64,000 nucleotides of DNA, taken from Acidimicrobiaceae bacterium. GTDB lineage: Bacteria > Actinomycetota > Acidimicrobiia > Acidimicrobiales > RAAP-2. Below are positions 1 through 64,000 of this stretch, piece by piece (the stretch's first letter is position 1; every line of letters begins with the position of its first letter). The stretch is from assembly GCA_003164095.1 (NCBI GenBank), contig PLRX01000066.1, positions 7,394-71,393 on the forward strand, in the 5' to 3' direction. Made by a program: the position numbers and the translations under genes. The notes under the pieces were generated by a model. The model saw only the letters and a program-made list of their open reading frames with translations. It ran no database searches and was not told where the DNA came from.

Positions 1-37
1 TAGGTGTCCGCCCATCCTTCGGCACAGCTGTCGCAAC

Positions 38-1162
38 TCATCGGGACAGCCGCTGCACGAGTTCCGTGACGGACGAGATCTCTGAGCTGGTCATCGCCGA
101 GCCACTCGGAAGGCACAGTCCTCGTTCGAAGATGCCTGCCGACACCGAGCCACCGACGGTTCGACTCCCAGCGAAGACCGGTTGCAGGTGGAGCGGCTTC
201 CAGGTCGGACGCGACTCGATGTCTGCCTCCTCCAGCGCCAATCGGACGTCCTCGCGATCCACGCCGAACAGTTCAGGGTCGATCGTGATGCAGGTGAGCC
301 AGTAGTTCGGCTCCCCATAGTCGGCGACGGGCATGAATTCGACGCCGGGCAGGTCGGCCAGAGCCTCGCGGTAGGCATGGTTGATCCGGCGCCGGCGGGC
401 GACCCGACTCGCGAGTCCCCGGAGCTGCGCGCGGCCGAGCGCCGCGAGAAGATTGCTCAACCGGTAGTTGTAACCGATGACCGTGTGCTCGTAGTGCGGG
501 AACGGGTCCCGCGCCTGGGTGGCGAGGTACCGGGCTCGTTCGGCGACCTCGGCCGACTCCGTCACCATCATTCCCCCACCGCTCGTCGTGATGATCTTGT
601 TCCCGTTGAACGAGAAGATGCCCGTCGTCCCGAAGCTTCCCGTCTGACGGCCACGGTAGGTGCCACCCAATGCCTCGGCCGCGTCCTCGATGAGGGGCAC
701 CCCGTACTCGAGGCAGCTGGCCTGAAGGCGGTCGTAGTCCGCCGACTGACCGTAGAGATCGACGGTCACCACCGCCTTCGGTAGCCGCCCACCTCGGGCA
801 CGTTCCTCGAGTTCGGCGGCGACGAGGTCGGGATCGATGGTCCACGTCGAGGCGGCACAGTCCACGAACACCGGCTCGGCGCCCACGTAACAGACCGGAG
901 ACGCAGTGGCGATGAATGTGAAGGAGGGCACCAGTACCTCATCGCCCGGTCCCACGCCCTCGAGCAGTAGGGCCAGGTGGAGCGCAGCGGTCCCACTCGA
1001 CAGGGCCACCGCATGGCCGACTCCCACGAATTCGGCGAACTCGGCTTCGAATGCGTCGACGTCGGGCCCGAGTGGGGCGATCCAGTTGGAGTCGAATGCG
1101 TCCAGGATCATCTGACGTTCCTCGGGACCGACCTCGGGGGGCGAGAGAAAGATCCGGCTCAC
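38..1162 (-). CDS. DegT/DnrJ/EryC1-family sugar aminotransferase
   Basis: This is a 374-residue PLP-dependent aminotransferase of the family that aminates keto-sugar nucleotides such as 4-keto-6-deoxy sugars. The PLP-phosphate-binding stretch SSGTAALHLAL lies near residues 55-65. The IEDAAEA segment holds the PLP-pyridine aspartate (about 160). The Schiff-base lysine is K189 in SFNGNKIITTSGGG. Length is normal for the family. The GTG start overlaps the stop of the upstream sugar-1-phosphate transferase by 4 nt (GTGA), so the three-gene operon 2783 to 38 is probably translationally coupled. Together with the FlaA1-type dehydratase at 26020 and the GNAT at 2127 it resembles a PglF/PglE/acetyltransferase route to a bacillosamine-like sugar. 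The exact substrate is inference. Confidence 0.93.
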   Translation of the reverse strand: MSRIFLSPPEVGPEERQMILDAFDSNWIAPLGPDVDAFEAEFAEFVGVGHAVALSSGTAALHLALLLEGVGPGDEVLVPSFTFIATASPVCYVGAEPVFVDCAASTWTIDPDLVAAELEERARGGRLPKAVVTVDLYGQSADYDRLQASCLEYGVPLIEDAAEALGGTYRGRQTGSFGTTGIFSFNGNKIITTSGGGMMVTESAEVAERARYLATQARDPFPHYEHTVIGYNYRLSNLLAALGRAQLRGLASRVARRRRINHAYREALADLPGVEFMPVADYGEPNYWLTCITIDPELFGVDREDVRLALEEADIESRPTWKPLHLQPVFAGSRTVGGSVSAGIFERGLCLPSGSAMTSSEISSVTELVQRLSR

Positions 1163-2130
1163 GGGTGCACCTCCGCATCAGGGGTGAGGCCTCCGACGAG
1201 GGAGGCAGCTATAAGGACGAGGACCGCGACCAGGACGTCGACGATGACGGCGACTCCGACGGAACCGACGTGGACCACGAGGACCACGAGGACCACGATG
1301 CACGTGATGAGTGCCTGCAGGACGATATAGGAGAGGCTCGCCGTCAGCGCCGACCTGCCTCGTGCGACCATTCGATCGTAGGGGTGGCCCCTGTCCCCGG
1401 CCAGGAGCGATTGTCCGGCCCGCCGCCTCCGGATGATCGCGCAGGTGACCTCGGCGACCGGGATGGCGACGAGTGCCAGTGCTGCGACACCCGTCGATCG
1501 GTGGACGGACCCGGACCACGACAGCGACATCAGCACCGCCAGGGCAGCTCCCAGCAGGTAGGAGCCGCCGTCCCCGAGGTAGATACGGGCCGGGGGTCGA
1601 TTGAATACCAGGAATCCGGCCAGTGCCCCTACCAACGCGACCGCAAGATCACGGCCACCGCCATGGACGACGAGGGCGAATCCGAGGGCCGCTGCAGCAG
1701 ACACTCCCGCAGCCAGCATGTCCAGTCCGTCCATCAGGTTGACGCCGTTGATCAGCAGGACGGTGACGACGACCACCGACGGCCACGCCACGACCGCGGG
1801 GAGGTGGACGTGGCACGTGGCGGCAACGATGAGCCCGATGGCGACCTCACCCGCCAGTCGCACCCACGGCGAGAGGTCGCCACGATCATCTGCGACGCCG
1901 AGCGCCAGTGCGCAAGCCAGCGGGAGGCCGAGCCACGGATGACCGACCACCACTCCCACCACGACACCGCAGAAGACCGCGACCCCACCGAGATAGGGCA
2001 CGGTCGTGGTCTGCCGCTTGAGCAGCCCGGGGCGGTCCACGATCCCTGTCCTACGCGCCACGAGGATCGCGAGCGGGGTGGCGATCAGGGAGACGCCCAC
2101 AGCAACCAATGCAATCACAGGCGGAGTCAC
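1159..2130 (-). CDS. MraY/WecA-like polyprenyl-phosphate sugar-1-phosphate transferase
   Basis: This polytopic membrane enzyme (323 aa) should start glycan assembly by moving a sugar-1-phosphate from a UDP-sugar onto undecaprenyl phosphate. Visible family motifs are VNLMDGLDMLAAG, the PARIYLGDGGS magnesium-binding segment, and a C-terminal cytoplasmic loop with DRGHPYDRM in place of the usual DRxHxHH. Hydrophobic helices run through the whole chain. The GTG start at 2130 overlaps the stop of the acetyltransferase (GTGA). Reading further upstream would give a long arginine-rich tail that lies over that gene, so I rejected it. It is the only initiating phosphoglycosyltransferase I see in the locus. 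Confidence 0.9.
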   Translation of the reverse strand: MTPPVIALVAVGVSLIATPLAILVARRTGIVDRPGLLKRQTTTVPYLGGVAVFCGVVVGVVVGHPWLGLPLACALALGVADDRGDLSPWVRLAGEVAIGLIVAATCHVHLPAVVAWPSVVVVTVLLINGVNLMDGLDMLAAGVSAAAALGFALVVHGGGRDLAVALVGALAGFLVFNRPPARIYLGDGGSYLLGAALAVLMSLSWSGSVHRSTGVAALALVAIPVAEVTCAIIRRRRAGQSLLAGDRGHPYDRMVARGRSALTASLSYIVLQALITCIVVLVVLVVHVGSVGVAVIVDVLVAVLVLIAASLVGGLTPDAEVHP

Positions 2131-2783
2131 GTCGGCGGCCGCTGGTGGACGTGGCCGGAGCCCGACCGCTCCATCAGCACGGACTCGACGTCCGCGTGCA
2201 TCTCGAATCGCGTGGCTGCGACGAATCCCGCCTGCTCGTAGAGGCGGATCGCCGTCGAGTTGTCCGAGGACACGACGACGGACGCGCTGTCGTTGCCAGT
2301 TGTCGTGCACGCGTCGACGAAGCTGTCCACCAGGAGCCGGCCGATCCCCTGCCCCTGTCGGTCGGGATCGACAGCGATCGACAGGAGTTCCACCCCTCGA
2401 CCGTGGCTCACCCCTTGTGAGGTGCCGTGCCGAAGTGTCTCGACCACCTGCCGCCAATTGCGGAAGATCGGCCCTGCCGCACCGAGTCCGGCCCGGATGC
2501 CATCACGCAACACGAACTCCCGGTAGAGCGCCCCGGTGTCCACGGCGCCGGCCACGAATCCGACGACCTGGCCCTGGCGCTCGGCGACCAGGAGGAACGC
2601 CGACGACGATCGCACGATCCTCCGGTAGAGCCGCCTCAGGAATCCACGTCCGAGGAGGGAGAGGAAGCCCTCGGAGATCTGCACGACATGCAGGTCGGCG
2701 GCCACCTGCGCGTCGCCATCCCTGCCCATCCGGACGGTGGTTCCGGAACCATCTGGCGGCCCCCCGTGCTCGTCGCCACCCAT
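2127..2783 (-). CDS. GNAT-family N-acetyltransferase
   Basis: The C-terminal half (218 aa from the ATG at 2783) has the GNAT acetyl-CoA loop VDPDRQGQGIGRLL followed by SDNSTAIRLYEQAGF, typical of motif A and motif B. The first gene of the operon with the sugar-1-phosphate transferase and aminotransferase, it may N-acetylate the amino sugar made by the aminotransferase; protein acetylation cannot be excluded. The ATG at 2783 has a GGAT-containing purine stretch about 8 nt upstream. A longer frame reaches 2969 but would overlap the divergent gene at 2960, so the shorter start is preferred. Confidence 0.85.
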   Translation of the reverse strand: MGGDEHGGPPDGSGTTVRMGRDGDAQVAADLHVVQISEGFLSLLGRGFLRRLYRRIVRSSSAFLLVAERQGQVVGFVAGAVDTGALYREFVLRDGIRAGLGAAGPIFRNWRQVVETLRHGTSQGVSHGRGVELLSIAVDPDRQGQGIGRLLVDSFVDACTTTGNDSASVVVSSDNSTAIRLYEQAGFVAATRFEMHADVESVLMERSGSGHVHQRPPT

Positions 2784-2924
2784 GACACTGATCCTGCCAT
2801 GCCCGTGAGCCCCTCCCGAGTTTGCTCGACGCGTCCGGACCAGGCGTCGGATGGACACCTTCGGACGGTAACCGGCGATTCTTGGCGACCCGATCGCCCA
2901 TTTCGCCATGTGCGGTTCGTCGCG

Positions 2925-2930
2925 TATGCT
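2925..2930 (+). promoter_or_regulatory. Candidate -10 (TATGCT) for the glycosyltransferase-methyltransferase gene
   Basis: TATGCT fits the TAnnnT pattern and lies 29 nt before the GTG at 2960, with an AAGGGGAAAG purine run between. No convincing -35 is visible. Confidence 0.4.
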
Positions 2931-2959
2931 GGTCAGAAGGGGAAAGCGGGGGCTGACAC

Positions 2960-4393
2960 GTGACGTCAAGTTCGATAAAGGTCGGAATCCTGGTGGTCGC
3001 GTACAACGCCGCCAGCACGTTGGCCAAGGTGCTCGACCGGATTCCTGACGAAATCAGGCCCGAGATCACCGAGGTGATCGTCTGCGACGACCACAGCCAG
3101 GACTCGACGTATCTGGTGGGCCTGGGGTACCAGCAGATCTCGGACCTGCCGATCACGCTGATCCGGCATCCCGAGAACCTCGGATACGGAGGCAACCAGA
3201 AGGCCGGCTACCAGTTGGCCATCGAGCACGGTTTGGACATCGTCGTCATGCTCCATGGTGACGGCCAGTACGCGCCCGAGTCCCTGCCCGAGATCCTGGC
3301 CCCGTTGGTGGCCGGCGAGGCCGACGCCGTGTTCGGGTCGCGCACGATGATCGCCGGCGCTGCCCGCAAGGGCGGCATGCCGCTCTACAAGTTCATGGGC
3401 AACCGCATCCTCTCCCGGTTCGAGAACGCAGCCCTCGGGACCGAGCTCTCCGAATTCCACTCCGGGTATCGCGCCTACTCGGTCAAGGCGCTCGAGCAGA
3501 TCCCGTTCGCGCAGAACTCCGACGGCTTCAACTTCGACACCCAGATCATCATCCAGCTGCACGATGCCGGCCTCCACATCGCCGAGGTCCCCATCCCGAC
3601 CTACTACGGCGATGAGATCTGCTACGTCGATGGCCTCGGCTATGCGTCCGATGTGACCAAGGACGTCATCGCGTACCGCCTGCAGAAGGCGGGGTTCGGC
3701 GACGGCAGCCGCATCGCCCTCAACGACGAGTACGAGCTCAAGCCCAACGAGGACAGCTCCCACGGGCGGATCTCGAAGATGTTCGCCACCAAGTCACCGC
3801 GCAAAGTGCTCGACCTCGGGTGCTCCGGCGGCCAGCTCTCGGAGCGCCTGCGTCAGATGGGCCACCACGTGACCGGGGTCGACGTCACCGAGATCAAGGG
3901 CGTGACCGATCGGACCGACGCCTTCTACAAGGGGGACCTCAACGCCGGCATACCGCCGGAGGTCGGCAAGGGATTCGACATCGTGCTGGCGGCCGACGTC
4001 CTGGAGCACCTGAAGCGTCCGGCCGAACTCGTCCGTCAGATGAAGGAGGCGCTCTCCCCTGACGGCTCCATCGTCGTCTGTGTGCCCAACATCGGACATT
4101 GGTACCCACGCTTCCGGGCCGCCCTGGGCATGTTCGACTACGACCAGCGCGGCATCCTCGACACGACCCATCTGCGGTTCTTCACGCGCAGGAGCATCCG
4201 CAAGTTGATCGAGCGGAACGGCTTCGCGATCCGTCGGCTCGAGCCCGTGGGTCTCCCGCTCGATGCCCTCGGACTCCAAGGGACCAAGGCGCACCTCCTG
4301 AGCCTCGTCGACCAGATGCTGATCACCCTGTGGCCGACCATGTTCGGCTATCAATTCATCGTCGAGGCGACGCCCGTTCCCTCGCCGCTGTAG
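2960..4393 (+). CDS. Fused GT2 glycosyltransferase and SAM-dependent methyltransferase
   Basis: This 477-residue protein joins two enzymes. Residues 1 to about 250 are a GT2 domain of the dolichol-phosphate-mannose-synthase type (VVAYNAASTLAKVL at the N-terminus, HGDGQYAPE around 99-107 as the metal/nucleotide site, FHSGYRAY later). Residues about 270-477 are a class I methyltransferase with motif I VLDLGCSGG at 283-291 and ADVLEHL further on. I see no membrane anchor. The GTG start follows a purine-rich ribosome-binding region. It could make a polyprenyl-phosphate sugar and methylate the product or lipid-linked sugar; the substrates are unknown. It converges with cysC. Confidence 0.9.
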   Translation: MTSSSIKVGILVVAYNAASTLAKVLDRIPDEIRPEITEVIVCDDHSQDSTYLVGLGYQQISDLPITLIRHPENLGYGGNQKAGYQLAIEHGLDIVVMLHGDGQYAPESLPEILAPLVAGEADAVFGSRTMIAGAARKGGMPLYKFMGNRILSRFENAALGTELSEFHSGYRAYSVKALEQIPFAQNSDGFNFDTQIIIQLHDAGLHIAEVPIPTYYGDEICYVDGLGYASDVTKDVIAYRLQKAGFGDGSRIALNDEYELKPNEDSSHGRISKMFATKSPRKVLDLGCSGGQLSERLRQMGHHVTGVDVTEIKGVTDRTDAFYKGDLNAGIPPEVGKGFDIVLAADVLEHLKRPAELVRQMKEALSPDGSIVVCVPNIGHWYPRFRAALGMFDYDQRGILDTTHLRFFTRRSIRKLIERNGFAIRRLEPVGLPLDALGLQGTKAHLLSLVDQMLITLWPTMFGYQFIVEATPVPSPL

Positions 4394-4421
4394 AGCGGCC
4401 AGCACCCCCGCCGGCGGCCGA

Positions 4422-5036
4422 TCACTCGGGTTGGCGGCTGGAACCCCCAGAGGCACGTCTGAGTGCTTCGAGGACTAGCTCGACCCCCTGGGCCACGCTG
4501 GTTTCCGCGCCCACGACCAGATCGGGCGCTTCAGGCACCTCGTAGGGGTCGTCGATCCCGGTGAAGGACGCGATGCCTCCGGCGGTCGCCTGGGCGTAGA
4601 GGCCCTTAGGATCACGTTCGGCGCACGTCTCAGCCGTCGCCGCCATGTACACCTCGACGAACGCAAGGCCCGCTTCGTCGTGCATCCTCCTCGCTCCGAG
4701 TCGCGACACGGCGTAGGGACTGATGACCGCTACGACGGCAACCAGGCCGGCGTCCGCGAACAGCCGGGCCACCTCGGCGACGCGCCGACAGTTCTCGATG
4801 CGCTCCTCCCGGCTGAACCCGAGGTCGCCGTTGAGGCCGGTGCGCAGATTGTCCCCATCGAGGCGGTACGCCGCTCGACCGTCGTGGACGAGTTGCTTCT
4901 CGACGGCAGTTGCGAGCGTCGACTTACCGGAGCCGGAGAGCCCGGTCAACCAGAGTGTCGCCCCGGGACCACCGGTGATCCGGACCCGCTCGTCCCTCGC
5001 GAGGCCGCCCGGATGCCAGGTGATGTTCGTGGCCAT
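4422..5036 (-). CDS. cysC: Adenylylsulfate (APS) kinase
   Basis: Phosphorylates APS to PAPS, the sulfate donor for sulfotransferases. The Walker A motif GLSGSGKST is at about residues 32-40 of the 204-residue form, followed by the APS-kinase hallmarks LDGDNLRTGLNGDLGFS and EVYMAATAETCAERDPKGLY. The ATG at 5036 gives the usual short N-terminus ending in WHPGG; a GTG at 5045 would add three residues. It is the last gene of a cysD-cysN-cysC operon. No cysH or sulfite reductase lies nearby, and five sulfotransferases do, so the operon probably serves sulfation. Confidence 0.95.
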   Translation of the reverse strand: MATNITWHPGGLARDERVRITGGPGATLWLTGLSGSGKSTLATAVEKQLVHDGRAAYRLDGDNLRTGLNGDLGFSREERIENCRRVAEVARLFADAGLVAVVAVISPYAVSRLGARRMHDEAGLAFVEVYMAATAETCAERDPKGLYAQATAGGIASFTGIDDPYEVPEAPDLVVGAETSVAQGVELVLEALRRASGGSSRQPE

Positions 5037-5059
5037 GGACCCCACCCGTTCCGAGGAGG

Positions 5060-6307
5060 TCAGGACCGCAGGAGCATGCCGGCCCCGACGGTCACATTCG
5101 TGTCCTCGGCAGCCAGGATGAACGAGCCGGTCTGCCGATTGCGGCGGTAGCTGTCGTAGAACAGCGGCTGCGTCACTCGCAGACTCACCCGACCCACGTC
5201 ATTGAGACCGAGTTGGGTCGAGGCCTCGTCCCGGTGGAGGGTGTTGACATCGAGGCGGTACTGGACGTCCCGCACGACCGCTCGCACCCAACGAGTCGTG
5301 TGCTTCAGAGCCAGGAAGTCACCTTGCTTCAGCGGTCGCTCGTGCATCCAGCAGACCATGGCGTCGAGGTCCTGCCCGACCGTCGGCTTGTTGTGAGGAC
5401 GACAGATCATGTCGCCCCTCGACACGTCGATGTCGTCCGTCAACCGCATGGTGACCGACATCGGAGAGAAGGCCTCATCCACCGGTCCGTCGAATGTCTC
5501 GATCGCGGCGACGGTGGTGGTGAGTCCCGACGGGAGCACCATGACCTCATCCCCCACCCGGAAGACACCACCGTCCACCCGGCCCGCATAGCCGCGGTAG
5601 TCGTGGAACTCGGTGGCCTGGGGACGGACGACCCACTGGACCGGGAATCTGGAGTCGATGAGGTTCCTGTCGGAGGCGATATACACCTGCTCGAGGTGGT
5701 GGAGCAGTGAGGCTCCCTCGTACCACGGCATGTTTCCCGAGCGCTGGACGACGTTGTCGCCCTTGAGCGCCGAGATCGGGATGAACGTCATGTCGGTCAC
5801 GTCGAGTCGACTCGCGAACGCGGTGAACTCGTCGCGGATGGCCTCGAACACCTCGCGGTCGTAGTCGACCAGATCCATCTTGTTGATGCACACCAGCAGG
5901 TGGGGAACCCGGAGCAATGAGGCCAGGAAGGCATGGCGACGGGTCTGCTCGACGATCCCCTTCCGGGCGTCGACGAGCACCATCGTGAGGTCGGCGGTCG
6001 AGTTACCCGTCACCATGTTGCGCGTGTACTGTACGTGCCCGGGCGTATCGGCGATGATGAACTTCCGCTCCGGGGTGGCGAAGTAGCGGTAGGCGACATC
6101 GATGGTGATGCCCTGCTCACGCTCGGCCCGCAGGCCGTCGGTGAGCAGTGCAAGGTCGGTGTATTCGTCGCCGCGCTGGAGGCTCACGCGCTCGACCGCC
6201 TCGAGCTGGTCCTCGAAGATGGCCTTCGAGTCGTAGAGGAGCCTGCCGATCAGCGTGCTCTTGCCGTCATCGACCGATCCGGCGGTGGCGAACCGCAGGA
6301 GTTCCAT
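5060..6307 (-). CDS. cysN: Sulfate adenylyltransferase subunit 1 (GTPase)
   Basis: The GTPase subunit of ATP sulfurylase drives APS formation by CysD. All G motifs are present: GSVDDGKST (10-18), the IDVAYRYF switch region, DTPGH, and NKMDLVDYD. At 415 aa it is shorter than the enterobacterial protein (about 475) and carries no fused APS kinase; CysC is encoded separately by the next gene. Its ATG overlaps the cysD stop by 1 nt (TGATG). Confidence 0.96.
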   Translation of the reverse strand: MELLRFATAGSVDDGKSTLIGRLLYDSKAIFEDQLEAVERVSLQRGDEYTDLALLTDGLRAEREQGITIDVAYRYFATPERKFIIADTPGHVQYTRNMVTGNSTADLTMVLVDARKGIVEQTRRHAFLASLLRVPHLLVCINKMDLVDYDREVFEAIRDEFTAFASRLDVTDMTFIPISALKGDNVVQRSGNMPWYEGASLLHHLEQVYIASDRNLIDSRFPVQWVVRPQATEFHDYRGYAGRVDGGVFRVGDEVMVLPSGLTTTVAAIETFDGPVDEAFSPMSVTMRLTDDIDVSRGDMICRPHNKPTVGQDLDAMVCWMHERPLKQGDFLALKHTTRWVRAVVRDVQYRLDVNTLHRDEASTQLGLNDVGRVSLRVTQPLFYDSYRRNRQTGSFILAAEDTNVTVGAGMLLRS

Positions 6308-7242
6308 CAGAAGTACCCCTCACGCTTTCGATCTTCCATGGCCGCCTCGCTGACCCGGTCGTCCGCACGGGTCGCCCCACGCTCCGTGAGCCGGGACGCA
6401 GCCACCTCGAGAATGATGTCGTCCACCGTGGATGCAGGGGACTCGACGGCCCCGGTGCAGGTCATGTCGCCCACGGTGCGGTACCGCACCGTCATCTCCA
6501 TGATCTCTTCGTGGTCCCGGACATTGACGTGCGGACCCTCGGAGAGCAGCATCCCGTCACGCCGGAAGACGTTCCTGCGGTGCGCGTAGTAGATCGACGG
6601 GAGCTCGAGCCCCTCCTCGCCCACGTACTGCCAGATGTCCAGTTCGGTCCAGTCCGACAGTGGGAACACCCGGATGTGCTCGCCCGCACCGTGCCGCCCG
6701 TTGTAGAGGGACCACAGCTCCGGGCGCTGGTTCTTCGGGTCCCACTGGCCGAACTCGTCCCGGAACGAGTACACCCGCTCCTTGGCCCGGGCCTTCTCCT
6801 CGTCCCGGCGTGCGCCTCCGAAGACTGCATCGAACTTGAACTCGGTGATCGCGTCGAGGAGCGTCCGCGTCTGGAGCCGGTTGCGCGACGGGTCCGCGCC
6901 CGTCTCCTCGGCGACCCGTCCGGTGTCGATCGACTCCTGGACCGATGCCACCTTGAGTGTCGCCTCGATCTCGGCGACGATCCGGTCGCGGAAGTTCAGC
7001 ACCTCGGGGAAATTGTGGCCGGTGTCGATGTGCATCACCGGGAACGGAATGCGGCCGGGCCAGAACGCCTTCCGGGCCAGGTGCAGCATCACGACCGAGT
7101 CCTTCCCCCCGGAGAAGAGGAGCACCGGGCGCTCGAATTCAGCGGCCACCTCACGGATGATGTGGATCGACTGGGCCTCGATGTTCCGTAGTTGGGACAG
7201 CTGGTACTGGCCGGTGGTCCCTGCCCGTTCACTCGAATCCAT
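6307..7242 (-). CDS. cysD: Sulfate adenylyltransferase subunit 2
   Basis: This 311-residue catalytic subunit makes APS from ATP and sulfate. The PP-loop is LLFSGGKDSVVML near the N-terminus, followed by MHIDTGHNFPEVL and FGGARRDEEKARAKER, all diagnostic of CysD. The ATG at 7242 is preferred over an in-frame extension to 7287 because a TAACTT hexamer lies 8 nt upstream of it, as for other leaderless genes here. It is the first gene of cysDNC. Confidence 0.96.
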   Translation of the reverse strand: MDSSERAGTTGQYQLSQLRNIEAQSIHIIREVAAEFERPVLLFSGGKDSVVMLHLARKAFWPGRIPFPVMHIDTGHNFPEVLNFRDRIVAEIEATLKVASVQESIDTGRVAEETGADPSRNRLQTRTLLDAITEFKFDAVFGGARRDEEKARAKERVYSFRDEFGQWDPKNQRPELWSLYNGRHGAGEHIRVFPLSDWTELDIWQYVGEEGLELPSIYYAHRRNVFRRDGMLLSEGPHVNVRDHEEIMEMTVRYRTVGDMTCTGAVESPASTVDDIILEVAASRLTERGATRADDRVSEAAMEDRKREGYF

Positions 7243-7250
7243 GATTGGCA

Positions 7251-7256
7251 AAGTTA
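7251..7256 (-). promoter_or_regulatory. -10 element of the cysDNC operon (TAACTT)
   Basis: Minus-strand TAACTT, 8 nt before the cysD ATG; implies a leaderless mRNA. Confidence 0.6.
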
Positions 7257-7373
7257 GTCGACGATCGCGCCACCGCAAAAGGGCCACAGCGACAGCGACG
7301 AGCTCGGGTGCTCATATCGCAACTTGTGGTCGCGAGAGGATCCGGTTGCTGCTCGCAGGCGGCGACAGTTGGC

Positions 7374-7379
7374 TAGGGT
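7374..7379 (+). promoter_or_regulatory. -10 element (TAGGGT) for the small membrane protein
   Basis: TAGGGT, 7 nt before the ATG at 7387. Divergent from the cysDNC promoter about 120 bp away. Confidence 0.55.
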
Positions 7380-7386
7380 TCCCCCC

Positions 7387-7764
7387 ATGAAGTGGCTCGG
7401 AGTAATCGTCCTGACCATCATCGGCATCGTTGCCGCCGTGTTCGCCGTCGAGTACTTGACGGTGTTGATCGGCCATCTGCCCAGCTGGATTCCTGGCCAC
7501 GACTCGACCCGCATCCACGGCCACCTCAAGTACGGGCACTACCGCAAGCGCGGTGCGCTGGCCGCCCTCGTCGCGATCATCGCCTTTGGCGCAGCCGGCT
7601 TTCTGGTCTATCGGATCGTCAAGCCGGAGAACCGCGGGAACGAGGGAGGGGCACCGACCGCTGGCTCAGGTGGCACGGCTACCCCGTCCTCGACCGAGCA
7701 GCTGCTCGCCACTCCCCCGCCTCCTGCCGCAACCGGTGACGCCGGCGAGTCCGCCGGCAGCTAG
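7387..7764 (+). CDS. Small two-helix membrane protein, unknown function
   Basis: This 125-residue protein has two hydrophobic segments, residues about 4-30 (starting WLGVIVLTIIGIVAAVFAV) and about 57-76 (ALAALVAIIAFGAAGFLVY). Between them is a short loop with His, Tyr and Arg residues, and after them a Pro/Thr/Ala-rich tail of about 45 residues. I recognise no family. It sits alone between cysDNC and a sulfotransferase gene, and its start is supported by a -10 hexamer 7 nt upstream. Confidence 0.7.
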   Translation: MKWLGVIVLTIIGIVAAVFAVEYLTVLIGHLPSWIPGHDSTRIHGHLKYGHYRKRGALAALVAIIAFGAAGFLVYRIVKPENRGNEGGAPTAGSGGTATPSSTEQLLATPPPPAATGDAGESAGS

Positions 7765-7906
7765 TTCCGGGTCAACGCTCGACGCACGGTCCTCCACCCG
7801 ATTCGGTGGAGGACCGACCGGGACCTGCGGCCGGAGCCTGGGTGGGGACCGGTTCGATCGCCCCGACGCAGCACGATTCCACTGAGGCGTGTCCCAGGCA
7901 GCATGC

Positions 7907-7912
7907 TACGGT
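7907..7912 (+). promoter_or_regulatory. -10 element (TACGGT) upstream of a leader ORF and sulfotransferase
   Basis: TACGGT lies 7 nt before an ATG at 7920 that opens a 26-codon leader ORF. Confidence 0.55.
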
Positions 7913-7919
7913 CAGACCG

Positions 7920-8000
7920 ATGTCTCTCAGGTGCCCGGGGCGCATGCTCACGTTCGTTGATCCATCCACCCTCAGGCTTCACGTCCCCCTGCCGGCATGA
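7920..8000 (+). CDS. Putative 26-residue leader peptide of the first sulfotransferase
   Basis: The frame starts with an ATG 7 nt after TACGGT, begins MSLRCPGRML and ends with a TGA that overlaps the sulfotransferase ATG by 4 nt (ATGA, 7997-8000). The transcript would be leaderless, so the leader would be translated first and could feed ribosomes to the next gene. It contains one cysteine and no obvious attenuation run. Whether it is translated is inference. Confidence 0.4.
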   Translation: MSLRCPGRMLTFVDPSTLRLHVPLPA

Positions 8001-9037
8001 CCGATCCGGTTACCGGCGGCGCCCCCGATGTGAGGCAGCGGCCGCTCCTGATCGCCGGCATGCCCCGGTCCGGAACGTCGTGGACCCAGGAGGTCCTCGA
8101 ATGCGACGATCAGCTCTATTCCTTGCGGGAGCCCGACAGCGAGGCTGACTGCCCTTCCGCTATCTGGGCGAAGCGCCAGTCGGGCCGGTTCCCGGTCCTC
8201 GCACCCGGAGACCGCGATGACAACTATCGCCAACTGTGGGCATGGAGTCTTGACGGTGCCACCGAGACGTTGCGACTCCGACTCGCCGGAAAGATGCTGG
8301 AGTACATGTCCCCGCCGACAGGAGGCGACATCACGCGACTGCGGGCGAGGTCCGTGCTCGAGCGCAAGCGCTACCTCCGTGGTGCCTGGTCACCCTTCAT
8401 GTCGCTGGCCGGGGCCCTCGCCCAACATCCTCCGGCACACCGGAATCCGGAGTTGGACGGGCACCGACTCCTGATCAAGACGGTCCATGTTCCGCTATCG
8501 CTGGAATGGCTCGCCTCGGAGTTCGACCTCGACGTGCTGGTACTCCTGCGACATCCGGGCTCCGTCCTCGCCAGCTGGATCACACTCGACATGAACGCGC
8601 AGTACATTCCGTTCTCGGATCGGCCTGCCGTTCGTCAGCTCGCCCGGGAATGGGGGGTCCAGCTGCCCGGTCCCGACCATCTGGAACAGATGATCTGGCA
8701 GATCGGCGCGCTCACCTTGGCGCTCGAGCTCGCCGCCGCCAACCACCCGGAATGGTCCCTTCGGACCCATGAGCAGCTCTGCCTGGACCCGATCGAGGAG
8801 TTCCGCGAGCTCTATGCCGACCTCGGCCTGCGTTGGAGCGAGCGGACCGAGTCGTTCCTGGTCGAGCACGACAAGCCGGGCAAGGGATTCCGTACCCAGC
8901 GCGTGGCGGGCCAGTTGCCCGATGCCTGGAAGCAGCGCCTGACGGCCGATCAGATCGGTGAGTTGGCACGGGTGCTGTCGTGGTTCCCACTGAAGACATG
9001 GTCACCTGACGACTTCACCGCAGGCACGGAAGGCTGA
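7997..9037 (+). CDS. PAPS-dependent sulfotransferase (ST1)
   Basis: Transfers sulfate from PAPS to an acceptor. The 5'-phosphosulfate loop is PRSGTSWTQEVL at residues 23-34; the 3'-phosphate-binding motif is LLRHPGSVLASW at 183-194. Length 346 aa. It is clearly paralogous to the sulfotransferase at 37087: both share AGxPRxGxxWT, SAIWAKR, a KxVHxPLxLEWL segment, a VLVLLRHPxxVLASWI segment and a similar C-terminus. No membrane helix is visible. The acceptor is probably a sugar in this locus, but that is inference. Confidence 0.88.
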   Translation: MTDPVTGGAPDVRQRPLLIAGMPRSGTSWTQEVLECDDQLYSLREPDSEADCPSAIWAKRQSGRFPVLAPGDRDDNYRQLWAWSLDGATETLRLRLAGKMLEYMSPPTGGDITRLRARSVLERKRYLRGAWSPFMSLAGALAQHPPAHRNPELDGHRLLIKTVHVPLSLEWLASEFDLDVLVLLRHPGSVLASWITLDMNAQYIPFSDRPAVRQLAREWGVQLPGPDHLEQMIWQIGALTLALELAAANHPEWSLRTHEQLCLDPIEEFRELYADLGLRWSERTESFLVEHDKPGKGFRTQRVAGQLPDAWKQRLTADQIGELARVLSWFPLKTWSPDDFTAGTEG

Positions 9038-9067
9038 CGCCGCAAGCGCACGGTGCTGCGTTTCCGG

Positions 9068-10165
9068 TCAGCTGTCCAGCGGTCGCCGGGCCCAGCAGTA
9101 GACGATCTCGTCATTGTCCGGGTGCACCAACCGACTCGCCGCCGCCGCCCCCTCGAGCCAGATGGCCCGTGCCAGGTCCTGACGGTCGAGCACGGGTCGG
9201 TGTGCCAGCAGGTGGCCCTGGGCCTCCTCGGCCCGGTAGGTGGACTCCCACCGGAGTGCGCTGAGCGGCCTCCCTCCGAACGACTTGGAGTCCACCGAGG
9301 TGACGTCGAACCCGGCAGTGCTGAGCGAGCGCTTCAGGGTCTGCGGGTCGAAGAGCCAGAGGTGGCGCGGCGTCTCGAGGGGGTACCAGTACGTGCCGCA
9401 CTTCCGGGCGAGGAGACTTCCGATGTTCGGTGTCTCGACGAAGATGCGGCCCCCCGGCTCCAGGAGCTCGTAGGCGGTGCGCAGGGTGTCGACCGGGTCC
9501 CAGACGTGCTCGATGGAGTGCGACATGCGGATGTAGGCGAACGAGCGGGGTGCGAGCCCTGCGCTCTGGAGGTCCCCGACATGCACCTCGACGCCCTGGG
9601 CCGCAGCGGCCCGGGAAGCTGCAGGGCTGGCATCGACGCCGACCACGTTCCATCCGTGGCGCGCCAGCAGGGCCAGGAAGGCACCGTTGCCGCAACCGAC
9701 GTCGAGCGCGCGCCCGCCACTGACATAGTCGGGGAACCCCCGGTTCCCGTAGGTGGCGAGTCGCAGCAGCGACTTGGTCGTCCACCGACGGCCGACGGCC
9801 GTCACCAACGGAGGCAGGTCGTCGCTCGGATAGCCGATCGAGGAGAGCGCGGCGGCCCGGGCGCCGTCGCGCAGCCGGGTGCGTAGTCCACGGACCGGAG
9901 GCGGTCCCGTGGGCGCAGACGTCTCGCGGTAGGCGTAGTAGCTCTCCTCGGGGTAGTAGCTCGGGAGCGTCTCGGGCGTCGGGCGGGGGGACAGGCGGAT
10001 CAGACCGCACGACGTGCATCGGACCAACGCGAACTCCCCGGCGAGGTCGTAGAGGCGGTCACGGACCGCGAAGAGCGAGGAGCATCCGTCGGATCCGCAG
10101 AGGCAGCACGTCGGCACGTCCTCCATAGCGGGTGACGTCCCGTTGTTCGGCAGTGGGTCGGTCAC
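9068..10165 (-). CDS. SAM-dependent methyltransferase with N-terminal Cys-rich ribbon
   Basis: A 365-residue class I methyltransferase. A zinc-ribbon-like N-terminus (CCLCGSDG about 20-27, CTSCGL about 50-55) precedes motif I ALDVGCGNGAFLALL at about 153. SHSIEHVWDP and LEPGGRIFVETPN follow. This architecture is common in sugar-modifying methyltransferases of glycan loci. The GTG start overlaps the stop of the GT2 gene upstream (GTGA). Reading upstream of it gives only an arginine-rich shadow of that gene. Confidence 0.87.
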   Translation of the reverse strand: MTDPLPNNGTSPAMEDVPTCCLCGSDGCSSLFAVRDRLYDLAGEFALVRCTSCGLIRLSPRPTPETLPSYYPEESYYAYRETSAPTGPPPVRGLRTRLRDGARAAALSSIGYPSDDLPPLVTAVGRRWTTKSLLRLATYGNRGFPDYVSGGRALDVGCGNGAFLALLARHGWNVVGVDASPAASRAAAAQGVEVHVGDLQSAGLAPRSFAYIRMSHSIEHVWDPVDTLRTAYELLEPGGRIFVETPNIGSLLARKCGTYWYPLETPRHLWLFDPQTLKRSLSTAGFDVTSVDSKSFGGRPLSALRWESTYRAEEAQGHLLAHRPVLDRQDLARAIWLEGAAAASRLVHPDNDEIVYCWARRPLDS

Positions 10166-11019
10166 GCGGACCGACCCACCGGGTCCGTCCGTTCCCTCAT
10201 CGGCTCGATCGGGAACTGCATCCCCAGCCGGCCGTGGGCGCCGTCGTTGAGGCCCTTCCCCATCGCCTGCAGCCGCTCCCACCGACCCTCCGGCTCGCTG
10301 AGGACCGCCCGGCCGAGGAGCTTGAGGACGTTGCGGGGATAGCGCCCGACCTTTCGCTTCACATACGCGTGGACGTAGAGCATGTTGCGAGCCTCGTAGT
10401 AGTACTTCCACACCGGGACCCCGACCCCGTGCCGGATGGCGCCGTGTCGCACGGCGGCATCTCCCACCACCCGCATCGGGTAACCGGCCTGCGGGATGCG
10501 CCACTGGAGGTACTCGGTGTCCTCGGCCCACCAGAAGAGCTCGGCCATGGGGAGCCCGACCTCGTCGATGATCTCCCGTGCGACGAGGAACCCGCACCAC
10601 GACGGCCAGGCGCCGAACGAGCCGTCCGGCTGGTGGGACACGGGGAACACAAAGGCGGACTCCGGGTCCTTTGCCGCCACGACCCACAGGCGTTCCAGGC
10701 AGGTGGCGTCGGGGATCATGTCGTCGTCGATCACCCAGGCATGCCGGAACCCGGCCTCGAGGAAGTGGGCCAGGGCGATGGCGTAGCCGCCTGCCGGGCC
10801 GCCGTTGACCTCCGAGCGGACCAGGGTCACCGGTGGGATCGATTCCGGCAGGTCCGCCACCGAGACCGGCGGGGTGCTGGCGTTGTCCACGACGAGGATC
10901 GCCTGTGGCGGCGTCGTCTGGGCGCCGATCGACCGTAGGCAGCGGTCCAGCGAGTCGGGGGCGTTGTGGGTCAGCACCACCGCCATGACCGAGAGCTCCT
11001 CCGTCGTCCCCATCGTCAC
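10162..11019 (-). CDS. GT2 glycosyltransferase (rhamnosyl/galactofuranosyl-transferase-like)
   Basis: A 285-residue GT-A enzyme: AVVLTHNAPDSLDRCL at the N-terminus, VVDNAS, the NGGPAGGYA signature and a DDD metal-binding motif at 98-100, then FWWAEDTEYLQWR around the acceptor site. The NxGPAGG signature is typical of GlfT/rhamnosyltransferase-type GT2. It is 3 nt downstream of the methyltransferase gene at 11023-12000 and overlaps the next methyltransferase, so all three form one operon. The sugar transferred is unknown. Confidence 0.88.
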   Translation of the reverse strand: MTMGTTEELSVMAVVLTHNAPDSLDRCLRSIGAQTTPPQAILVVDNASTPPVSVADLPESIPPVTLVRSEVNGGPAGGYAIALAHFLEAGFRHAWVIDDDMIPDATCLERLWVVAAKDPESAFVFPVSHQPDGSFGAWPSWCGFLVAREIIDEVGLPMAELFWWAEDTEYLQWRIPQAGYPMRVVGDAAVRHGAIRHGVGVPVWKYYYEARNMLYVHAYVKRKVGRYPRNVLKLLGRAVLSEPEGRWERLQAMGKGLNDGAHGRLGMQFPIEPMRERTDPVGRSA

Positions 11020-11022
11020 CCC

Positions 11023-12000
11023 TCAGGGCCGGTGGGCCAGCACGAACCAGCCGGTCTCGTCACGTGCCGCATCGACCACGAGCCCGGTCTCGTCGAACCA
11101 CTGCTGCAGATCGCTCCAGACGTACCGGTACTCGACGGGCGCGCTCAACCGGTCGAACGTGTCGAGCACCAGGCTGCGGAACGGCTTGTCGCGGTAGGTG
11201 TCCATCGGCAGGTCCGCCAGCCAGGACACCCCACGGTCCGCCCCCCAGCGTCCGGGGGCGACGAAGACCACCCCGAGCGCAGCCGCGATGGGCGTGGACA
11301 GCGCCTTCAGTGTGGGGTGGGAGAGTCGGACCGTGACCTTGCGGACCGCGGTCGCGCCCGATTGGGCCACCGAGCGGACACTCAACGTGGGCGGTCGGCT
11401 GTAGAGGTACAGGAGGATCTGCCCACCCGGGGCAAGATAGGTGAGGAGACGCTTGAACCCCTCGAACGGGTCGTCGAGGTGGTGCAGGACGCCCAGGCTC
11501 GAGATGAAGTCGAAGCTTTCCGGAGCGAAGGGCGCGGACCGCAGGTCCGACTGCACGACGCAGACGTTGTCGAGGTCGTCGAGTCCGGCGGCCGCCGCGT
11601 CGACTGCGGACGATCCGTCGAGGGCGACCTCGGCGTCGAGGTACCGGGCGAGGATCCGGGTGAATCGGCCCTTGCCGCAGCCGGCATCGAGTCCGACCTT
11701 CCCGTTCAGGCCGTCGAGGTCGAGGTCCCGGAAGTAGATCTCCGCGAACCGCTCGTCCTCGTCCCGGATGCCGTCGAACGCGTTCCACTCGTAGCCGAAG
11801 CTGGCGAACGTGCGCTCGGTCGATCCGGACGGCTCAGCCTCCTTGGAGAAGTCGAGCACCGCCCCCCGTCGACCGAACGTGTGCCCTCCGGAACAGACGA
11901 CCCCACCGGACTCGGTCTCCACGACGGCATTCCCGCACTGTGGGCATCGCATGCGCTCCAGGATCTGGCGCGGAACCGATCGAACTCCCCCGTCACCCAT
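11023..12000 (-). CDS. SAM-dependent methyltransferase with Trm112-like N-terminal zinc ribbon
   Basis: A 325-residue protein. Residues about 17-45 form a CPQC...C ribbon (C19, C22, C36) like Trm112-type domains, followed by motif I GLDAGCGKGRFTRIL at about 103-117 and LGVLHHLDDPFEGFK. The C-terminal part contains hydrophobic and basic segments of unclear role. It leads the operon that continues with a GT2 and another methyltransferase, so O-methylation of a glycan is likely; the target is not known. A -10 candidate lies about 36 nt upstream. Confidence 0.86.
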   Translation of the reverse strand: MGDGGVRSVPRQILERMRCPQCGNAVVETESGGVVCSGGHTFGRRGAVLDFSKEAEPSGSTERTFASFGYEWNAFDGIRDEDERFAEIYFRDLDLDGLNGKVGLDAGCGKGRFTRILARYLDAEVALDGSSAVDAAAAGLDDLDNVCVVQSDLRSAPFAPESFDFISSLGVLHHLDDPFEGFKRLLTYLAPGGQILLYLYSRPPTLSVRSVAQSGATAVRKVTVRLSHPTLKALSTPIAAALGVVFVAPGRWGADRGVSWLADLPMDTYRDKPFRSLVLDTFDRLSAPVEYRYVWSDLQQWFDETGLVVDAARDETGWFVLAHRP

Positions 12001-12036
12001 GCCCCATCCTCACTCGACCGACGACTGACCCGGAGC

Positions 12037-12042
12037 ACACTA
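12037..12042 (-). promoter_or_regulatory. Candidate -10 (TAGTGT) for the methyltransferase-GT2 operon
   Basis: Minus-strand TAGTGT, about 36 nt before the ATG at 12000, between asnB-like and methyltransferase genes. Confidence 0.35.
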
Positions 12043-12093
12043 TCGGCTCCGAACGAGGGCCGATGATGCCCACCTCGCCGGTGAACTCCCTGG

Positions 12094-14061
12094 TCAGTCC
12101 AGGCCGCCCGGAGCCCACCGGTCGATCCACGCCTGGAGCATGAGGATGTCCCACAACTCGTACGCCAGATCCTGGCGCCCGGACAGGTGGAGCTGCCAGG
12201 CACGCCGGATCGGTACCGGGTCGAGGAGGCCCTGGCGGCGCAGTCGCTGTTCGGCGAGGAGGTCCTCGGCCCACGGCCGGAGCGGACCGCGCAACCACGG
12301 ACCGATGGGCAGTCCGAAGCCCATCTTCGGCCGGTCGACCATCGACTGTGGAACGTGGCGGTAGAGGACCTGGCGCAGGATCCACTTGGTCGTCCCGTCG
12401 CGGAGCTTCGCGTCGAGTGGAAGGCGCCAGGCGAGATCGAACACCGACCGGTCGAGGAATGGGACCCGCGTCTCCAACGACACGGACATGGCAGCCCGAT
12501 CGACCTTGGTCAGGATGTCGTCCGGCAGGTAGCCGACCAGGTCCAACCACAGCATCTGCTCGGTGATGCCCGAGAGTGCGGGCCACGTCGACGGGTCGGA
12601 GGCGATCGAGCCCTGCACCTCGGACCCGAGTACCAGCTCCTCGGGTCGGGTCCAGTGCGAGACCAGGGCCAGGTACGCGTCCTCGGGGCTCGCAGCCGCC
12701 AGGACCTTGCCCACCTTGGCGAGCTTGGTGGCCGGATTGCGGGTCCGCGCCTTCGCCGGGAGCAGGGCCGTGGCTGAGGCTGCGCCGTCCACGAGCCTGG
12801 GCGGCAGGCCTTCGATCAACGAGCCGACCCGCGTGCGGACAGGGGCCGGGACCACTGCCGCCCGCCGCCACAGCCGCTCGAGCCAGGCGTGACGGTTGTA
12901 GCCCGCGAACAGCTCGTCCCCCCCGTCGCCGGACAGCGACACCGTGACCTTCGTCCGTGCCAACTCGCTGACGAGCAGCACGGGAATCTGCGAGACGTCG
13001 GCGAACGGCTCGTCCCAGATGTCGGGCAGACGGGGGATCACATCGACCACATCGGCATCGGTCACCCGGATCGGCGTGTGGTCCGTCCCGAGGTGGGCAG
13101 CCACAGCTGCGGCCTCGGTGGACTCGTCGAAGGACCGGTCCGCGAAGCCCACCGTGAACGTCTGCACGGGGCGGTCGCTGTGTGCCTGCATCAGCGCGAC
13201 CACGAGGCTCGAGTCGATGCCGCCCGAGAGGAACGCCCCCACCGGGACGTCGGCAACCATGCGGTCGGCCACCGCCCGGGACAGGGTCAGCTCGGTCAGG
13301 TCCGTGAGCTCGTCGACCGGGCCGGTCAGTGGCCTCCCGCGCGCGTCCTCCACCGCGGTACGTGCGGACCAGTAGGCCCGCGGCTCACCATCCGACCCGC
13401 GTCCCGCATCGGCCCCGAACGACACCGAGTGACCCGGAAGGAGCTGATGGACGCCGCAGAAGATCGTCCGTGCACCCGGGATGCAGTTGTGCCGGAGGTA
13501 GAGCGCCACCGACGACCGGTCCAGTTCGGGCGCGAACTCCGGCAGTTCGCGGAACGCCTTGAGCTCGGAGGCGAACGCCAGTCGACGGCCCACCCAGCCG
13601 TAGTAGAGCGGCTTCTCGCCGAAGCGGTCGCGCGCCAGGTGCAACTCGCCCCGCGCCCGGTCCCAGACCGCCAGGGCGAACATCCCCTCCGCAGCGTCAA
13701 GTGCCTCCGCTAGGCCCCAGAACTCGATGGCTGCGAGCAGCACCTCGGTGTCCGACCCACCGCGGAACTCCGCCCCGACCCCCTCGAGACGGCGGCGCAA
13801 AGCCGCGAAGTTGTAGATCTCGCCGTTGTAGGCGAGCACCCAGCGCCCGTCCCCCGACACCATCGGTTGGTGGCCGGTCGGACGGAGGTCGACCACGGCC
13901 AGGCGCCGATGACCGAAGGCGACACGCCGGTCGTCGTCCAGCCAGACCCCACTGTCGTCCGGGCCCCGGTGGGCCAGTGTCCGGGCCATGGACTCCACCC
14001 GCTGCCCGAGGTCGTCGGTCGACGTCCGGCCCGGATCGAAGAGACCGGTGATCCCGCACAC
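12094..14061 (-). CDS. asnB: AsnB-type glutamine-dependent amidotransferase
   Basis: A 655-residue class II glutamine amidotransferase fused to an asparagine-synthetase-like ATP-PPi domain. Cys2 (MCGITG) is the glutaminase nucleophile, GSDTEVL and RDRFGEKPLYY follow, and the pyrophosphate loop LSGGIDSS is at about 278-285. In polysaccharide loci such proteins (WbpS-like) often amidate uronic acids rather than aspartate. The 6-dehydrogenase and 4-epimerase at 28-30 kb could provide such a uronic acid. Ordinary asparagine synthesis cannot be excluded. It stands alone upstream of the methyltransferase operon. Confidence 0.93.
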   Translation of the reverse strand: MCGITGLFDPGRTSTDDLGQRVESMARTLAHRGPDDSGVWLDDDRRVAFGHRRLAVVDLRPTGHQPMVSGDGRWVLAYNGEIYNFAALRRRLEGVGAEFRGGSDTEVLLAAIEFWGLAEALDAAEGMFALAVWDRARGELHLARDRFGEKPLYYGWVGRRLAFASELKAFRELPEFAPELDRSSVALYLRHNCIPGARTIFCGVHQLLPGHSVSFGADAGRGSDGEPRAYWSARTAVEDARGRPLTGPVDELTDLTELTLSRAVADRMVADVPVGAFLSGGIDSSLVVALMQAHSDRPVQTFTVGFADRSFDESTEAAAVAAHLGTDHTPIRVTDADVVDVIPRLPDIWDEPFADVSQIPVLLVSELARTKVTVSLSGDGGDELFAGYNRHAWLERLWRRAAVVPAPVRTRVGSLIEGLPPRLVDGAASATALLPAKARTRNPATKLAKVGKVLAAASPEDAYLALVSHWTRPEELVLGSEVQGSIASDPSTWPALSGITEQMLWLDLVGYLPDDILTKVDRAAMSVSLETRVPFLDRSVFDLAWRLPLDAKLRDGTTKWILRQVLYRHVPQSMVDRPKMGFGLPIGPWLRGPLRPWAEDLLAEQRLRRQGLLDPVPIRRAWQLHLSGRQDLAYELWDILMLQAWIDRWAPGGLD

Positions 14062-14250
14062 GGCTCAGCGGCCGTTCGAGCCGTGGAATGCCACCACGCC
14101 CACGGTCGATCGGTGCCGGCGGGCCATGGGCAGATCATCGGCGCATCATCCGGCGACGTCAAATGCCGGACCGGCGCCGTGCGCCGTCCCGGTAGTTGTG
14201 GCCATTCGGGACCTGTGGCAGTGTGCGGCCGTGATCGGAGGGGCCACACC

Positions 14251-15150
14251 ATGACAGTGCGCGAACGTTCGGCTGCCCTCTTCCTCCGTCTACCCGTCGG
14301 ACTGCGCGCACGCGTCCTCCACCGGTCCGGTCGGTTCGGGCCGTGGGAACAGGGCTTCGACTTCACCCCGCCGGGGCTTGCGCCGGGTGAGCACGCGGGG
14401 CCCCCGGACTTCGTCGGGATCGGCGTCCAGAAGGCCGGGACCACCTGGTGGTTCGACCTCGTCACCTGCCACCCGAGCATCTTCTCCAGATCGGACATCC
14501 ACAAGGAACGACACTTCTTCGACCGGTTCGGGACGGCCCCGTTCGGACCGGACGACGTCGATCGTTACCACGGCTGGTTCCCACGGCGGGCCGGCACGGT
14601 GACGGGCGAGTGGACACCGGACTACTTCCACTATCCGTGGACCCCTGAGCTGCTCAGGCGTGCGGCCCCCGACACGCGACTCCTCCTTCTCCTGCGGGAC
14701 CCGATCGAACGCCTGCGCTCCGGACTCGCCCATCAACGCCGGACGGGTGTCCCCGCCGACACGATGTCCCTGTCCGATGCCGTCCAACGGGGCTTCTACG
14801 ACCAGGGGCTCCGCCGCTGGACGGAGGCGTTCGACCCGGACAGGATGCTCGTCCTGCAGTATGAGCGCTGCGCGCTCGAACCGGCCTCCGAACTCAGGAG
14901 GACCTTCCGCTTCCTGGGACTCGACGACGAGGTCCCGGTGGCGGTCCCTCCCCGTACACCGTCCGGCCCCGGGGAGGGACCGCCCACTGATCCCGACGTC
15001 GTCCGACGACTCGTGGCGCTCTACGAGGATGATGTCGTCGCCCTCGCCAGACGGTGCCCACAGATCGACCTCACCCTGTGGCCGAATTTCGCCTATCTGG
15101 TGGATGCCGGATCGGCCGGCGAGTCGAGCTCCCCTACCGTCCGCCCGTAG
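14251..15150 (+). CDS. PAPS-dependent sulfotransferase (ST2)
   Basis: A 299-residue sulfotransferase-domain protein of the heparan-sulfotransferase-like class. The PAPS 5' loop is GVQKAGTTWWFDLV (58-71); IHKERHFFDRF (83-93) and GEWTPDYF are the conserved stretches after it; the 3'-phosphate motif is LLLLLRDPIERLRSG (144-158). GGAGG lies 10 nt before the ATG. It is not closely related to ST1. Its 3' end runs 58 bp into the convergent GT2 gene. Confidence 0.88.
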   Translation: MTVRERSAALFLRLPVGLRARVLHRSGRFGPWEQGFDFTPPGLAPGEHAGPPDFVGIGVQKAGTTWWFDLVTCHPSIFSRSDIHKERHFFDRFGTAPFGPDDVDRYHGWFPRRAGTVTGEWTPDYFHYPWTPELLRRAAPDTRLLLLLRDPIERLRSGLAHQRRTGVPADTMSLSDAVQRGFYDQGLRRWTEAFDPDRMLVLQYERCALEPASELRRTFRFLGLDDEVPVAVPPRTPSGPGEGPPTDPDVVRRLVALYEDDVVALARRCPQIDLTLWPNFAYLVDAGSAGESSSPTVRP

Positions 15151-16085
15151 CGGGGGTTCTCGCCCAGCCGTCCCCGTGCCCCGTCCCATAGGCCGTGCAC
15201 GATGGCGGAGCGCTCAGCGCCGCTCCGGGCCAGCTGCAGGTGTCGGGCCGAATGCACGAGGTGCCAGAGCTGCCAGGTCGGTCGTCCGTGACGACGGGCG
15301 AGCTCCACCGAATTGCGAGCGTGGTAGTACGCCCGCCAGGCTTCGCGGGAGTCGTCCGGCCGCTCCGACGCGAACGCCGAGTCCCGCCCCGCCGAGGTCT
15401 GCTGCTCCCCCACCGATCGCGCCGACTCGCCATCCACGAGGACCTCGAAACCTGCGTCCGCCACGCGACAGAAGAAGTCGACGTCCTCGAGTCCGAAGAA
15501 CCATGCCGGGTCCGGGAGGACGTCGGCCTCGACGACGCGACGTGCGACGAAGCTGGCACCCCATGGCGCCACGTCGACCTGGGTGAACGCCGCGTCGGGG
15601 GGCACGACGTTCACGGTGTGGGCACCCCGACCCACGAAGCTCCGCCCATAGGCGACCACCGCCCCGATGTTCGGATGGAGGTCGTCGAGGGAACCGATCC
15701 GACCGAGGACGTCGTCGATCCTCGGGGTCGGGAGGTCGAAGAGCCCGATGTCGTCCTCACACAGGTAGGCCCACTCGCACGTCGGGTCGGCGAATGCCTC
15801 CTCGAGGCCGGCACGGAAGCCGCCGGCAGGACCGGTGTTCTGCTCGAGGCGGACCATGCGCACCGCCGCCTCGAGCTCCGGGTCGTCGAGGCCTCCCACG
15901 CCGTTGACCACGACGACGATCTGGGACCCGGGGAGCTGCTCGACGTCGAGTAGGGATCGGACCACGTCGCCGGCCAGACGTGGCCGCATGTGGGTGAGCA
16001 CGACGGCGGTGACATCGCGTCGACGTGTGCCGGAGGTCGAGCCCTCCTCCGGTTCGGGGCCCGACCGGACCTTCGTCGCTCCCAC
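15093..16085 (-). CDS. GT2 glycosyltransferase
   Basis: A 330-residue GT-A enzyme with TAVVLTHMRPRLAGDV at the N-terminus, the EQNTGPAGGFRAG signature, and a CEDDIG metal motif at 109-114; PAWFFGLEDVDFFCR lies near the acceptor site. The NTGPAGG signature places it with the GT2 at 10162. The GTG start is 7 nt from a TAGTTT hexamer, so the message is probably leaderless. The 3' end overlaps ST2 by 58 bp. Confidence 0.86.
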   Translation of the reverse strand: MGATKVRSGPEPEEGSTSGTRRRDVTAVVLTHMRPRLAGDVVRSLLDVEQLPGSQIVVVVNGVGGLDDPELEAAVRMVRLEQNTGPAGGFRAGLEEAFADPTCEWAYLCEDDIGLFDLPTPRIDDVLGRIGSLDDLHPNIGAVVAYGRSFVGRGAHTVNVVPPDAAFTQVDVAPWGASFVARRVVEADVLPDPAWFFGLEDVDFFCRVADAGFEVLVDGESARSVGEQQTSAGRDSAFASERPDDSREAWRAYYHARNSVELARRHGRPTWQLWHLVHSARHLQLARSGAERSAIVHGLWDGARGRLGENPRYGRTVGELDSPADPASTR

Positions 16086-16091
16086 GACCGG

Positions 16092-16097
16092 TAAACT
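16092..16097 (+). promoter_or_regulatory. Candidate plus-strand -10 (TAAACT) for the GT2 at 16217
   Basis: TAAACT fits TAnnnT and lies about 120 nt before the ATG at 16217. It shares five bases with the minus-strand -10 at 16093-16098. Confidence 0.4.
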
Positions 16098-16098
16098 A
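16093..16098 (-). promoter_or_regulatory. -10 element (TAGTTT) for the GT2 at 16085
   Basis: Minus-strand TAGTTT, 7 nt before the GTG at 16085. Confidence 0.55.
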
Positions 16099-16216
16099 CC
16101 AGCACGGCCGACCGACCCGCCTGGAGCGACCGTTCCCGACGAGGGAACGCACCGCCCAAGGTGAACGGCATTCGCCAGTAGGCAATCCAGGAGTCGCCAC
16201 TCTCCATGCGAGTCGA

Positions 16217-17053
16217 ATGATCAGCGTCATCGTCCCCGTGCTGGACACCATGCCGTGGCTCGAGGAGCAGCTGCGGGCCCTGGCCGCCCAGGAGTGCGAC
16301 GAGGAGTGGGAGGTCGTCCTGGCCGACAACGGCTCCATCGACGGGAGCGCCGAATTCTGCGACGCCTGGGCGGCCGCACACCCGGGATTCCACTTCGTAG
16401 ACGCCTCTGGCGCGAGGGGTACACCGGGGGCCCGCAACGCCGGGGTCCTGGCGGCCTCAGGCGACCTGCTCGCCTTCTGCGACGCTGACGACGTGGTGCA
16501 GGCCGGCTGGATCGCCGGGTGTGCTGCCGCCCTGCAGGATGCCGACGTGATCGGTGGCGGCTTCGACCTGTGGACCTTGAACGGGACCCCACCTGCGCCG
16601 GTCACGGCCGTCTCGGTGGGCCAGCTCGGCTTCCTGCCTGCGGGCATCGGCGCAAACCTGGCGATGCGGCGCAGCGCCTTCGAGGCGGTCGGCGGCTTCA
16701 GCGAAGACGTGCAGCCCGGCGAGGACATCGACCTCTGCTGGAGGTTGCAGCTGGAAGGATTCCGCTTCGCCATTGCCACTGACGCCGTCGTGTCCCGACG
16801 GTCGCGGTCCGGACTCGGCAACATCTATCGCCAGGCCGTGTCCTACGGTCGGTGTGGACCGGCGCTCTACCGGCGGTACCGGGTCCACGGAGCCCGCCCC
16901 GACGTGCGTGGCGCGCTCAAGTCATGGGCGTGGCTCGTCTGCTCGCTCCCCTGGCTGTTCCAGCGCACGCGGCGGATCGAGTGGGCGCGGGCGGTCGGGA
17001 CAAGGCTCGGCAGGATCAGCGGCTCACTCAGCGAGCGGACGTTCTTCCCCTGA
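16217..17053 (+). CDS. GT2 glycosyltransferase (paralogue of 33145-34041)
   Basis: A 278-residue GT2 enzyme: SVIVPVLDTMPWLEEQL, VVLADNGSIDGS, and FCDADDVV around 88-95 as the metal motif. It aligns along its whole length with the GT2 at 33145 (NLAMRRS, the EDxDLxWRLQLxGF segment, KSWAWxVCS). The ATG is chosen because the GT2 fold starts directly there. Whether both act on the same acceptor is unknown. A gene for a GT4 enzyme follows about 220 nt downstream. Confidence 0.88.
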   Translation: MISVIVPVLDTMPWLEEQLRALAAQECDEEWEVVLADNGSIDGSAEFCDAWAAAHPGFHFVDASGARGTPGARNAGVLAASGDLLAFCDADDVVQAGWIAGCAAALQDADVIGGGFDLWTLNGTPPAPVTAVSVGQLGFLPAGIGANLAMRRSAFEAVGGFSEDVQPGEDIDLCWRLQLEGFRFAIATDAVVSRRSRSGLGNIYRQAVSYGRCGPALYRRYRVHGARPDVRGALKSWAWLVCSLPWLFQRTRRIEWARAVGTRLGRISGSLSERTFFP

Positions 17054-17258
17054 TCAGGCAGCTCCAGTGATCAAGTTGCTCAGCGCGTCGGGGTCAGCCG
17101 AAGTCGCGCCAGGCCAGCGACAGCAGGAGTTCGCGATGGTGCCACAGCTCACGGGCGGAGCGCCACGAGTGGGGCCTGTCGTGGAACCAGGTGCCGTCCG
17201 CCGACCCGTCGGGAACGCTCGACGGTCGTTCACGATGAGTGATCCGCTGGCTGGGATG

Positions 17259-17264
17259 TACCAT
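17259..17264 (+). promoter_or_regulatory. -10 element (TACCAT) for the GT4 at 17271
   Basis: TACCAT, 6 nt before a GTG at 17271. Confidence 0.55.
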
Positions 17265-17270
17265 TGCGTC

Positions 17271-18446
17271 GTGACGCACGGGGGCGAGGGCGCGCCGGAG
17301 GCTGCGCCTCGACCCCTTCGCGTGCTGCTCGTGATCAAGTGCCTCGGCGTCGGTGGGGCCGAGCGCCTCCTGGTCGACACCGTCACGAACGGCGACCCGG
17401 AGGCGTGCTCCTACGAGGTCGCCTACGTCCTGGACGCGGAGCACGCGTTGGCCGCAGAGTTGGCCGGAGCCGGCATCCCGGTGACGTCGCTCGGGGCACG
17501 GAGCAACGCCGACCTGCGCTGGATGTGGCGGCTCCGCGCGCTCGTGGAGGCGGGCGACTTCGACGTGGTCCACTTCCATCTGCCCTACACAGCCGCACTC
17601 GGACGCCTGGTCGTGGCCACGATCAGGGGAACCAGGCGTACCAGGCGCCCTGCGATCGTGTACACCGAGCACAGCCTGTGGAATCGGATGGCCGTCGCCA
17701 TCAAAGGGCTGAACCGGGCGACCATCGGCCTCGACCAGGCGCTGATCGTCGTGTCCGATGCGGCCCGTGACGCGCTTCCCCCGACACTGCGGGGGCGGGC
17801 CCGGGTGATCGTCCATGGCGTCGACCTGGCGAAGGCGGCCCAGTTCACGGATCAGCGGGACCAGGTCCGCTCCGAGGTGCGGGCGGAGCTCGGGGTGCCC
17901 GACGGCAGTCTCCTGGTGACCACGGTTGCCAATCTCCGTCCGGAGAAGGGCTACGACGTGCTCCTCGACACCGTGCGACGGGTCGCCGACGAGGGTCTGG
18001 ACGTCCGGTTCGTCGCCGTCGGCAGGGGCCCGCTCGAGGCCGAGATCCACGCCCGGCACAGGGAGCTCGGCCTCGGCGACCACCTGCAGCTCCTGGGCGA
18101 GCGCGACGACGTGCTGCGTCTCCTGGCGGGCTCCGACGTCTTCCTCCTGGCGTCCTGGCAGGAGGGGCTCCCCGTGTCGCTGATGGAGGCCACCTCGATG
18201 GGGATGCCGATCATCGCGACAGCAGTGGGAGGCGTCCCCCAGATCATCACCGACGGTGTCGACGGTCTCATCGTGCCCCCCGGGGAACCGGACCTCCTTG
18301 CCGGAGCGGTCCGTCGGCTCGCATCGGACCCCGAGCTCCGGGCGCGACTCGGGACGGGAGCGAAGGAACGGAGTGCGATGTTCAACGTCGCCCTGGCCAG
18401 CCGTGAGATCGAGGACATCTACCGAACCGTGGTCGTGAGTCACTGA
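17271..18446 (+). CDS. GT4 glycosyltransferase
   Basis: A 391-residue GT-B enzyme. The N-terminal domain opens with RVLLVIKCLGVGGAERLL; HFHLPYTAALGR and TEHSLWNR follow. The C-terminal nucleotide-sugar domain has TVANLRPEKGYDVLL and the EX7E region WQEGLPVSLMEATSMG. The start is ambiguous between ATG 17235, ATG 17256 and GTG 17271; the GTG 6 nt after TACCAT fits the leaderless pattern. The downstream GT4 overlaps its stop by 1 nt, so the two are co-translated. Confidence 0.88.
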   Translation: MTHGGEGAPEAAPRPLRVLLVIKCLGVGGAERLLVDTVTNGDPEACSYEVAYVLDAEHALAAELAGAGIPVTSLGARSNADLRWMWRLRALVEAGDFDVVHFHLPYTAALGRLVVATIRGTRRTRRPAIVYTEHSLWNRMAVAIKGLNRATIGLDQALIVVSDAARDALPPTLRGRARVIVHGVDLAKAAQFTDQRDQVRSEVRAELGVPDGSLLVTTVANLRPEKGYDVLLDTVRRVADEGLDVRFVAVGRGPLEAEIHARHRELGLGDHLQLLGERDDVLRLLAGSDVFLLASWQEGLPVSLMEATSMGMPIIATAVGGVPQIITDGVDGLIVPPGEPDLLAGAVRRLASDPELRARLGTGAKERSAMFNVALASREIEDIYRTVVVSH

Positions 18447-19648
18447 TGGGCGAGCTGGCCGGACGGCGCCTCGTCCACGTGACGACCACGGACATCACCC
18501 TGGCATTGCTCCTCGGTCCCCAGCTCCGGGCGTTCGCGGCAGAAGGCATGGAGGTCATCGGTGTGTCGGCACCCGGACCGTTCGTCGACGGCCTCAGGGC
18601 GGACGGCATCGCCCACATCCCGCTCCGGCACGCCACGCGGTCGGTCTCTCCCGGGCAGGATCTACTGGCACTGCCCGAGTTGACCCGTCTCTTCCGACGG
18701 ATACGGCCGGACATCGTCCACACCCACAATCCCAAGCCTGGGCTCTACGGCAGGATCGCCGCCCGCACGGCCGGCGTTCCCGGCATCGTCAACACGGTCC
18801 ACGGCCTCTATGCCGCCCCGGAGGACCCCGTAACCCGGAAGGCGGTCGTCTACACGCTGGAGCGCATCGCCTCCACCTGCTCGGACGCGGAGCTCGTGCA
18901 GAATCCCGAGGACCTGGCCCTGCTCCGCCGACTCGGCGTTCCGGCCCGCAAACTCGAACTCCTCGGGAACGGCGTCGACCTCGGACGTTTCGTCCCACCC
19001 GCGACGACGGCCGAGATCGCACGGGCACGCCGTCTCCTCGGCGTCGACGACGACGCCGTCATCATCGGTACCGTCGGGAGATTGGTCTGGTCGAAGGGGT
19101 TCCGCGAGCTGTTCGACGCTGCGGCCAGACTGCGGACCACCAGGCCCGGCGCCAGGTTCGTCATCATCGGGCCCCACGACGACGCGAAGGGTGACTCCCT
19201 GGCCGCTGCTGACCTCGAGGAAGCCACTGCGCTCGGCAACGTCCAGTTCGTCGGGCACCGGGACGACGTCGAGGACCTCTATCCGGCGATGGACGTCTTC
19301 GTCCTCCCGTCGTACCGGGAGGGTTTTCCGCGCTCCGCCATGGAGGCTTCCGCATGCGGGGTCCCGGTGGTCGCCACCGACATCCGTGGATGCCGGCAGG
19401 CCGTGGACCACGGGCGCACCGGATTACTGGTGCCCCTCCACGATGCAGCAGCACTGGCGTCCGCCCTCGAGGAGCTCGTGGCGGACGAGCCGCGCCGTGC
19501 CGAGATGGGCCGACAGGCCCGCCTCAAGGCCGAGGCCGAGTTCGACGACCGGACCGTCATCGCCACGACGCTCAGCACCTATGAACGGGTCCCGGCTCCG
19601 ACCGCCTCTTGGGTGAGGGCACGAGGGACTCTGCCGGCACAGCCTTGA
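18446..19648 (+). CDS. GT4 glycosyltransferase
   Basis: A 400-residue GT-B enzyme: RPDIVHTHNPKPGLYGRIA in the acceptor domain, GTVGRLVWSKGFRELF at the start of the donor domain, and SYREGFPRSAMEASACG as the EX7E signature. The THNPKPGLYGR motif is typical of WbpT/EpsD-like and N,N'-diacetylbacillosaminyl-type GT4 enzymes. Its ATG overlaps the preceding stop (TGATG). It converges with the GT4 at 19671. Confidence 0.9.
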   Translation: MGELAGRRLVHVTTTDITLALLLGPQLRAFAAEGMEVIGVSAPGPFVDGLRADGIAHIPLRHATRSVSPGQDLLALPELTRLFRRIRPDIVHTHNPKPGLYGRIAARTAGVPGIVNTVHGLYAAPEDPVTRKAVVYTLERIASTCSDAELVQNPEDLALLRRLGVPARKLELLGNGVDLGRFVPPATTAEIARARRLLGVDDDAVIIGTVGRLVWSKGFRELFDAAARLRTTRPGARFVIIGPHDDAKGDSLAAADLEEATALGNVQFVGHRDDVEDLYPAMDVFVLPSYREGFPRSAMEASACGVPVVATDIRGCRQAVDHGRTGLLVPLHDAAALASALEELVADEPRRAEMGRQARLKAEAEFDDRTVIATTLSTYERVPAPTASWVRARGTLPAQP

Positions 19649-19670
19649 CGACCGGTCTCAGGTACCGGGC

Positions 19671-20909
19671 TCAACTGTCGGGTGCCGTCGTGGGACCAGC
19701 AGCGGCACGGGCCACTCGGGCCACGTCACGCTCGATGACGTCACTGCGAAAGTTCGCGAGGAAGTGACGGTGCGCGTTGTCCGTCAGTGAGTGCCGGAGC
19801 TCCTCGTCCTCGAGCAGGCGGGCACACGCGGTGGCCAGGTCCGGCGCCGAGTCCGCCACCAGCAGGTGCACCCCGTCCTCGGCTCCGAGGCCCTCGGCCC
19901 CGATCGCGGTCGACACCACCGGGATCCGATGGGCGAAGGCCTCGAGGATCTTCAACCGCGTGCCGCTGGCGAATCGAAGCGGGACGACGACCAGGTCGGC
20001 ACGGGCGAGTTCGCCGGAAACGTCGTCGACGGGTCCGACCAACGAGACACCGGGGGGACGGTCGAGGTTCGACAGAGCGGGGGCCGCACGGCCGACCAAG
20101 CGGACCTGCACCCCGGGGACCAGGCGCTCGAGGATCGGCACGACGTCGTCGACGAGAAACCGGGACGCATCGGCATTCGGCGGGTAGCGGAGTGTCCCGA
20201 GGAACAGCACCGTCGGCGGGGTCCCCACGGAGCGCCGACCGAGCGGCTCGGCCACGTCCGGATAGCCATTGGGAACCACGTCGACCCTCGGGAGTCCGAT
20301 GGCGACCGCCCGTCCGGCGTCGAGTGCACTGCACACGACGGTCATGTCGCTCTGCCGCGCCGCCCGCCGCTGCAGCATGCGCCACCGGCGTACCTCCTCC
20401 GTCGCCACGACGCGGCCGGCAGCCTGTCGGAGCCGTCCCGACCCCCGTGGTTCCACATCGGGGCGGAGCCTCTCACGCGCGGCGATCTTCCGGTCGTTGA
20501 GGTCGTACAGGTCCAGGAGGGTCGGAGCGGCCAGGTACCGGCCGACCTGGACCCACGGGCGGATGCCGAAGAGCCAGACCAGGTCGTAGTTCCCGGTGGC
20601 GAAGCGGGTCAACACTCGCTGGACCTCCGGGCCGTCGCCGATACTCAGCCCGTAGGGAGTGGAGCGGCGGAACGCCCGGACCACCCGCGTCCAACCCGAC
20701 CCTCCCCTGGCGTCGAACCCCACTGTCGCCACCCGCGCCAGGCCGGACACGTCAGGTGGTGGACCGATGTCGGCCCGGTCGGACGGGAGGATCGAGAAGA
20801 GATCGGTCGCCCCGCACGCACCCAGGCCCCGCAGGACGATCTCGAGGCGGATCCGTGACCCGCTGGTGACGGGCCAGGGGTAGTCGTCCGCGATCACCAA
20901 CGTCCGCAT
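19671..20909 (-). CDS. GT4-like glycosyltransferase
   Basis: A 412-residue GT-B protein resembling EPS-locus GT4 enzymes. The N-terminus MRTLVIADDYPWPVTSGSRI has the SGSRIR loop typical of this group; VLFLGTLRYPPNADASRFL opens the donor domain and GTRLKILEAFAHRIPVVST provides the conserved glutamate. It is transcribed alone, with only short gaps to its neighbours. Confidence 0.86.
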   Translation of the reverse strand: MRTLVIADDYPWPVTSGSRIRLEIVLRGLGACGATDLFSILPSDRADIGPPPDVSGLARVATVGFDARGGSGWTRVVRAFRRSTPYGLSIGDGPEVQRVLTRFATGNYDLVWLFGIRPWVQVGRYLAAPTLLDLYDLNDRKIAARERLRPDVEPRGSGRLRQAAGRVVATEEVRRWRMLQRRAARQSDMTVVCSALDAGRAVAIGLPRVDVVPNGYPDVAEPLGRRSVGTPPTVLFLGTLRYPPNADASRFLVDDVVPILERLVPGVQVRLVGRAAPALSNLDRPPGVSLVGPVDDVSGELARADLVVVPLRFASGTRLKILEAFAHRIPVVSTAIGAEGLGAEDGVHLLVADSAPDLATACARLLEDEELRHSLTDNAHRHFLANFRSDVIERDVARVARAAAGPTTAPDS

Positions 20910-21031
20910 GCAGGTCCTGTCGTCGAAGCCCCGGGACTACCCGTCCGGACAGTGACCGATGGTACCGGACCTGGGTCGTCGGTAGTCCCTGACGGATGCT
21001 CGAGGCCCGAGGGACAGGTCGGGCCGACTGC

Positions 21032-21037
21032 TACCAT
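21032..21037 (+). promoter_or_regulatory. Candidate -10 (TACCAT) for the GT4 at 21073
   Basis: TACCAT lies 35 nt before the ATG at 21073, and 11 nt before an in-frame GTG at 21049 that would add eight residues. Confidence 0.4.
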
Positions 21038-21072
21038 GCCGACGCCACGTGCACCGACGCTGGGGGGCCGGA

Positions 21073-22200
21073 ATGACCGAACGGTGGAAGCCGACAGCCG
21101 AACCGCTCGTCCTGCACGTGATCCCCACGCCGACGGCGCGGGGCGCCCAGCGCGAGGCCCGTGCGGTGGCCGACCAGCTCGATGCACCCGGTATCCGGGC
21201 CCACCGGGTGCTCAGCCTGTTCGAGGGCGTCCCCGAGGTCGAGGTCGACTTCTCGCTCCACTACCCAGGGGGCGAGACCCCAGCCGTGGGCATCGACCCG
21301 CGTCTGGTGCTGCAGGTCCGCACGGCGTTGCGCGCCCTGGACCCCACCGTGGTCGTGGCCCACGGGGGCGACCCGCTCAAGTACCTGGTGCCGGCCATGG
21401 TCGGCCGGCGACGGCCGCTCGTCTATCACGCCATCGGCACGTTCGCCGGCAGCCGCACCAGCACGACGCAACTGCGGCTCTGGCGCCTCCTCGCCAAGCG
21501 CGCGGATGTTGTGTCCGCTGTGGGCGACGAAGTGGCCGAGGAGTGCGCGACGCTCCTCAACGTCCCCCGAGGAAAGGTGCGGGTGACGCCGAACGGACGC
21601 GATCCCGACGTCTTCCACCCCCGTGAGGCGGCCGGCACGGATGGCCCCACGGCCCTCACGTTCGTCGGGGCCCTCACCGAGGGCAAGCGGCCGCTCCGGT
21701 TCATCGAAGTGGTGGCCGCGGTCCGGGACCGGGGCTCGGACGTCCGTGCCCTCCTCGTCGGCGACGGCCCGCTGCGCGAGGCGGTCGCCGACGCTGCCGA
21801 CCGGGCGGGCGTCGACGTACTCGGCTCGCGCAGTGACGTCCCCGAGGTGCTCCGCCGCTCCGATGTACTGGTATTCCCCAGCTTGCCCACCGGGGAGGGC
21901 ATGCCGGGCGTCCTGATCGAAGCCGGGCTGACGGGACTCCCGATCGTGGCCACCGACGTGCCCGGGGTGCAGTCGGTCCTCGAACCCGGCGTCACCGGTG
22001 TCGTCGTCGGGGTGGACGACCTCCCGGGCATGGTCGCCGCCGTGGAGTCACTCGTCGGCGACCCGGCGGGCAGGGCGGCCATGGGGCGAGCGGCACGCGA
22101 ACGATGCGCCGCACGGTGGAGCCTCGCCGTAGTCGGCGCCCGCTGGCTCGAACTCCTCGGACCATTCCTCCCGGCGGGCGATCGGGCCGGGGGTCGGTAG
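21073..22200 (+). CDS. GT4 glycosyltransferase
   Basis: A 375-residue GT-B enzyme: LVLHVIPTPTARGAQREAR at the N-terminus, VTPNGRDPDVFHP before the donor domain, TFVGALTEGKRPLRFIE, and GEGMPGVLIEAGLTGLP as the conserved acidic motif. A GGGGGG-containing ribosome-binding region precedes the ATG. It converges with the membrane-protein gene at 22260. Confidence 0.88.
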   Translation: MTERWKPTAEPLVLHVIPTPTARGAQREARAVADQLDAPGIRAHRVLSLFEGVPEVEVDFSLHYPGGETPAVGIDPRLVLQVRTALRALDPTVVVAHGGDPLKYLVPAMVGRRRPLVYHAIGTFAGSRTSTTQLRLWRLLAKRADVVSAVGDEVAEECATLLNVPRGKVRVTPNGRDPDVFHPREAAGTDGPTALTFVGALTEGKRPLRFIEVVAAVRDRGSDVRALLVGDGPLREAVADAADRAGVDVLGSRSDVPEVLRRSDVLVFPSLPTGEGMPGVLIEAGLTGLPIVATDVPGVQSVLEPGVTGVVVGVDDLPGMVAAVESLVGDPAGRAAMGRAARERCAARWSLAVVGARWLELLGPFLPAGDRAGGR

Positions 22201-22259
22201 TGCGGAGGACACTCCCTCGGTTGCCCGACCGTCGCGGGGCTACCCGGCGGGATCCGACG

Positions 22260-23741
22260 TTACCCGGGAGGATCCGAACTCGTCGGGGGCTCCACGGCTG
22301 CGTGATCATCCGTCCCTGCCGGCACCATACGTGACGGTCCGGGCTCGATCGGAGCCGTCGAATCCGTGGTCAGCGTGCCACCGCCGGCAGCGAGCACTGC
22401 CGAGGCGGCTGCGGCCTGCAGCTGCGCGGCGTGCAGGGCCAGGGCCCTCTGGTACGCCTCGAACTGGCGACGGTTCTTCCGACGGACCTCCCAGGGGTAG
22501 CGCGGTGGGGTCCCGGAAGGCGCACGGGGGATGCACAGCAGGACCAGCAGGTACGGCAGCATCAGGACGCGCTCGCGGGTGATGAGGCCCAGGTTCCCCA
22601 GTGCGGCGAACGCATAGATGAACATCAGCGTGTAGGCGGTACAGAGCATGACGTACGGACGGCAGAACGCCGTGCGGGGCAGGATCCTCAGCCGGCGGAG
22701 GGAGGCGAGGATCAGGACGCCGATGATGAGGTTCTCGAGGGACGCGAGGCGGGCGCCCGTACTGTGCGCGTTCAGGGGGGTCGGGTCGAACAGCACCGTG
22801 TACACGTCGGACGGGAACGCCAGCGGGCTCGACGAATAGCCCGCTCCACTGCTCCCGAATCCGGCTCCCGTGCCGTTGTTGTTCTGGTTGGTCTGAGACA
22901 AGGACAGCGTGCCGCCGGACGAATGCAGGTAGTGCAGGGTGAGGTACAGCGAGGCCGACAGGAGCACGAGCATGAAGGCGAGGCCGGCCACCCGTCGGAT
23001 GCCGCTGTACGTCCGGCCCCGGTCGGCCGGTCGGATCATCAGGGCGACGGCAAAGCCGGCCAACAGGAGCAGGAGCTCGTTGGGTCTGATGAGGGCGCCC
23101 ATGGCGGCGCCCAGCGTGAGATACGTGAAGCCCCGGGGCCTCCTGGCCAGCACCAGCGCCGCACCGTAGGTGGCGACGCCGAGGGAGACCATCATGATCG
23201 CCTCTTTGCTGACGTCCGCCGTCCAGAAGATCATCGACGGAAGGAAGAAGACCAGGATCGCGTAGCGGCGGTGACTGTCGCGGGCCTCGGGGAAGGTCAC
23301 GGTGAACGCGCGGTAGAAGAAGATCGTCCCGAGCCACGACATCCAGGCGAAGGCCATGAATGCCGCGACCTGGTTGACCCCGGTCAACGCCATGACTCCC
23401 CCGGCGACCACACTGACCGAGCCGTTGTTCACGATCTTTCCGACGTGGGCCGAGGAGAGGGAGAAGTCCAAGTGCCGGAATGCCGGCGCCAGCTGCGAGC
23501 CCTGGTTGTCGTAGCGCAGCCAGTCGGCGATGCCCCCGTAGAAGTGGTCGACGACGTAGATCTGCGCCGGGGCGGCCAGGAGGTGGATGACGAGGCTCGC
23601 CATCAGGATCCGGCTCAGCCATGGTGCGGCCTGCGAGGCGGTGGTGCGGGCGATGATCGGCCGGCTCACCAGAAGCAGCACGGCGGCAACCACGACCACG
23701 CCGATCGGGTTGGACGGGATGTGGACGAGGGCAATTAGCAC
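22260..23741 (-). CDS. Multi-spanning membrane protein, candidate polysaccharide polymerase
   Basis: A 493-residue protein dominated by hydrophobic helices (about 9-11 by eye). A large loop rich in Gly, Ser and Asn lies before the last helices (around NQNNNGTGAGFGSSGAG), and a cytoplasmic Ala- and Pro-rich tail follows. It has no Wzx-like or GT39 motif I can name. It is 19 nt downstream of the Wzz/BY-kinase-like gene, the position expected of a Wzy-type polymerase, so polymerase is inferred from context. The GTG at 23741 follows GGAAGGGG; the upstream extension to 23825 lies over the neighbour. Confidence 0.72.
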   Translation of the reverse strand: MLIALVHIPSNPIGVVVVAAVLLLVSRPIIARTTASQAAPWLSRILMASLVIHLLAAPAQIYVVDHFYGGIADWLRYDNQGSQLAPAFRHLDFSLSSAHVGKIVNNGSVSVVAGGVMALTGVNQVAAFMAFAWMSWLGTIFFYRAFTVTFPEARDSHRRYAILVFFLPSMIFWTADVSKEAIMMVSLGVATYGAALVLARRPRGFTYLTLGAAMGALIRPNELLLLLAGFAVALMIRPADRGRTYSGIRRVAGLAFMLVLLSASLYLTLHYLHSSGGTLSLSQTNQNNNGTGAGFGSSGAGYSSSPLAFPSDVYTVLFDPTPLNAHSTGARLASLENLIIGVLILASLRRLRILPRTAFCRPYVMLCTAYTLMFIYAFAALGNLGLITRERVLMLPYLLVLLCIPRAPSGTPPRYPWEVRRKNRRQFEAYQRALALHAAQLQAAAASAVLAAGGGTLTTDSTAPIEPGPSRMVPAGTDDHAAVEPPTSSDPPG

Positions 23742-23760
23742 TCGATTGCCCCTTCCCGGG

Positions 23761-25509
23761 CTACTGGTCGCTCGGCTCGCCGCCGGGCGCGACCGTCGCC
23801 GCACCCGTGACGACGTCCGGAACATCCGACGGCGTCATCGGACGGACGGGCTCCGCGCCCGGCACATCCGACGGCACGGCTGCGGGGCCGACCACATCGT
23901 CCGGTACGTCCGACGCCGCTGGAGGGACTGCGCCCGACTCGGCGGTCAGGGCCGGCTCCTCCGGCGCAGCAGGGGGCTGGGCGAGCAGCCGCTGGCGCGG
24001 GTCGTTCTTGCCCAGCGGGTCGTTGGTGAAGACCACGCCCAGGACCGGTGCACCCAGGGTCCGGAGCACGGTCCCAACCTGGCGCGCCTCATCGGTCCTG
24101 GTCACGCCGCATTCCGCGACGACCAGCACGACGTCGACGGCATGGGCCAGGGCCTCGGCGTGGTGGTACGCGAGGATCGGCGGCGTCTCGACGATCACCA
24201 CGTCGGCCACCTGGCGCGCTGCGCCAAAGACGGCGCCGGCACGGGCCACGAGCTGACCGCCACTCCACACGAGGGAACGCATCGACAACGTCGCGACCCC
24301 CTCGATGCTCGTGGGCTGGAGTCGCGCCTCGATGTCCGCCGGCGTGATGTCCCCGCTGAAGTGACCGGCTGCCGGCGGGAGGCCCTCCCCGTCCAACTCC
24401 GAGGTCCCGATCACGATGACCCGCTGGTCCGCCTCGCCGTAGGCGGCCGCCAGGTTGACGACGACCAGGGGACGGGTCTCCTCATCGGAGGCGGAAACGA
24501 CCAGCACGACCTGTCGGGAACCCGTTTCCGGGACCGCGTAAGGCGTCGCAGTCATCGCAGGCGACAGGAGCCCGAATGCGCCGAGCGAAGCGGCATCGCC
24601 CGACCGCATCGACGCGCCTGCCGGTGGGAAGGCATCGAACAGGACGGCCATGCGCAACTTGCGGTACGCCTCCGCTGTGGGTGTGTGCAGGTTCGGGCCC
24701 ACGTCGATCCCGGAGGCGACCCCGGTTGCCGAGGCATCCTTTGCCGGGATGTCGGCGATCGCCGGGTAGCCGAAGTGGAACTCGGCGCGGCGCGCGTCGC
24801 GGATGGTCTTGTTCAGCACCTCAGTGAGGAGCACGATGAGCCCTGCCAACAGGGCGCCGAGGACGAACCCAGCGACGAGCCGTACCTTGTGGCTGCTGAA
24901 TGCGTTGACCTTCGGCACCGTCTTCGTGGCGTTCGACGCAGTGGCAGGTTCGACGACGGTGAAGCCGGATGGCCGGGGAGTCGTTCCGACCTTAGAGGCC
25001 TGGGATGCCTCGGAACTGGCGACCATGGCATTGACGGCCTTCTCGACCACAGTCGCGTAGGCGTTCGTGAGCGTCGCGGACAGATCGGCAGACGTACCGG
25101 CCGTCGACAGTGCCACCAGCGTCGATGCCGCCTTGGCGGACTTGCTCGCCGCCTGGGGTTTCGTCGTCGGCGTCGATTTGGTCACCACCGTGGCTGTCCC
25201 AAACGCCGACATGTGCGGGAGGAGCTCGGCAGCGTCGGCTGTCTGGCCGGCCGCCTGGATGGCAGACAACTTGACGTCGTAGATGCTGGCGACCAGGGCG
25301 ATCTGAAGTGACGTGGCGGCCGCGCTGCCTGCTCCCGCGGGCTGCACGATGCCGACAGTGGACACCGTCACCCAGCGGTACTTGCCCTCCGGCGACTTCG
25401 GCGTGCTCACCGGGATCAACACCAGGATGACGGCGCCGATCACGGCGAGGAGCACGACGAGCCGCCAGCTACGACGCAGCGCGCTTCCGAAATGAATTGG
25501 CTCGACCAT
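23761..25509 (-). CDS. Wzz/BY-kinase-like protein with degenerate ATPase motifs
   Basis: A 582-residue protein with the layout of a chain-length regulator fused to a bacterial tyrosine kinase. Helix 1 is at about 16-34, an extracytoplasmic region extends to about 208, helix 2 is at 209-232, and the cytoplasmic domain includes AEAYRKLRMAVLF. The ATPase is degraded. Where Walker A should be there is VVSASDEETRPLVVVNLA with no GK[ST]; the A' motif reads VIVIGTSELD; Walker B reads VVIVETPPIL. No C-terminal tyrosine cluster exists. The tail contains four SDVP repeats. It probably controls glycan length or export without kinase activity (inference). Confidence 0.82.
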   Translation of the reverse strand: MVEPIHFGSALRRSWRLVVLLAVIGAVILVLIPVSTPKSPEGKYRWVTVSTVGIVQPAGAGSAAATSLQIALVASIYDVKLSAIQAAGQTADAAELLPHMSAFGTATVVTKSTPTTKPQAASKSAKAASTLVALSTAGTSADLSATLTNAYATVVEKAVNAMVASSEASQASKVGTTPRPSGFTVVEPATASNATKTVPKVNAFSSHKVRLVAGFVLGALLAGLIVLLTEVLNKTIRDARRAEFHFGYPAIADIPAKDASATGVASGIDVGPNLHTPTAEAYRKLRMAVLFDAFPPAGASMRSGDAASLGAFGLLSPAMTATPYAVPETGSRQVVLVVSASDEETRPLVVVNLAAAYGEADQRVIVIGTSELDGEGLPPAAGHFSGDITPADIEARLQPTSIEGVATLSMRSLVWSGGQLVARAGAVFGAARQVADVVIVETPPILAYHHAEALAHAVDVVLVVAECGVTRTDEARQVGTVLRTLGAPVLGVVFTNDPLGKNDPRQRLLAQPPAAPEEPALTAESGAVPPAASDVPDDVVGPAAVPSDVPGAEPVRPMTPSDVPDVVTGAATVAPGGEPSDQ

Positions 25510-25541
25510 GCCCCTGAGTCCTGTCTCCTAGCCGTCTGCTG

Positions 25542-25547
25542 ACACTA
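25542..25547 (-). promoter_or_regulatory. Candidate -10 (TAGTGT) for the Wzz-like/polymerase operon
   Basis: Minus-strand TAGTGT, 32 nt before the ATG at 25509. Confidence 0.35.
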
Positions 25548-25845
25548 CTTGACCTGGTCGGCCCGGAACCCCCGGCCCACCGACAGTGTGTGACGACCGC
25601 TCCGATCGGTTGTCATGCCGCAATAGGGCCGCGATTCACCCCGTTCTGCGCTCCCGGACAATCAAGACTAGTGCTGATCGAGCGCGTTCCACCAGGGATG
25701 GGCCACAAGAGCCCATATCCGGGAGGGGCGAATCCGCCGTGAGCAGCCCACAGTTGTGGCGCCCGGCGCGTCCCGCCGTCTCCGAACTGCGCTCCGGGGC
25801 GGGGCGATACCAATTTTTGATGATGCCGCACGGCGTCTGAGAGGA

Positions 25846-25851
25846 TAAGGT
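25846..25851 (+). promoter_or_regulatory. Candidate -10 (TAAGGT) for the FlaA1-like operon
   Basis: TAAGGT, 8 nt before a TTG at 25860 and 168 nt before the GTG at 26020. No good -35 at 17 nt. Confidence 0.4.
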
Positions 25852-25859
25852 TCACGAGG

Positions 25860-26042
25860 TTGAACTTGGGGCCATCTGGGGAGAGGCACCGTATTTGCAT
25901 CACCTGTACGGGGCGCATGTCGGAGTACTGCCGGGGGCGTCCTCGACGAGGGCAACGGATGGAGCGCTTCAGGGAGCGGTCCGTCCGGCGCCAGGTTGAG
26001 CAGCACTACGGGGGGACACGTGAATGGGGCAGCTTCACATGA
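25860..26042 (+). CDS. Possible 60-residue upstream ORF overlapping the FlaA1-like start
   Basis: The frame starts with TTG 8 nt after TAAGGT and ends at a TGA 23 nt inside the next gene. The product would be strongly basic with three cysteines and many Arg residues. An internal ATG lies at 25917. The leaderless geometry and the overlap suggest a coupled leader, but composition looks non-coding and I give it low weight. Confidence 0.2.
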   Translation: MNLGPSGERHRICITCTGRMSEYCRGRPRRGQRMERFRERSVRRQVEQHYGGTREWGSFT

Positions 26043-28074
26043 GTACGGTTCGATGAAGGCCGAGGCCGGGTCCACCGGGTCCCAGTCGGGCGCGGACATG
26101 AGGCAGGTGGCCGTACTCGCCAGCCGCGTGCGCGCCGCGCTGCTGTTCGTCCTCTTGGACGTGATGTGCGTCTTCGCGGGCTACGGGCTGGCCGAAGTCA
26201 CGTACTTTCGTGACAGGGCACCCGCCGGTTACCTCGAGCACTTCGCCTACTTCTTGCTGACCGCGGCGTTCGTCACCGTCGTGTGCAACCGGATCTTCGG
26301 GCTCTACGGACGCATGTGGCGCCATGCCGGTGCAGACGAGGCCCGCCAACTGATGCTCTCCAGCTCGCTGGTGCTGGCGGTGCTCGTCGCGCTGTGGCCG
26401 ATCGGCCACGCCCTCGGGATCAGCAGGTCGGTGCCACCGCTGGTCGTCGTGGTCGGGTGCATGTTCGCCTCGGCCGGCATGGGGGTCCTGCGCTTCCACT
26501 CACGTCTCTTCGCCTGGCAGCGTGGGTCCAAGCGGGTCGGGCTTCGGGTGGCGGTCATCGGCAGCCACGACGCGGGCGCCTCTGTCGTGCGCGAGATGCT
26601 CAGGAGCCCGGGCGCCGGCCTCGTCCCGGTCGCCGTGTTCGACGACGACACGAGATCCCACGGGCTGTCGATGCTCGGTGTCCCTGTGGTCGGTGCCATC
26701 GACGACATCCCCGAGGCAACGGACCGCTACACCATCCAGCAGATCCTGCTTGCCGTACCGTCGCCGCCGCCGGAGCTCGTGGAGCGTGCACTCCGTGCCT
26801 CGGAACTCGCCGGCGTGTCGATGAAGATCCTTCCCGGCGTCAAGGCGATGGTCGACGAGCCGGCGCATCTGGCTGCGCTTCGGCAGGCCCGTGAACCCCA
26901 GATCGAGGACCTCCTCGGCAGAACGCCGGTGCCGACGGACCTCAAGTCGGTACGCCGCACGATCGAGGGTCGCCGCGTGCTCGTGACCGGGGCCGGTGGG
27001 TCCATCGGCTCGGAAATCTGCCGCCAGGTCGCCGCCATGGACCCGGCGCTGCTGGTCCTGCTCGACCACGACGAGACCCATCTGCACGACACCGCTGCAA
27101 CGGTCCCCGGTACCTGCGTCCAGGCCCTGGTCGACATCAGCGACCGCGCCGGGGTGTTCGACATTTTCGAGCAGCACCGCCCAGAGGTCGTCTTCCACGC
27201 CGCGGCCCACAAGCATGTGCCCGTCCTCGAGCAGCATCCGCTCGAGGCAGCCCGGACGAACGTGCTCGGCACCCTCAACGTGGTGGAGGCCTCGGCGTCG
27301 GTCGGAGCCATGCGATTCGTGCAGATCTCCACCGACAAGGCGGTCCGCCCGTCGAGTGTGATGGGGGCGTCCAAGCGCCTGGCGGAACAGGCGGTGCTCG
27401 CCCGGGCGCCCAAGGACGGGGCCTACTGCACGGTCCGGTTCGGCAACGTGCTCGGGAGCCGAGGGAGCGTCATCCCCACGTTCGCCCGCCAGATCGCACA
27501 GGGCGGCCCGGTCACGGTCACCGACCCGCGGATGACCCGCTTCTTCATGAGCGTCGAAGAGGCGGTGCAGCTCGTGCTCCAGGCCTCCGTCCTGTCGGAC
27601 GGAGGTGAGATCTTCATGCTGGAGATGGGCGTCCCCGTGCGCATCATCGACCTGGCCGAGCGGATGATCCGACTGTCAGGCTTCCAGGTGGGCATCGACA
27701 TCCCGATCGAGATCTCCGGGGTACGACCCGGCGAGAAGCTCGCCGAGGTGCTGAACACCCCCGAGGAGGTCGTCCTCGACACCTCCCATCCCTACATCAA
27801 CCGTCTCACGCCGATCCGCGCTCCGGCCGAGCAGTTCGCCGCCGAGCTCGAGCAGCTCGACCGGGCGACCGCCTGTCGCAACAAGGACGAGGTGCGATTC
27901 CTCCTCTTCAATGCTGGCTCGCCGGTGCCCCGGGTCGAGCCGACCGAGGACGAGGTTGCCGACGACGGAGTGGTCCTCCCTTCACGCAACGGCAACGTGC
28001 CCGAGTACCTCGGCGGCACCGCGGACAAACTTGCGATCGCTGGATCCGAAGCCGACAAGCAGGTGTCCGCATGA
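26020..28074 (+). CDS. FlaA1/PglF/CapD-family nucleotide-sugar 4,6-dehydratase
   Basis: A 684-residue membrane-anchored SDR that turns a UDP-sugar (usually UDP-GlcNAc) into a 4-keto-6-deoxy sugar. Four N-terminal helices (about 25-165) are followed by a CoA-binding-like Rossmann domain and then the catalytic domain with VTGAGGSIGSEICRQ near 320-335. The catalytic site has the membrane-dehydratase variant SSVMGASK (near residue 446-453), with Met replacing the Tyr of classical SDRs. The GTG at 26020 follows a run of six G. Three genes for sugar modification follow in the same direction. Confidence 0.92.
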   Translation: MNGAASHEYGSMKAEAGSTGSQSGADMRQVAVLASRVRAALLFVLLDVMCVFAGYGLAEVTYFRDRAPAGYLEHFAYFLLTAAFVTVVCNRIFGLYGRMWRHAGADEARQLMLSSSLVLAVLVALWPIGHALGISRSVPPLVVVVGCMFASAGMGVLRFHSRLFAWQRGSKRVGLRVAVIGSHDAGASVVREMLRSPGAGLVPVAVFDDDTRSHGLSMLGVPVVGAIDDIPEATDRYTIQQILLAVPSPPPELVERALRASELAGVSMKILPGVKAMVDEPAHLAALRQAREPQIEDLLGRTPVPTDLKSVRRTIEGRRVLVTGAGGSIGSEICRQVAAMDPALLVLLDHDETHLHDTAATVPGTCVQALVDISDRAGVFDIFEQHRPEVVFHAAAHKHVPVLEQHPLEAARTNVLGTLNVVEASASVGAMRFVQISTDKAVRPSSVMGASKRLAEQAVLARAPKDGAYCTVRFGNVLGSRGSVIPTFARQIAQGGPVTVTDPRMTRFFMSVEEAVQLVLQASVLSDGGEIFMLEMGVPVRIIDLAERMIRLSGFQVGIDIPIEISGVRPGEKLAEVLNTPEEVVLDTSHPYINRLTPIRAPAEQFAAELEQLDRATACRNKDEVRFLLFNAGSPVPRVEPTEDEVADDGVVLPSRNGNVPEYLGGTADKLAIAGSEADKQVSA

Positions 28075-28096
28075 GGCCCGGGCTCGGCTACCAGCG

Positions 28097-29368
28097 GTGA
28101 CTCCGACCGGATCGCCGATCCAGAAACTCGTCGTCGTCGGCCAGGGTTATGTCGGGTTGCCCCTCGCCCTTCGCGCCGTCGAAGCCGGTTTCGACGTGGT
28201 GGGGTTCGACCTGGACCCCAACCGGGTCAAGCGGCTCGCCACCGGCGACTCGTACGTCGAGGACATCTCCACAGAGCGCTTGACCGCAGCCCTCGATTCA
28301 GGGCGCTACCTGCCGACCGACGATCCGGAGGAAATGGCGGAGTTCGACATCGCCGTTGTCGACGTCCCCACTCCGTTGAAGGAGGGCATCCCCAATCTCG
28401 CCTACGTGGAGGATGCCGCGACCACGCTTTCCGGCCACCTGCGCACCGGTGCGACTGTCGTCCTCGAGTCGACCAGTTACCCCGGGACGACCGAAGAGGT
28501 GCTGATCCCCCTGCTCGAGCAAGGATCCGGTCTGCGGGCCGGCCCCGACTTCCACGTCGGCTACAGCCCCGAGCGCATCGATCCCGGCAATCCGACGTGG
28601 ACCCTCGAGAACACGCCGAAAGTCGTCTCGGGTATCGACGAGGCGTCGCTCACATCGGTGGCATCGTTCTACGGCCGATTGGTCGAACGCACCGTGGCCG
28701 TGTCCGGAACGCGTGAGGCCGAGCTCACCAAGCTGCTCGAGAACACGTTCCGGCACGTCAACATCGCACTCGTGAACGAGTTGGCGATGTTCGCCTCCGA
28801 TCTGGGCATCGACGTCTGGGAATCGATCGATGCAGCATCGACGAAGCCGTTCGGGTACATGCGCTTCACCCCGGGGCCAGGGGTCGGCGGCCACTGCCTG
28901 CCGATCGATCCGAGCTACCTGTCGTGGAAGGTCAGAAGGAGCCTGGGGCAGCCGTTCCGCTTCGTCGAGCTGGCGAACGACGTGAACGAGCACATGCCCG
29001 ACTACGTCGTCCGCCGGCTGATGCTCGCCCTGAACGCGAAGGGCCGGTCGGTGCGGGGGACGCGGGTGCTCCTGCTCGGGCTGGCCTACAAGCGGAACAC
29101 CGGTGATGCCCGCGAAGCCCCGGGAACGATGATCGCACGGGCCCTCGTCGAGCTCGGGGCCGAGGTCCGTGTGGCCGACCCCCACCTGTCCGGCGACACG
29201 CTGTCTGTTCCGCTGGTGGATGCCGACGCCGACGAACTCGCCGCAGCCGACGCCGTGGTGATCATCACCGACCACGATGCCTTCGACTACGAGCTCGTAC
29301 GCACCCACGCCCGGTACGTCCTCGACACCCGTCACCGCGTGGACGGTCCCACCGTCGAGCACCTCTGA
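28097..29368 (+). CDS. UDP-sugar 6-dehydrogenase (WbpA/WecC-like)
   Basis: A 423-residue NAD-dependent dehydrogenase that oxidises C6 of a UDP-N-acetylhexosamine to the uronic acid. The NAD-binding loop is VVGQGYVGLPLA at the N-terminus, the middle domain carries KLLENTFRHVNIALVNE, and the catalytic cysteine is in PGVGGHCLPIDP (about residue 267); LLGLAYKRNTGDAREAP marks the C-terminal domain. The GQGYVGLPLA form points to the UDP-GlcNAc/ManNAc group rather than UDP-glucose. The GTG start is 22 nt after the dehydratase stop. The 4-epimerase follows after 5 nt. Confidence 0.93.
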   Translation: MTPTGSPIQKLVVVGQGYVGLPLALRAVEAGFDVVGFDLDPNRVKRLATGDSYVEDISTERLTAALDSGRYLPTDDPEEMAEFDIAVVDVPTPLKEGIPNLAYVEDAATTLSGHLRTGATVVLESTSYPGTTEEVLIPLLEQGSGLRAGPDFHVGYSPERIDPGNPTWTLENTPKVVSGIDEASLTSVASFYGRLVERTVAVSGTREAELTKLLENTFRHVNIALVNELAMFASDLGIDVWESIDAASTKPFGYMRFTPGPGVGGHCLPIDPSYLSWKVRRSLGQPFRFVELANDVNEHMPDYVVRRLMLALNAKGRSVRGTRVLLLGLAYKRNTGDAREAPGTMIARALVELGAEVRVADPHLSGDTLSVPLVDADADELAAADAVVIITDHDAFDYELVRTHARYVLDTRHRVDGPTVEHL

Positions 29369-29373
29369 CATCC

Positions 29374-30309
29374 ATGCGGGTGCTCGTGACCGGCGGAGCC
29401 GGCTTCATCGGTGCCAACTTGACCCGTGACCTCGTCGACGGCGGCGTCGCCGACGAGGTCGTCGTGCTCGACGATCTCTCGACCGGGAGCAAGGACAACC
29501 TGGCCGACCAGCCACACGTGGAGTTCGTCGAGGGATCGATCCTCGACAGCGGTCTGCTCGACCGACTGGTGCCGGACTGCCAGGCGATCGTGCACCTCGC
29601 CGCCCGGCCCTCGGTCCCCCGCTCGATCCTGGACCCGATGGCCAGCCACGATGCCAACGCCACCGGGACGATGCGTGTGCTGGAGGCCGCCAGACAGCAC
29701 GGCAAGCCCCAGGTGGTCGTGGCCTCGTCGTCATCGGTCTACGGCGCCAACCCCGCGCTCCCCAAGCGGGAGGACATGGTACCGATGCCGGTCAGTCCCT
29801 ATGCGGCCAGCAAGCTGGCCGCCGAGTCCTACGCCCTGGCTTACGGCGCCTCCTTCGACCTGCCCGTGCTGGCGTTCAGGTTCTTCAACGTCTTCGGCCC
29901 GCTGCAGGGCGCAGGCCACGCCTATGCCGCGGTCGTCCCGGCGTTCCTGGCGGCCGCGCTCGCTGGCGAGGCCCTCCCCATCCACGGCACCGGCGAGCAG
30001 ACGCGTGACTTCACCTACGTGGGCACGGTGACGGCGGTGCTGGCCGACACGGTGCGCCGTGGCGTGACCCATGCACGTCCCGTCAACCTCGCCTTCGGCA
30101 CCAGGGTGTCCCTGCTCGACCTGATCGACGTCATCGAAGGGCAGCTGGGTACATCAGTGGCCCGTGAGCACCTCGAGCCCAGGGTCGGCGACGTGCGCGA
30201 CTCACAGGCCGACCAGAGCACCCTGCACGAGCTCTTCCCCGACGTCCGGCCGGTGGCGCTCGAGGAAGGGATCGCCCGCACGATCGCCTGGTTCCAGGGG
30301 TCGGAGTGA
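29374..30309 (+). CDS. NAD-dependent nucleotide-sugar 4-epimerase (WbpP/GalE-like)
   Basis: A 311-residue extended SDR: VTGGAGFIGANL at 5-16, SSSSVYG around 118-124, and the catalytic pair Y143/K147 in SPYAASK. FFNVFGPLQ and GEQTRDFTYV are typical of UDP-GlcNAc(A) 4-epimerases. With the preceding 6-dehydrogenase it could convert UDP-GlcNAcA to UDP-GalNAcA, the pair used for GalNAc-uronic acid O-antigens (inference). A PAP2-like gene overlaps its stop by GTGA. Confidence 0.9.
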   Translation: MRVLVTGGAGFIGANLTRDLVDGGVADEVVVLDDLSTGSKDNLADQPHVEFVEGSILDSGLLDRLVPDCQAIVHLAARPSVPRSILDPMASHDANATGTMRVLEAARQHGKPQVVVASSSSVYGANPALPKREDMVPMPVSPYAASKLAAESYALAYGASFDLPVLAFRFFNVFGPLQGAGHAYAAVVPAFLAAALAGEALPIHGTGEQTRDFTYVGTVTAVLADTVRRGVTHARPVNLAFGTRVSLLDLIDVIEGQLGTSVAREHLEPRVGDVRDSQADQSTLHELFPDVRPVALEEGIARTIAWFQGSE

Positions 30310-30911
30310 CCCCGGGGCCGGAGTTGGCGAGGACCGCGCGGCGCGAAGTGGTCGCGGGTGTGGTACTGCTCGCATGGACCGCGGCCGCGGCCGTCATCAT
30401 CCGTCGGTCGCCAGGTCTCAACCCTTTGGACCGGTGGGGATTCGACGTCGTCGGTCCCCAGCTGCACAGTTCGCTGTACCTCGACGTCAGCCGCCTGGGC
30501 GGCGCGGCCGTACTCGTGGTCGGAGCACTTGCCGCCGGGGCCATCGCCCTCCGCCGCGACGTGGTGCGGGCCGGCGCCTGCGTCGTCAGCCCCTTCCTGG
30601 CCACTGCACTTGTCGAATGGGTGCTGAAGCCGGGGGTCGGACGCAGGTACGGCGGAGCGCTGACGTTCCCCTCCGGCAGCGTCGTGGTGATCGCGTCGGT
30701 CGCCACCGCGCTGTCCCTCGCCGTGACCGGACGACTGCGTTGGGTGGTCATCGCGATCGGGGCAGTCCTCGTGACACTGATGTGCGCGGCGGTCGTCGGA
30801 CTCCAGTGGCACTACCCCAGCGATGCGTTGGCCGGTGCGACGTTCGCCACCGGCATCGTGCTCCTCGTCGACGGCGGGGCCCAGGCGCTCTTCCGTCCCC
30901 ACGGGTCCTGA
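30306..30911 (+). CDS. PAP2-superfamily membrane phosphatase with altered active-site motifs
   Basis: A 201-residue protein with about five or six hydrophobic helices. The phosphatase motif C1 is LKPGVGRR (107-114). C2 should read PSGH but is PSGS here (122-125). C3 keeps LQWHYPSD (166-173) with the nucleophilic-position histidine and aspartate, but the upstream Ser-Arg pair is missing. It may be an undecaprenyl-diphosphate phosphatase-like protein serving the lipid carrier, or an inactive relative. Its GTG overlaps the epimerase stop (GTGA). Confidence 0.78.
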   Translation: MTPGPELARTARREVVAGVVLLAWTAAAAVIIRRSPGLNPLDRWGFDVVGPQLHSSLYLDVSRLGGAAVLVVGALAAGAIALRRDVVRAGACVVSPFLATALVEWVLKPGVGRRYGGALTFPSGSVVVIASVATALSLAVTGRLRWVVIAIGAVLVTLMCAAVVGLQWHYPSDALAGATFATGIVLLVDGGAQALFRPHGS

Positions 30912-30944
30912 GCCGCTCCGTGGCTCCCGGGCGGATCGCTCAGT

Positions 30945-30950
30945 TAAGGT
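30945..30950 (+). promoter_or_regulatory. -10 element (TAAGGT) upstream of the regulator leader ORF
   Basis: TAAGGT, 8 nt before a GTG at 30959. Confidence 0.55.
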
Positions 30951-30958
30951 TGTCAGGC

Positions 30959-31075
30959 GTGCTGAGCGGAGCCGTCAGGGGCACCGGCATCGGTGGGGAC
31001 GCGAAGGTGGGGGGCACCATGTCGTGGGCCGAGGGGATGTCCGGGCCGGAGAGTGGGTCCGAGTTGTCATGGTGA
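30959..31075 (+). CDS. Putative 38-residue leader ORF of the LuxR-type regulator
   Basis: The frame opens with GTG 8 nt after TAAGGT and ends with SELSW and a TGA (31073-31075) that overlaps the regulator's GTG (31072) by GTGA. It is Gly- and Ser-rich. The geometry suggests a leaderless first cistron coupling translation to the regulator. Confidence 0.4.
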   Translation: MLSGAVRGTGIGGDAKVGGTMSWAEGMSGPESGSELSW

Positions 31076-32304
31076 CCATCGCCTGCATTGACATCGATCC
31101 GGTCCGAGGTGTCGGACGCTGTGGACCCCGGGCCGGCGACGGCGTGTGGACGACGCTCCTGCACCACGTGGAGAAGGCTGTCCGACCCGACGACCGGATC
31201 TGTCCGATCGGGCACCGGATCTTCGTCGAGTTCAGTGCCCGGGCCCATCACCTGCCTTCGAGCGTCCTCGGTGACCGACTCGCGGTCGCCGTGGGCCGGG
31301 GCGTGCCGCTCGACGGGTCCGAGCGGCCGCTCCGGATCTCGGTGGCGCTGGCATCGCCCACAGCGGCCGGCAACCCCGGCGCCACACGTGTGGTGATCGC
31401 AGCCGCCCGGGCGGGCAGCGACCGGCTCGGTCGGCTGGTCGGGGATCCGGAGGGCCGCCCCGACGCGTGCGTGACGGTCGACCGGCTGGTGTCCCCTGCC
31501 GACGGCGGTGGACCGGCCGGAGGGTCCTCCCTCCATCTCCGGGTCGCACACCTACGCGCCACGAGCCGGAGGAACCAGGGCCGGCAGCGGTCACACGTCC
31601 AGGCGGACGTGTCGACGTCGGTCGTCCCGCGCCTGGCGGTCCACGTCGTCGACTGCACCGGATGGCCCCACGGCGACGTCGGATCGACGGCGGCGGCCGT
31701 CGCAGCAGAGGTGTCGGCGCTCGGCTGCGAACCGGTCGTGCCGGCAGCCATGGATACCTCGCCGGTTGCCCTCGAGGATGTGTCCGCAGCGGACGCTGTC
31801 GTCCTCGTGGTCGACGGCAGTGCGATCCGTCGGTCCGCCGACTGGGCCTCGGGCCCCTGGGGAACACTGACCCGGATGACCGACTCCTACCGATCGGCAG
31901 GCGTGCCGGTCATCGTCCACGGCGATGGTGCCGGGGCCGGCGCCATCGCCAGCGGTGTCGCCCACGGCGCATTTCCGCTCGTCCGCCTCCACCAATTGCC
32001 GGAGACGTTGCGCCTGGTGGCCAAGGGTCACCTCGAGGACGCTCGCCTGAGGACCGTGCAGGGGTTCCCGGATCGGTTCCAGGCCCTCATCACCCTCACG
32101 GAGAGCGAACGTCGGGTGCTCTTCTTCCTCACGGAGGGATGGTCCGCCCAGGACATCGCCGAGCAACGGGTGATCTCGATCGCCACCGCCCGCTCGCACA
32201 TCCGTTCCGTCCTCCGCAAACTGGGGGTGCGGTCGCAGCTCGCCGCCGTCGCCATCGCGAACCGCCGGGACGTCGACGAGCTCGCGGTGGGCGAGGCACG
32301 CTGA
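31072..32304 (+). CDS. LuxR-type regulator with a GGDEF-like, motif-less N-terminus
   Basis: A 410-residue protein. The N-terminus reads ACIDIDPVRGVG, then helical segments ending PDDRICPIGHRIFVEF, which matches the spacing of a GGDEF domain (DxD near the start, GG[DE]EF where GHRIF sits) but without catalytic residues. Residues about 180-325 look like a receiver-like alpha/beta domain (LAVHVVDCTGW, AVVLVVDGSA, GVPVIVHGDG) without clear phospho-Asp context. The C-terminus is a LuxR helix-turn-helix (TESERRVLFFLTEGWSAQDI, TARSHIRSVLRKLGV). The GTG at 31072 overlaps the leader-ORF stop; an ATG at 31069 is in frame. Confidence 0.78.
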   Translation: MTIACIDIDPVRGVGRCGPRAGDGVWTTLLHHVEKAVRPDDRICPIGHRIFVEFSARAHHLPSSVLGDRLAVAVGRGVPLDGSERPLRISVALASPTAAGNPGATRVVIAAARAGSDRLGRLVGDPEGRPDACVTVDRLVSPADGGGPAGGSSLHLRVAHLRATSRRNQGRQRSHVQADVSTSVVPRLAVHVVDCTGWPHGDVGSTAAAVAAEVSALGCEPVVPAAMDTSPVALEDVSAADAVVLVVDGSAIRRSADWASGPWGTLTRMTDSYRSAGVPVIVHGDGAGAGAIASGVAHGAFPLVRLHQLPETLRLVAKGHLEDARLRTVQGFPDRFQALITLTESERRVLFFLTEGWSAQDIAEQRVISIATARSHIRSVLRKLGVRSQLAAVAIANRRDVDELAVGEAR

Positions 32305-33105
32305 GTGGACCCTGGTCACGCCGCACCGGGACCGGCGGTCGGTCGGGTCGTGCTCCTTACCGGGCCGGGCGACACCACGGACATCGTGGCCAACTACCTG
32401 GCGGTCCGGGTCCCGGATCTCCAGGTGATCCAGGAGGACCCGCCCTCGCGCGTGGGGCTGGCCCGGCGGCGCGCAGCGCGCATCGGCTGGCCGACGGTCG
32501 TCGGCCAGATCGCGTTCGTCACCTGTGCGCTCCCGTTGTTGCGCTGGCGCGGCCGGGAGCGGATCGCCCGCATCTCAGCCGATGCCGGGATGGATGCCAC
32601 GCCCTATGTCGGCAAGCACCATGTCCCGTCCGTGAACGACCACTCGACGATGGAGCTCCTCGAGCGCATGAGGCCGTCCGTCGTCGTCGTGAACGGCACC
32701 CGGATCATCTCGTCGACCGTGTTGGAAGGCATCGACTGCCCCGTCATCAACACCCACGCCGGCTACACCCCGCGCTACCGCGGCGTGCACGGTGGCTACT
32801 GGGCGCTGGCAGAAGGCAATCCCCAACTCGTCGGCACGACCGTGCACCTCGTGGACCCCGGCATCGACACCGGAGGGATCCTCGCACGGACCACCTTCAC
32901 ACCCTCGAGCGATGACTCCATCGCCACCTATCCGTACCTCCACCTGGCAGCCGGACTGCCGCTGGTGGCGTCATCGGTGGAACTGGTGCTGTCCGGTGGG
33001 ACGCTTCGACCGCTGGAGGACGACCCGACCATCGAGTCACGGCTCTACCTCCATCCGACACTCTGGTCCTACCTCCGCAGTCGGATCTCCAGGGGCGTCC
33101 GGTGA
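32305..33105 (+). CDS. Formyltransferase-family protein (sugar N-formyltransferase candidate)
   Basis: A 266-residue protein with the 10-formyl-THF formyltransferase core: INTHAGYTPRYRGVHGGYWA (N149, H151) and VHLVDPGIDTGGIL (D188). It lacks the C-terminal tRNA-binding domain of methionyl-tRNA formyltransferase, so a sugar amine is the more likely acceptor. The nearby aminotransferase could supply a 4-amino sugar. Its GTG starts directly after the regulator's stop, so the two genes share a transcript. Confidence 0.85.
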   Translation: MDPGHAAPGPAVGRVVLLTGPGDTTDIVANYLAVRVPDLQVIQEDPPSRVGLARRRAARIGWPTVVGQIAFVTCALPLLRWRGRERIARISADAGMDATPYVGKHHVPSVNDHSTMELLERMRPSVVVVNGTRIISSTVLEGIDCPVINTHAGYTPRYRGVHGGYWALAEGNPQLVGTTVHLVDPGIDTGGILARTTFTPSSDDSIATYPYLHLAAGLPLVASSVELVLSGGTLRPLEDDPTIESRLYLHPTLWSYLRSRISRGVR

Positions 33106-33144
33106 CGAACCATCGTCCCACCGGAAGCCATCGTCTGCCCTCGG

Positions 33145-34041
33145 TCAGAAGAACAGCACCCGCTGGTCGATCGAGCCGACCAGACGGCCGAGCCGCAGTC
33201 CTGCGTTCTGCGCCCACCACAGGCGGCGGCTCTCCTGGACCAAAAGCGGAGCCGAGCAGACGATCCACGCCCACGACTTGACCGCTTCGGCGGGACTCCA
33301 CGCCATGCCAGCGCTCCGGTAGCGGGCGTACAGCGCCGGCGCGAACCGTCCGTAGCGGAACCGCTGGCGGAAGGTCGCAGCGAACCCCTCCCGGTACCGG
33401 ACGGCGACCACTGCGTCATCGGCGGTCCCCAGCGTGAATCCCCGCAATTGGAGTCGCCACGACAGGTCGACGTCCTCATGTGTCAGGAACGTGGGGTCGA
33501 AGCCGTCCACCGCGTCGAAGGTCGAGCGTCGCATGGCCAGGTTGCGGCTTCCGGCGTGGGGCAGGAACTCGAACGGGTTGATGCTGGTGACCGGGGCCCG
33601 GTCACCACGCTCGCGACCCTGGAGGCTCCACACGTCGGCCACACCCGAGACGACATCGAACCGGTCGAGCGCGGATGCGATCGCCGTCAGCCAGTCGGTC
33701 TCCACAACGTCGTCCGCGTCGCAGAATGCGAGGATCGCACCCGTTGCGGCGTGTGCGCCGGCGTTCCGCGCGGCCGCCGCCCCCGGAAGCGCCGCACCGT
33801 CCACCAGTTGCACGGATTCGTGCCCGACCATCCAGGACTCGACGAACTGCACCGTGTCGTCGGTGGAGCCGTTGTCGACCACAACGACCTCCCATGTGCC
33901 CTCGACGTCCTGATGGGACAGCGCGTCGAGCTGGTCCCGGATCCAGGGCATGCCGTTCCTGACGGGCAGGACCACACTGATCGCCGGCTGCGGGCCCGGG
34001 TCTTCCGACGTCCCGGTCCCCGGGTGTCCGGTGTCCTCCAT
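33145..34041 (-). CDS. GT2 glycosyltransferase (paralogue of 16217-17053)
   Basis: A 298-residue GT2 enzyme with ISVVLPVRNGMPWIRDQL, VVVDNGSTDDT, and FCDADDVV (106-113). It matches the GT2 at 16217 throughout (NLAMRRSTFDAV, HEDVDLSWRLQLRGF, KSWAWIVCS). The ATG at 34041 has GGAGG 12 nt upstream; a TTG at 34050 is less likely. It faces the downstream sulfotransferase and has no co-directional neighbour. Confidence 0.88.
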   Translation of the reverse strand: MEDTGHPGTGTSEDPGPQPAISVVLPVRNGMPWIRDQLDALSHQDVEGTWEVVVVDNGSTDDTVQFVESWMVGHESVQLVDGAALPGAAAARNAGAHAATGAILAFCDADDVVETDWLTAIASALDRFDVVSGVADVWSLQGRERGDRAPVTSINPFEFLPHAGSRNLAMRRSTFDAVDGFDPTFLTHEDVDLSWRLQLRGFTLGTADDAVVAVRYREGFAATFRQRFRYGRFAPALYARYRSAGMAWSPAEAVKSWAWIVCSAPLLVQESRRLWWAQNAGLRLGRLVGSIDQRVLFF

Positions 34042-34092
34042 GACGAGCAACTACCTCCAGTCACGGCGCCGGTGACCACACGATCGGCCCCA

Positions 34093-34098
34093 AACATA
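34093..34098 (-). promoter_or_regulatory. Candidate -10 (TATGTT) for the GT2 at 34041
   Basis: Minus-strand TATGTT, 51 nt before the ATG at 34041. Confidence 0.35.
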
Positions 34099-34160
34099 CA
34101 CGCGGTCCTCCCGATCGACCGCCGAGTCGGCGGCCTCGTCGGCCCGGACACCCGGTCGGT

Positions 34161-34166
34161 TAGCAT
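34161..34166 (+). promoter_or_regulatory. Candidate -10 (TAGCAT) for sulfotransferase ST3
   Basis: TAGCAT, 29 nt before the ATG at 34196, with GGAGGGG between. Confidence 0.4.
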
Positions 34167-34195
34167 CGTGGCCGTCCAGTACTACCGGAGGGGCC

Positions 34196-35218
34196 ATGGA
34201 TCGCCGGGCAACGTCGCATCGCATCAGCAGTTCCCTGGACTCGTGGCTGCCCGATGCGGTCCGGGAGTCCAGCGCGTACGAGGCCGGGACCTACCTGCTC
34301 CGACAGGCCCGCGAGCACCGGCGGATCTCGTCAGCAGCTCACCATGAGGTCAGCGAGCGGCTCGACACCTTCGACCGGAGGTGGGGCCCCTACAAGGACG
34401 ACCCGGAGTCGGACGGCTCGCCGGTCTTCCTCCTGTCCGTCGGGTGGCGGTCGGGGTCGACGCTCCTCCAGCGCCTGATCGACACCTCAGGCGACATCCT
34501 CCTGTGGGGAGAGCCCTACAACCGGTCCGACATCCTGCGGCACACCATGGACCAGTACCTCCCTCTCGACGACGCCTACCCCGCGGAAGGGCATCTCGTC
34601 CGCGGCAACGACGTGGGCGCCCTGTCCGAGCGGTGGATCGCCAGCATCGTGCCCGACCCGACGCAGTTGCGGGCGGCCCACCGGTTCATGTTCCTCCGGC
34701 TCTACCAGACCACGGCTACCGAACTCGGACGGAACCGGTGGGGACTGAAGGAGGTCCGCTACGGGTTCGAGGAGGCACGATTCCTCCAGTGGCTCTTCCC
34801 CTCGGCGAAGTTCGTCATCATCCACCGCAATCCCTATGACACCTACCAGTCATATCGCGGGCGGTACTCCGCTCCGTGGTACAAGCACTACCCGACGGCG
34901 CCGATCATCGGTCCGAGGTCGTTCGGCGAACACTGGAGGCGACTCGCCAAGGGACTGGTGCTCCCGAGCGGCCGCTCGCTGGACTCCCTGGTCGTGCGGT
35001 ACGAGGATCTCATCGAGTGCGGGGAGCCCGTGGACGATGACGTCGTGTCACGCCTCGAGGAATTCCTGGGCATCGAGGTGGACCGGTCGACGCTCGGTGT
35101 CCGGATCCGTGGTCTCGGGCATCCTCCGAGGCGCTGCTCGACTCAGGAGCTCAGGGCGCTGGGGCGGTACGTCGAGCCCACGGCCTCCGTTCTCGGGTAC
35201 CACGCACCGGTGTACTGA
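34196..35218 (+). CDS. PAPS-dependent sulfotransferase (ST3)
   Basis: A 340-residue sulfotransferase-like protein. The 5' loop is SVGWRSGSTLLQRLI (81-95), followed by GEPYNRSDIL; RWGLKEVRYG precedes the 3'-phosphate motif FVIIHRNPYDTYQSYRG. A long N-terminal helical stretch of about 70 residues precedes the core. It belongs to a different subgroup from ST1 and ST5. The ATG has GGAGGGG 4-5 nt upstream. Confidence 0.85.
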   Translation: MDRRATSHRISSSLDSWLPDAVRESSAYEAGTYLLRQAREHRRISSAAHHEVSERLDTFDRRWGPYKDDPESDGSPVFLLSVGWRSGSTLLQRLIDTSGDILLWGEPYNRSDILRHTMDQYLPLDDAYPAEGHLVRGNDVGALSERWIASIVPDPTQLRAAHRFMFLRLYQTTATELGRNRWGLKEVRYGFEEARFLQWLFPSAKFVIIHRNPYDTYQSYRGRYSAPWYKHYPTAPIIGPRSFGEHWRRLAKGLVLPSGRSLDSLVVRYEDLIECGEPVDDDVVSRLEEFLGIEVDRSTLGVRIRGLGHPPRRCSTQELRALGRYVEPTASVLGYHAPVY

Positions 35219-35310
35219 ATGCGCGATCACCCGCTGACCTGCGAGGACGTCCGCACAGTGCGTGGAACAGTACGGGGAATCATGCTGGCACTAGGTACCA
35301 CTGCTCAAAC

Positions 35311-35316
35311 TACAGT
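35311..35316 (+). promoter_or_regulatory. -10 element (TACAGT) upstream of the GT-like gene at 35441
   Basis: TACAGT, 6 nt before a GTG at 35323. That frame overlaps the next gene out of frame, so the transcript more likely serves 35385-36253. Confidence 0.45.
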
Positions 35317-35384
35317 CGTTCTGTGGCCTCACCCCCGAGAGCTCTTCACCTGTCGTGGATAGCACGACCACCGGAAAGTCAGAG

Positions 35385-35444
35385 ATGGACACAAGCGACC
35401 GATCGAACGTGGCCTGCGGCGCACCCGAAGCGGTGCGTCGATGA
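35385..35444 (+). CDS. Putative 19-residue upstream ORF overlapping the GT-like start
   Basis: ATG at 35385 after GGAAAGTCAGAG; the frame begins MDTSDRSNVA and its TGA overlaps the ATG at 35441 (ATGA). It repeats the overlap geometry of the other leader ORFs of this locus. Confidence 0.3.
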   Translation: MDTSDRSNVACGAPEAVRR

Positions 35445-36253
35445 TCCACGTCGCTACGGTGCACCACAAGTCGCCCAAGTGGATCGACATCCAGCTCGCC
35501 TACCTCGAGCGGAACATCAGCGAGCCCTTCCGCGTCGTGGCGAACCTCGAGGACGTCGACCCGTCCTACGAGAAGCGATTCGATCGTGTGGTGCCCGGAC
35601 TGGGACGCCACGCGGGGAAGCTGAACCTTCTCGCCGCCGAGATCGCCGCAGAGGGCGACCCGGACGACCTGATGATGTTCCTCGATGGGGACGCGTTTCC
35701 GATCGCCGACCCCATGCCCGTGGTGCGCAACGCACTGAGCACCGTCCCCCTGGTCGCCGTCCGGCGGGACGAGAACGGCCACGACCCGCAACCCCATCCG
35801 TGCTTCTGTGTGATGAGGATCCGCGATTGGGAGCGGCTCCACGGCGACTGGTCGATGGGGTATGCATGGGAGAACGACTGGGCCGGTCAGATCACCGATG
35901 TCGGCGCCAACCTGCTCGCCACCCTGCGGCGTGAGCAGATCCCCTGGGAACCCCTGGTACGCACCAACCGGGTCGACCTCCACCCGCTCTGGTTCGCCGT
36001 CTACGGGGACATCGTCTACCACCACGGTGCCGGCTTCCGCGACCCGTTGGCCGCTCGTCGGGCCGTGGTCGAGCAGCCGAGCAGGTGGAAGCGCGGCGAG
36101 ACGCTCCCCGGGGTGGGGCTGGCGATCCGCAAGCTCGCCAGCGCGCGCATCAAGTTCTGGACGGACCGCGAGGTCCAGGCCGGGCGGCGCCTCGGTGACG
36201 AGATCTTCACCCAGATCGAGAACGACCCGGAGTTCTACCGTCAGTTCCTGTAG
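35441..36253 (+). CDS. GT-A-like protein with DxD motif, glycosyltransferase candidate
   Basis: A 270-residue protein. IHVATVHHKSPKWIDIQL opens the chain; MMFLDGDAFPIAD (about 83-95) is a clear DxD-type nucleotide-sugar motif, and the region from GYAWENDWAG to VYHHGAGFRDP resembles the acceptor side of GT-A enzymes. I do not recognise a CAZy family. It sits between sulfotransferases ST3 and ST4 and may share a transcript with ST4 (26-nt gap). Confidence 0.75.
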   Translation: MIHVATVHHKSPKWIDIQLAYLERNISEPFRVVANLEDVDPSYEKRFDRVVPGLGRHAGKLNLLAAEIAAEGDPDDLMMFLDGDAFPIADPMPVVRNALSTVPLVAVRRDENGHDPQPHPCFCVMRIRDWERLHGDWSMGYAWENDWAGQITDVGANLLATLRREQIPWEPLVRTNRVDLHPLWFAVYGDIVYHHGAGFRDPLAARRAVVEQPSRWKRGETLPGVGLAIRKLASARIKFWTDREVQAGRRLGDEIFTQIENDPEFYRQFL

Positions 36254-36279
36254 GCCTCTGAGCACCGGGCGGTCCTGAG

Positions 36280-37086
36280 TTGTCGGCCGGGTCTGCTCGT
36301 TCGCTGCCCCGGAGGGTCCACCGTCGGCTGCGCACCTCCTACCTGCGGGCCACGAGGGATCCCTTCACCTCCGCGGCCGGGGCCTCCCTGCTCGTCCACT
36401 GCGGCCACCACAAGGGGGGCACCGTGTGGTTCCGCGAGGTCCTCCTCGAGGTCACGCGTGCCTACGGCCTCCGGTTCCGCGCCGGCACACGGGCACCGGT
36501 CGAGCGTGACGCGGAGGTCGTCTTCTTCGAGAACGCCCGGGCGTTCCGGCGCGAGTCGCTCACGGGCCGGGCGTTCCGGGGGTCCCATGTCATCCGCGAT
36601 CCCCGCGACCTCGTCGTCTCGGGCTACGAGTACCACCTGAGCACGACCGAGCCATGGGCGACGGCTCCGGACCCCCGCTTCGGCGGGTTCAGCTACCAGT
36701 CCCACCTGCGCGGACTCGATGAGCACGACGGCCTGATGGCGGAGGTCGACTGGCTGTCGAGGGAGACCGCCCCAGCACTGCGCGACTGGGACTACGGCCA
36801 GCCCGAGTTCCTGGAGCTCCGGTACGAGGACGTCGTCGCCAACGAGCGGAGCGCGTTCGGACAGCTCTTCGGTTGGTACGGATTCGACCAACGGGCCGTA
36901 GCCGCCGGGCTCGACGCCGTCGGTCGGCTCAGCCTGCGCAACGGGGGCGCCAAGCCCGGCCACGCACGGTCCGGCGCTCCTGGCGAATGGCGGGACCGAC
37001 TCGGACAGGACCACCTGGACCGGCTCGCGGAACTGACCGGCGACCTCGTCGGCCACCTGGGGTACGAGGCCGACCCCGGCTGGTGA
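36280..37086 (+). CDS. Sulfotransferase-domain protein (ST4)
   Basis: A 268-residue protein with HCGHHKGGTVWFREVLLE (40-57) as the 5'-phosphosulfate loop and HVIRDPRDLVVSGYEYHL (103-120) as the 3'-phosphate motif; FLELRYEDVVANE follows. Start is TTG at 36280, the only early start in this frame. It ends at TGA abutting the opposite-strand stop of ST5, so the two ST genes meet tail to tail at a TGATCA palindrome. Confidence 0.85.
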   Translation: MSAGSARSLPRRVHRRLRTSYLRATRDPFTSAAGASLLVHCGHHKGGTVWFREVLLEVTRAYGLRFRAGTRAPVERDAEVVFFENARAFRRESLTGRAFRGSHVIRDPRDLVVSGYEYHLSTTEPWATAPDPRFGGFSYQSHLRGLDEHDGLMAEVDWLSRETAPALRDWDYGQPEFLELRYEDVVANERSAFGQLFGWYGFDQRAVAAGLDAVGRLSLRNGGAKPGHARSGAPGEWRDRLGQDHLDRLAELTGDLVGHLGYEADPGW

Positions 37087-38061
37087 TCAGGGCACGTAGT
37101 CCTCGGCCGACCACCGGGTGAGTGGGAAGCCGGCCAGGACCCGCTGGAGGGTCTCGACCTGCTCCGTCGTCAGGCGGGTCTTCCACGCCTCGGGAGCGTC
37201 CGAGGCGACCCGACTGACGGCGAACCCACTACCCGGCCGGTCGTTGGCGACCAGGAACTCCTCGACCTCCACGGCCCACGGGAGCCCGAGGTCCTCGAAC
37301 AGACGTCGGAACTGCAGCAGGGGGTCGAGGCACAACTCCTCGTGGACACGGACCGTCCACGAGGGATGTCGGACCGCTGCCTCCTCCAACGCGAGGGTGA
37401 GGAGGCCGATCATCCAGACCATCCGTCCGACCGGGTCGTCACCCCGGGGGGGAATCGACGACGAGGTGGAGTCGATCCGTCGTCGGATCGCCGGATGGTC
37501 CTCCACGCGGGCGAACTGGTCGGTGAGGTCCAGGTCGATCCAGCTCGCGAGCACGTTCGCCGGATGGCGCAGGAGGACGAGCACGTCGAAGTCGTAGGTG
37601 CGCGTCAGCCATTCCAGGGCGAGCGGGGCGTGGACCGACTTCACCAGGAGGCGCCCGGGAGGCCCGGTGGCAACCCGCCCGAGCGGTGGATGTGCACCGA
37701 GCATCCCGGCCACACGCATGCGGGGGGACCACCGCCCCTGGTAGTACCGCGCCCTGGCCGCGTGCGGGACGCTGTTCAGCAGCCACCCGGCGGCGACCAG
37801 CCGCCGCGTGGACGGGGCGCCCCTCGTCGCCCAGTCCCACAGGTGCCGGTAGCGCTCGTCCTCGACGTCGTCCATCAGTACCGGATACCGGCCGAGGCGA
37901 CGCTTGGCCCAGATGGCTGACACCGTCTGGCCCTCGTTGTCCGGCTCGTCCACCAACGACACCGACGGGTCCGCGGTCAAGGCCCGCATGGTCCATGTGG
38001 ATCCACAGCGGGGGAGCCCGGCCAGCAGGAGGGGCGGCCTCGTGTCCGGCGCCGGGGTCAA
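37087..38061 (-). CDS. PAPS-dependent sulfotransferase (ST5, paralogue of ST1)
   Basis: A 324-residue protein from a TTG at 38061. AGLPRCGSTWTMRAL is the 5' loop and LLRHPANVLASWIDLD the 3' motif. It aligns throughout with ST1 at 7997 (SAIWAKRRLGRYPVL, KSVHAPLALEWL, HEELCLDPLLQFR). There is no ATG in this N-terminal region; the TTG overlaps the stop of a 21-codon upstream ORF (TTGA) and gives an N-terminus of the same length as in ST1. An in-frame extension to 38490 is antisense to the deacetylase. Confidence 0.85.
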   Translation of the reverse strand: MTPAPDTRPPLLLAGLPRCGSTWTMRALTADPSVSLVDEPDNEGQTVSAIWAKRRLGRYPVLMDDVEDERYRHLWDWATRGAPSTRRLVAAGWLLNSVPHAARARYYQGRWSPRMRVAGMLGAHPPLGRVATGPPGRLLVKSVHAPLALEWLTRTYDFDVLVLLRHPANVLASWIDLDLTDQFARVEDHPAIRRRIDSTSSSIPPRGDDPVGRMVWMIGLLTLALEEAAVRHPSWTVRVHEELCLDPLLQFRRLFEDLGLPWAVEVEEFLVANDRPGSGFAVSRVASDAPEAWKTRLTTEQVETLQRVLAGFPLTRWSAEDYVP

Positions 38062-38123
38062 CGGACAGCCATTGCTGCACGTGTCGTTGCGGGGGCTCCC
38101 CAACCTCGTCGCACGGGGCTCAT
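38058..38123 (-). CDS. Putative 21-residue upstream ORF of ST5
   Basis: The minus-strand ATG at 38123 opens MSPVRRGWGA and the frame ends with a TGA that overlaps the ST5 TTG (TTGA). It has the same layout as the leader at ST1 but no sequence similarity. Confidence 0.3.
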   Translation of the reverse strand: MSPVRRGWGAPATTRAAMAVR

Positions 38124-38213
38124 CGCGCAACAATGGCACAGATCGCCCGGCTGCCCGGTGGGTCCGGGCGCCCGATCCGACCGTCTCCTGCGGGCGGCGG
38201 GCGGTCGCTCGTC

Positions 38214-38219
38214 TACGAT
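38214..38219 (+). promoter_or_regulatory. -10 element (TACGAT) for the polysaccharide deacetylase
   Basis: TACGAT, 7 nt before the GTG at 38227. Confidence 0.55.
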
Positions 38220-38226
38220 CGTCGAG

Positions 38227-39264
38227 GTGAGGGGTGTCACACGTGGAGGGGGTCGTCCGGGCCGCGATGCACCATCGCGGCCCGGGGCGCTCGTCATCTC
38301 CCTGGACTTCGAACTGCACTGGGGTATGCGCGACCACACCGAGCTGGGGAACGCCGCCTACGACGAGCTCGCGGCCTCCCGCCGGACGGTGGTCGACCTG
38401 GTGACGCGGTTCGAGCAACGCGGGATCCGGGCGACGTGGGCGACCGTGGGAATGTTGTTCGCCTCGACCAAGGCGGAGCTCGAGGGTCATCTCCCCAGCT
38501 CACGGCCCGCCTATCGGCGGGCCGAACTCGACCCCTACGCAGAGTCCGTAGGCGTGGACGAGCTCGCCGATCCCGAGCACCTGGCCGGATCACTGGTGCG
38601 ACTGCTCGCCTCGACCGAGGGCCAGGAGGTGGGCTCGCACACGTTCTCCCACTACTACTGCCTGGAGGAGGGACAGGCCGAGTCGGACCTGCGCGCCGAC
38701 CTCGCAGCTGCGCAGTCCATCGCCGGCAGCCACGGGCTCACGCTCACCAGCCTCGTGCTCCCCCGCAACCAGTGGAACCCCCGCTACGCGTCCGCCGTGA
38801 TCGACAGCGGGTTCACGTGCTTCCGCGGCCCGCAGCCGTCACGGGGCCACCGGGCCCGGGCGGACGACGAGCAGCGTCCGATCGACCGCGTGACGCGCCT
38901 GGTGGACACCTACGCCGGGGTCACGCCGCCACCGACGTTCGCCTGGGACGGCCTCCGCCGGCCCGACGGCCTCCATGACATCCCGGCCAGTGCCTTCCTC
39001 CGGCCGTATGCGCCGGGTCGCCGACATCTCGAGCCACTCCGCACACGTCGACTGGCGAGCGGACTGCGGGACGCGGCACGCCGTGGCCGGGTGTTCCACC
39101 TCTGGTGGCATCCCCACAACTTCACCCGCTACCCGTCCGAGAGCTTCGCCTGCCTCGACCGGGTGCTCGACGGGTACGACGACCTCGCCCGCACCGAGGG
39201 CATGCGCTCGATGTCGATGCGCGATGCCGTCGCCTTCCTCGGTGACGGCGGATCCTCCGACTGA
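38227..39264 (+). CDS. NodB-type polysaccharide deacetylase
   Basis: A 345-residue carbohydrate-esterase-4-like protein. ISLDFELHWG supplies the catalytic/metal Asp (D27) and EVGSHTFSHYY the metal-binding H138 and H142; FAWDGLRRPDG and WWHPHNFTRYP follow. It has no signal peptide, so it may act in the cytoplasm. It would remove N-acetyl groups from glycan or lipid-linked sugar. The GTG start follows TACGAT by 7 nt. Confidence 0.88.
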   Translation: MRGVTRGGGRPGRDAPSRPGALVISLDFELHWGMRDHTELGNAAYDELAASRRTVVDLVTRFEQRGIRATWATVGMLFASTKAELEGHLPSSRPAYRRAELDPYAESVGVDELADPEHLAGSLVRLLASTEGQEVGSHTFSHYYCLEEGQAESDLRADLAAAQSIAGSHGLTLTSLVLPRNQWNPRYASAVIDSGFTCFRGPQPSRGHRARADDEQRPIDRVTRLVDTYAGVTPPPTFAWDGLRRPDGLHDIPASAFLRPYAPGRRHLEPLRTRRLASGLRDAARRGRVFHLWWHPHNFTRYPSESFACLDRVLDGYDDLARTEGMRSMSMRDAVAFLGDGGSSD

Positions 39265-39289
39265 CCCGTTCGCGATCGCCCGGATGTCC

Positions 39290-40369
39290 TCAGGTGTCCG
39301 ATCCGGTCCGCCCGCGCAGCACGCCCGCCCGGTCGAGCTCGTCCCGCAGCGCCACGAGCCGCGCCGTCCCCACCTCGGCATCGGGCTCGAGGTAGTTCCC
39401 CTCCGCCCATTCGTTCCAGGACTTGACGACCAGGACCTGCTCGTCGTCGGGGTGACCGGCCAGAAATTCCAGTGCCCGGCGCACGTGGGCTGCGAACAGC
39501 TCCGGGGTGGATCCGGTGGCGACCACGCCGAGCCGGCCGGAGCGCGGGGTGTTGTCCCAGTTCGGGTAGATCCCGGGGAAGAGCAGGCCGCCGAACTCCG
39601 GGGCCGGGTCGGCCAGCACCTCGAGGTAGGGATAGCGACGTGGCCCGCCGGCCAAGCCCCGGGCCACGAGCCGTTCCCGGACCTTGGCCCCGGTGGTGCG
39701 GGCGAACGGGAAGCGGAACACCACCCCGGCGTCGAAGCCGTCGGCCACCTGGTCGCGGTAGCCCGACTCGCCCAGCGACGCCACCAGGTAGAGCCCGCCC
39801 AGTCCGGCATCGGACGCCATCTTCTGCCAGGTCTCCACGAACCTGGCCGGGTCCGGCAGGTCCCCCGGTTGGAAGACGAAGAGAACCGGCCGGCCGGCCA
39901 GCCGCACGTAGCGGGGGTCCCGGAACGCCGGCAGGAGCGACTCGAAGTGGGCCCGGTCGTCCTCGGGACCCGGGTAGGTCTGTTCGATGAGGATCCGCTC
40001 GGGAGCGCCGTGCCAGACACCGGACCACGTCTGGTTGGCCCAGGCGAGGCAGAAGGGGAAGTCCGGGCGTCCCGAGGCCAGCACCTCGTCGAACGGGCGC
40101 TCCAGCAGCCGGTGGCCGGCGAACCAGTAGTGCCAGTAGCAGAAGCCGGTGACCCCGTGGGCACGGGCCAGGTCGGCCTGGGCCTCACGGGTCTCCGGCA
40201 CCCGCAGGTCGGTGAAGCCGAGCTCGGCGGGCAGGTGGGGCTGGACGTGCCCGTGGAACAGGGGTCGGGCCCGGGTCACGTTGGTCCACTCGGTGAAGCC
40301 GGTGCCCCACCAGCGGTCGTTCTCGGGGATCGGATGGTACTGGGGCAGGTAGAGCGCGAGTACCTCCAT
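39290..40369 (-). CDS. WbsX-like glycan-locus protein (GH99-like fold)
   Basis: A 359-residue protein with EVLALYLPQYHPIPENDRWW at the N-terminus, TEWTNVTRARPLF, FCYWHYWFAGHRLLERP, and VKSWNEWAEGNYLEP, the hallmark of the WbsX family found in O-antigen and EPS clusters. The N-terminal Glu/Asp-rich fold resembles GH99 endomannosidases, but enzymatic activity is unknown. The ATG at 40369 is supported by TAGCAT 8 nt upstream; longer in-frame extensions have no support. Confidence 0.88.
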   Translation of the reverse strand: MEVLALYLPQYHPIPENDRWWGTGFTEWTNVTRARPLFHGHVQPHLPAELGFTDLRVPETREAQADLARAHGVTGFCYWHYWFAGHRLLERPFDEVLASGRPDFPFCLAWANQTWSGVWHGAPERILIEQTYPGPEDDRAHFESLLPAFRDPRYVRLAGRPVLFVFQPGDLPDPARFVETWQKMASDAGLGGLYLVASLGESGYRDQVADGFDAGVVFRFPFARTTGAKVRERLVARGLAGGPRRYPYLEVLADPAPEFGGLLFPGIYPNWDNTPRSGRLGVVATGSTPELFAAHVRRALEFLAGHPDDEQVLVVKSWNEWAEGNYLEPDAEVGTARLVALRDELDRAGVLRGRTGSDT

Positions 40370-40377
40370 GGGACGCC

Positions 40378-40383
40378 ATGCTA
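40378..40383 (-). promoter_or_regulatory. -10 element (TAGCAT) for the WbsX-like gene
   Basis: Minus-strand TAGCAT, 8 nt before the ATG at 40369. Confidence 0.5.
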
Positions 40384-40450
40384 CCGAGGGACGTCTGACG
40401 GACCGGAGCGCTCCGTCCCGCCGCAGCCGCGGAAACCCCAGGTCACCCGG

Positions 40451-40456
40451 TAGCAT
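40451..40456 (+). promoter_or_regulatory. Candidate -10 (TAGCAT) for the CDF transporter
   Basis: TAGCAT, 17 nt before the ATG at 40474. Confidence 0.45.
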
Positions 40457-40473
40457 TGCTGCCAGGAGCATCC

Positions 40474-41388
40474 ATGGACCGATCCCGCAGACTGGCCGTC
40501 AGCCTCGTCCTCAACCTCGGGCTGGTCGTCGCCCAGGTGGCCTTCGGCCTCGTCGCCCACTCGACCGGCCTGCTGGCCGACGCCGGCCACAACCTGACCG
40601 ACGTGGGCGCACTCGCCCTGTCGCTGGTGGCGGTGCGCCTGACCCTCCGGCCCGCCAGCCCCGCCCGCTCGTTCGGCAACCACCGCGCCACCATCCTGGC
40701 CGCACTGGCCAATGCCGTCCTGATCGCCGCTGTCACCGTGCTGATCGTCGTGTCGGCGGTCCACCGCCTGCTCCACCCCGAGCACGTCGAAGCGGGCATC
40801 GTGGTGGCGGTGGCCGCCGCCGGGCTCGTCGTCAACGGGATCGCCGCTCTCCTCCTGACCGAGAAGGGGCACGACCTCAACATGCGGGCCGCCCTGCTCC
40901 ACATGGTGGGTGACGCCCTGGCCTCGTCGGCCGTGCTCGTGGCCGGCCTGGTACTGCTGACCGTCCCGTCGGCCTCCTGGCTGGACCCGGTGTCGTCACT
41001 GGTGGTGGCGGCCATCATCGTCACCCAGGCGGCCGGCGTGTTCCGGGCGAGCATCGCCGTCCTCCTCGAATCGACCCCCTCCGACGTCGACCTCGGTCAC
41101 CTGACGGAGGCGATGGCCGGTGTGGCGGGGGTGGGCGGCGTGCACGACCTCCACGTGTGGAGCCTGTCGAGCGAGGTGCGGCTGCTCTCGGCCCACCTCG
41201 TGCTCTCCGGCCATCCCACCCTGGAGGAGGCCAACGTGGTGGGCGACCGGGTGAAGCTCGCCATCGGCGAGCCGTTCGGGATCGCCCACAGCACGCTGGA
41301 GCTCGAGTGCGAGCCGTGCGCCGACGTCGACGTCGACCCGTGCGCCATGGAGTCGGCGCCGGTGGCCACGTCCCACCACCACCACTGA
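40474..41388 (+). CDS. Cation diffusion facilitator (Zn/Co/Cd exporter)
   Basis: A 304-residue CDF protein with six hydrophobic helices and a C-terminal cytoplasmic domain. The metal sites are HSTGLLADAGHNLTDVG in helix 2 and HMVGDALASSAVLV in helix 5. The extreme C-terminus carries CEPC, a DPC and a run of four histidines after TS, likely metal-binding. AGGAG lies 6 nt before the ATG. Location between glycan genes and a GH43-like gene gives no further clue. Confidence 0.93.
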   Translation: MDRSRRLAVSLVLNLGLVVAQVAFGLVAHSTGLLADAGHNLTDVGALALSLVAVRLTLRPASPARSFGNHRATILAALANAVLIAAVTVLIVVSAVHRLLHPEHVEAGIVVAVAAAGLVVNGIAALLLTEKGHDLNMRAALLHMVGDALASSAVLVAGLVLLTVPSASWLDPVSSLVVAAIIVTQAAGVFRASIAVLLESTPSDVDLGHLTEAMAGVAGVGGVHDLHVWSLSSEVRLLSAHLVLSGHPTLEEANVVGDRVKLAIGEPFGIAHSTLELECEPCADVDVDPCAMESAPVATSHHHH

Positions 41389-41979
41389 CGGGACCGTCGA
41401 CGCGTGCCGCATCCGGGCCGTGCCGCCTCCCCACCCCGAGCGCGACGCAGCCCCGAGTAACCGGACGGTCGAGACCGCCCGAGCTCCTCGGGGCCACGTT
41501 CCGGTGGCCCGGCTCCACCCGTCGCAGGTCGTGTCGGACAACCTGCGCCAGGTACCCGTCCCGGTGCGCCCTGGGGCACCCCGGTCCGTCCCCGGACCTC
41601 CCTGCCGGTCGCCTGTGGCCGTCCCGTCGCTCCCGGATCGCTCCCGGCCACCGGTCTGGGACCGGTTCCTGGGAGTTCTCCCGGAGCCCCGGAGGGCTTC
41701 GGCTTCCTGACAGGAGCCACTCTGAACCGGGCGCTCGGGAGGGTCAAGGTCCCGACGCGAAATCCTGAGCTTTTCCGCCGTATTTTCCGGGTCGTCCCCA
41801 ACGGACGGCAAGATCTCCACCGTTCGTCCCCAGGCCGCGCCTCCGGACGCGCCGTCCACGTCCACCGTCCGCCACCGGTCAGCAGACGCTAACTTGGGGG
41901 GCCGGTCGGGGGTCGAGCGAGCCAGATCACGACCCGGGACGACGGGGACGACAGACCGCACGGGGGACGGAAGGGCGCA
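41389..41979. other. Gene-free region of about 590 bp
   Basis: No gene, tRNA or clear structured RNA. The first 250 bp hold several G/C-rich palindromic stretches, including GGGAGTTCTCCC near 41672; a relatively AT-rich patch is near 41760-41785. A TAACTT hexamer at 41890 probably serves the next gene. Confidence 0.5.
41890..41895 (+). promoter_or_regulatory. Candidate -10 (TAACTT) for the GH43-like gene
   Basis: TAACTT, 84 nt before the GTG at 41980. Confidence 0.35.
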
Positions 41980-43227
41980 GTGGGGAAGGACGACGAGGGG
42001 GAGGCCCGGCGCCGCACCGAGGGCGCACGCCACCACACCAGGACCCGTCGGGCCCCCGTGTGGGCGATCCTGGCCGTCGTGGCGGCCGCCGGGCTCGTCG
42101 GTGCCGTGGCCGCCACCTGGTCGGGTCGGGCCGGGGCGCTCGAGCACCCGTCGGCCGCCCGGCACGCCCGGCCCGCCCGGCCCGCCCGGCACGCACATGC
42201 CCGGGCCACGGCACATGACGTCCGGGCGACCGTCCTCGCCTCCACGACGACGCCACCCCCCACGCCGGCGGCGTGGGCGCCCGGCACGCCGGTGCCCGGT
42301 GGAGCGGACGAGTCGGACCCGTTCCTGACCATCGCCGCCGGGCGCTACCTGCTCTTCACCAGCGGCAGCACCGGGTCGACACCGGTCGACGTGCCCGTCT
42401 CCACGAGCACCGACTTCGTGCACTGGACACCGCCGGTGGACGCCCTGCCGGTGCTGCCCGTCTGGGCCGTGTCCGGCTTCACGTGGGCGCCGGACGTGCA
42501 CCGGTTCGGGTCGCTCTACGCCCTCTACTTCACCGCCGTGGTTGCCGGCTACTCGCCCGAGTCCGAGTGCATCGGGAGCGCGTTCTCGACATCGCCGACC
42601 GGGCCGTTCACCGCCCAGCCCACCCCGTTCATCTGCCAGCTCGACCAGGGCGGCGACATCGACCCACGGGTCTTCGTCGACTCGGACGGCACCCCGTGGA
42701 TGCTATGGAAGACGGATCAGAACGTCGGCGGGTCGAACACGCCGACCAGGATGTGGTCGCAGCGCCTGTCCCCCGACGGCACCCGCCTGCTCGGCAGCCC
42801 GTCGTTCCTCCTGACTCCCGACGAACCGTGGCAGGGAACCATCGTCGAGGCCCCCGACATGGTGGAGGTCGACGGCGCCTACTGGGTCGTCTACTCGGCC
42901 AACTGGTTCAACCAGCCGGACTATGCCGTGGGGGCTGCCCGCTGCGCCGGCCCGGCGGGGCCGTGCCAGGACACCTCCACCGTCCCGCTGCTGGCCTCCA
43001 ACCTGCAGGGTCAGGGCCCAGGCGAGGCGTCGGTGTTCCACGACGACGCCGGCGTCTGGATGCTCTACAGCCCGTGGCGGTCGTTGGCGCCGCAGCCGGA
43101 CATCCCGGCGCGACCGGTGTACATCACCCGGCTCGGGTTCGGCCCCGCCGGCCCCTACCTGGCGATGGGCCCGCTACCGTCGGCGGCCGACCTGCTGACG
43201 CGACCGCTCTGGTCGCCCACGCCCTGA
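41980..43227 (+). CDS. Membrane-anchored GH43-like glycosidase
   Basis: A 415-residue protein. A basic cytoplasmic tip is followed by one hydrophobic helix (27-46), a low-complexity His/Ala/Pro/Arg linker (about 55-100), and a beta-propeller GH43-type domain. Candidate catalytic residues are D113 (ESDPFLT), D228 (GGDIDPRVF) and E290 (IVEAPDM), spaced as in GH43. There is no Cys-lipobox. It probably cleaves arabinan- or xylan-like or other furanoside glycans outside the membrane. A GGAAGG ribosome-binding site precedes the GTG. Confidence 0.84.
   Translation: MGKDDEGEARRRTEGARHHTRTRRAPVWAILAVVAAAGLVGAVAATWSGRAGALEHPSAARHARPARPARHAHARATAHDVRATVLASTTTPPPTPAAWAPGTPVPGGADESDPFLTIAAGRYLLFTSGSTGSTPVDVPVSTSTDFVHWTPPVDALPVLPVWAVSGFTWAPDVHRFGSLYALYFTAVVAGYSPESECIGSAFSTSPTGPFTAQPTPFICQLDQGGDIDPRVFVDSDGTPWMLWKTDQNVGGSNTPTRMWSQRLSPDGTRLLGSPSFLLTPDEPWQGTIVEAPDMVEVDGAYWVVYSANWFNQPDYAVGAARCAGPAGPCQDTSTVPLLASNLQGQGPGEASVFHDDAGVWMLYSPWRSLAPQPDIPARPVYITRLGFGPAGPYLAMGPLPSAADLLTRPLWSPTP
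42157..42194 (+). repeat. Short tandem GCCCGCCCG-type repeat coding the Pro/Ala/Arg linker
   Basis: Near-identical 9-bp units encode RHARPARPARHA in the linker of the GH43-like protein. Confidence 0.55.
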
Positions 43228-43245
43228 GCGAACCCGGAGCCTGAT

Positions 43246-43271
43246 CACCCGGACCCCGGACCGGCCGGGTG
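43246..43271. terminator. Bidirectional hairpin between GH43-like and gatB genes
   Basis: CACCCGG (43246-43252) pairs with CCGGGTG (43265-43271) around a 12-nt loop, between two convergent stops. There is no T-tract. Confidence 0.45.
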
Positions 43272-43276
43272 TCCGC

Positions 43277-44716
43277 TCAGCCCCGGAGGCGGCGGAGCTC
43301 GGCGGCCACGGCCTTGCCGTTGGCCTGGCCTCGGGTTGCCTTCATCACCAGCCCGGTGAAGAACCCCGCCAGCTTGTCGTCGCCCCCGCAGAACCGCGAC
43401 CACTCGTCGGGATGGGCCGCTATGGCGTCGGCCACCGTCTCGGCCAGCGAGTCCTCGGACATGGCCTCGAAGCCCTTGTCCCTGGCGATGGTCGCCGGGT
43501 CACCCCCGCCACGGGCGAACAGCTCGGCCAGCACGGCCTTGGCCTGGGTGGCCGACAGGCTCCCCTGCATCTCGAGGGTGAGCAGCGCGACGTAGGACTT
43601 GGGATCGAGGTGGCGGGCGGCCTCGGCGTCGGTGGCGGCCTCGTTGGCCGTGCGGGCGAGCGCCAGCCCGGTCCCCACCCCGGCCGCCACCGCCTCCACC
43701 ACCAGGTCGTCGAGGCCCAGGTCGACCACGGTGGCCACCTGCAGCAGCTGGGCCTCGGTGGCCCCGCCGGCGTCGTCCAGGAGCGACACCAGTCGCGACC
43801 GCCGCTCGGCCGGCATCATCCCGAGCGTGTCGGCCACCGCCCGGATCCACTCGGCGTCAGGCACGAGGGGCACCAGGTCGGGCTCCAGGAAGTACCGGTA
43901 GTCGTAGGCGTCCTCCTTGGAGCGGAGCGCCTGGGTGCGGCCGGCGGACTCGTCCCAGTGGCGGGTCTGCTGGACCACCCGCTCGCCGGACTCGATCAGG
44001 GCGATCTGCCGCTCGGCCTCGTACTCGATGGCCCGGCCGAGCGACCGGACGGAGTTCAGGTTCTTGATCTCACAGCGGGTGCCGAACGGGTCGTCGACGC
44101 TGCGGCGCACCGAGACGTTGGCGTCGACCCGCATCGAGCCCTCCTCCATCTTGCCGTCGGAGGCGCCCGAGGCGACCAGGATGGCCCGCAACTCGGTCAC
44201 GTAGGCCCTGGCCTGGTCCGGAGTGCGCATGTCGGGTTCACTGACGATCTCGACGAGGGGCACGCCGGAGCGGTTGTAGTCGACGAGCGAGTAGTCGGCG
44301 CCGTGGATGCGGCCCGAGGCGCCGGCGTGGGTGGTCTTGCCGGTGTCCTCCTCCATGTGTGCCCGCTCGATGCCGACCCGGAACCCGTCGGGCAGGTCGA
44401 GGTAGCCGTCCACGTTGAGCGGCTCGTCGTACTGGCTGATCTGGTAGTCCTTGGCCTGGTCCGGGTAGAAGTAGTTCTTCCGGTGGAAGGTCGATGCCCG
44501 GATGTCGCAGTGCAGTGCGGTACCGATGGCCATGGCCAGCTCCACCGCACGCTGGTTGAGCACCGGGAGCGAGCCCGGCAGGCCCAGGCAGTTCGGGCAG
44601 ACGTTGGTGTTGGGCTCGTCGCCGAACATGTTCGGGCAGCCGCAGAACAGCTTCGTGGTCGTCTTGAGCTCGCAGTGGACCTCGAGTCCGATGACCAGTA
44701 GCCAGTCGGACCTCAT
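43277..44716 (-). CDS. gatB: Aspartyl/glutamyl-tRNA amidotransferase subunit B
   Basis: A 479-residue GatB, with [19 protein letters not shown] at the N-terminus, [12 protein letters not shown]-type Cys-pairs (zinc), the [17 protein letters not shown] signature, and a C-terminal tail domain. It activates and hands over ammonia to convert Glu-tRNA(Gln) and Asp-tRNA(Asn). Its ATG overlaps the gatA stop by 4 nt. Confidence 0.97.
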
Positions 44717-46179
44717 GCCGGGCCCCCCGTCGTGACACGTGGTGCGGCGAGCGGCGGTGCAGCCCCCTCGACGACGGCGGCCACCTGGAACAGGGTGCCC
44801 TCCGAGAGCGCCGGCCCGAGCAGCTGCACGCCCACCGGCAGGCCGTCCTCACCGGGCCCGTAGGGCACGCTGATGGCCGGGTGCCCGGCCAGGTTGGACG
44901 GGATCGTGCAGACGTCGGACAGGTACATCGTCAGCGGGTCGTCGACCTTCGCCCCGATGGCGAAGGCGGTCGTCGGCGTCGTAGGGCCGAGCAGGACGTC
45001 GCAGCGTGAGTAGGCGGTGTCGAAGCCCTCGATGATCCGGGTGCGGACCCGGAGCGCCTGGTTGTAATAGGCGTCCATGTACCCGGCCGACAGCACGTAG
45101 GTGCCCAGCATGATCCGGCGCTTGACCTCGGCGCCGAACCCCTGGGACCGGGTGGCGGTGTTCATGGCCACGGTGTCCTCGGCGTCGACCCGGAGCCCGT
45201 AGCGGACGCCGTCGTAGCGGGCCAGGTTGGAGGAGGCCTCGCCGGGGGCGATGAGGTAGTACGCCGACAGGCCGAGCGTGACCTCGGGGACCGACACCTC
45301 CTCGACACGGGCACCGGCGGCGGCCAGTGCCTCGGCGGCCTGGTGCACCCGGGCCGCCACGTCGGGCGCGGCGCCGTCGAGGAGCTCGGTCAGGATGCCG
45401 ACGGTCATGCCGTCCACCCCGTCGTCCAGCACCGTGAGCACCCGTGGTGTCGGGCGGTTGAGCGAGGTCGAGTCGAGCGGGTCGTGGCCGCCGATGGCAT
45501 CGAACAGCAGTGCGGCGTCGGCCACCGATCCGGCGAACGGCCCGATCTGGTCGAGCGACGAGGCGAAGGCAACCAGTCCGTAACGGGAGACGGTGCCGTA
45601 CGTCGGCTTCATGCCCACCACACCGCACAGGGCGGCGGGCTGGCGGATCGAGCCACCCGTGTCGGACCCGAGGGCCAGGGGGGCGAAGCCGGCGGCCACG
45701 GCGGCGGCCGAGCCGCCCGAGGACCCGCCGGGCACCCGGTCGGTGTCGTGGGGATTGCGCGTGGTGCCGAAGGCAGACGTCTCGGTCGAGGAGCCCATGG
45801 CGAACTCGTCCATGTTGGTCTTGCCGATGGCCACGGCACCGGCGGCGGCCAGACGGGTCACCACCGTGGCGTCGTAGGGCGGCTCCCACCCCTCGAGGAT
45901 GCGGGACGAGCAGGTGGTCGGGATCCCGCGGGTGCACAGGTTGTCCTTCAGCGCGACGGGCACCCCGGCGAGCGGGCCCGGGTCGCCGCCGGCGGCCACG
46001 GTGGCGTCGACGGCGCGGGCCTGGGCCCGGGCCTGGTCGGCGGTGACCAGGTTGAACGCGTGGACCGCCTCCTCGCCCGCCTCGATGACGGCCAGGTGGT
46101 GCTCCAGCACGTCGACGGCACTCAGTTCGCCTGCCCGGACCATGGCGGCGGTCTCGAGGGCCGGACGCGGGGCGGTCAC
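44713..46179 (-). CDS. gatA: Aspartyl/glutamyl-tRNA amidotransferase subunit A
   Basis: A 488-residue amidase-signature enzyme: GVPVALKDN (catalytic Lys), the [17 protein letters not shown] loop, [14 protein letters not shown] and [12 protein letters not shown] (catalytic serines). It releases ammonia from glutamine. The GTG start overlaps gatC by 4 nt. Confidence 0.97.
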
Positions 46180-46484
46180 GGCGCCTCCCCCAGGATCCGG
46201 GGCACCCGGAAGCGGTGGTCCTCGACGGACGGGGCCTGGGCCAGCACCTCGTCCCGGTCGAGGCAGACGATGGGCTCGTCGGGCCGCAGCACGTTGGTCA
46301 CGGCCATGGCGTGGGCCGTGGGGACCACACCCGCCAGGTCGAGCGAGGCGACGTCGGCGGCATGGTCCAGGACCTGCGCGAGCTGCCCGGTGAAGAGGTC
46401 CAGCTCCTCCTCGGTGAGGTGGAGGCGGGCCAGGGCGGCCACGTGGGCCACGTCCTCGCGTGTGAGGTGGGCCGGCTCGGGCAT
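46176..46484 (-). CDS. gatC: Aspartyl/glutamyl-tRNA amidotransferase subunit C
   Basis: A 102-residue Gat[22 protein letters not shown] at the N-terminus and the conserved RPDEP motif, followed by a tail ending in FRVPRIL. Its ATG overlaps the stop of the upstream hydrolase by 1 nt (TGATG), so the tRNA amidotransferase follows the hydrolase in the same operon. Confidence 0.94.
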
Positions 46485-47245
46485 CAGGCGCCCCCGCCGA
46501 ACACGGAACCGACGAAGGCCACGACGCGGGCCTCGATCAGCGGCGCGTCGTTGTCCAACGTGGCCACGTGGTAGCTGTCCTCGAGCCACACCCGCTCGAC
46601 CGGGCCGCTCACCCCGTCGACGAGCACGTCGCCGGAGACCGACTCGACCACGTGGTCCTCCCGGCTCGAGAGCACCAGCACCGGGCAGTGGATGTCCGCC
46701 AGCTTCGCCTCGACCTCGTCGGCCCCCTCGAAGAGGGACAGCAGGGGCGCCAACGGCGTACCGGGGTAGGCGGCCTCGACGGTCCCCTCCTTCTTGATGT
46801 CCGAGCCGATGGCGTCGAATGTCTCGGTGCCGGCGTCGACCAGGCTCTGGATGCCGGCCCGGGACTCCGCGTCGAGGGCGTGGACCAGGGGGTTCACCAC
46901 GGCGATGCCGGACAGATGGGGGTGGCGCTCGGCCAGCCAGGACGTGAGCGTTCCGCCCATCGACAGGCCGACCACGGCCACGTGGTCACACCTGGACGCC
47001 AGGGCCTGGAAGTGGGCCTCGGCGGCACCCGACCAGTCCTCCCACCGGGTCGGGAGCATGTCGTCGAGGGACGTCCCGTGGCCCGGGAGCAGGGGTAGCT
47101 CCACCGTGTACCCGGCGGCGGCCAGGGCCTCGGCCAGCGGGCGCATGGACTGGGGATTGCCGGTGAAGCCGTGGAGCACCAGGACGCCGTCGGCGCCGCC
47201 CGCGGCGGACCACGGCTCTGCGCCTTGCATGATGGGAGCGGTCAC
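46484..47245 (-). CDS. Alpha/beta-hydrolase (carboxylesterase/lipase-like)
   Basis: A 253-residue enzyme: [13 protein letters not shown] (oxyanion region), [12 protein letters not shown] (nucleophile Ser), SSREDHVV (Asp) and DSYHVATLD (His). It resembles Est30-type carboxylesterases and monoacylglycerol lipases. The GTG at 47245, 7 nt after TAGCAT, is preferred over the ATG at 47230. Its substrate is unknown; the link to gatCAB seems to be operon position only. Confidence 0.86.
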
Positions 47246-47252
47246 GGGGGCG

Positions 47253-47258
47253 ATGCTA
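47253..47258 (-). promoter_or_regulatory. -10 element (TAGCAT) for the hydrolase-gatCAB operon
   Basis: Minus-strand TAGCAT, 7 nt before the GTG at 47245. Confidence 0.55.
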
Positions 47259-47297
47259 TCGGCCCCCGGGAGGAGGCCTGCCCCCGGGGGCGCCGGA

Positions 47298-47303
47298 TAG
47301 AGT
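47298..47303 (+). promoter_or_regulatory. Candidate -10 (TAGAGT) for the SCP2-like gene
   Basis: TAGAGT, 38 nt before the ATG at 47342, with AAGGAG between. Confidence 0.45.
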
Positions 47304-47341
47304 TGCGCCACGATCCTCGACGGGCAAGGAGCAGCACACCG

Positions 47342-47749
47342 ATGGCCACCTATCTGTTTCTGAGCGACGACTGGCTCGACGAGGCCCGGGCCATCCGTGC
47401 CGAGTACGAGGGACTGGGCGGCTCCATCGAGCACTCGGTCCGCATGAATCTCGTGGTGGTGGAGGTGCCCTTCGGCGAAGGATCCGTCCACGCCCACGTC
47501 GACACCTCGACCGGCGAACTGGTTCTCGACGTCGGCCACATCGACCCCGTCGACCTCAAGGTCACCATCGGCTACGACATCGCCCGGGCGCTGCTGGTGG
47601 AGGGCAACCCCCAGGCGGGCCTGCAGGCCTTCATGCAGGGCAAGATCAAGGTCGAGGGCGACATCGCCAAGCTCATGGTCCTCCAGACCGTCTCGCCGGA
47701 CCCGTCGGCCGCCGAGATGGCCGCCCGGATCCAGGCAATCACCGAGTAG
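47342..47749 (+). CDS. SCP2 sterol-binding-domain protein
   Basis: A 135-residue protein with the SCP2-like fold: EVPFGEGSVHAHVDTSTGEL, DLKVTIGYDIARALL, and the C-terminal AFMQGKIKVEGDIAKLMVL, the most recognisable SCP2 segment. Such proteins bind lipids or acyl-CoA. AAGGAG is 10-12 nt upstream. It converges with the MFS gene across a hairpin. Confidence 0.85.
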   Translation: MATYLFLSDDWLDEARAIRAEYEGLGGSIEHSVRMNLVVVEVPFGEGSVHAHVDTSTGELVLDVGHIDPVDLKVTIGYDIARALLVEGNPQAGLQAFMQGKIKVEGDIAKLMVLQTVSPDPSAAEMAARIQAITE

Positions 47750-47750
47750 C

Positions 47751-47778
47751 GGTTGCGTCGGGCGAGGCGCCCGCAACC
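47751..47778. terminator. Hairpin between SCP2-like and MFS genes
   Basis: GGTTGC (47751-47756) pairs with GCAACC (47773-47778), continued by GGGCG/CGCCC around an AGG loop, with a 3-nt bulge; it lies 2 nt past the SCP2-like stop. Confidence 0.6.
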
Positions 47779-47780
47779 TC

Positions 47781-49433
47781 CTAGTGGGCCGGCACGTCGA
47801 TCGGGACGGCCTGCGACCCCCGCTGGGTGTTCTTGACGAAGAAGCCGCACACCGCGGCGACGAACGCCACGAGCGCACCGACCAGGTAGGCCGTGTGGAA
47901 CGAGGCCAGGTCGCCCGTGCCCCCGTGGGACGAGGCCTGGACGGTGACCATCGTCTGGATGCCGGCCACGATGCCGATCTGGGTGATCAGCAGCTGGGCG
48001 GCGCTCATCACCCCCAGTTCGTCGGGCTCCACCTCGTTCGCCGCCGACGAGGCCGTCGACGGGGTCGACACGCCGTTGCCCAGGCCGGACAGCGCCAGGG
48101 CCACGATGATGAGCACCACCGACGGGTCGGCGCCGACCTGGGTGAAGACCAGCATCGACACGCACAGTGCGCCGGCGCCGGCGACGATCGACCACCGCTC
48201 CCCCACTTTGACCGCCGCGTAGCCGGCGATGGGCGCCGACAGGGAGAACATCAGGGGCCGGGCCGTGGACAGGAGTCCGGCGCTCGTCTCCGAGTAGCCG
48301 TAGATGCGCTCCATGAGGATGGGGAACAGGAAGAACCCGCCCATATAGGCGAAGTTGACCATTGCCCGGGCGCCCAGCGGAAACACGAAATTCCGCTTGC
48401 GGAAGTAGTGCAGTGGGATGAGCGGTCGGGGGGCCGTCCGCTCGTGCAGCACGAAGGCCACGAGGAGCACGGCCGACACCACGAACAGGGCCACCGTCTT
48501 CGGTGCGGCGAACCCCCAGGACGGGGCCACGTTGAGGCCCAACAGGCCGAGGGTGACCGAGCCGGACAGGGTGGCCGAGCCCATCCAGTCGAGCTGGCCC
48601 CACGGGCTCTCGCGTGGGGCTGCGGGGTCGAGGGGCTCGGGCACGGGCGCGTCGGACCGGCCGGTCCGCCGCTGGGCCTCGGCCGCCGTGGTTGCCGCCC
48701 GGTCGTGGCTCGGCAGCACGATCAGGGCCAGGACGGCCGCAGCGGCCATGAGGGGCAGCTCGCCCCAGAACAGGGCTCGCCAGCCGTAGAACTGGATGAT
48801 GGGGGCACCGATGGTGACCCCGAGAACGGGCCCGCCCGCGCCCACCAGCGCCCACCAGCCCATCGCCTTGACCCGGTCCTCGTGGGAGAACGCCTGCAGC
48901 ACGAGGGCCATGGAGGCGGCGCCGGTGGCCGCACCCTGGACCCCGTCGAACAGGCGCGCCGCAATGAGGACCCCCGCCGTCGGTGCGGAGGCGGTCAGCA
49001 CCACGCTGAGGGCGGCACCGGACAGGCCCCAGAGATAGAGCCGCTTGTAGCCGCGCAGGTCGCCCAGCTTGCCCAGGATCGGTGCGGCCACCCCGAAGGC
49101 CAGCAGCGGGCCGGTCGACGTCCAGGTGAGCGTGGTGACAGTGCTGTGGAGCTGGCGGGCCACCTCGGGCAGGGCCACCACGAACACCGTGAAGGTGATG
49201 TTGACCGACAGCAGACCGGCCAGCACGGTCCACAGGACCCACCACTGGTACCGGTCCGAGCCGGCCACCTTGTGGTGCATCCGGTGCCGGAACAGCAGGG
49301 GCCACGGAACGGTGATCCCGCCGTCCCCCCCTGATCCGGTGCCGCTCAGGAGGTGCTCGGCCTCACGCAGCTCGTCGGCGTCGAACCCCTCGTCCGGGGC
49401 GGACGGGCCGGGCCCGTCGGCCCGGGAGACCAC
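47781..49433 (-). CDS. MFS transporter, EmrB/QacA-like drug exporter
   Basis: A 550-residue membrane protein with about 14 hydrophobic helices. LLAFGVAAPILGKLGDLRGYKRLYLWG is the family region after helix 2, and WALVGAGGPVLGVTIGAPII includes the motif C-like GxGGPxxG. The N-terminal soluble part of about 60 residues is unusual but uncharacterised. It starts at GTG directly after the SDR stop (TGAGTG), so it is co-translated with that gene. Confidence 0.9.
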   Translation of the reverse strand: MVSRADGPGPSAPDEGFDADELREAEHLLSGTGSGGDGGITVPWPLLFRHRMHHKVAGSDRYQWWVLWTVLAGLLSVNITFTVFVVALPEVARQLHSTVTTLTWTSTGPLLAFGVAAPILGKLGDLRGYKRLYLWGLSGAALSVVLTASAPTAGVLIAARLFDGVQGAATGAASMALVLQAFSHEDRVKAMGWWALVGAGGPVLGVTIGAPIIQFYGWRALFWGELPLMAAAAVLALIVLPSHDRAATTAAEAQRRTGRSDAPVPEPLDPAAPRESPWGQLDWMGSATLSGSVTLGLLGLNVAPSWGFAAPKTVALFVVSAVLLVAFVLHERTAPRPLIPLHYFRKRNFVFPLGARAMVNFAYMGGFFLFPILMERIYGYSETSAGLLSTARPLMFSLSAPIAGYAAVKVGERWSIVAGAGALCVSMLVFTQVGADPSVVLIIVALALSGLGNGVSTPSTASSAANEVEPDELGVMSAAQLLITQIGIVAGIQTMVTVQASSHGGTGDLASFHTAYLVGALVAFVAAVCGFFVKNTQRGSQAVPIDVPAH

Positions 49434-50312
49434 TCAGCCCCCGAGCTTGTGCATTTCGCCCTGCAGCTCCGCCACCGTCCAGCGATCGTCCTTCTCGATG
49501 GTGTCGGTCAGCGTCCAGGGCTGGAACAGGCGGATCTGGCCGCCGAGGATGAAGTACACCTTGCCGGTGGCCGGACAGCCCTCGGTGCCGAGGTAGGCCA
49601 CCAGCGGGGCGATGTTGGCCGGGTCCCAGGCGTCGAACGTGCCGGCGTCCTCGGGGGCGGCCACGAGGTCGGCCAGACCGGGGGTCTCCACGGTCATCCG
49701 GGTGCGGGCGTTGGGCGCCAGCGCGTTGACCCGCACGCCGTAGCGGGACAGCTCGGTGGCGGCAATGGTGGTGAACGCGGCGATCCCGGCCTTGGCGGCC
49801 CCGTAGTTGGTCTGTCCGGGGTTGCCCAGCAGGCCCGAGGTCGATGAGGTGTTGATCACCGACGCCTTGACCTCCTTGCCTGCCTTGGTCTGCTCGCGCC
49901 AGTAGGCGGCGGCGTGGCGGGTCGGGACGAAGTGGCCCTTCAGGTGGACGTGGATGACCGCGTCCCACTCCTCCTCGGACATGTTGACCAGCACCCGGTC
50001 GCGCAGGATGCCGGCGTTGTTGACCAGTACATGCAGGTCGCCATAGGTCTCGAGCGCCGTGTCGATCAGGCGCTTGCCGCCCTCCCAGTCCGTGACGTCG
50101 TCGTGGTTGGCCACGGCCTCGCCGCCGGCGGCCACGATCTCGTCGACGACCTGCTGGGCGGCGCTGACGTCGTCACCCGAGCCGTCCAGGGTGCCCCCGA
50201 GGTCGTTCACCACGACCTTGGCGCCCTCGGCGGCGAACAGCAGGGCGTACTCGCGGCCGATGCCGCGACCCGCGCCCGTGATGATGGCGATCCGTCCGTC
50301 CAGTGCTCCCAT
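49434..50312 (-). CDS. SDR-family dehydrogenase (MFE-2/HSD17B4-like)
   Basis: A 292-residue NAD(P)-dependent oxidoreductase: TGAGRGIGREYALLFAAEG, VVNDLGG, NNAGILRD, the catalytic SSTSGLLGNPGQTNYGAAK, and a C-terminal extension ending MHKLGG. VVNDLGG near the cofactor site and the extended insert are typical of the hydroxyacyl-CoA dehydrogenase domain of multifunctional beta-oxidation enzymes. It is followed without a gap by the MFS gene. Confidence 0.9.
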   Translation of the reverse strand: MGALDGRIAIITGAGRGIGREYALLFAAEGAKVVVNDLGGTLDGSGDDVSAAQQVVDEIVAAGGEAVANHDDVTDWEGGKRLIDTALETYGDLHVLVNNAGILRDRVLVNMSEEEWDAVIHVHLKGHFVPTRHAAAYWREQTKAGKEVKASVINTSSTSGLLGNPGQTNYGAAKAGIAAFTTIAATELSRYGVRVNALAPNARTRMTVETPGLADLVAAPEDAGTFDAWDPANIAPLVAYLGTEGCPATGKVYFILGGQIRLFQPWTLTDTIEKDDRWTVAELQGEMHKLGG

Positions 50313-50521
50313 GTCCTCAGCTTCCCTCGTGTCGGCCGCCCGCCGGTCGGCGGGTCGGCGATGGCGTCCGCCCACGGGGTCCCCCCGAGGCGTCGGCGCC
50401 CGCCCGCGTGCGACCGAGGTCGGGAGCGTGCGGGGCGTACGGGCACCACGTTCCCATCGGGCCACCGTGGCGGTCAAGCCGGTCCACGGGCCCAGCCCGC
50501 CGGGGCCGACGCGAACGCAGT

Positions 50522-51628
50522 TCAGGCGGCGGGCACGGGTACCGGGCGGTCGACCCGGGCACCGAGCCCCGCCGACTCGACGGCGGACGCCATGGCCCGC
50601 ACGCGGGCCGGGGGCCCGGCGAGCACCACGTACTCGGTGTTCCGCACGTGGCCGACCCGGCCGACCTTCCGACCGGACGGGTCGTGGATGCCGATCCTGG
50701 CCCCCACGTACCGGGCGGAGTCGAAGGCCAGCACCTCGACGTGGCCCCGTGCCGAGCACAGGTCGTTGAGTTCGTCGAAGGTCAGCCACGACTCGTTGTT
50801 GTAGGAGAGCACCACGACCTCGGCCGCCAGGCGGGACACGACGTCGGCCAGGGCGACGGGCATCGTGCGCCTCCCGTTGAACGCGCTCCGCGTGCCCGGG
50901 TCGCGCAGCTCGGCGCGTTTGCAGGCGATGCCGTAGTGGTCGGGCGCGTCCCAGGCCACGAGGGTCTCCCACACGTGGTAGTTCGAGTCGTAGCGGTGCT
51001 GGTTGTAGGGCGGGTCGAGGTAGGCGAGGTCGACGTCGCCGAGCTCGGGCGTCCCCACCAGCGCGCAGGCGTCGCCGCGCACCGCCCGTCCGGGGCCGTC
51101 CAGGAGGTCCGGGACGCGCAGGGTCAGGGGTCGCTCGGCCCGTGGCGCCCACTGCTTCAGGTAGGCCATCTGCAGACCCGTGGTCGAGTCGACCCGGTCA
51201 GCCGCCTCAAGGAGGCTGGTGAGGAGCACCGGCCACAACGGGGTGTCGGCGTAGCGGTCCTCGATGGCATCGCGCACGGCGTCGATCCGGGCACCGTTGT
51301 CCGGACGGAAGTAGCGGGCCTCGACACAGAACGTCTCGGTGACGTAGCCGGGGCGACCGGGCACCTCGTTCAGACCGTCGACCGCATCGACCAGCGCGGA
51401 CCGGAAGCCGGCGTCGGCATCCGGGTCGGTCGCCACGTAGCAGCGGGCCAGCACGTGCGCGCACCGTGCGCTGTCGACCGCGGTGGTGTGGATTCCCCGG
51501 GACTTGAACGCCTGGGACACCCGGGTGGTCCCGCAGAACAGATCGAGGGCCGTGCGGGCCCCCGAGGCGCCGGCCAGGACGGCGAGCGCCGGCACGAGGC
51601 GTCGCTTGGACCCCAGGTACTTGATCAT
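50522..51628 (-). CDS. D12-class DNA adenine-N6 methyltransferase
   Basis: A 368-residue Dam-like methylase: MIKYLGSKRRLVPAL at the N-terminus, ALDLFCGTTRVSQAF (SAM motif), and the catalytic LAYLDPPYNQHRYDSNY with DPPY. VVLSYNNESWLTF follows. I see no restriction endonuclease, specificity subunit or BREX/DISARM gene next to it, so it is an orphan in this window. Confidence 0.9.
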   Translation of the reverse strand: MIKYLGSKRRLVPALAVLAGASGARTALDLFCGTTRVSQAFKSRGIHTTAVDSARCAHVLARCYVATDPDADAGFRSALVDAVDGLNEVPGRPGYVTETFCVEARYFRPDNGARIDAVRDAIEDRYADTPLWPVLLTSLLEAADRVDSTTGLQMAYLKQWAPRAERPLTLRVPDLLDGPGRAVRGDACALVGTPELGDVDLAYLDPPYNQHRYDSNYHVWETLVAWDAPDHYGIACKRAELRDPGTRSAFNGRRTMPVALADVVSRLAAEVVVLSYNNESWLTFDELNDLCSARGHVEVLAFDSARYVGARIGIHDPSGRKVGRVGHVRNTEYVVLAGPPARVRAMASAVESAGLGARVDRPVPVPAA

Positions 51629-51653
51629 CCGGGGTCAGCGCCTCAACGGGGCG

Positions 51654-51965
51654 TCACGAGCGACCGAACCGCCGGGCCCACCACTGGGGGTCCCGCGCGT
51701 GGGCGTGGAAGTGGTCGGGGATCTGGCGCATCACCCGGTCGTAGGACCACACGCCGGCGCCCAGGACGCGGTCGGCCACCGTGCCGAGCTCGGCCAGCAT
51801 GTGGTCGACGTCGGCCTCAGGCGGCTCGTTGCCGTGCTGCTTCCAGACCACCATGGGGACACCGCAGACCTCGCAGTCGGCGACCCAGCACGTGTCGTCC
51901 TCGTGGTGCCACTCGGTGATCTTGGCGGCCTCGCACAGCTCGCACTGACCGTCGGCCCGGCTCAC
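51654..51965 (-). CDS. Small Cys-rich conserved protein, function unknown
   Basis: A 103-residue protein. CELCEAAKITEWHHEDDTC and VADCEVCGVPMVVWKQHG supply two CxxC pairs plus His residues, suggesting a zinc ribbon; the C-terminus has DHFHAHARDPQWWARRF. I recognise no family. Its GTG overlaps the stop of the kinase by GTGA, so it may be the kinase's partner. Only this C-terminal part of a much longer open frame is coding. Confidence 0.72.
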   Translation of the reverse strand: MSRADGQCELCEAAKITEWHHEDDTCWVADCEVCGVPMVVWKQHGNEPPEADVDHMLAELGTVADRVLGAGVWSYDRVMRQIPDHFHAHARDPQWWARRFGRS

Positions 51966-53932
51966 TGGGTGTACACCTCGACCGTCGAGCCCACCGCCAC
52001 CGACGTACCGGCGGCTGGGGACGTGGAGACCACCGTCGTGGACCCCGGCGGGCCGTAGGGGCCACCGGTGTGGAGCCCGACGAGGGCCAGCTTGGCCGCG
52101 GCCTCCCTCAGCGACAGTCCGAAAAGAGAAGGCACGCTGACGGGCTCGGGCCCGAGCGACACCTGGACGGTGACCGTCGACCCGTAGGGGACGGGACCGG
52201 CCGACGGCGCAGGGACGGTGGCGATCACCCCGCCGGTCGCCACCGACGACGACCAGATCTTGGACTCGACCGGCACGAACCCGGCGGCCGACAGTGCGGC
52301 CGAAGCCGAGACCCAGGTGGCACCGGAACCGGTCACCGGGGGCACCGCCACCGGCGCGTGCCCCTTCGAGGCGATGACCGTCACCGTGGAGCCGTAGGTG
52401 GCGTGGCCGACGGGCGTCGTCCCGATGACCCCGCCCGCCTTGACGGTGGAGCTGTAGACGGCGGCCGCGGGCGGGCACACGCCCACCAGGTGCACGGCGG
52501 CCAGTGCGACGATTGCGTCCTGGCACGCAGTGAACGACACCACGCTCGGGATGGCGACGAGCGGCAGTCCGGTCGATACAACGACGTTCACCGTCGATCC
52601 CTGCTTGACCGAGGTGCCCGACCGTGCGCCCGGCCGCTGGCTGATCACCACGCCGGCCGGCACGGTGATCGACGACGTGCGCCCCGACACCCGGACGTCC
52701 AGGTGCGACCTCCTGGCCGTGGACGTGGCTGTCGCCAGTGTGCGACCGACCAGCGAGGGCACCGGGGTGGACGGGGTAAAGAACTTGACCGAGGATGCCC
52801 ACGCGAGCCCGCCGGCCAGCAGGGCGACCACCAGCACCGCCATAGCCAGCACCCAGGGCCACCGGCGCCGACGGCGGGCCGGCTCGAGGGAGGGCGCAGT
52901 GGTGGTCATGGCGCCTGTGCCCGAGGATCCCGACGGCGGCGGCGCCACAGGCAGTCCCAGTTCGGTCAGGTCCCCCACCGGCTCGGTCCACCGGCGAGCT
53001 GAGCGGATCGGGCGCTCGGTGGCCCCGGTCAGCCCGACGGCGGCAGCCAGGAGGAAGGGGTCCTCCTCCTCGCGATCCTGTGTGACCAACGCGAGCCGCT
53101 CGGGGGCAGGCAGCTCGGCCGCGAGTTCGGCCAGCCGCTCGCCGAACTGCGCCGCGTCGAAGCGCTCGGCCGGGTCTGGGGCGGCGGCCCACGTCAGGAC
53201 CTCCCCCAGCGGACCGAGCGCCTCGTGGTCGGGAAGAAGGGCCCCGAGGCGGGCCATGAGGGTGGCGATGGTCGTGTCGCCGATGAACGGTGACTCGCCC
53301 GTGACGCCCTCGTAGAGCACCAGGGCGAGACCGTAGACGTCGGCCTTGCCGTCGAGGACCCAGCCCTCCACCTGCTCGGGGGCCGCGTAGCGTGCCGTCC
53401 CGAGGATCGCCCCGTCGGGCTCCGTCCAGGCGGCCTCGGCCAGTGCCCGGGCCAACCCGAAGTCGGCGATGCGCAGTCGCCCGTCGGCGTCGAAGAGGAT
53501 GTTGGCCGGCTTGATGTCGCGGTGGATGAGGCCGCGGCGGTGGGCGTAGTCGAGTCCGGCGCACGCCTCGATGCCGATGCGGACGGCCTGCTCGGGCGTC
53601 AGGAGCTCGCCCGTGTCGAAGATCTGACGGAGGGAGCCACCGGCCAGGTACTCGAGTACCAGGTACGGCTCACCGTCCTCCTCGCCCCAGTCGTAGACCC
53701 GCAGGATGTTCGGGTGGTTGAGCGCGGCGACGGCACGGGCCTCGGCCCGGAAGCGCTTCAGGAAGGCCTGGTCGCCGGCGAGGGCCGGATGGAGGACCTT
53801 GATGGCAACCTGCCGCTTGAGCGACACGTCGTCGGCCAGGTACACGTGCGCGGACGCACCCGTCCCCACGGGTGTGACGAGTCGGTAGCGGTCGCCGAGG
53901 ACGCGCCCGATGGAGTCGGTCAGACTCGGCAT
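51962..53932 (-). CDS. PASTA-domain Ser/Thr protein kinase (PknB-like)
   Basis: A 656-residue kinase. Residues 15-275 are the kinase domain: K45 in QVAIKVLH, HRDIKPAN with D139, DFG at 157-159. A proline-rich juxtamembrane region leads to a single helix (about 358-380), followed by four extracellular PASTA-like repeats with recurrent VPSLVG and TVxV patterns. One repeat has two Cys (FTACQDA, GVCPP), perhaps a disulfide. PASTA domains of this class bind muropeptides or lipid II. GGAGGAG is 2-3 nt before the ATG. Confidence 0.92.
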   Translation of the reverse strand: MPSLTDSIGRVLGDRYRLVTPVGTGASAHVYLADDVSLKRQVAIKVLHPALAGDQAFLKRFRAEARAVAALNHPNILRVYDWGEEDGEPYLVLEYLAGGSLRQIFDTGELLTPEQAVRIGIEACAGLDYAHRRGLIHRDIKPANILFDADGRLRIADFGLARALAEAAWTEPDGAILGTARYAAPEQVEGWVLDGKADVYGLALVLYEGVTGESPFIGDTTIATLMARLGALLPDHEALGPLGEVLTWAAAPDPAERFDAAQFGERLAELAAELPAPERLALVTQDREEEDPFLLAAAVGLTGATERPIRSARRWTEPVGDLTELGLPVAPPPSGSSGTGAMTTTAPSLEPARRRRRWPWVLAMAVLVVALLAGGLAWASSVKFFTPSTPVPSLVGRTLATATSTARRSHLDVRVSGRTSSITVPAGVVISQRPGARSGTSVKQGSTVNVVVSTGLPLVAIPSVVSFTACQDAIVALAAVHLVGVCPPAAAVYSSTVKAGGVIGTTPVGHATYGSTVTVIASKGHAPVAVPPVTGSGATWVSASAALSAAGFVPVESKIWSSSVATGGVIATVPAPSAGPVPYGSTVTVQVSLGPEPVSVPSLFGLSLREAAAKLALVGLHTGGPYGPPGSTTVVSTSPAAGTSVAVGSTVEVYTQ

Positions 53933-53941
53933 GGCTCCTCC

Positions 53942-53947
53942 AGGCTA
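53942..53947 (-). promoter_or_regulatory. Possible -10 (TAGCCT) for the PASTA kinase
   Basis: Minus-strand TAGCCT ends 9 nt before the ATG at 53932, but the interval is a perfect GGAGGAG ribosome-binding sequence, so transcription may start just ahead or the hexamer may be coincidental. Confidence 0.25.
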
Positions 53948-54027
53948 GTGATCGGCGCACGCTGATCGGTGGACACTGGAGACGGCCGGAACCGACGGCT
54001 CGGACTGCCCGAACGGGCCGGTGACGC

Positions 54028-54061
54028 GACGAAGGACGGGGCTAACGCCCCGTCCTTCGTC
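54028..54061. terminator. Perfect 15-bp hairpin between secreted-protein and kinase genes
   Basis: 54028-54042 pairs perfectly with 54047-54061 around a TAAC loop (core GGACGGGGC). It lies 38 nt past the secreted-protein stop and about 96 nt upstream of the kinase start. There is no T-tract. Confidence 0.75.
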
Positions 54062-54098
54062 CAGATCACACCCGGCTACCCGGGTGCAGAAGCCGTGA

Positions 54099-54851
54099 TC
54101 AGTGAATGTTCAGGGTGCTGGTCGACGGATCGATGTCAGCGCTCTGGATGAAGATCGACGTGGCATTGGAGTACATCTCGCCGGCCATATCGGTGAGGAA
54201 GCTGCCGGAGACGTCCGTACCATGGTCAGTGCCGATGCAGACCAGCATGGAGAAGTCCTTGTAGCCCAAGCTCGGGGTCGTCGTGACGACACCGCTCAGC
54301 AGGAAGCCTGCCTCGGTGCCACACGCACCACCCGTGATCTGCGCGGTCTTCTTGGTCGTTCCGGTAAAGGTAGTGCCGTTCACCGACAGCGTCACGTTCT
54401 TCAGGGCCTTGCCCAGGGTCTTCGCCCCAGTCGCGGCGTAGGAAGCAGCGGTGCCGTAGTAGTACGTCTTCGGCGTCTTGACACAACCGGGAATCAACAC
54501 TGTCTTGGGACTACCCGTGCCGATGCCGCTGCACTTCGAGTTCTTCGAAGTGATCGTGTTGCCAGGGCTGCTCCCACCGGTCGTGCAGTTGCTCACGCTG
54601 GGATTGGTGACGTCGTTGCTGAAGGTGGTCGCCGTGGTGGTCGTGGCCGACGTGGTGGCGGTCGTGGTGTTCCCACCGACGCTGAGGCCAGCACCAGCAA
54701 AGGTGATCGTGCCCGACGCGGCGCAGTTGATGGGCGTGGGCGGAAGTGGCTTGACGGCGGCGCCGGCAACACCACTGCCGATTGCTCCGGCGGCAAGCGC
54801 CGAAGCCGGCATCGCGACTGCTGCCGCGATAACAAGCATCTTGCGAATCAT
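54099..54851 (-). CDS. Secreted Thr-rich six-cysteine protein, unknown function
   Basis: A 250-residue protein with a signal peptide (MIRKMLVIAAAVAMPASALA, cleavage after AAGA/SGVAGAA region about 25-33). The mature part has six cysteines, a Thr-rich linker (NTTTATTSATTTTATT), and about 20 Ser/Thr/Gly-rich blocks. I recognise no domain. A canonical AAGGAG (54860-54865) 8 nt before the ATG suggests strong translation. The product is presumably exported and may be a surface or extracellular adhesin-like protein (inference). Confidence 0.82.
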   Translation of the reverse strand: MIRKMLVIAAAVAMPASALAAGAIGSGVAGAAVKPLPPTPINCAASGTITFAGAGLSVGGNTTTATTSATTTTATTFSNDVTNPSVSNCTTGGSSPGNTITSKNSKCSGIGTGSPKTVLIPGCVKTPKTYYYGTAASYAATGAKTLGKALKNVTLSVNGTTFTGTTKKTAQITGGACGTEAGFLLSGVVTTTPSLGYKDFSMLVCIGTDHGTDVSGSFLTDMAGEMYSNATSIFIQSADIDPSTSTLNIH

Positions 54852-55195
54852 ATTGATTGCTCCTTGTTGATTTCCCCCGCAGAACACGGGCTCGAAGTCA
54901 GGTGACGGTCGCCCCCCGACGTGTTCACACCACCGGCCAGGAATCCCCCCAGCAGCAGCACAGGGTAGAACGAACAACTCCCCCTGTCCGTTACAGAGTC
55001 AGCGACCGGATCTCCGATGCGCATGCGAAATCGGTACCGTCGAACCGACGCCCCCCGATGCCCCGAGCACAGCGACCAGACCCAGTCTCCTCTCCCCTGC
55101 CTTGGAGACGTTTCAACCGGTATCGGTACCCTAGTGAAGCGATCAACCAAATTCAAGGCTCCGCACGCGCAACGCACCATGGTGTCGGGAAATCA
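54852..55195 (-). promoter_or_regulatory. Promoter and long leader region upstream of the secreted-protein gene
   Basis: This gene-free stretch holds a minus-strand promoter at 55128-55156 and a leader of about 270 nt with the 9-bp direct repeat ATCGGTACC (55030-55038 and 55122-55130), a CGCATGCG palindrome (55020-55027) flanked by CCGAT/ATCGG, and the ribosome-binding site at 54860. A second, weaker -10 (TACCCT) is at 54962-54967. Confidence 0.5.
55128..55156 (-). promoter_or_regulatory. Sigma-70-like promoter TTGAAT-N17-TAGGGT
   Basis: On the minus strand TTGAAT (55156-55151) and TAGGGT (55133-55128) are separated by exactly 17 nt. This is the best -35/-10 pair in the window; predicted transcription start near 55121. 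Confidence 0.6.
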
Positions 55196-58383
<3,188 letters not shown>

Positions 58384-58387
58384 GGGC

Positions 58388-59572
58388 CTAGTTTCGCAGG
58401 CGGTCGACGACCCCGGGAACCCGTGCGAGCGCATGGTCCACATCCTGCCCGGTGGTGGTGACACCTAACGAGAAACGCAGTCCGGACGAGGCCTCGCGCC
58501 GGTCGAGTCCCATCGCCTCCAGCACGTGGCTCGGCTCGACGGCGCCGCTCGAGCAGGCGGCGCCGGCTGACGCGGCGATGCCGGCCTCGTCGAGGAGTAC
58601 CACGACGGACTCGGACTCGACCCCCGCCAGGCGGAGGTGGAGGATGCCGGCGACGCGGTGGCTCCGGTCGCCGGTCTCGACCGCACCGGGCACCGAGGAC
58701 AGCAGCCCGTCGGCCAGGCGGTCCCGCAGACCGGTCACCCGTGCGACGGTCTCGTTGCGGGTGGCCACGGTGACGGCCAGCGCGGCCGCCGTACCTACAG
58801 CCCCGGCCACATTGGGTGTCCCGCTGCGTCGACCCCGCTCCTGTCCGCCGCCGTCGATCCTCGGTCGGACGCGTGCGCCGGCGCGCACCACCAGCGCGCC
58901 ACTCCCCTTCGGTCCACCGAACTTGTGCCCGCTGATCGACACCAACCCGGCCGGCCCGGCCGCCTCGACGACGTCGAGCCACGGGATGGCCTGGACGGCA
59001 TCGGTGTGCAGAACGGCGCGGGGCGACGCCTCGGCCACGATCCGGGCCACCTCGTCGAGCGGCTGGGCGGTGCCGATCTCGTTGTTCACGGCCATCACCG
59101 ACACCAGGCCCACGTCGGGGCGGCAGGCATCGGCCAGGACGACGAGGTCGACCAGGCCGTCGGGCCCGCTGGGCACCTCACGGAGTTCGGCCCCGGTGCG
59201 GGCGGCCAGGGACCGGCACGCCCGCAGCACGGCGTGGTGCTCCATCGCCGTGCACACCACGGCCGGGGGCGGCCCGTCGGGGCGTTCGGCCGCCACGGCT
59301 TCCCACCCACCGTTGATCGCCAGGTCGTCGGCCTCCGTACCTCCGGAGGTGAGTACGATCTCGCCAGGTGCTGCGCCCAACAGCTCGGCCAGCAGGTCGC
59401 GTGCGTCGTCGAGGGCGATCCGCGCCCGGCGCGACTCCGCATGGGCGCCGGAGGGATTGGCGAACCCGTCGGTCAGGAGCGGCAGCATCGCCTCGAGCGC
59501 CTCGGGCCGGAGCGGCGTGGTGGCCGCGTGGTCGAGGTAGGCGCGGTGCCCTTCGGCCGGGGCGGTGCTCAC
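58388..59572 (-). CDS. iscS: Cysteine desulfurase (IscS/NifS-like)
   Basis: A 394-residue class V PLP enzyme: YLDHAATTPLRPEAL at the N-terminus, TSGGTEADDLAI, the PLP lysine K217 in SISGHKFGGPKG, and the active Cys C340 in AGAACSSGAVEPSHVL. It mobilises sulfur as persulfide for MnmA and Fe-S clusters; the operon context supports thiouridine formation. GTG start. Confidence 0.94.
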   Translation of the reverse strand: MSTAPAEGHRAYLDHAATTPLRPEALEAMLPLLTDGFANPSGAHAESRRARIALDDARDLLAELLGAAPGEIVLTSGGTEADDLAINGGWEAVAAERPDGPPPAVVCTAMEHHAVLRACRSLAARTGAELREVPSGPDGLVDLVVLADACRPDVGLVSVMAVNNEIGTAQPLDEVARIVAEASPRAVLHTDAVQAIPWLDVVEAAGPAGLVSISGHKFGGPKGSGALVVRAGARVRPRIDGGGQERGRRSGTPNVAGAVGTAAALAVTVATRNETVARVTGLRDRLADGLLSSVPGAVETGDRSHRVAGILHLRLAGVESESVVVLLDEAGIAASAGAACSSGAVEPSHVLEAMGLDRREASSGLRFSLGVTTTGQDVDHALARVPGVVDRLRN

Positions 59573-59591
59573 CTCGCGTGCCGAGCCGGCA

Positions 59592-60995
59592 TCAGGCGAT
59601 CCACACCGACTTGACGTTGCAGAACTCGTGCATGCCGAACGACGACAGCTCGCGGCCGATGCCCGAGCTCTTGATGCCGCCGAACGGCAGCTGCGGCATC
59701 GACACGGTCATCCCGTTCACGAAGACCTGTCCCGCCTGGAGGCCGGTCACGAACTGCTGCTGTTCGTCGGGATCCTCGGTCCACACGCTCGAGCCCAGGC
59801 CGAACTCGGTGTCGTTCGCCAGCTCGAGGGCGGCATCCGCATCATCCACCACGTAGAGGAGGGCCACCGGTCCGAAGACCTCTTCCGTCGCCACCCGCAT
59901 GCCGGGGGCGATAGCGGTGATGACGGTCGGGGCATAGAAGGCGCCCGGCTGGTCGGGGCCACCCGGTCCCACCACCCGCTGGCCCCCGCAGAGGATCGTT
60001 GCGCCCTTGGCCCGAGCGTCCTCGACCTGCGCCTCGATGCCGTCCACCGCCGCCGCGTTGATCAACGGGCCCACCTCGGTGGCAGGGTCGAACGGGTCAC
60101 CCACCGACAGGGCGGCCATCGCCTCGACGAACCGACCGGTGAACTCCTGGGCGACGTCCCGGTGGACGATGAAGCGCTTGCCGGCGATGCACGACTGTCC
60201 GGCGTTCTGCACCCGCGCCTGCACGGCCACCGGGACCGCCCGGTCGAGGTCGGCCGACGGCAGGACGATGAACGGGTCACTCCCGCCGAGTTCGAGCACC
60301 ACCTTCTTGCCGACGGCACCGGCCTGGGCGGCGACGGCACGCCCGGCACCCACGCTGCCGGTCAACGTCACCGCGGCGACCCTGCGGTCGGCGATCACGC
60401 CGGGCACCTGGTCGGTACCGATGAGCAGCGTCTGCAGCACGCCGTCGGGTGCCCCGGCGCGCCGGAACAGGTCCTCGATCAGGAGCGCGGTGCGGGGGAC
60501 GCTCGGGGCGTGCTTCAGCAGCCCCACATTGCCCGCCATGACCGCCGGTCCGATGAAGCGCGCCACCTGCCAGAGCGGGAAGTTCCACGGCATGATCGCC
60601 AGGATCACCCCGAGCGGTTGGTACGCCACGAGACCGAGCGACCCGTCGACCAGCACCTCCTGATCGGCCAGCATCGCCTCGGCGTGCTCGGCGAACCAGC
60701 GGAAGCCGAAGGCGCACTTGGCCACCTCGCCCTTGGCCTGAGCGAAGGGCTTGCCCATTTCGGTGGTGACGGTGTGGGCGATGTCGGGCACCTCCCCCTC
60801 GAGTAGTTCGGCCGCGGTGATGAGGAGGCGGGCCCGCTCCTCGAAGGTCGACCCGGCCCACGCCGAGGCGGCCGTCGCCGCGGTGGCGAGACGTACTTCG
60901 AGGGCGGTGGCGTCGAGGGGATCGAACGACTCGAGCAGCTCGCCGGTCGCGGGGTTGATCGTGGCGATGGGCGGACCGGGGTCTACTGCGTGCAT
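59592..60995 (-). CDS. Aldehyde dehydrogenase (succinate-semialdehyde dehydrogenase-like)
   Basis: A 467-residue ALDH: IMPWNFPLWQVARF, LTGSVGAGRAV in the NAD(P)-binding region, E235 in VLELGGSDPF as general base and C269 in NAGQSCIAGKRF as nucleophile, VFGPVALLYV later. The sequence PWNFPLWQVAR and the lack of a lysine-rich substrate loop suit a GabD/Sad-like SSADH, though other aldehydes are possible. The reading frame extends upstream over the next gene but coding signal starts at the ATG at 60995. Confidence 0.9.
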   Translation of the reverse strand: MHAVDPGPPIATINPATGELLESFDPLDATALEVRLATAATAASAWAGSTFEERARLLITAAELLEGEVPDIAHTVTTEMGKPFAQAKGEVAKCAFGFRWFAEHAEAMLADQEVLVDGSLGLVAYQPLGVILAIMPWNFPLWQVARFIGPAVMAGNVGLLKHAPSVPRTALLIEDLFRRAGAPDGVLQTLLIGTDQVPGVIADRRVAAVTLTGSVGAGRAVAAQAGAVGKKVVLELGGSDPFIVLPSADLDRAVPVAVQARVQNAGQSCIAGKRFIVHRDVAQEFTGRFVEAMAALSVGDPFDPATEVGPLINAAAVDGIEAQVEDARAKGATILCGGQRVVGPGGPDQPGAFYAPTVITAIAPGMRVATEEVFGPVALLYVVDDADAALELANDTEFGLGSSVWTEDPDEQQQFVTGLQAGQVFVNGMTVSMPQLPFGGIKSSGIGRELSSFGMHEFCNVKSVWIA

Positions 60996-61068
60996 GCGGT
61001 CCAGTATCGCCGATGGCCGGCTGGGCCCGATCCGGGGCATGGCGGCACGTGCCGCCTCCGTGGGCCGA

Positions 61069-62424
61069 TCACTCCAGGCCGAGAATCCCGGGCAGGAGGA
61101 GCCGCTGGACCTTGCCGGTGGCCGTCCTCGGCAGGGCGTCGACCACCTCGTACTGCTTGGGCCGCTTGTAGCCGGCGAGGTTGTCGGCGGCGTGGTCGGC
61201 GAGCGCGGCAATGACCGCATCGGGGTCGACACCGGGCCCTGCCACCACTGCGGCACACACGCGTTGGCCCCACCGCTCGTCGGCGAGTCCGAACACGGCA
61301 ATATCGACGATGCCGGGCACGTCGGCCAGTGACGCCTCGACCTCGGCCGGGTAGACGTTCACCCCACCCGTGATGACGAGATCGTCGCGCCGACCATCGA
61401 GGTAGAGGTAGCCGTCGGCATCGAGTCGTCCGAGGTCCCCGACGGTGAACGCGCCGTCTCGCCAGGCGCCCGCGGTCTTGGCCTCATCCCCCCAATAGGT
61501 GAAGCGCTGGAACGGAGGAGGACGGCACCAGACCGTGCCGTCGGGGTCGACGGACAGCTCCCTCCCCCGACGGGCGCGGCCGACGGTTCCCGGACGCTCG
61601 AGCCACTCGGTGGCCGAGCACACGGTGAACTGCCCCTCGGTCGAGCCGTAGAACTCCCACAGGACGTCCGGGGCGACCACATCGAGTGCGGCCCGCTTGA
61701 GGGCCGGTGGACACGGCGAACCGGCGTGGACGAGGAGCCGCAGTGCATCGAACCGCTCCGGGGCGGTGTCCGGCAGTGCCAGCAGTCGGGCCAGCGCGGA
61801 CGGCGCCAGGAACGTGGTGGTGGGCACCGCACCGGAGGCACCCTCGAGGGCGGCCGCCGCCCGGCCGGCGTCGAAGTGGTCGAGGATGACGCACGTGCCT
61901 CCGGCCAACAACGTCCCGCCCGCGAACCGCACCGACACGGAGTGGTACATCGGCGAGCAGACCAGGTGGACGTCGTCGGGTCCGAAGCACCACTGGTCCG
62001 CTTCGTCGGCAAGTGCGGCTGCTGCGGTCGGCGCATCCCACAGCCCCGACCAGACGCCCTTCGCCGTTCCGGTCGTGCCCGACGTGTAGTGCATGGGCCG
62101 GGCCCGTGGGTGCGGGGCGAGTGCCACCGGCGGACCGGCGTCGAGTCGGGCCAGCGCGTCGGCGTCCGTCACCACGAGCACGGGCGCGGCATCGTCGACG
62201 AGGAGTTCGCGTTCGGCCGCCGTCAGGGTGGCGTTCAACAGGACGGGCACCACGCCGACCCGCAGGGCGCCGAGCACCGCACAGAGCAGGGCTGCCGAGG
62301 ACGGCAGGCAGAACACCACCCGGTCGCCCGCAGCGCAGCCGGACGCCAGGAATGCACCGGCCGCCCTCGCCTGGGCCTCCTCGGCTACGGCGGCGGTCAG
62401 GACCTCGAAGCTGTCGCCGGTCAC
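61069..62424 (-). CDS. AMP-dependent acyl-CoA synthetase/ligase
   Basis: A 451-residue ANL-superfamily enzyme: P-loop-like YTSGTTGTAKGVW (about 113-125), FYGSTEGQF (A5), GDLGRLDADGYLYLDGRRDD (A7-A8) and the catalytic Lys in PRTATGKVQRL near the C-terminus. It should activate a carboxylic acid to an acyl-AMP/CoA. A shorter N-terminal domain than in typical fatty-acyl-CoA ligases. The 4-nt overlap with the upstream exporter suggests a joint function. Confidence 0.92.
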   Translation of the reverse strand: MTGDSFEVLTAAVAEEAQARAAGAFLASGCAAGDRVVFCLPSSAALLCAVLGALRVGVVPVLLNATLTAAERELLVDDAAPVLVVTDADALARLDAGPPVALAPHPRARPMHYTSGTTGTAKGVWSGLWDAPTAAAALADEADQWCFGPDDVHLVCSPMYHSVSVRFAGGTLLAGGTCVILDHFDAGRAAAALEGASGAVPTTTFLAPSALARLLALPDTAPERFDALRLLVHAGSPCPPALKRAALDVVAPDVLWEFYGSTEGQFTVCSATEWLERPGTVGRARRGRELSVDPDGTVWCRPPPFQRFTYWGDEAKTAGAWRDGAFTVGDLGRLDADGYLYLDGRRDDLVITGGVNVYPAEVEASLADVPGIVDIAVFGLADERWGQRVCAAVVAGPGVDPDAVIAALADHAADNLAGYKRPKQYEVVDALPRTATGKVQRLLLPGILGLE

Positions 62425-63725
62425 AGCGAGCCGCCGGCCGGTGCGGAGTCGGCTGCGTCGCCATTGCCGAGGCCGACCGGCCCATCAGCGGGAGCCGGGT
62501 CCGCCAGGTTGGTGAACGCGGTCGGCCGGAAGACGGCCACGAGTGCACACACGGCGAGCAGCGCCAGCGACCCGACCACGGTGACCGTCCGGATCCCGTG
62601 GGTGTCGGCAAGCAGCCCCTGGACGACGGCCCCCAACGGATAGATGAGACCGAGGGCCATCATGTAGATGCTGAGGATCCTGCCGCGGGCCTCGGCCGGC
62701 GCCCGCAACTGCACCACCGTGTTGAGCCCGGAGAGCACGAAGATGTAGCCGGCCCCCACGGCCACGAAGGCCACGAGGGCGAGCGGCAACGACGGGGCCA
62801 GTCCATAGGCGCACAGCAGCACCGGCACGACGAACAAGGCCGTCCGGAGCATCGTCAGCCGACCGAACCTGATGGCCAGGCCCGGGAGCGCCAGGGCGCC
62901 CGCCACGGCACCGATGCCCTGGGCGGTGACCAACAGCGCGGTGATCGACGGCAGGCCGATCCCCGCCGAGTGCACGTACTGCTTCGCCATGGCCGGCACC
63001 AACGCGATGAAGGGCGACGCCAGCAGGGCGACAACGGCGATCCAGCCGATCGCCGACCGGCAGCCCGGCTCCGCCCGGGCGGCCTGTGCCCCCTCGACGA
63101 TCCGTCGGACCATCCTGATCGAACCGGTGACCGGGAGCGGCTTCGGGAGGTGGACGTAGAGGAGCGCAACGACGACCGCGCCGAAGGACAGCGCGTTGAT
63201 ACCGAAGACGAAGGCGTAGTTGTTGCTGAGAAGGACGAGCCCCGCGAGCGCCGGACCGATGACCCGACCGAGGTTGTACTGGGCCGAGGACAGCGACACT
63301 GCGCCGAGCAGGTCCTCCGTCGGGACGAGGTCCGGCACCATCGCCTGGTATGCGGGGAACCCGACGGCCCCGCACGCTCCGCCGAGGAACGAGAGCACCA
63401 CGAGTGCCCAGGGCGGATCGTGGTGGAGGCCGGCGAGGACCGCGAGCGCTGCGGCGAACACCGTCTCGGCCACCGTGGTGAGGATGAGCCACTTGCGTCG
63501 GTCCAGGCGGTCGGCGAGTGCGCCCCCGACCGGGGCCAGCAGGCCGATGGGCACGAAGGCCGCACCGGCTGCGAGTGCGGCCCAGGCCGGCTTGTCGGTC
63601 CGGGTGAAGACGAGGACACCGAGCGCCACCGTCTGCATCCACGAGCCGAGGTTCGAGACCAGGGCTGCCGACCAGATGAGGGCGAAGTTCCGCGAGCGGA
63701 GCGGGCGGAGCGATGCCAGGGCCAC
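62421..63725 (-). CDS. MFS transporter of the EntS-like (MFS_3) type
   Basis: A 434-residue membrane protein with about 12 hydrophobic helices. FALIWSAALVSNLGSWMQTVALG is the first helix; GLLAPVGGALADRLDRRKWL the conserved loop 2-3; GVGAGYIFVLSGLNTVVQLRAPAEARGR is near helix 10. The GTG start has TAGCCT 7 nt upstream. The acyl-CoA synthetase follows with a 4-nt overlap. Confidence 0.9.
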   Translation of the reverse strand: MALASLRPLRSRNFALIWSAALVSNLGSWMQTVALGVLVFTRTDKPAWAALAAGAAFVPIGLLAPVGGALADRLDRRKWLILTTVAETVFAAALAVLAGLHHDPPWALVVLSFLGGACGAVGFPAYQAMVPDLVPTEDLLGAVSLSSAQYNLGRVIGPALAGLVLLSNNYAFVFGINALSFGAVVVALLYVHLPKPLPVTGSIRMVRRIVEGAQAARAEPGCRSAIGWIAVVALLASPFIALVPAMAKQYVHSAGIGLPSITALLVTAQGIGAVAGALALPGLAIRFGRLTMLRTALFVVPVLLCAYGLAPSLPLALVAFVAVGAGYIFVLSGLNTVVQLRAPAEARGRILSIYMMALGLIYPLGAVVQGLLADTHGIRTVTVVGSLALLAVCALVAVFRPTAFTNLADPAPADGPVGLGNGDAADSAPAGGSL

Positions 63726-63732
63726 GGGGCCG

Positions 63733-63738
63733 AGGCTA
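63733..63738 (-). promoter_or_regulatory. -10 element (TAGCCT) for the MFS-acyl-CoA synthetase operon
   Basis: Minus-strand TAGCCT, 7 nt before the GTG at 63725. Confidence 0.5.
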
Positions 63739-63824
63739 CCGGTGCAGAGCGCCGAGCTCGTTGGCCGACGGGCGACCCCCTGGCGAGGTCCTGGAGCCCC
63801 GGGCGGCGGCCCTGGGCATGGTGG

Positions 63825-63944
63825 CTACCTGTCGAGCTTGACCTTGCGCCGGGGGCGCAGGGCGAACCACCAGATGCTGGCCATCGTGGCGAGCACCCCG
63901 AAGGCGGCAGCCGGCTTGGCGATCTTGCGGGAGCGGTCGGACAT
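63825..63944 (-). CDS. 39-residue single-helix membrane protein
   Basis: Starts MSDRSRKIAKPAAAFG, then a hydrophobic helix (residues about 12-29, VLATMASIWWFAL within), then a basic tail ending RRKVKLDR. Positive charges flank the helix on both sides. The ATG follows TAACGT by 7 nt, the same layout as the larger leaderless genes. I recognise no family; a real small gene is likely. Confidence 0.6.
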   Translation of the reverse strand: MSDRSRKIAKPAAAFGVLATMASIWWFALRPRRKVKLDR

Positions 63945-63951
63945 GGGAGTG

Positions 63952-63957
63952 ACGTTA
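63952..63957 (-). promoter_or_regulatory. -10 element (TAACGT) for the 39-residue membrane protein
   Basis: Minus-strand TAACGT, 7 nt before the ATG at 63944. Confidence 0.5.
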
Positions 63958-64000
63958 CCCGGACGGCCGGCCTGGCGGTCACCCCGGTGGGCCGTCGCCG

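Follow-up and report, generated by a model that had tools for sequence, protein, structure and literature searches.

A putative LuxR-type regulator with a degenerate GGDEF domain and retained c-di-GMP I-site residues in a glycan locus of an Acidimicrobiaceae bacterium

Degenerate GGDEF receptors and c-di-GMP-responsive regulators

Receptors with a degenerate GGDEF domain and transcription factors responsive to c-di-GMP are both already known, each separately. PopA of Caulobacter and SgmT of Myxococcus have lost the active-site (A-site) motif and kept the RxxD motif, as has the regulator described here, which is likewise predicted to bind c-di-GMP and not to make it. SgmT (GGGVF and RHPD) was reported to bind c-di-GMP via its I-site despite a degenerate A-site (PMC3509222). 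PopA, a response regulator, acts through localisation, SgmT is a histidine kinase, and in neither is the GGDEF domain joined to a DNA-binding domain, whereas much more of the GGDEF core is missing from the present regulator, which carries a LuxR helix-turn-helix (HTH). The degenerate domain of PelD from Pseudomonas likewise has an RxxD motif along with a third arginine, and in PelD the substitutions R367A, D370A and R402A abolished c-di-GMP binding (PMC2170427). PelD is similarly tied to exopolysaccharide, but as a part of the polysaccharide synthesis machinery that acts after translation and not as a transcription factor.

Among transcription factors, VpsT of Vibrio cholerae resembles the regulator in its LuxR-type HTH, which it combines with a receiver domain (a receiver-like one in the regulator), and through VpsT a polysaccharide locus responds to c-di-GMP. 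However, VpsT lacks a GGDEF domain and uses its receiver domain to bind c-di-GMP; the W-[FLM]-[TS]-R motif of VpsT does not occur in the regulator protein. PdeL of Escherichia coli also couples a LuxR-like HTH with a domain of c-di-GMP turnover, in its case an EAL phosphodiesterase domain that is active. Of the transcription factors with a GGDEF-like fold, MabR and other PucR-type proteins (GGDEF-like domain PF17853 with HTH_30) come closest; they are likewise actinobacterial and lack a GGDEF motif, but they have a different HTH, to which the GGDEF-like domain is adjacent. In MabR neither the A-site nor the I-site is present (HGTWL and RHGR, respectively; PMC11617747). Among the sixteen members of the family described here, PF17853 had no match and HTH_30 had weak matches in two. 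A transcription factor sensing c-di-GMP via a GGDEF I-site was not found in the open-licence literature, which does not prove that none exists, and the transcription-factor rows in the effector table of a 2025 review name none of this kind (PMC12564702).

The regulator gene and its glycan locus

The regulator gene was identified on the forward strand at 31069..32304 of the window (the whole 64,000-nucleotide stretch of DNA analysed), encoding 411 amino acids from ATG 31069 to a TGA stop ending at 32304; residue numbers are counted from this ATG. An alternative start at GTG 31072 gives 410 amino acids. ATG 31069 was judged the better start, and some relatives (L035, L045) also have an in-frame methionine at or near this position. 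A longer ORF starting at 30823 would overlap the upstream PAP2 gene, which ends at 30911. The LuxR regulator of the original prediction is indeed encoded on this strand, with an HTH (32092..32259, +; amino acids 342-397) over the Pfam GerE cut-off (PF00196; E 1.3e-9, 37.9 bits against a cut-off of 23.5). GerE was matched in all sixteen family members, and in the window protein the HTH was the sole domain recognised by Pfam and NCBIfam. Ahead of it lie a degenerate GGDEF domain (31069..31491, +; amino acids 1-141), assigned by hhalign, PDB profile search, AlphaFold2, Foldseek and VIA, and a receiver-like (REC-like) domain (31627..32031, +; amino acids 187-321).

A short ORF, MSWAEGMSGPESGSELSW, was identified directly ahead of the regulator (31019..31075, +), consisting of 18 codons from ATG 31019 with its TGA at 31073-31075, so that its end overlaps the regulator ATG (ATGGTGA). 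A Shine-Dalgarno-like AAGGTGG lies upstream of it. At the place of this ORF, relatives are extended in frame at the N-terminus by about 17-24 amino acids, and the distance between the two ATGs is 50 nt in the window versus 51 nt in L045. When the ORF was examined as a possible frame-shifted remnant of this N-terminal extension, the similarity of the two peptides was not significant (p 0.34 for L045). Translational coupling is one possible reading of the ORF, an indel in the N-terminal extension the other. The leader ORF noted earlier thus exists, but as an argument that the regulator controls the locus it adds nothing.

The regulator lies, as had been proposed, inside a glycan locus, the neighbours being assigned by Pfam and synteny. 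The first core gene encodes a capD-like nucleotide-sugar dehydratase of polysaccharide biosynthesis (Polysacc_synt_2; 25996..28074, +). This is followed by a UDP-glucose/GDP-mannose dehydrogenase (28073..29368, +), an NAD-dependent epimerase with 68-74% identity in relatives (Pfam; 29374..30309, +) and, directly upstream of the regulator, a PAP2-like phosphatase (30306..30911, +; assigned by synteny and a Pfam match of E 7e-6 that falls slightly short of the cut-off). A formyltransferase (Formyl_trans_N; 32305..33105, +) abuts the regulator stop codon, and glycosyltransferases and sulfotransferases lie downstream of it. In the variable part of the locus, three proteins (35441-36253, 37686-38975 and 38975-40450, all +) had no Pfam match at E 0.001, and homologues of them occur in the loci of some relatives. 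On the other side of the core, two long adjacent proteins encoded on the reverse strand (22260-23825 and 23761-25509), also with no Pfam match, are conserved beside the core in most relatives, with 50-62% and 34-43% identity, respectively.

Besides the window's own genome, eight genomes of the genus carry full-length relatives of the regulator, as do two from a second genus in the family, the public-record names being Acidimicrobiaceae, Acidimicrobiales or Actinomycetes MAGs. More distant relatives belong to a second family within the order, and a wider search over a sampled draw of the order and class found the regulator family in these two families alone. In nine relatives the gene order is the same and the regulator occupies the same position (in L042 no phosphatase was detected). 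Within the genus, the locus is present in each of the nine regulator-bearing genomes, counting that of the window, while four of the five genomes without the regulator also lack the locus epimerase, counts which are not phylogenetically independent. The fifth genome, G003, keeps the locus without a regulator (L142, between about 5750 and 8867). L038, L040, L044, L047 and L048 carry relatives outside the glycan locus, and distant relatives have unrelated genes nearby. Given these relatives and G003, the link between regulator and locus is not obligatory. Searching the region ahead of the capD-like gene revealed no clear conserved operator. A AATTTTTGATGATGCC-like stretch upstream of this gene (25996) is common to the window, L035, L039 and L045, and is a possible promoter or operator.

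Descent of the N-terminal domain and its retained I-site

The strings ACIDID and PDDRICPIGHRIF, which had been read as following GGDEF spacing, occur in the window protein exactly as quoted, and the relation to GGDEF held in profile-profile comparison. The profile of the family N-terminal domains scored 45.9 (hhalign) when compared with a profile built from this genome's own GGDEF domains, while 200 column-shuffled GGDEF profiles gave a mean of 11.3 and a maximum of 19.2. The alignment is in register, with VRPDDRICPIG-HRIF over VRSQDTVARVGGDEF, so the GGDEF spacing is beyond chance. The score was 38.8 when relatives keeping the GG were removed and 30.05 for the window sequence alone, and the family profile scored 8.5 against a receiver profile. 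A profile search across all PDB sequences matched six chains (best E 0.001), all of them GGDEF proteins, or annotated relatives, with the GGDEF match in register; 4wxw and 4wxo among these are the SadC GGDEF domain. The window protein gave no match at the cut-off of Pfam GGDEF (PF00990), which matched weakly in two of the sixteen family members (best E 0.033).

An AlphaFold2 model of residues 1-168, built from the family alignment alone with no templates, has a pLDDT of 80.6, a pTM of 0.78 and the GGDEF order of strands and helices (beta-alpha-beta-beta-alpha-beta-alpha-beta). The top Foldseek matches of this model are GGDEF domains, the first being the c-di-GMP-bound structure 4zmm (E 7.6e-6), and VIA gave Z 14.2 to 3icl and Z 13.0 to PleD (2wb4; 133 residues, 2.7 A). 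Neither of the two outcomes named as speaking against the original prediction, an absent HMM-HMM relation to GGDEF and a differing fold, was seen. Judged by the profile comparison, the PDB profile search and this model, the N-terminal domain is a descendant of GGDEF.

The GG[DE]EF signature is absent, as had been noted: the hairpin R-x-G-G-[DE]-E-F of the active site is replaced by P-I-G-H-R-I-F (31204..31224, +), reading G-HRIF in the window protein. Near relatives have S-T-Q-S-V and similar strings, and the distant group from another family of the order has LGG[ASTP]R[LVF], in which the GG is kept and the D and E are lost. This GGxR-type motif (LGGxRxAV) represents an intermediate state and supports the GGDEF origin. 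The Asp and Glu of GG[DE]EF are missing from all relatives. Also missing from the family are the N-terminal LTGLPNR segment, the guanine-binding (GTP-binding) loop, the Mg-binding motif and the GTP-binding elements FKxxND and GHxxGD, with the Gly of GHxxGD kept in 20% of members and its Asp in 13%. From this loss of the active site, the domain is predicted to be no longer able to make c-di-GMP.

Residues R39, D42 and R70 are invariant in all fifteen aligned N-terminal domains, the mean column identity of which is 30%. The complete set of invariant residues is R39, D42, F55, L67 and R70, so every invariant charged residue occupies an I-site position. L148, a relative read after the pattern had been noted, also keeps all three. 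They correspond to R359, D362 and R390 of PleD, which form its I-site with R390 as the third residue (PMC7288161). The RxxD motif, R39-P-D-D42 (31183..31194, +), lies 9 and 6 residues before G48, matching the spacing ahead of the motif given for PleD (PMC2170427), and R70 (31276..31278, +) is by alignment the equivalent of R390. No counterpart was identified in the regulator for the fourth I-site residue, an Arg of the partner subunit (R313 in PleD). Of eighteen GGDEF columns conserved to at least 90% in the genome's own GGDEF domains, R39, D42 and R70 are the only ones kept in every family member; the chance of picking exactly these three from eighteen is 1/816. The positions that drifted include structural ones, namely the Ser/Gly of the fourth strand, the Leu pairs and the Ala/Asp of the last helix. 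RxxD and the third Arg are conserved in the active GGDEF domains of this genome too, so part of their retention could be due to inheritance or structural need. The point calling for explanation is that R39, D42 and R70 survived while everything else drifted.

Proposed function and competing explanations

We propose, with moderate confidence, that the regulator is a LuxR-type transcription factor responding to c-di-GMP via the I-site of a pseudo-GGDEF domain, with the glycan locus as its likeliest target. A dimer of c-di-GMP would bind the I-site, the allosteric product-binding site, through R39-x-x-D42 and R70, and ligand binding may, by way of the receiver-like domain, cross-link the subunits or shift their orientation as a mechanism of dimerisation. 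Such a change of the subunits would alter DNA binding by the LuxR HTH dimer, and the glycan locus containing the gene would be the most likely target, whether for activation or for repression. The earlier suggestion that the regulator may control this locus agrees with its conserved position there. The ligand is presumably made in the cell, as about 16 intact GGDEF proteins are encoded in the genome.

Both a sensor of a nucleotide such as c-di-GMP and a mere scaffold had been thought plausible at the outset. Were the pseudo-GGDEF domain solely a dimerisation scaffold that binds no nucleotide, R39, D42 and R70 would be structural leftovers forming salt bridges. MabR offers a precedent, as an actinobacterial transcription factor with a GGDEF fold and neither an A-site nor an I-site (RHGR; PMC11617747), and the same three residues are conserved in the genome's active GGDEF domains. 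However, MabR has lost the Asp of RxxD, which argues that the GGDEF fold does not need it, and in the present family the other conserved GGDEF positions, structural ones included, have all drifted while the charged triad never changes. The scaffold is thus considered a credible but unlikely explanation, and the c-di-GMP sensor is favoured over it because the I-site triad alone, among the conserved GGDEF positions, is retained in every case. That the domain binds another nucleotide instead (GTP, (p)ppGpp or another cyclic dinucleotide) appears improbable: binding of GTP or hydrolysis of ATP is possible for degenerate GGDEF domains (PMC7288161), and PDB entries 9g85 and 9g86 are titled as complexes of PleD with c-di-GMP and (p)ppGpp, but the GTP-binding elements are missing from the family and the triad that binds c-di-GMP is intact.

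A further alternative concerns the central domain. In the full model, residues 187-399 match NarL/FixJ-type regulators (VIA; EvgA with Z 12.5 over 186 residues, VraR with 12.0), and hhalign to a NarL-type REC profile gave 21.2 against a null maximum of 17.8, weak but in register; this profile was built from nine sequences, and an earlier single-sequence profile gave nothing. Pfam Response_reg had no match among the sixteen family members. The position of the phospho-acceptor Asp is occupied by Val/Leu and the conserved Lys is missing, so phosphorylation is unlikely, and a role in a phospho-relay was rejected for want of the phospho-acceptor. For the central domain alone, B12-binding domains rank about as high in VIA as receivers, including an Acidimicrobiaceae photocobilin (8j2y, Z 13.4) and MetH (1k7y, Z 13.3). 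A B12-binding identity was disfavoured, since inspection showed no DxHxxG and the domains are arranged as in a response regulator.

The receiver-like domain might nevertheless be the real sensor, of a ligand or partner independently of phosphorylation or of a cobalamin-type ligand, with the GGDEF part secondary. Its conserved W259, W264 and GAGAGA segment, the high B12-binding matches and the relative L046 that does without the GGDEF part are in keeping with this. The absent cobalamin motif, and a domain order and full-length match to EvgA and VraR that favour a receiver origin, weigh against it, and it would leave the frozen I-site unexplained; it is judged the least probable of these alternatives. 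The relative at L046:9815-10714, with receiver-like and HTH parts and no GGDEF-like domain, represents a natural domain-loss comparison.

For the family as a whole, we regard the chances as even that these proteins sense c-di-GMP by means of a diguanylate cyclase remnant in which only the product-inhibition site has survived, a feedback site having become a promoter switch wired into the synthesis of surface glycans in Acidimicrobiales. If the c-di-GMP reading is true, the regulator would represent a direct route from the feedback site of an enzyme to a gene switch, and would provide an output of c-di-GMP for the Acidimicrobiales, a mostly uncultured group. The sequence rule of RxxD with a third Arg and no GGDEF would then find more such regulators that are missed by Pfam.
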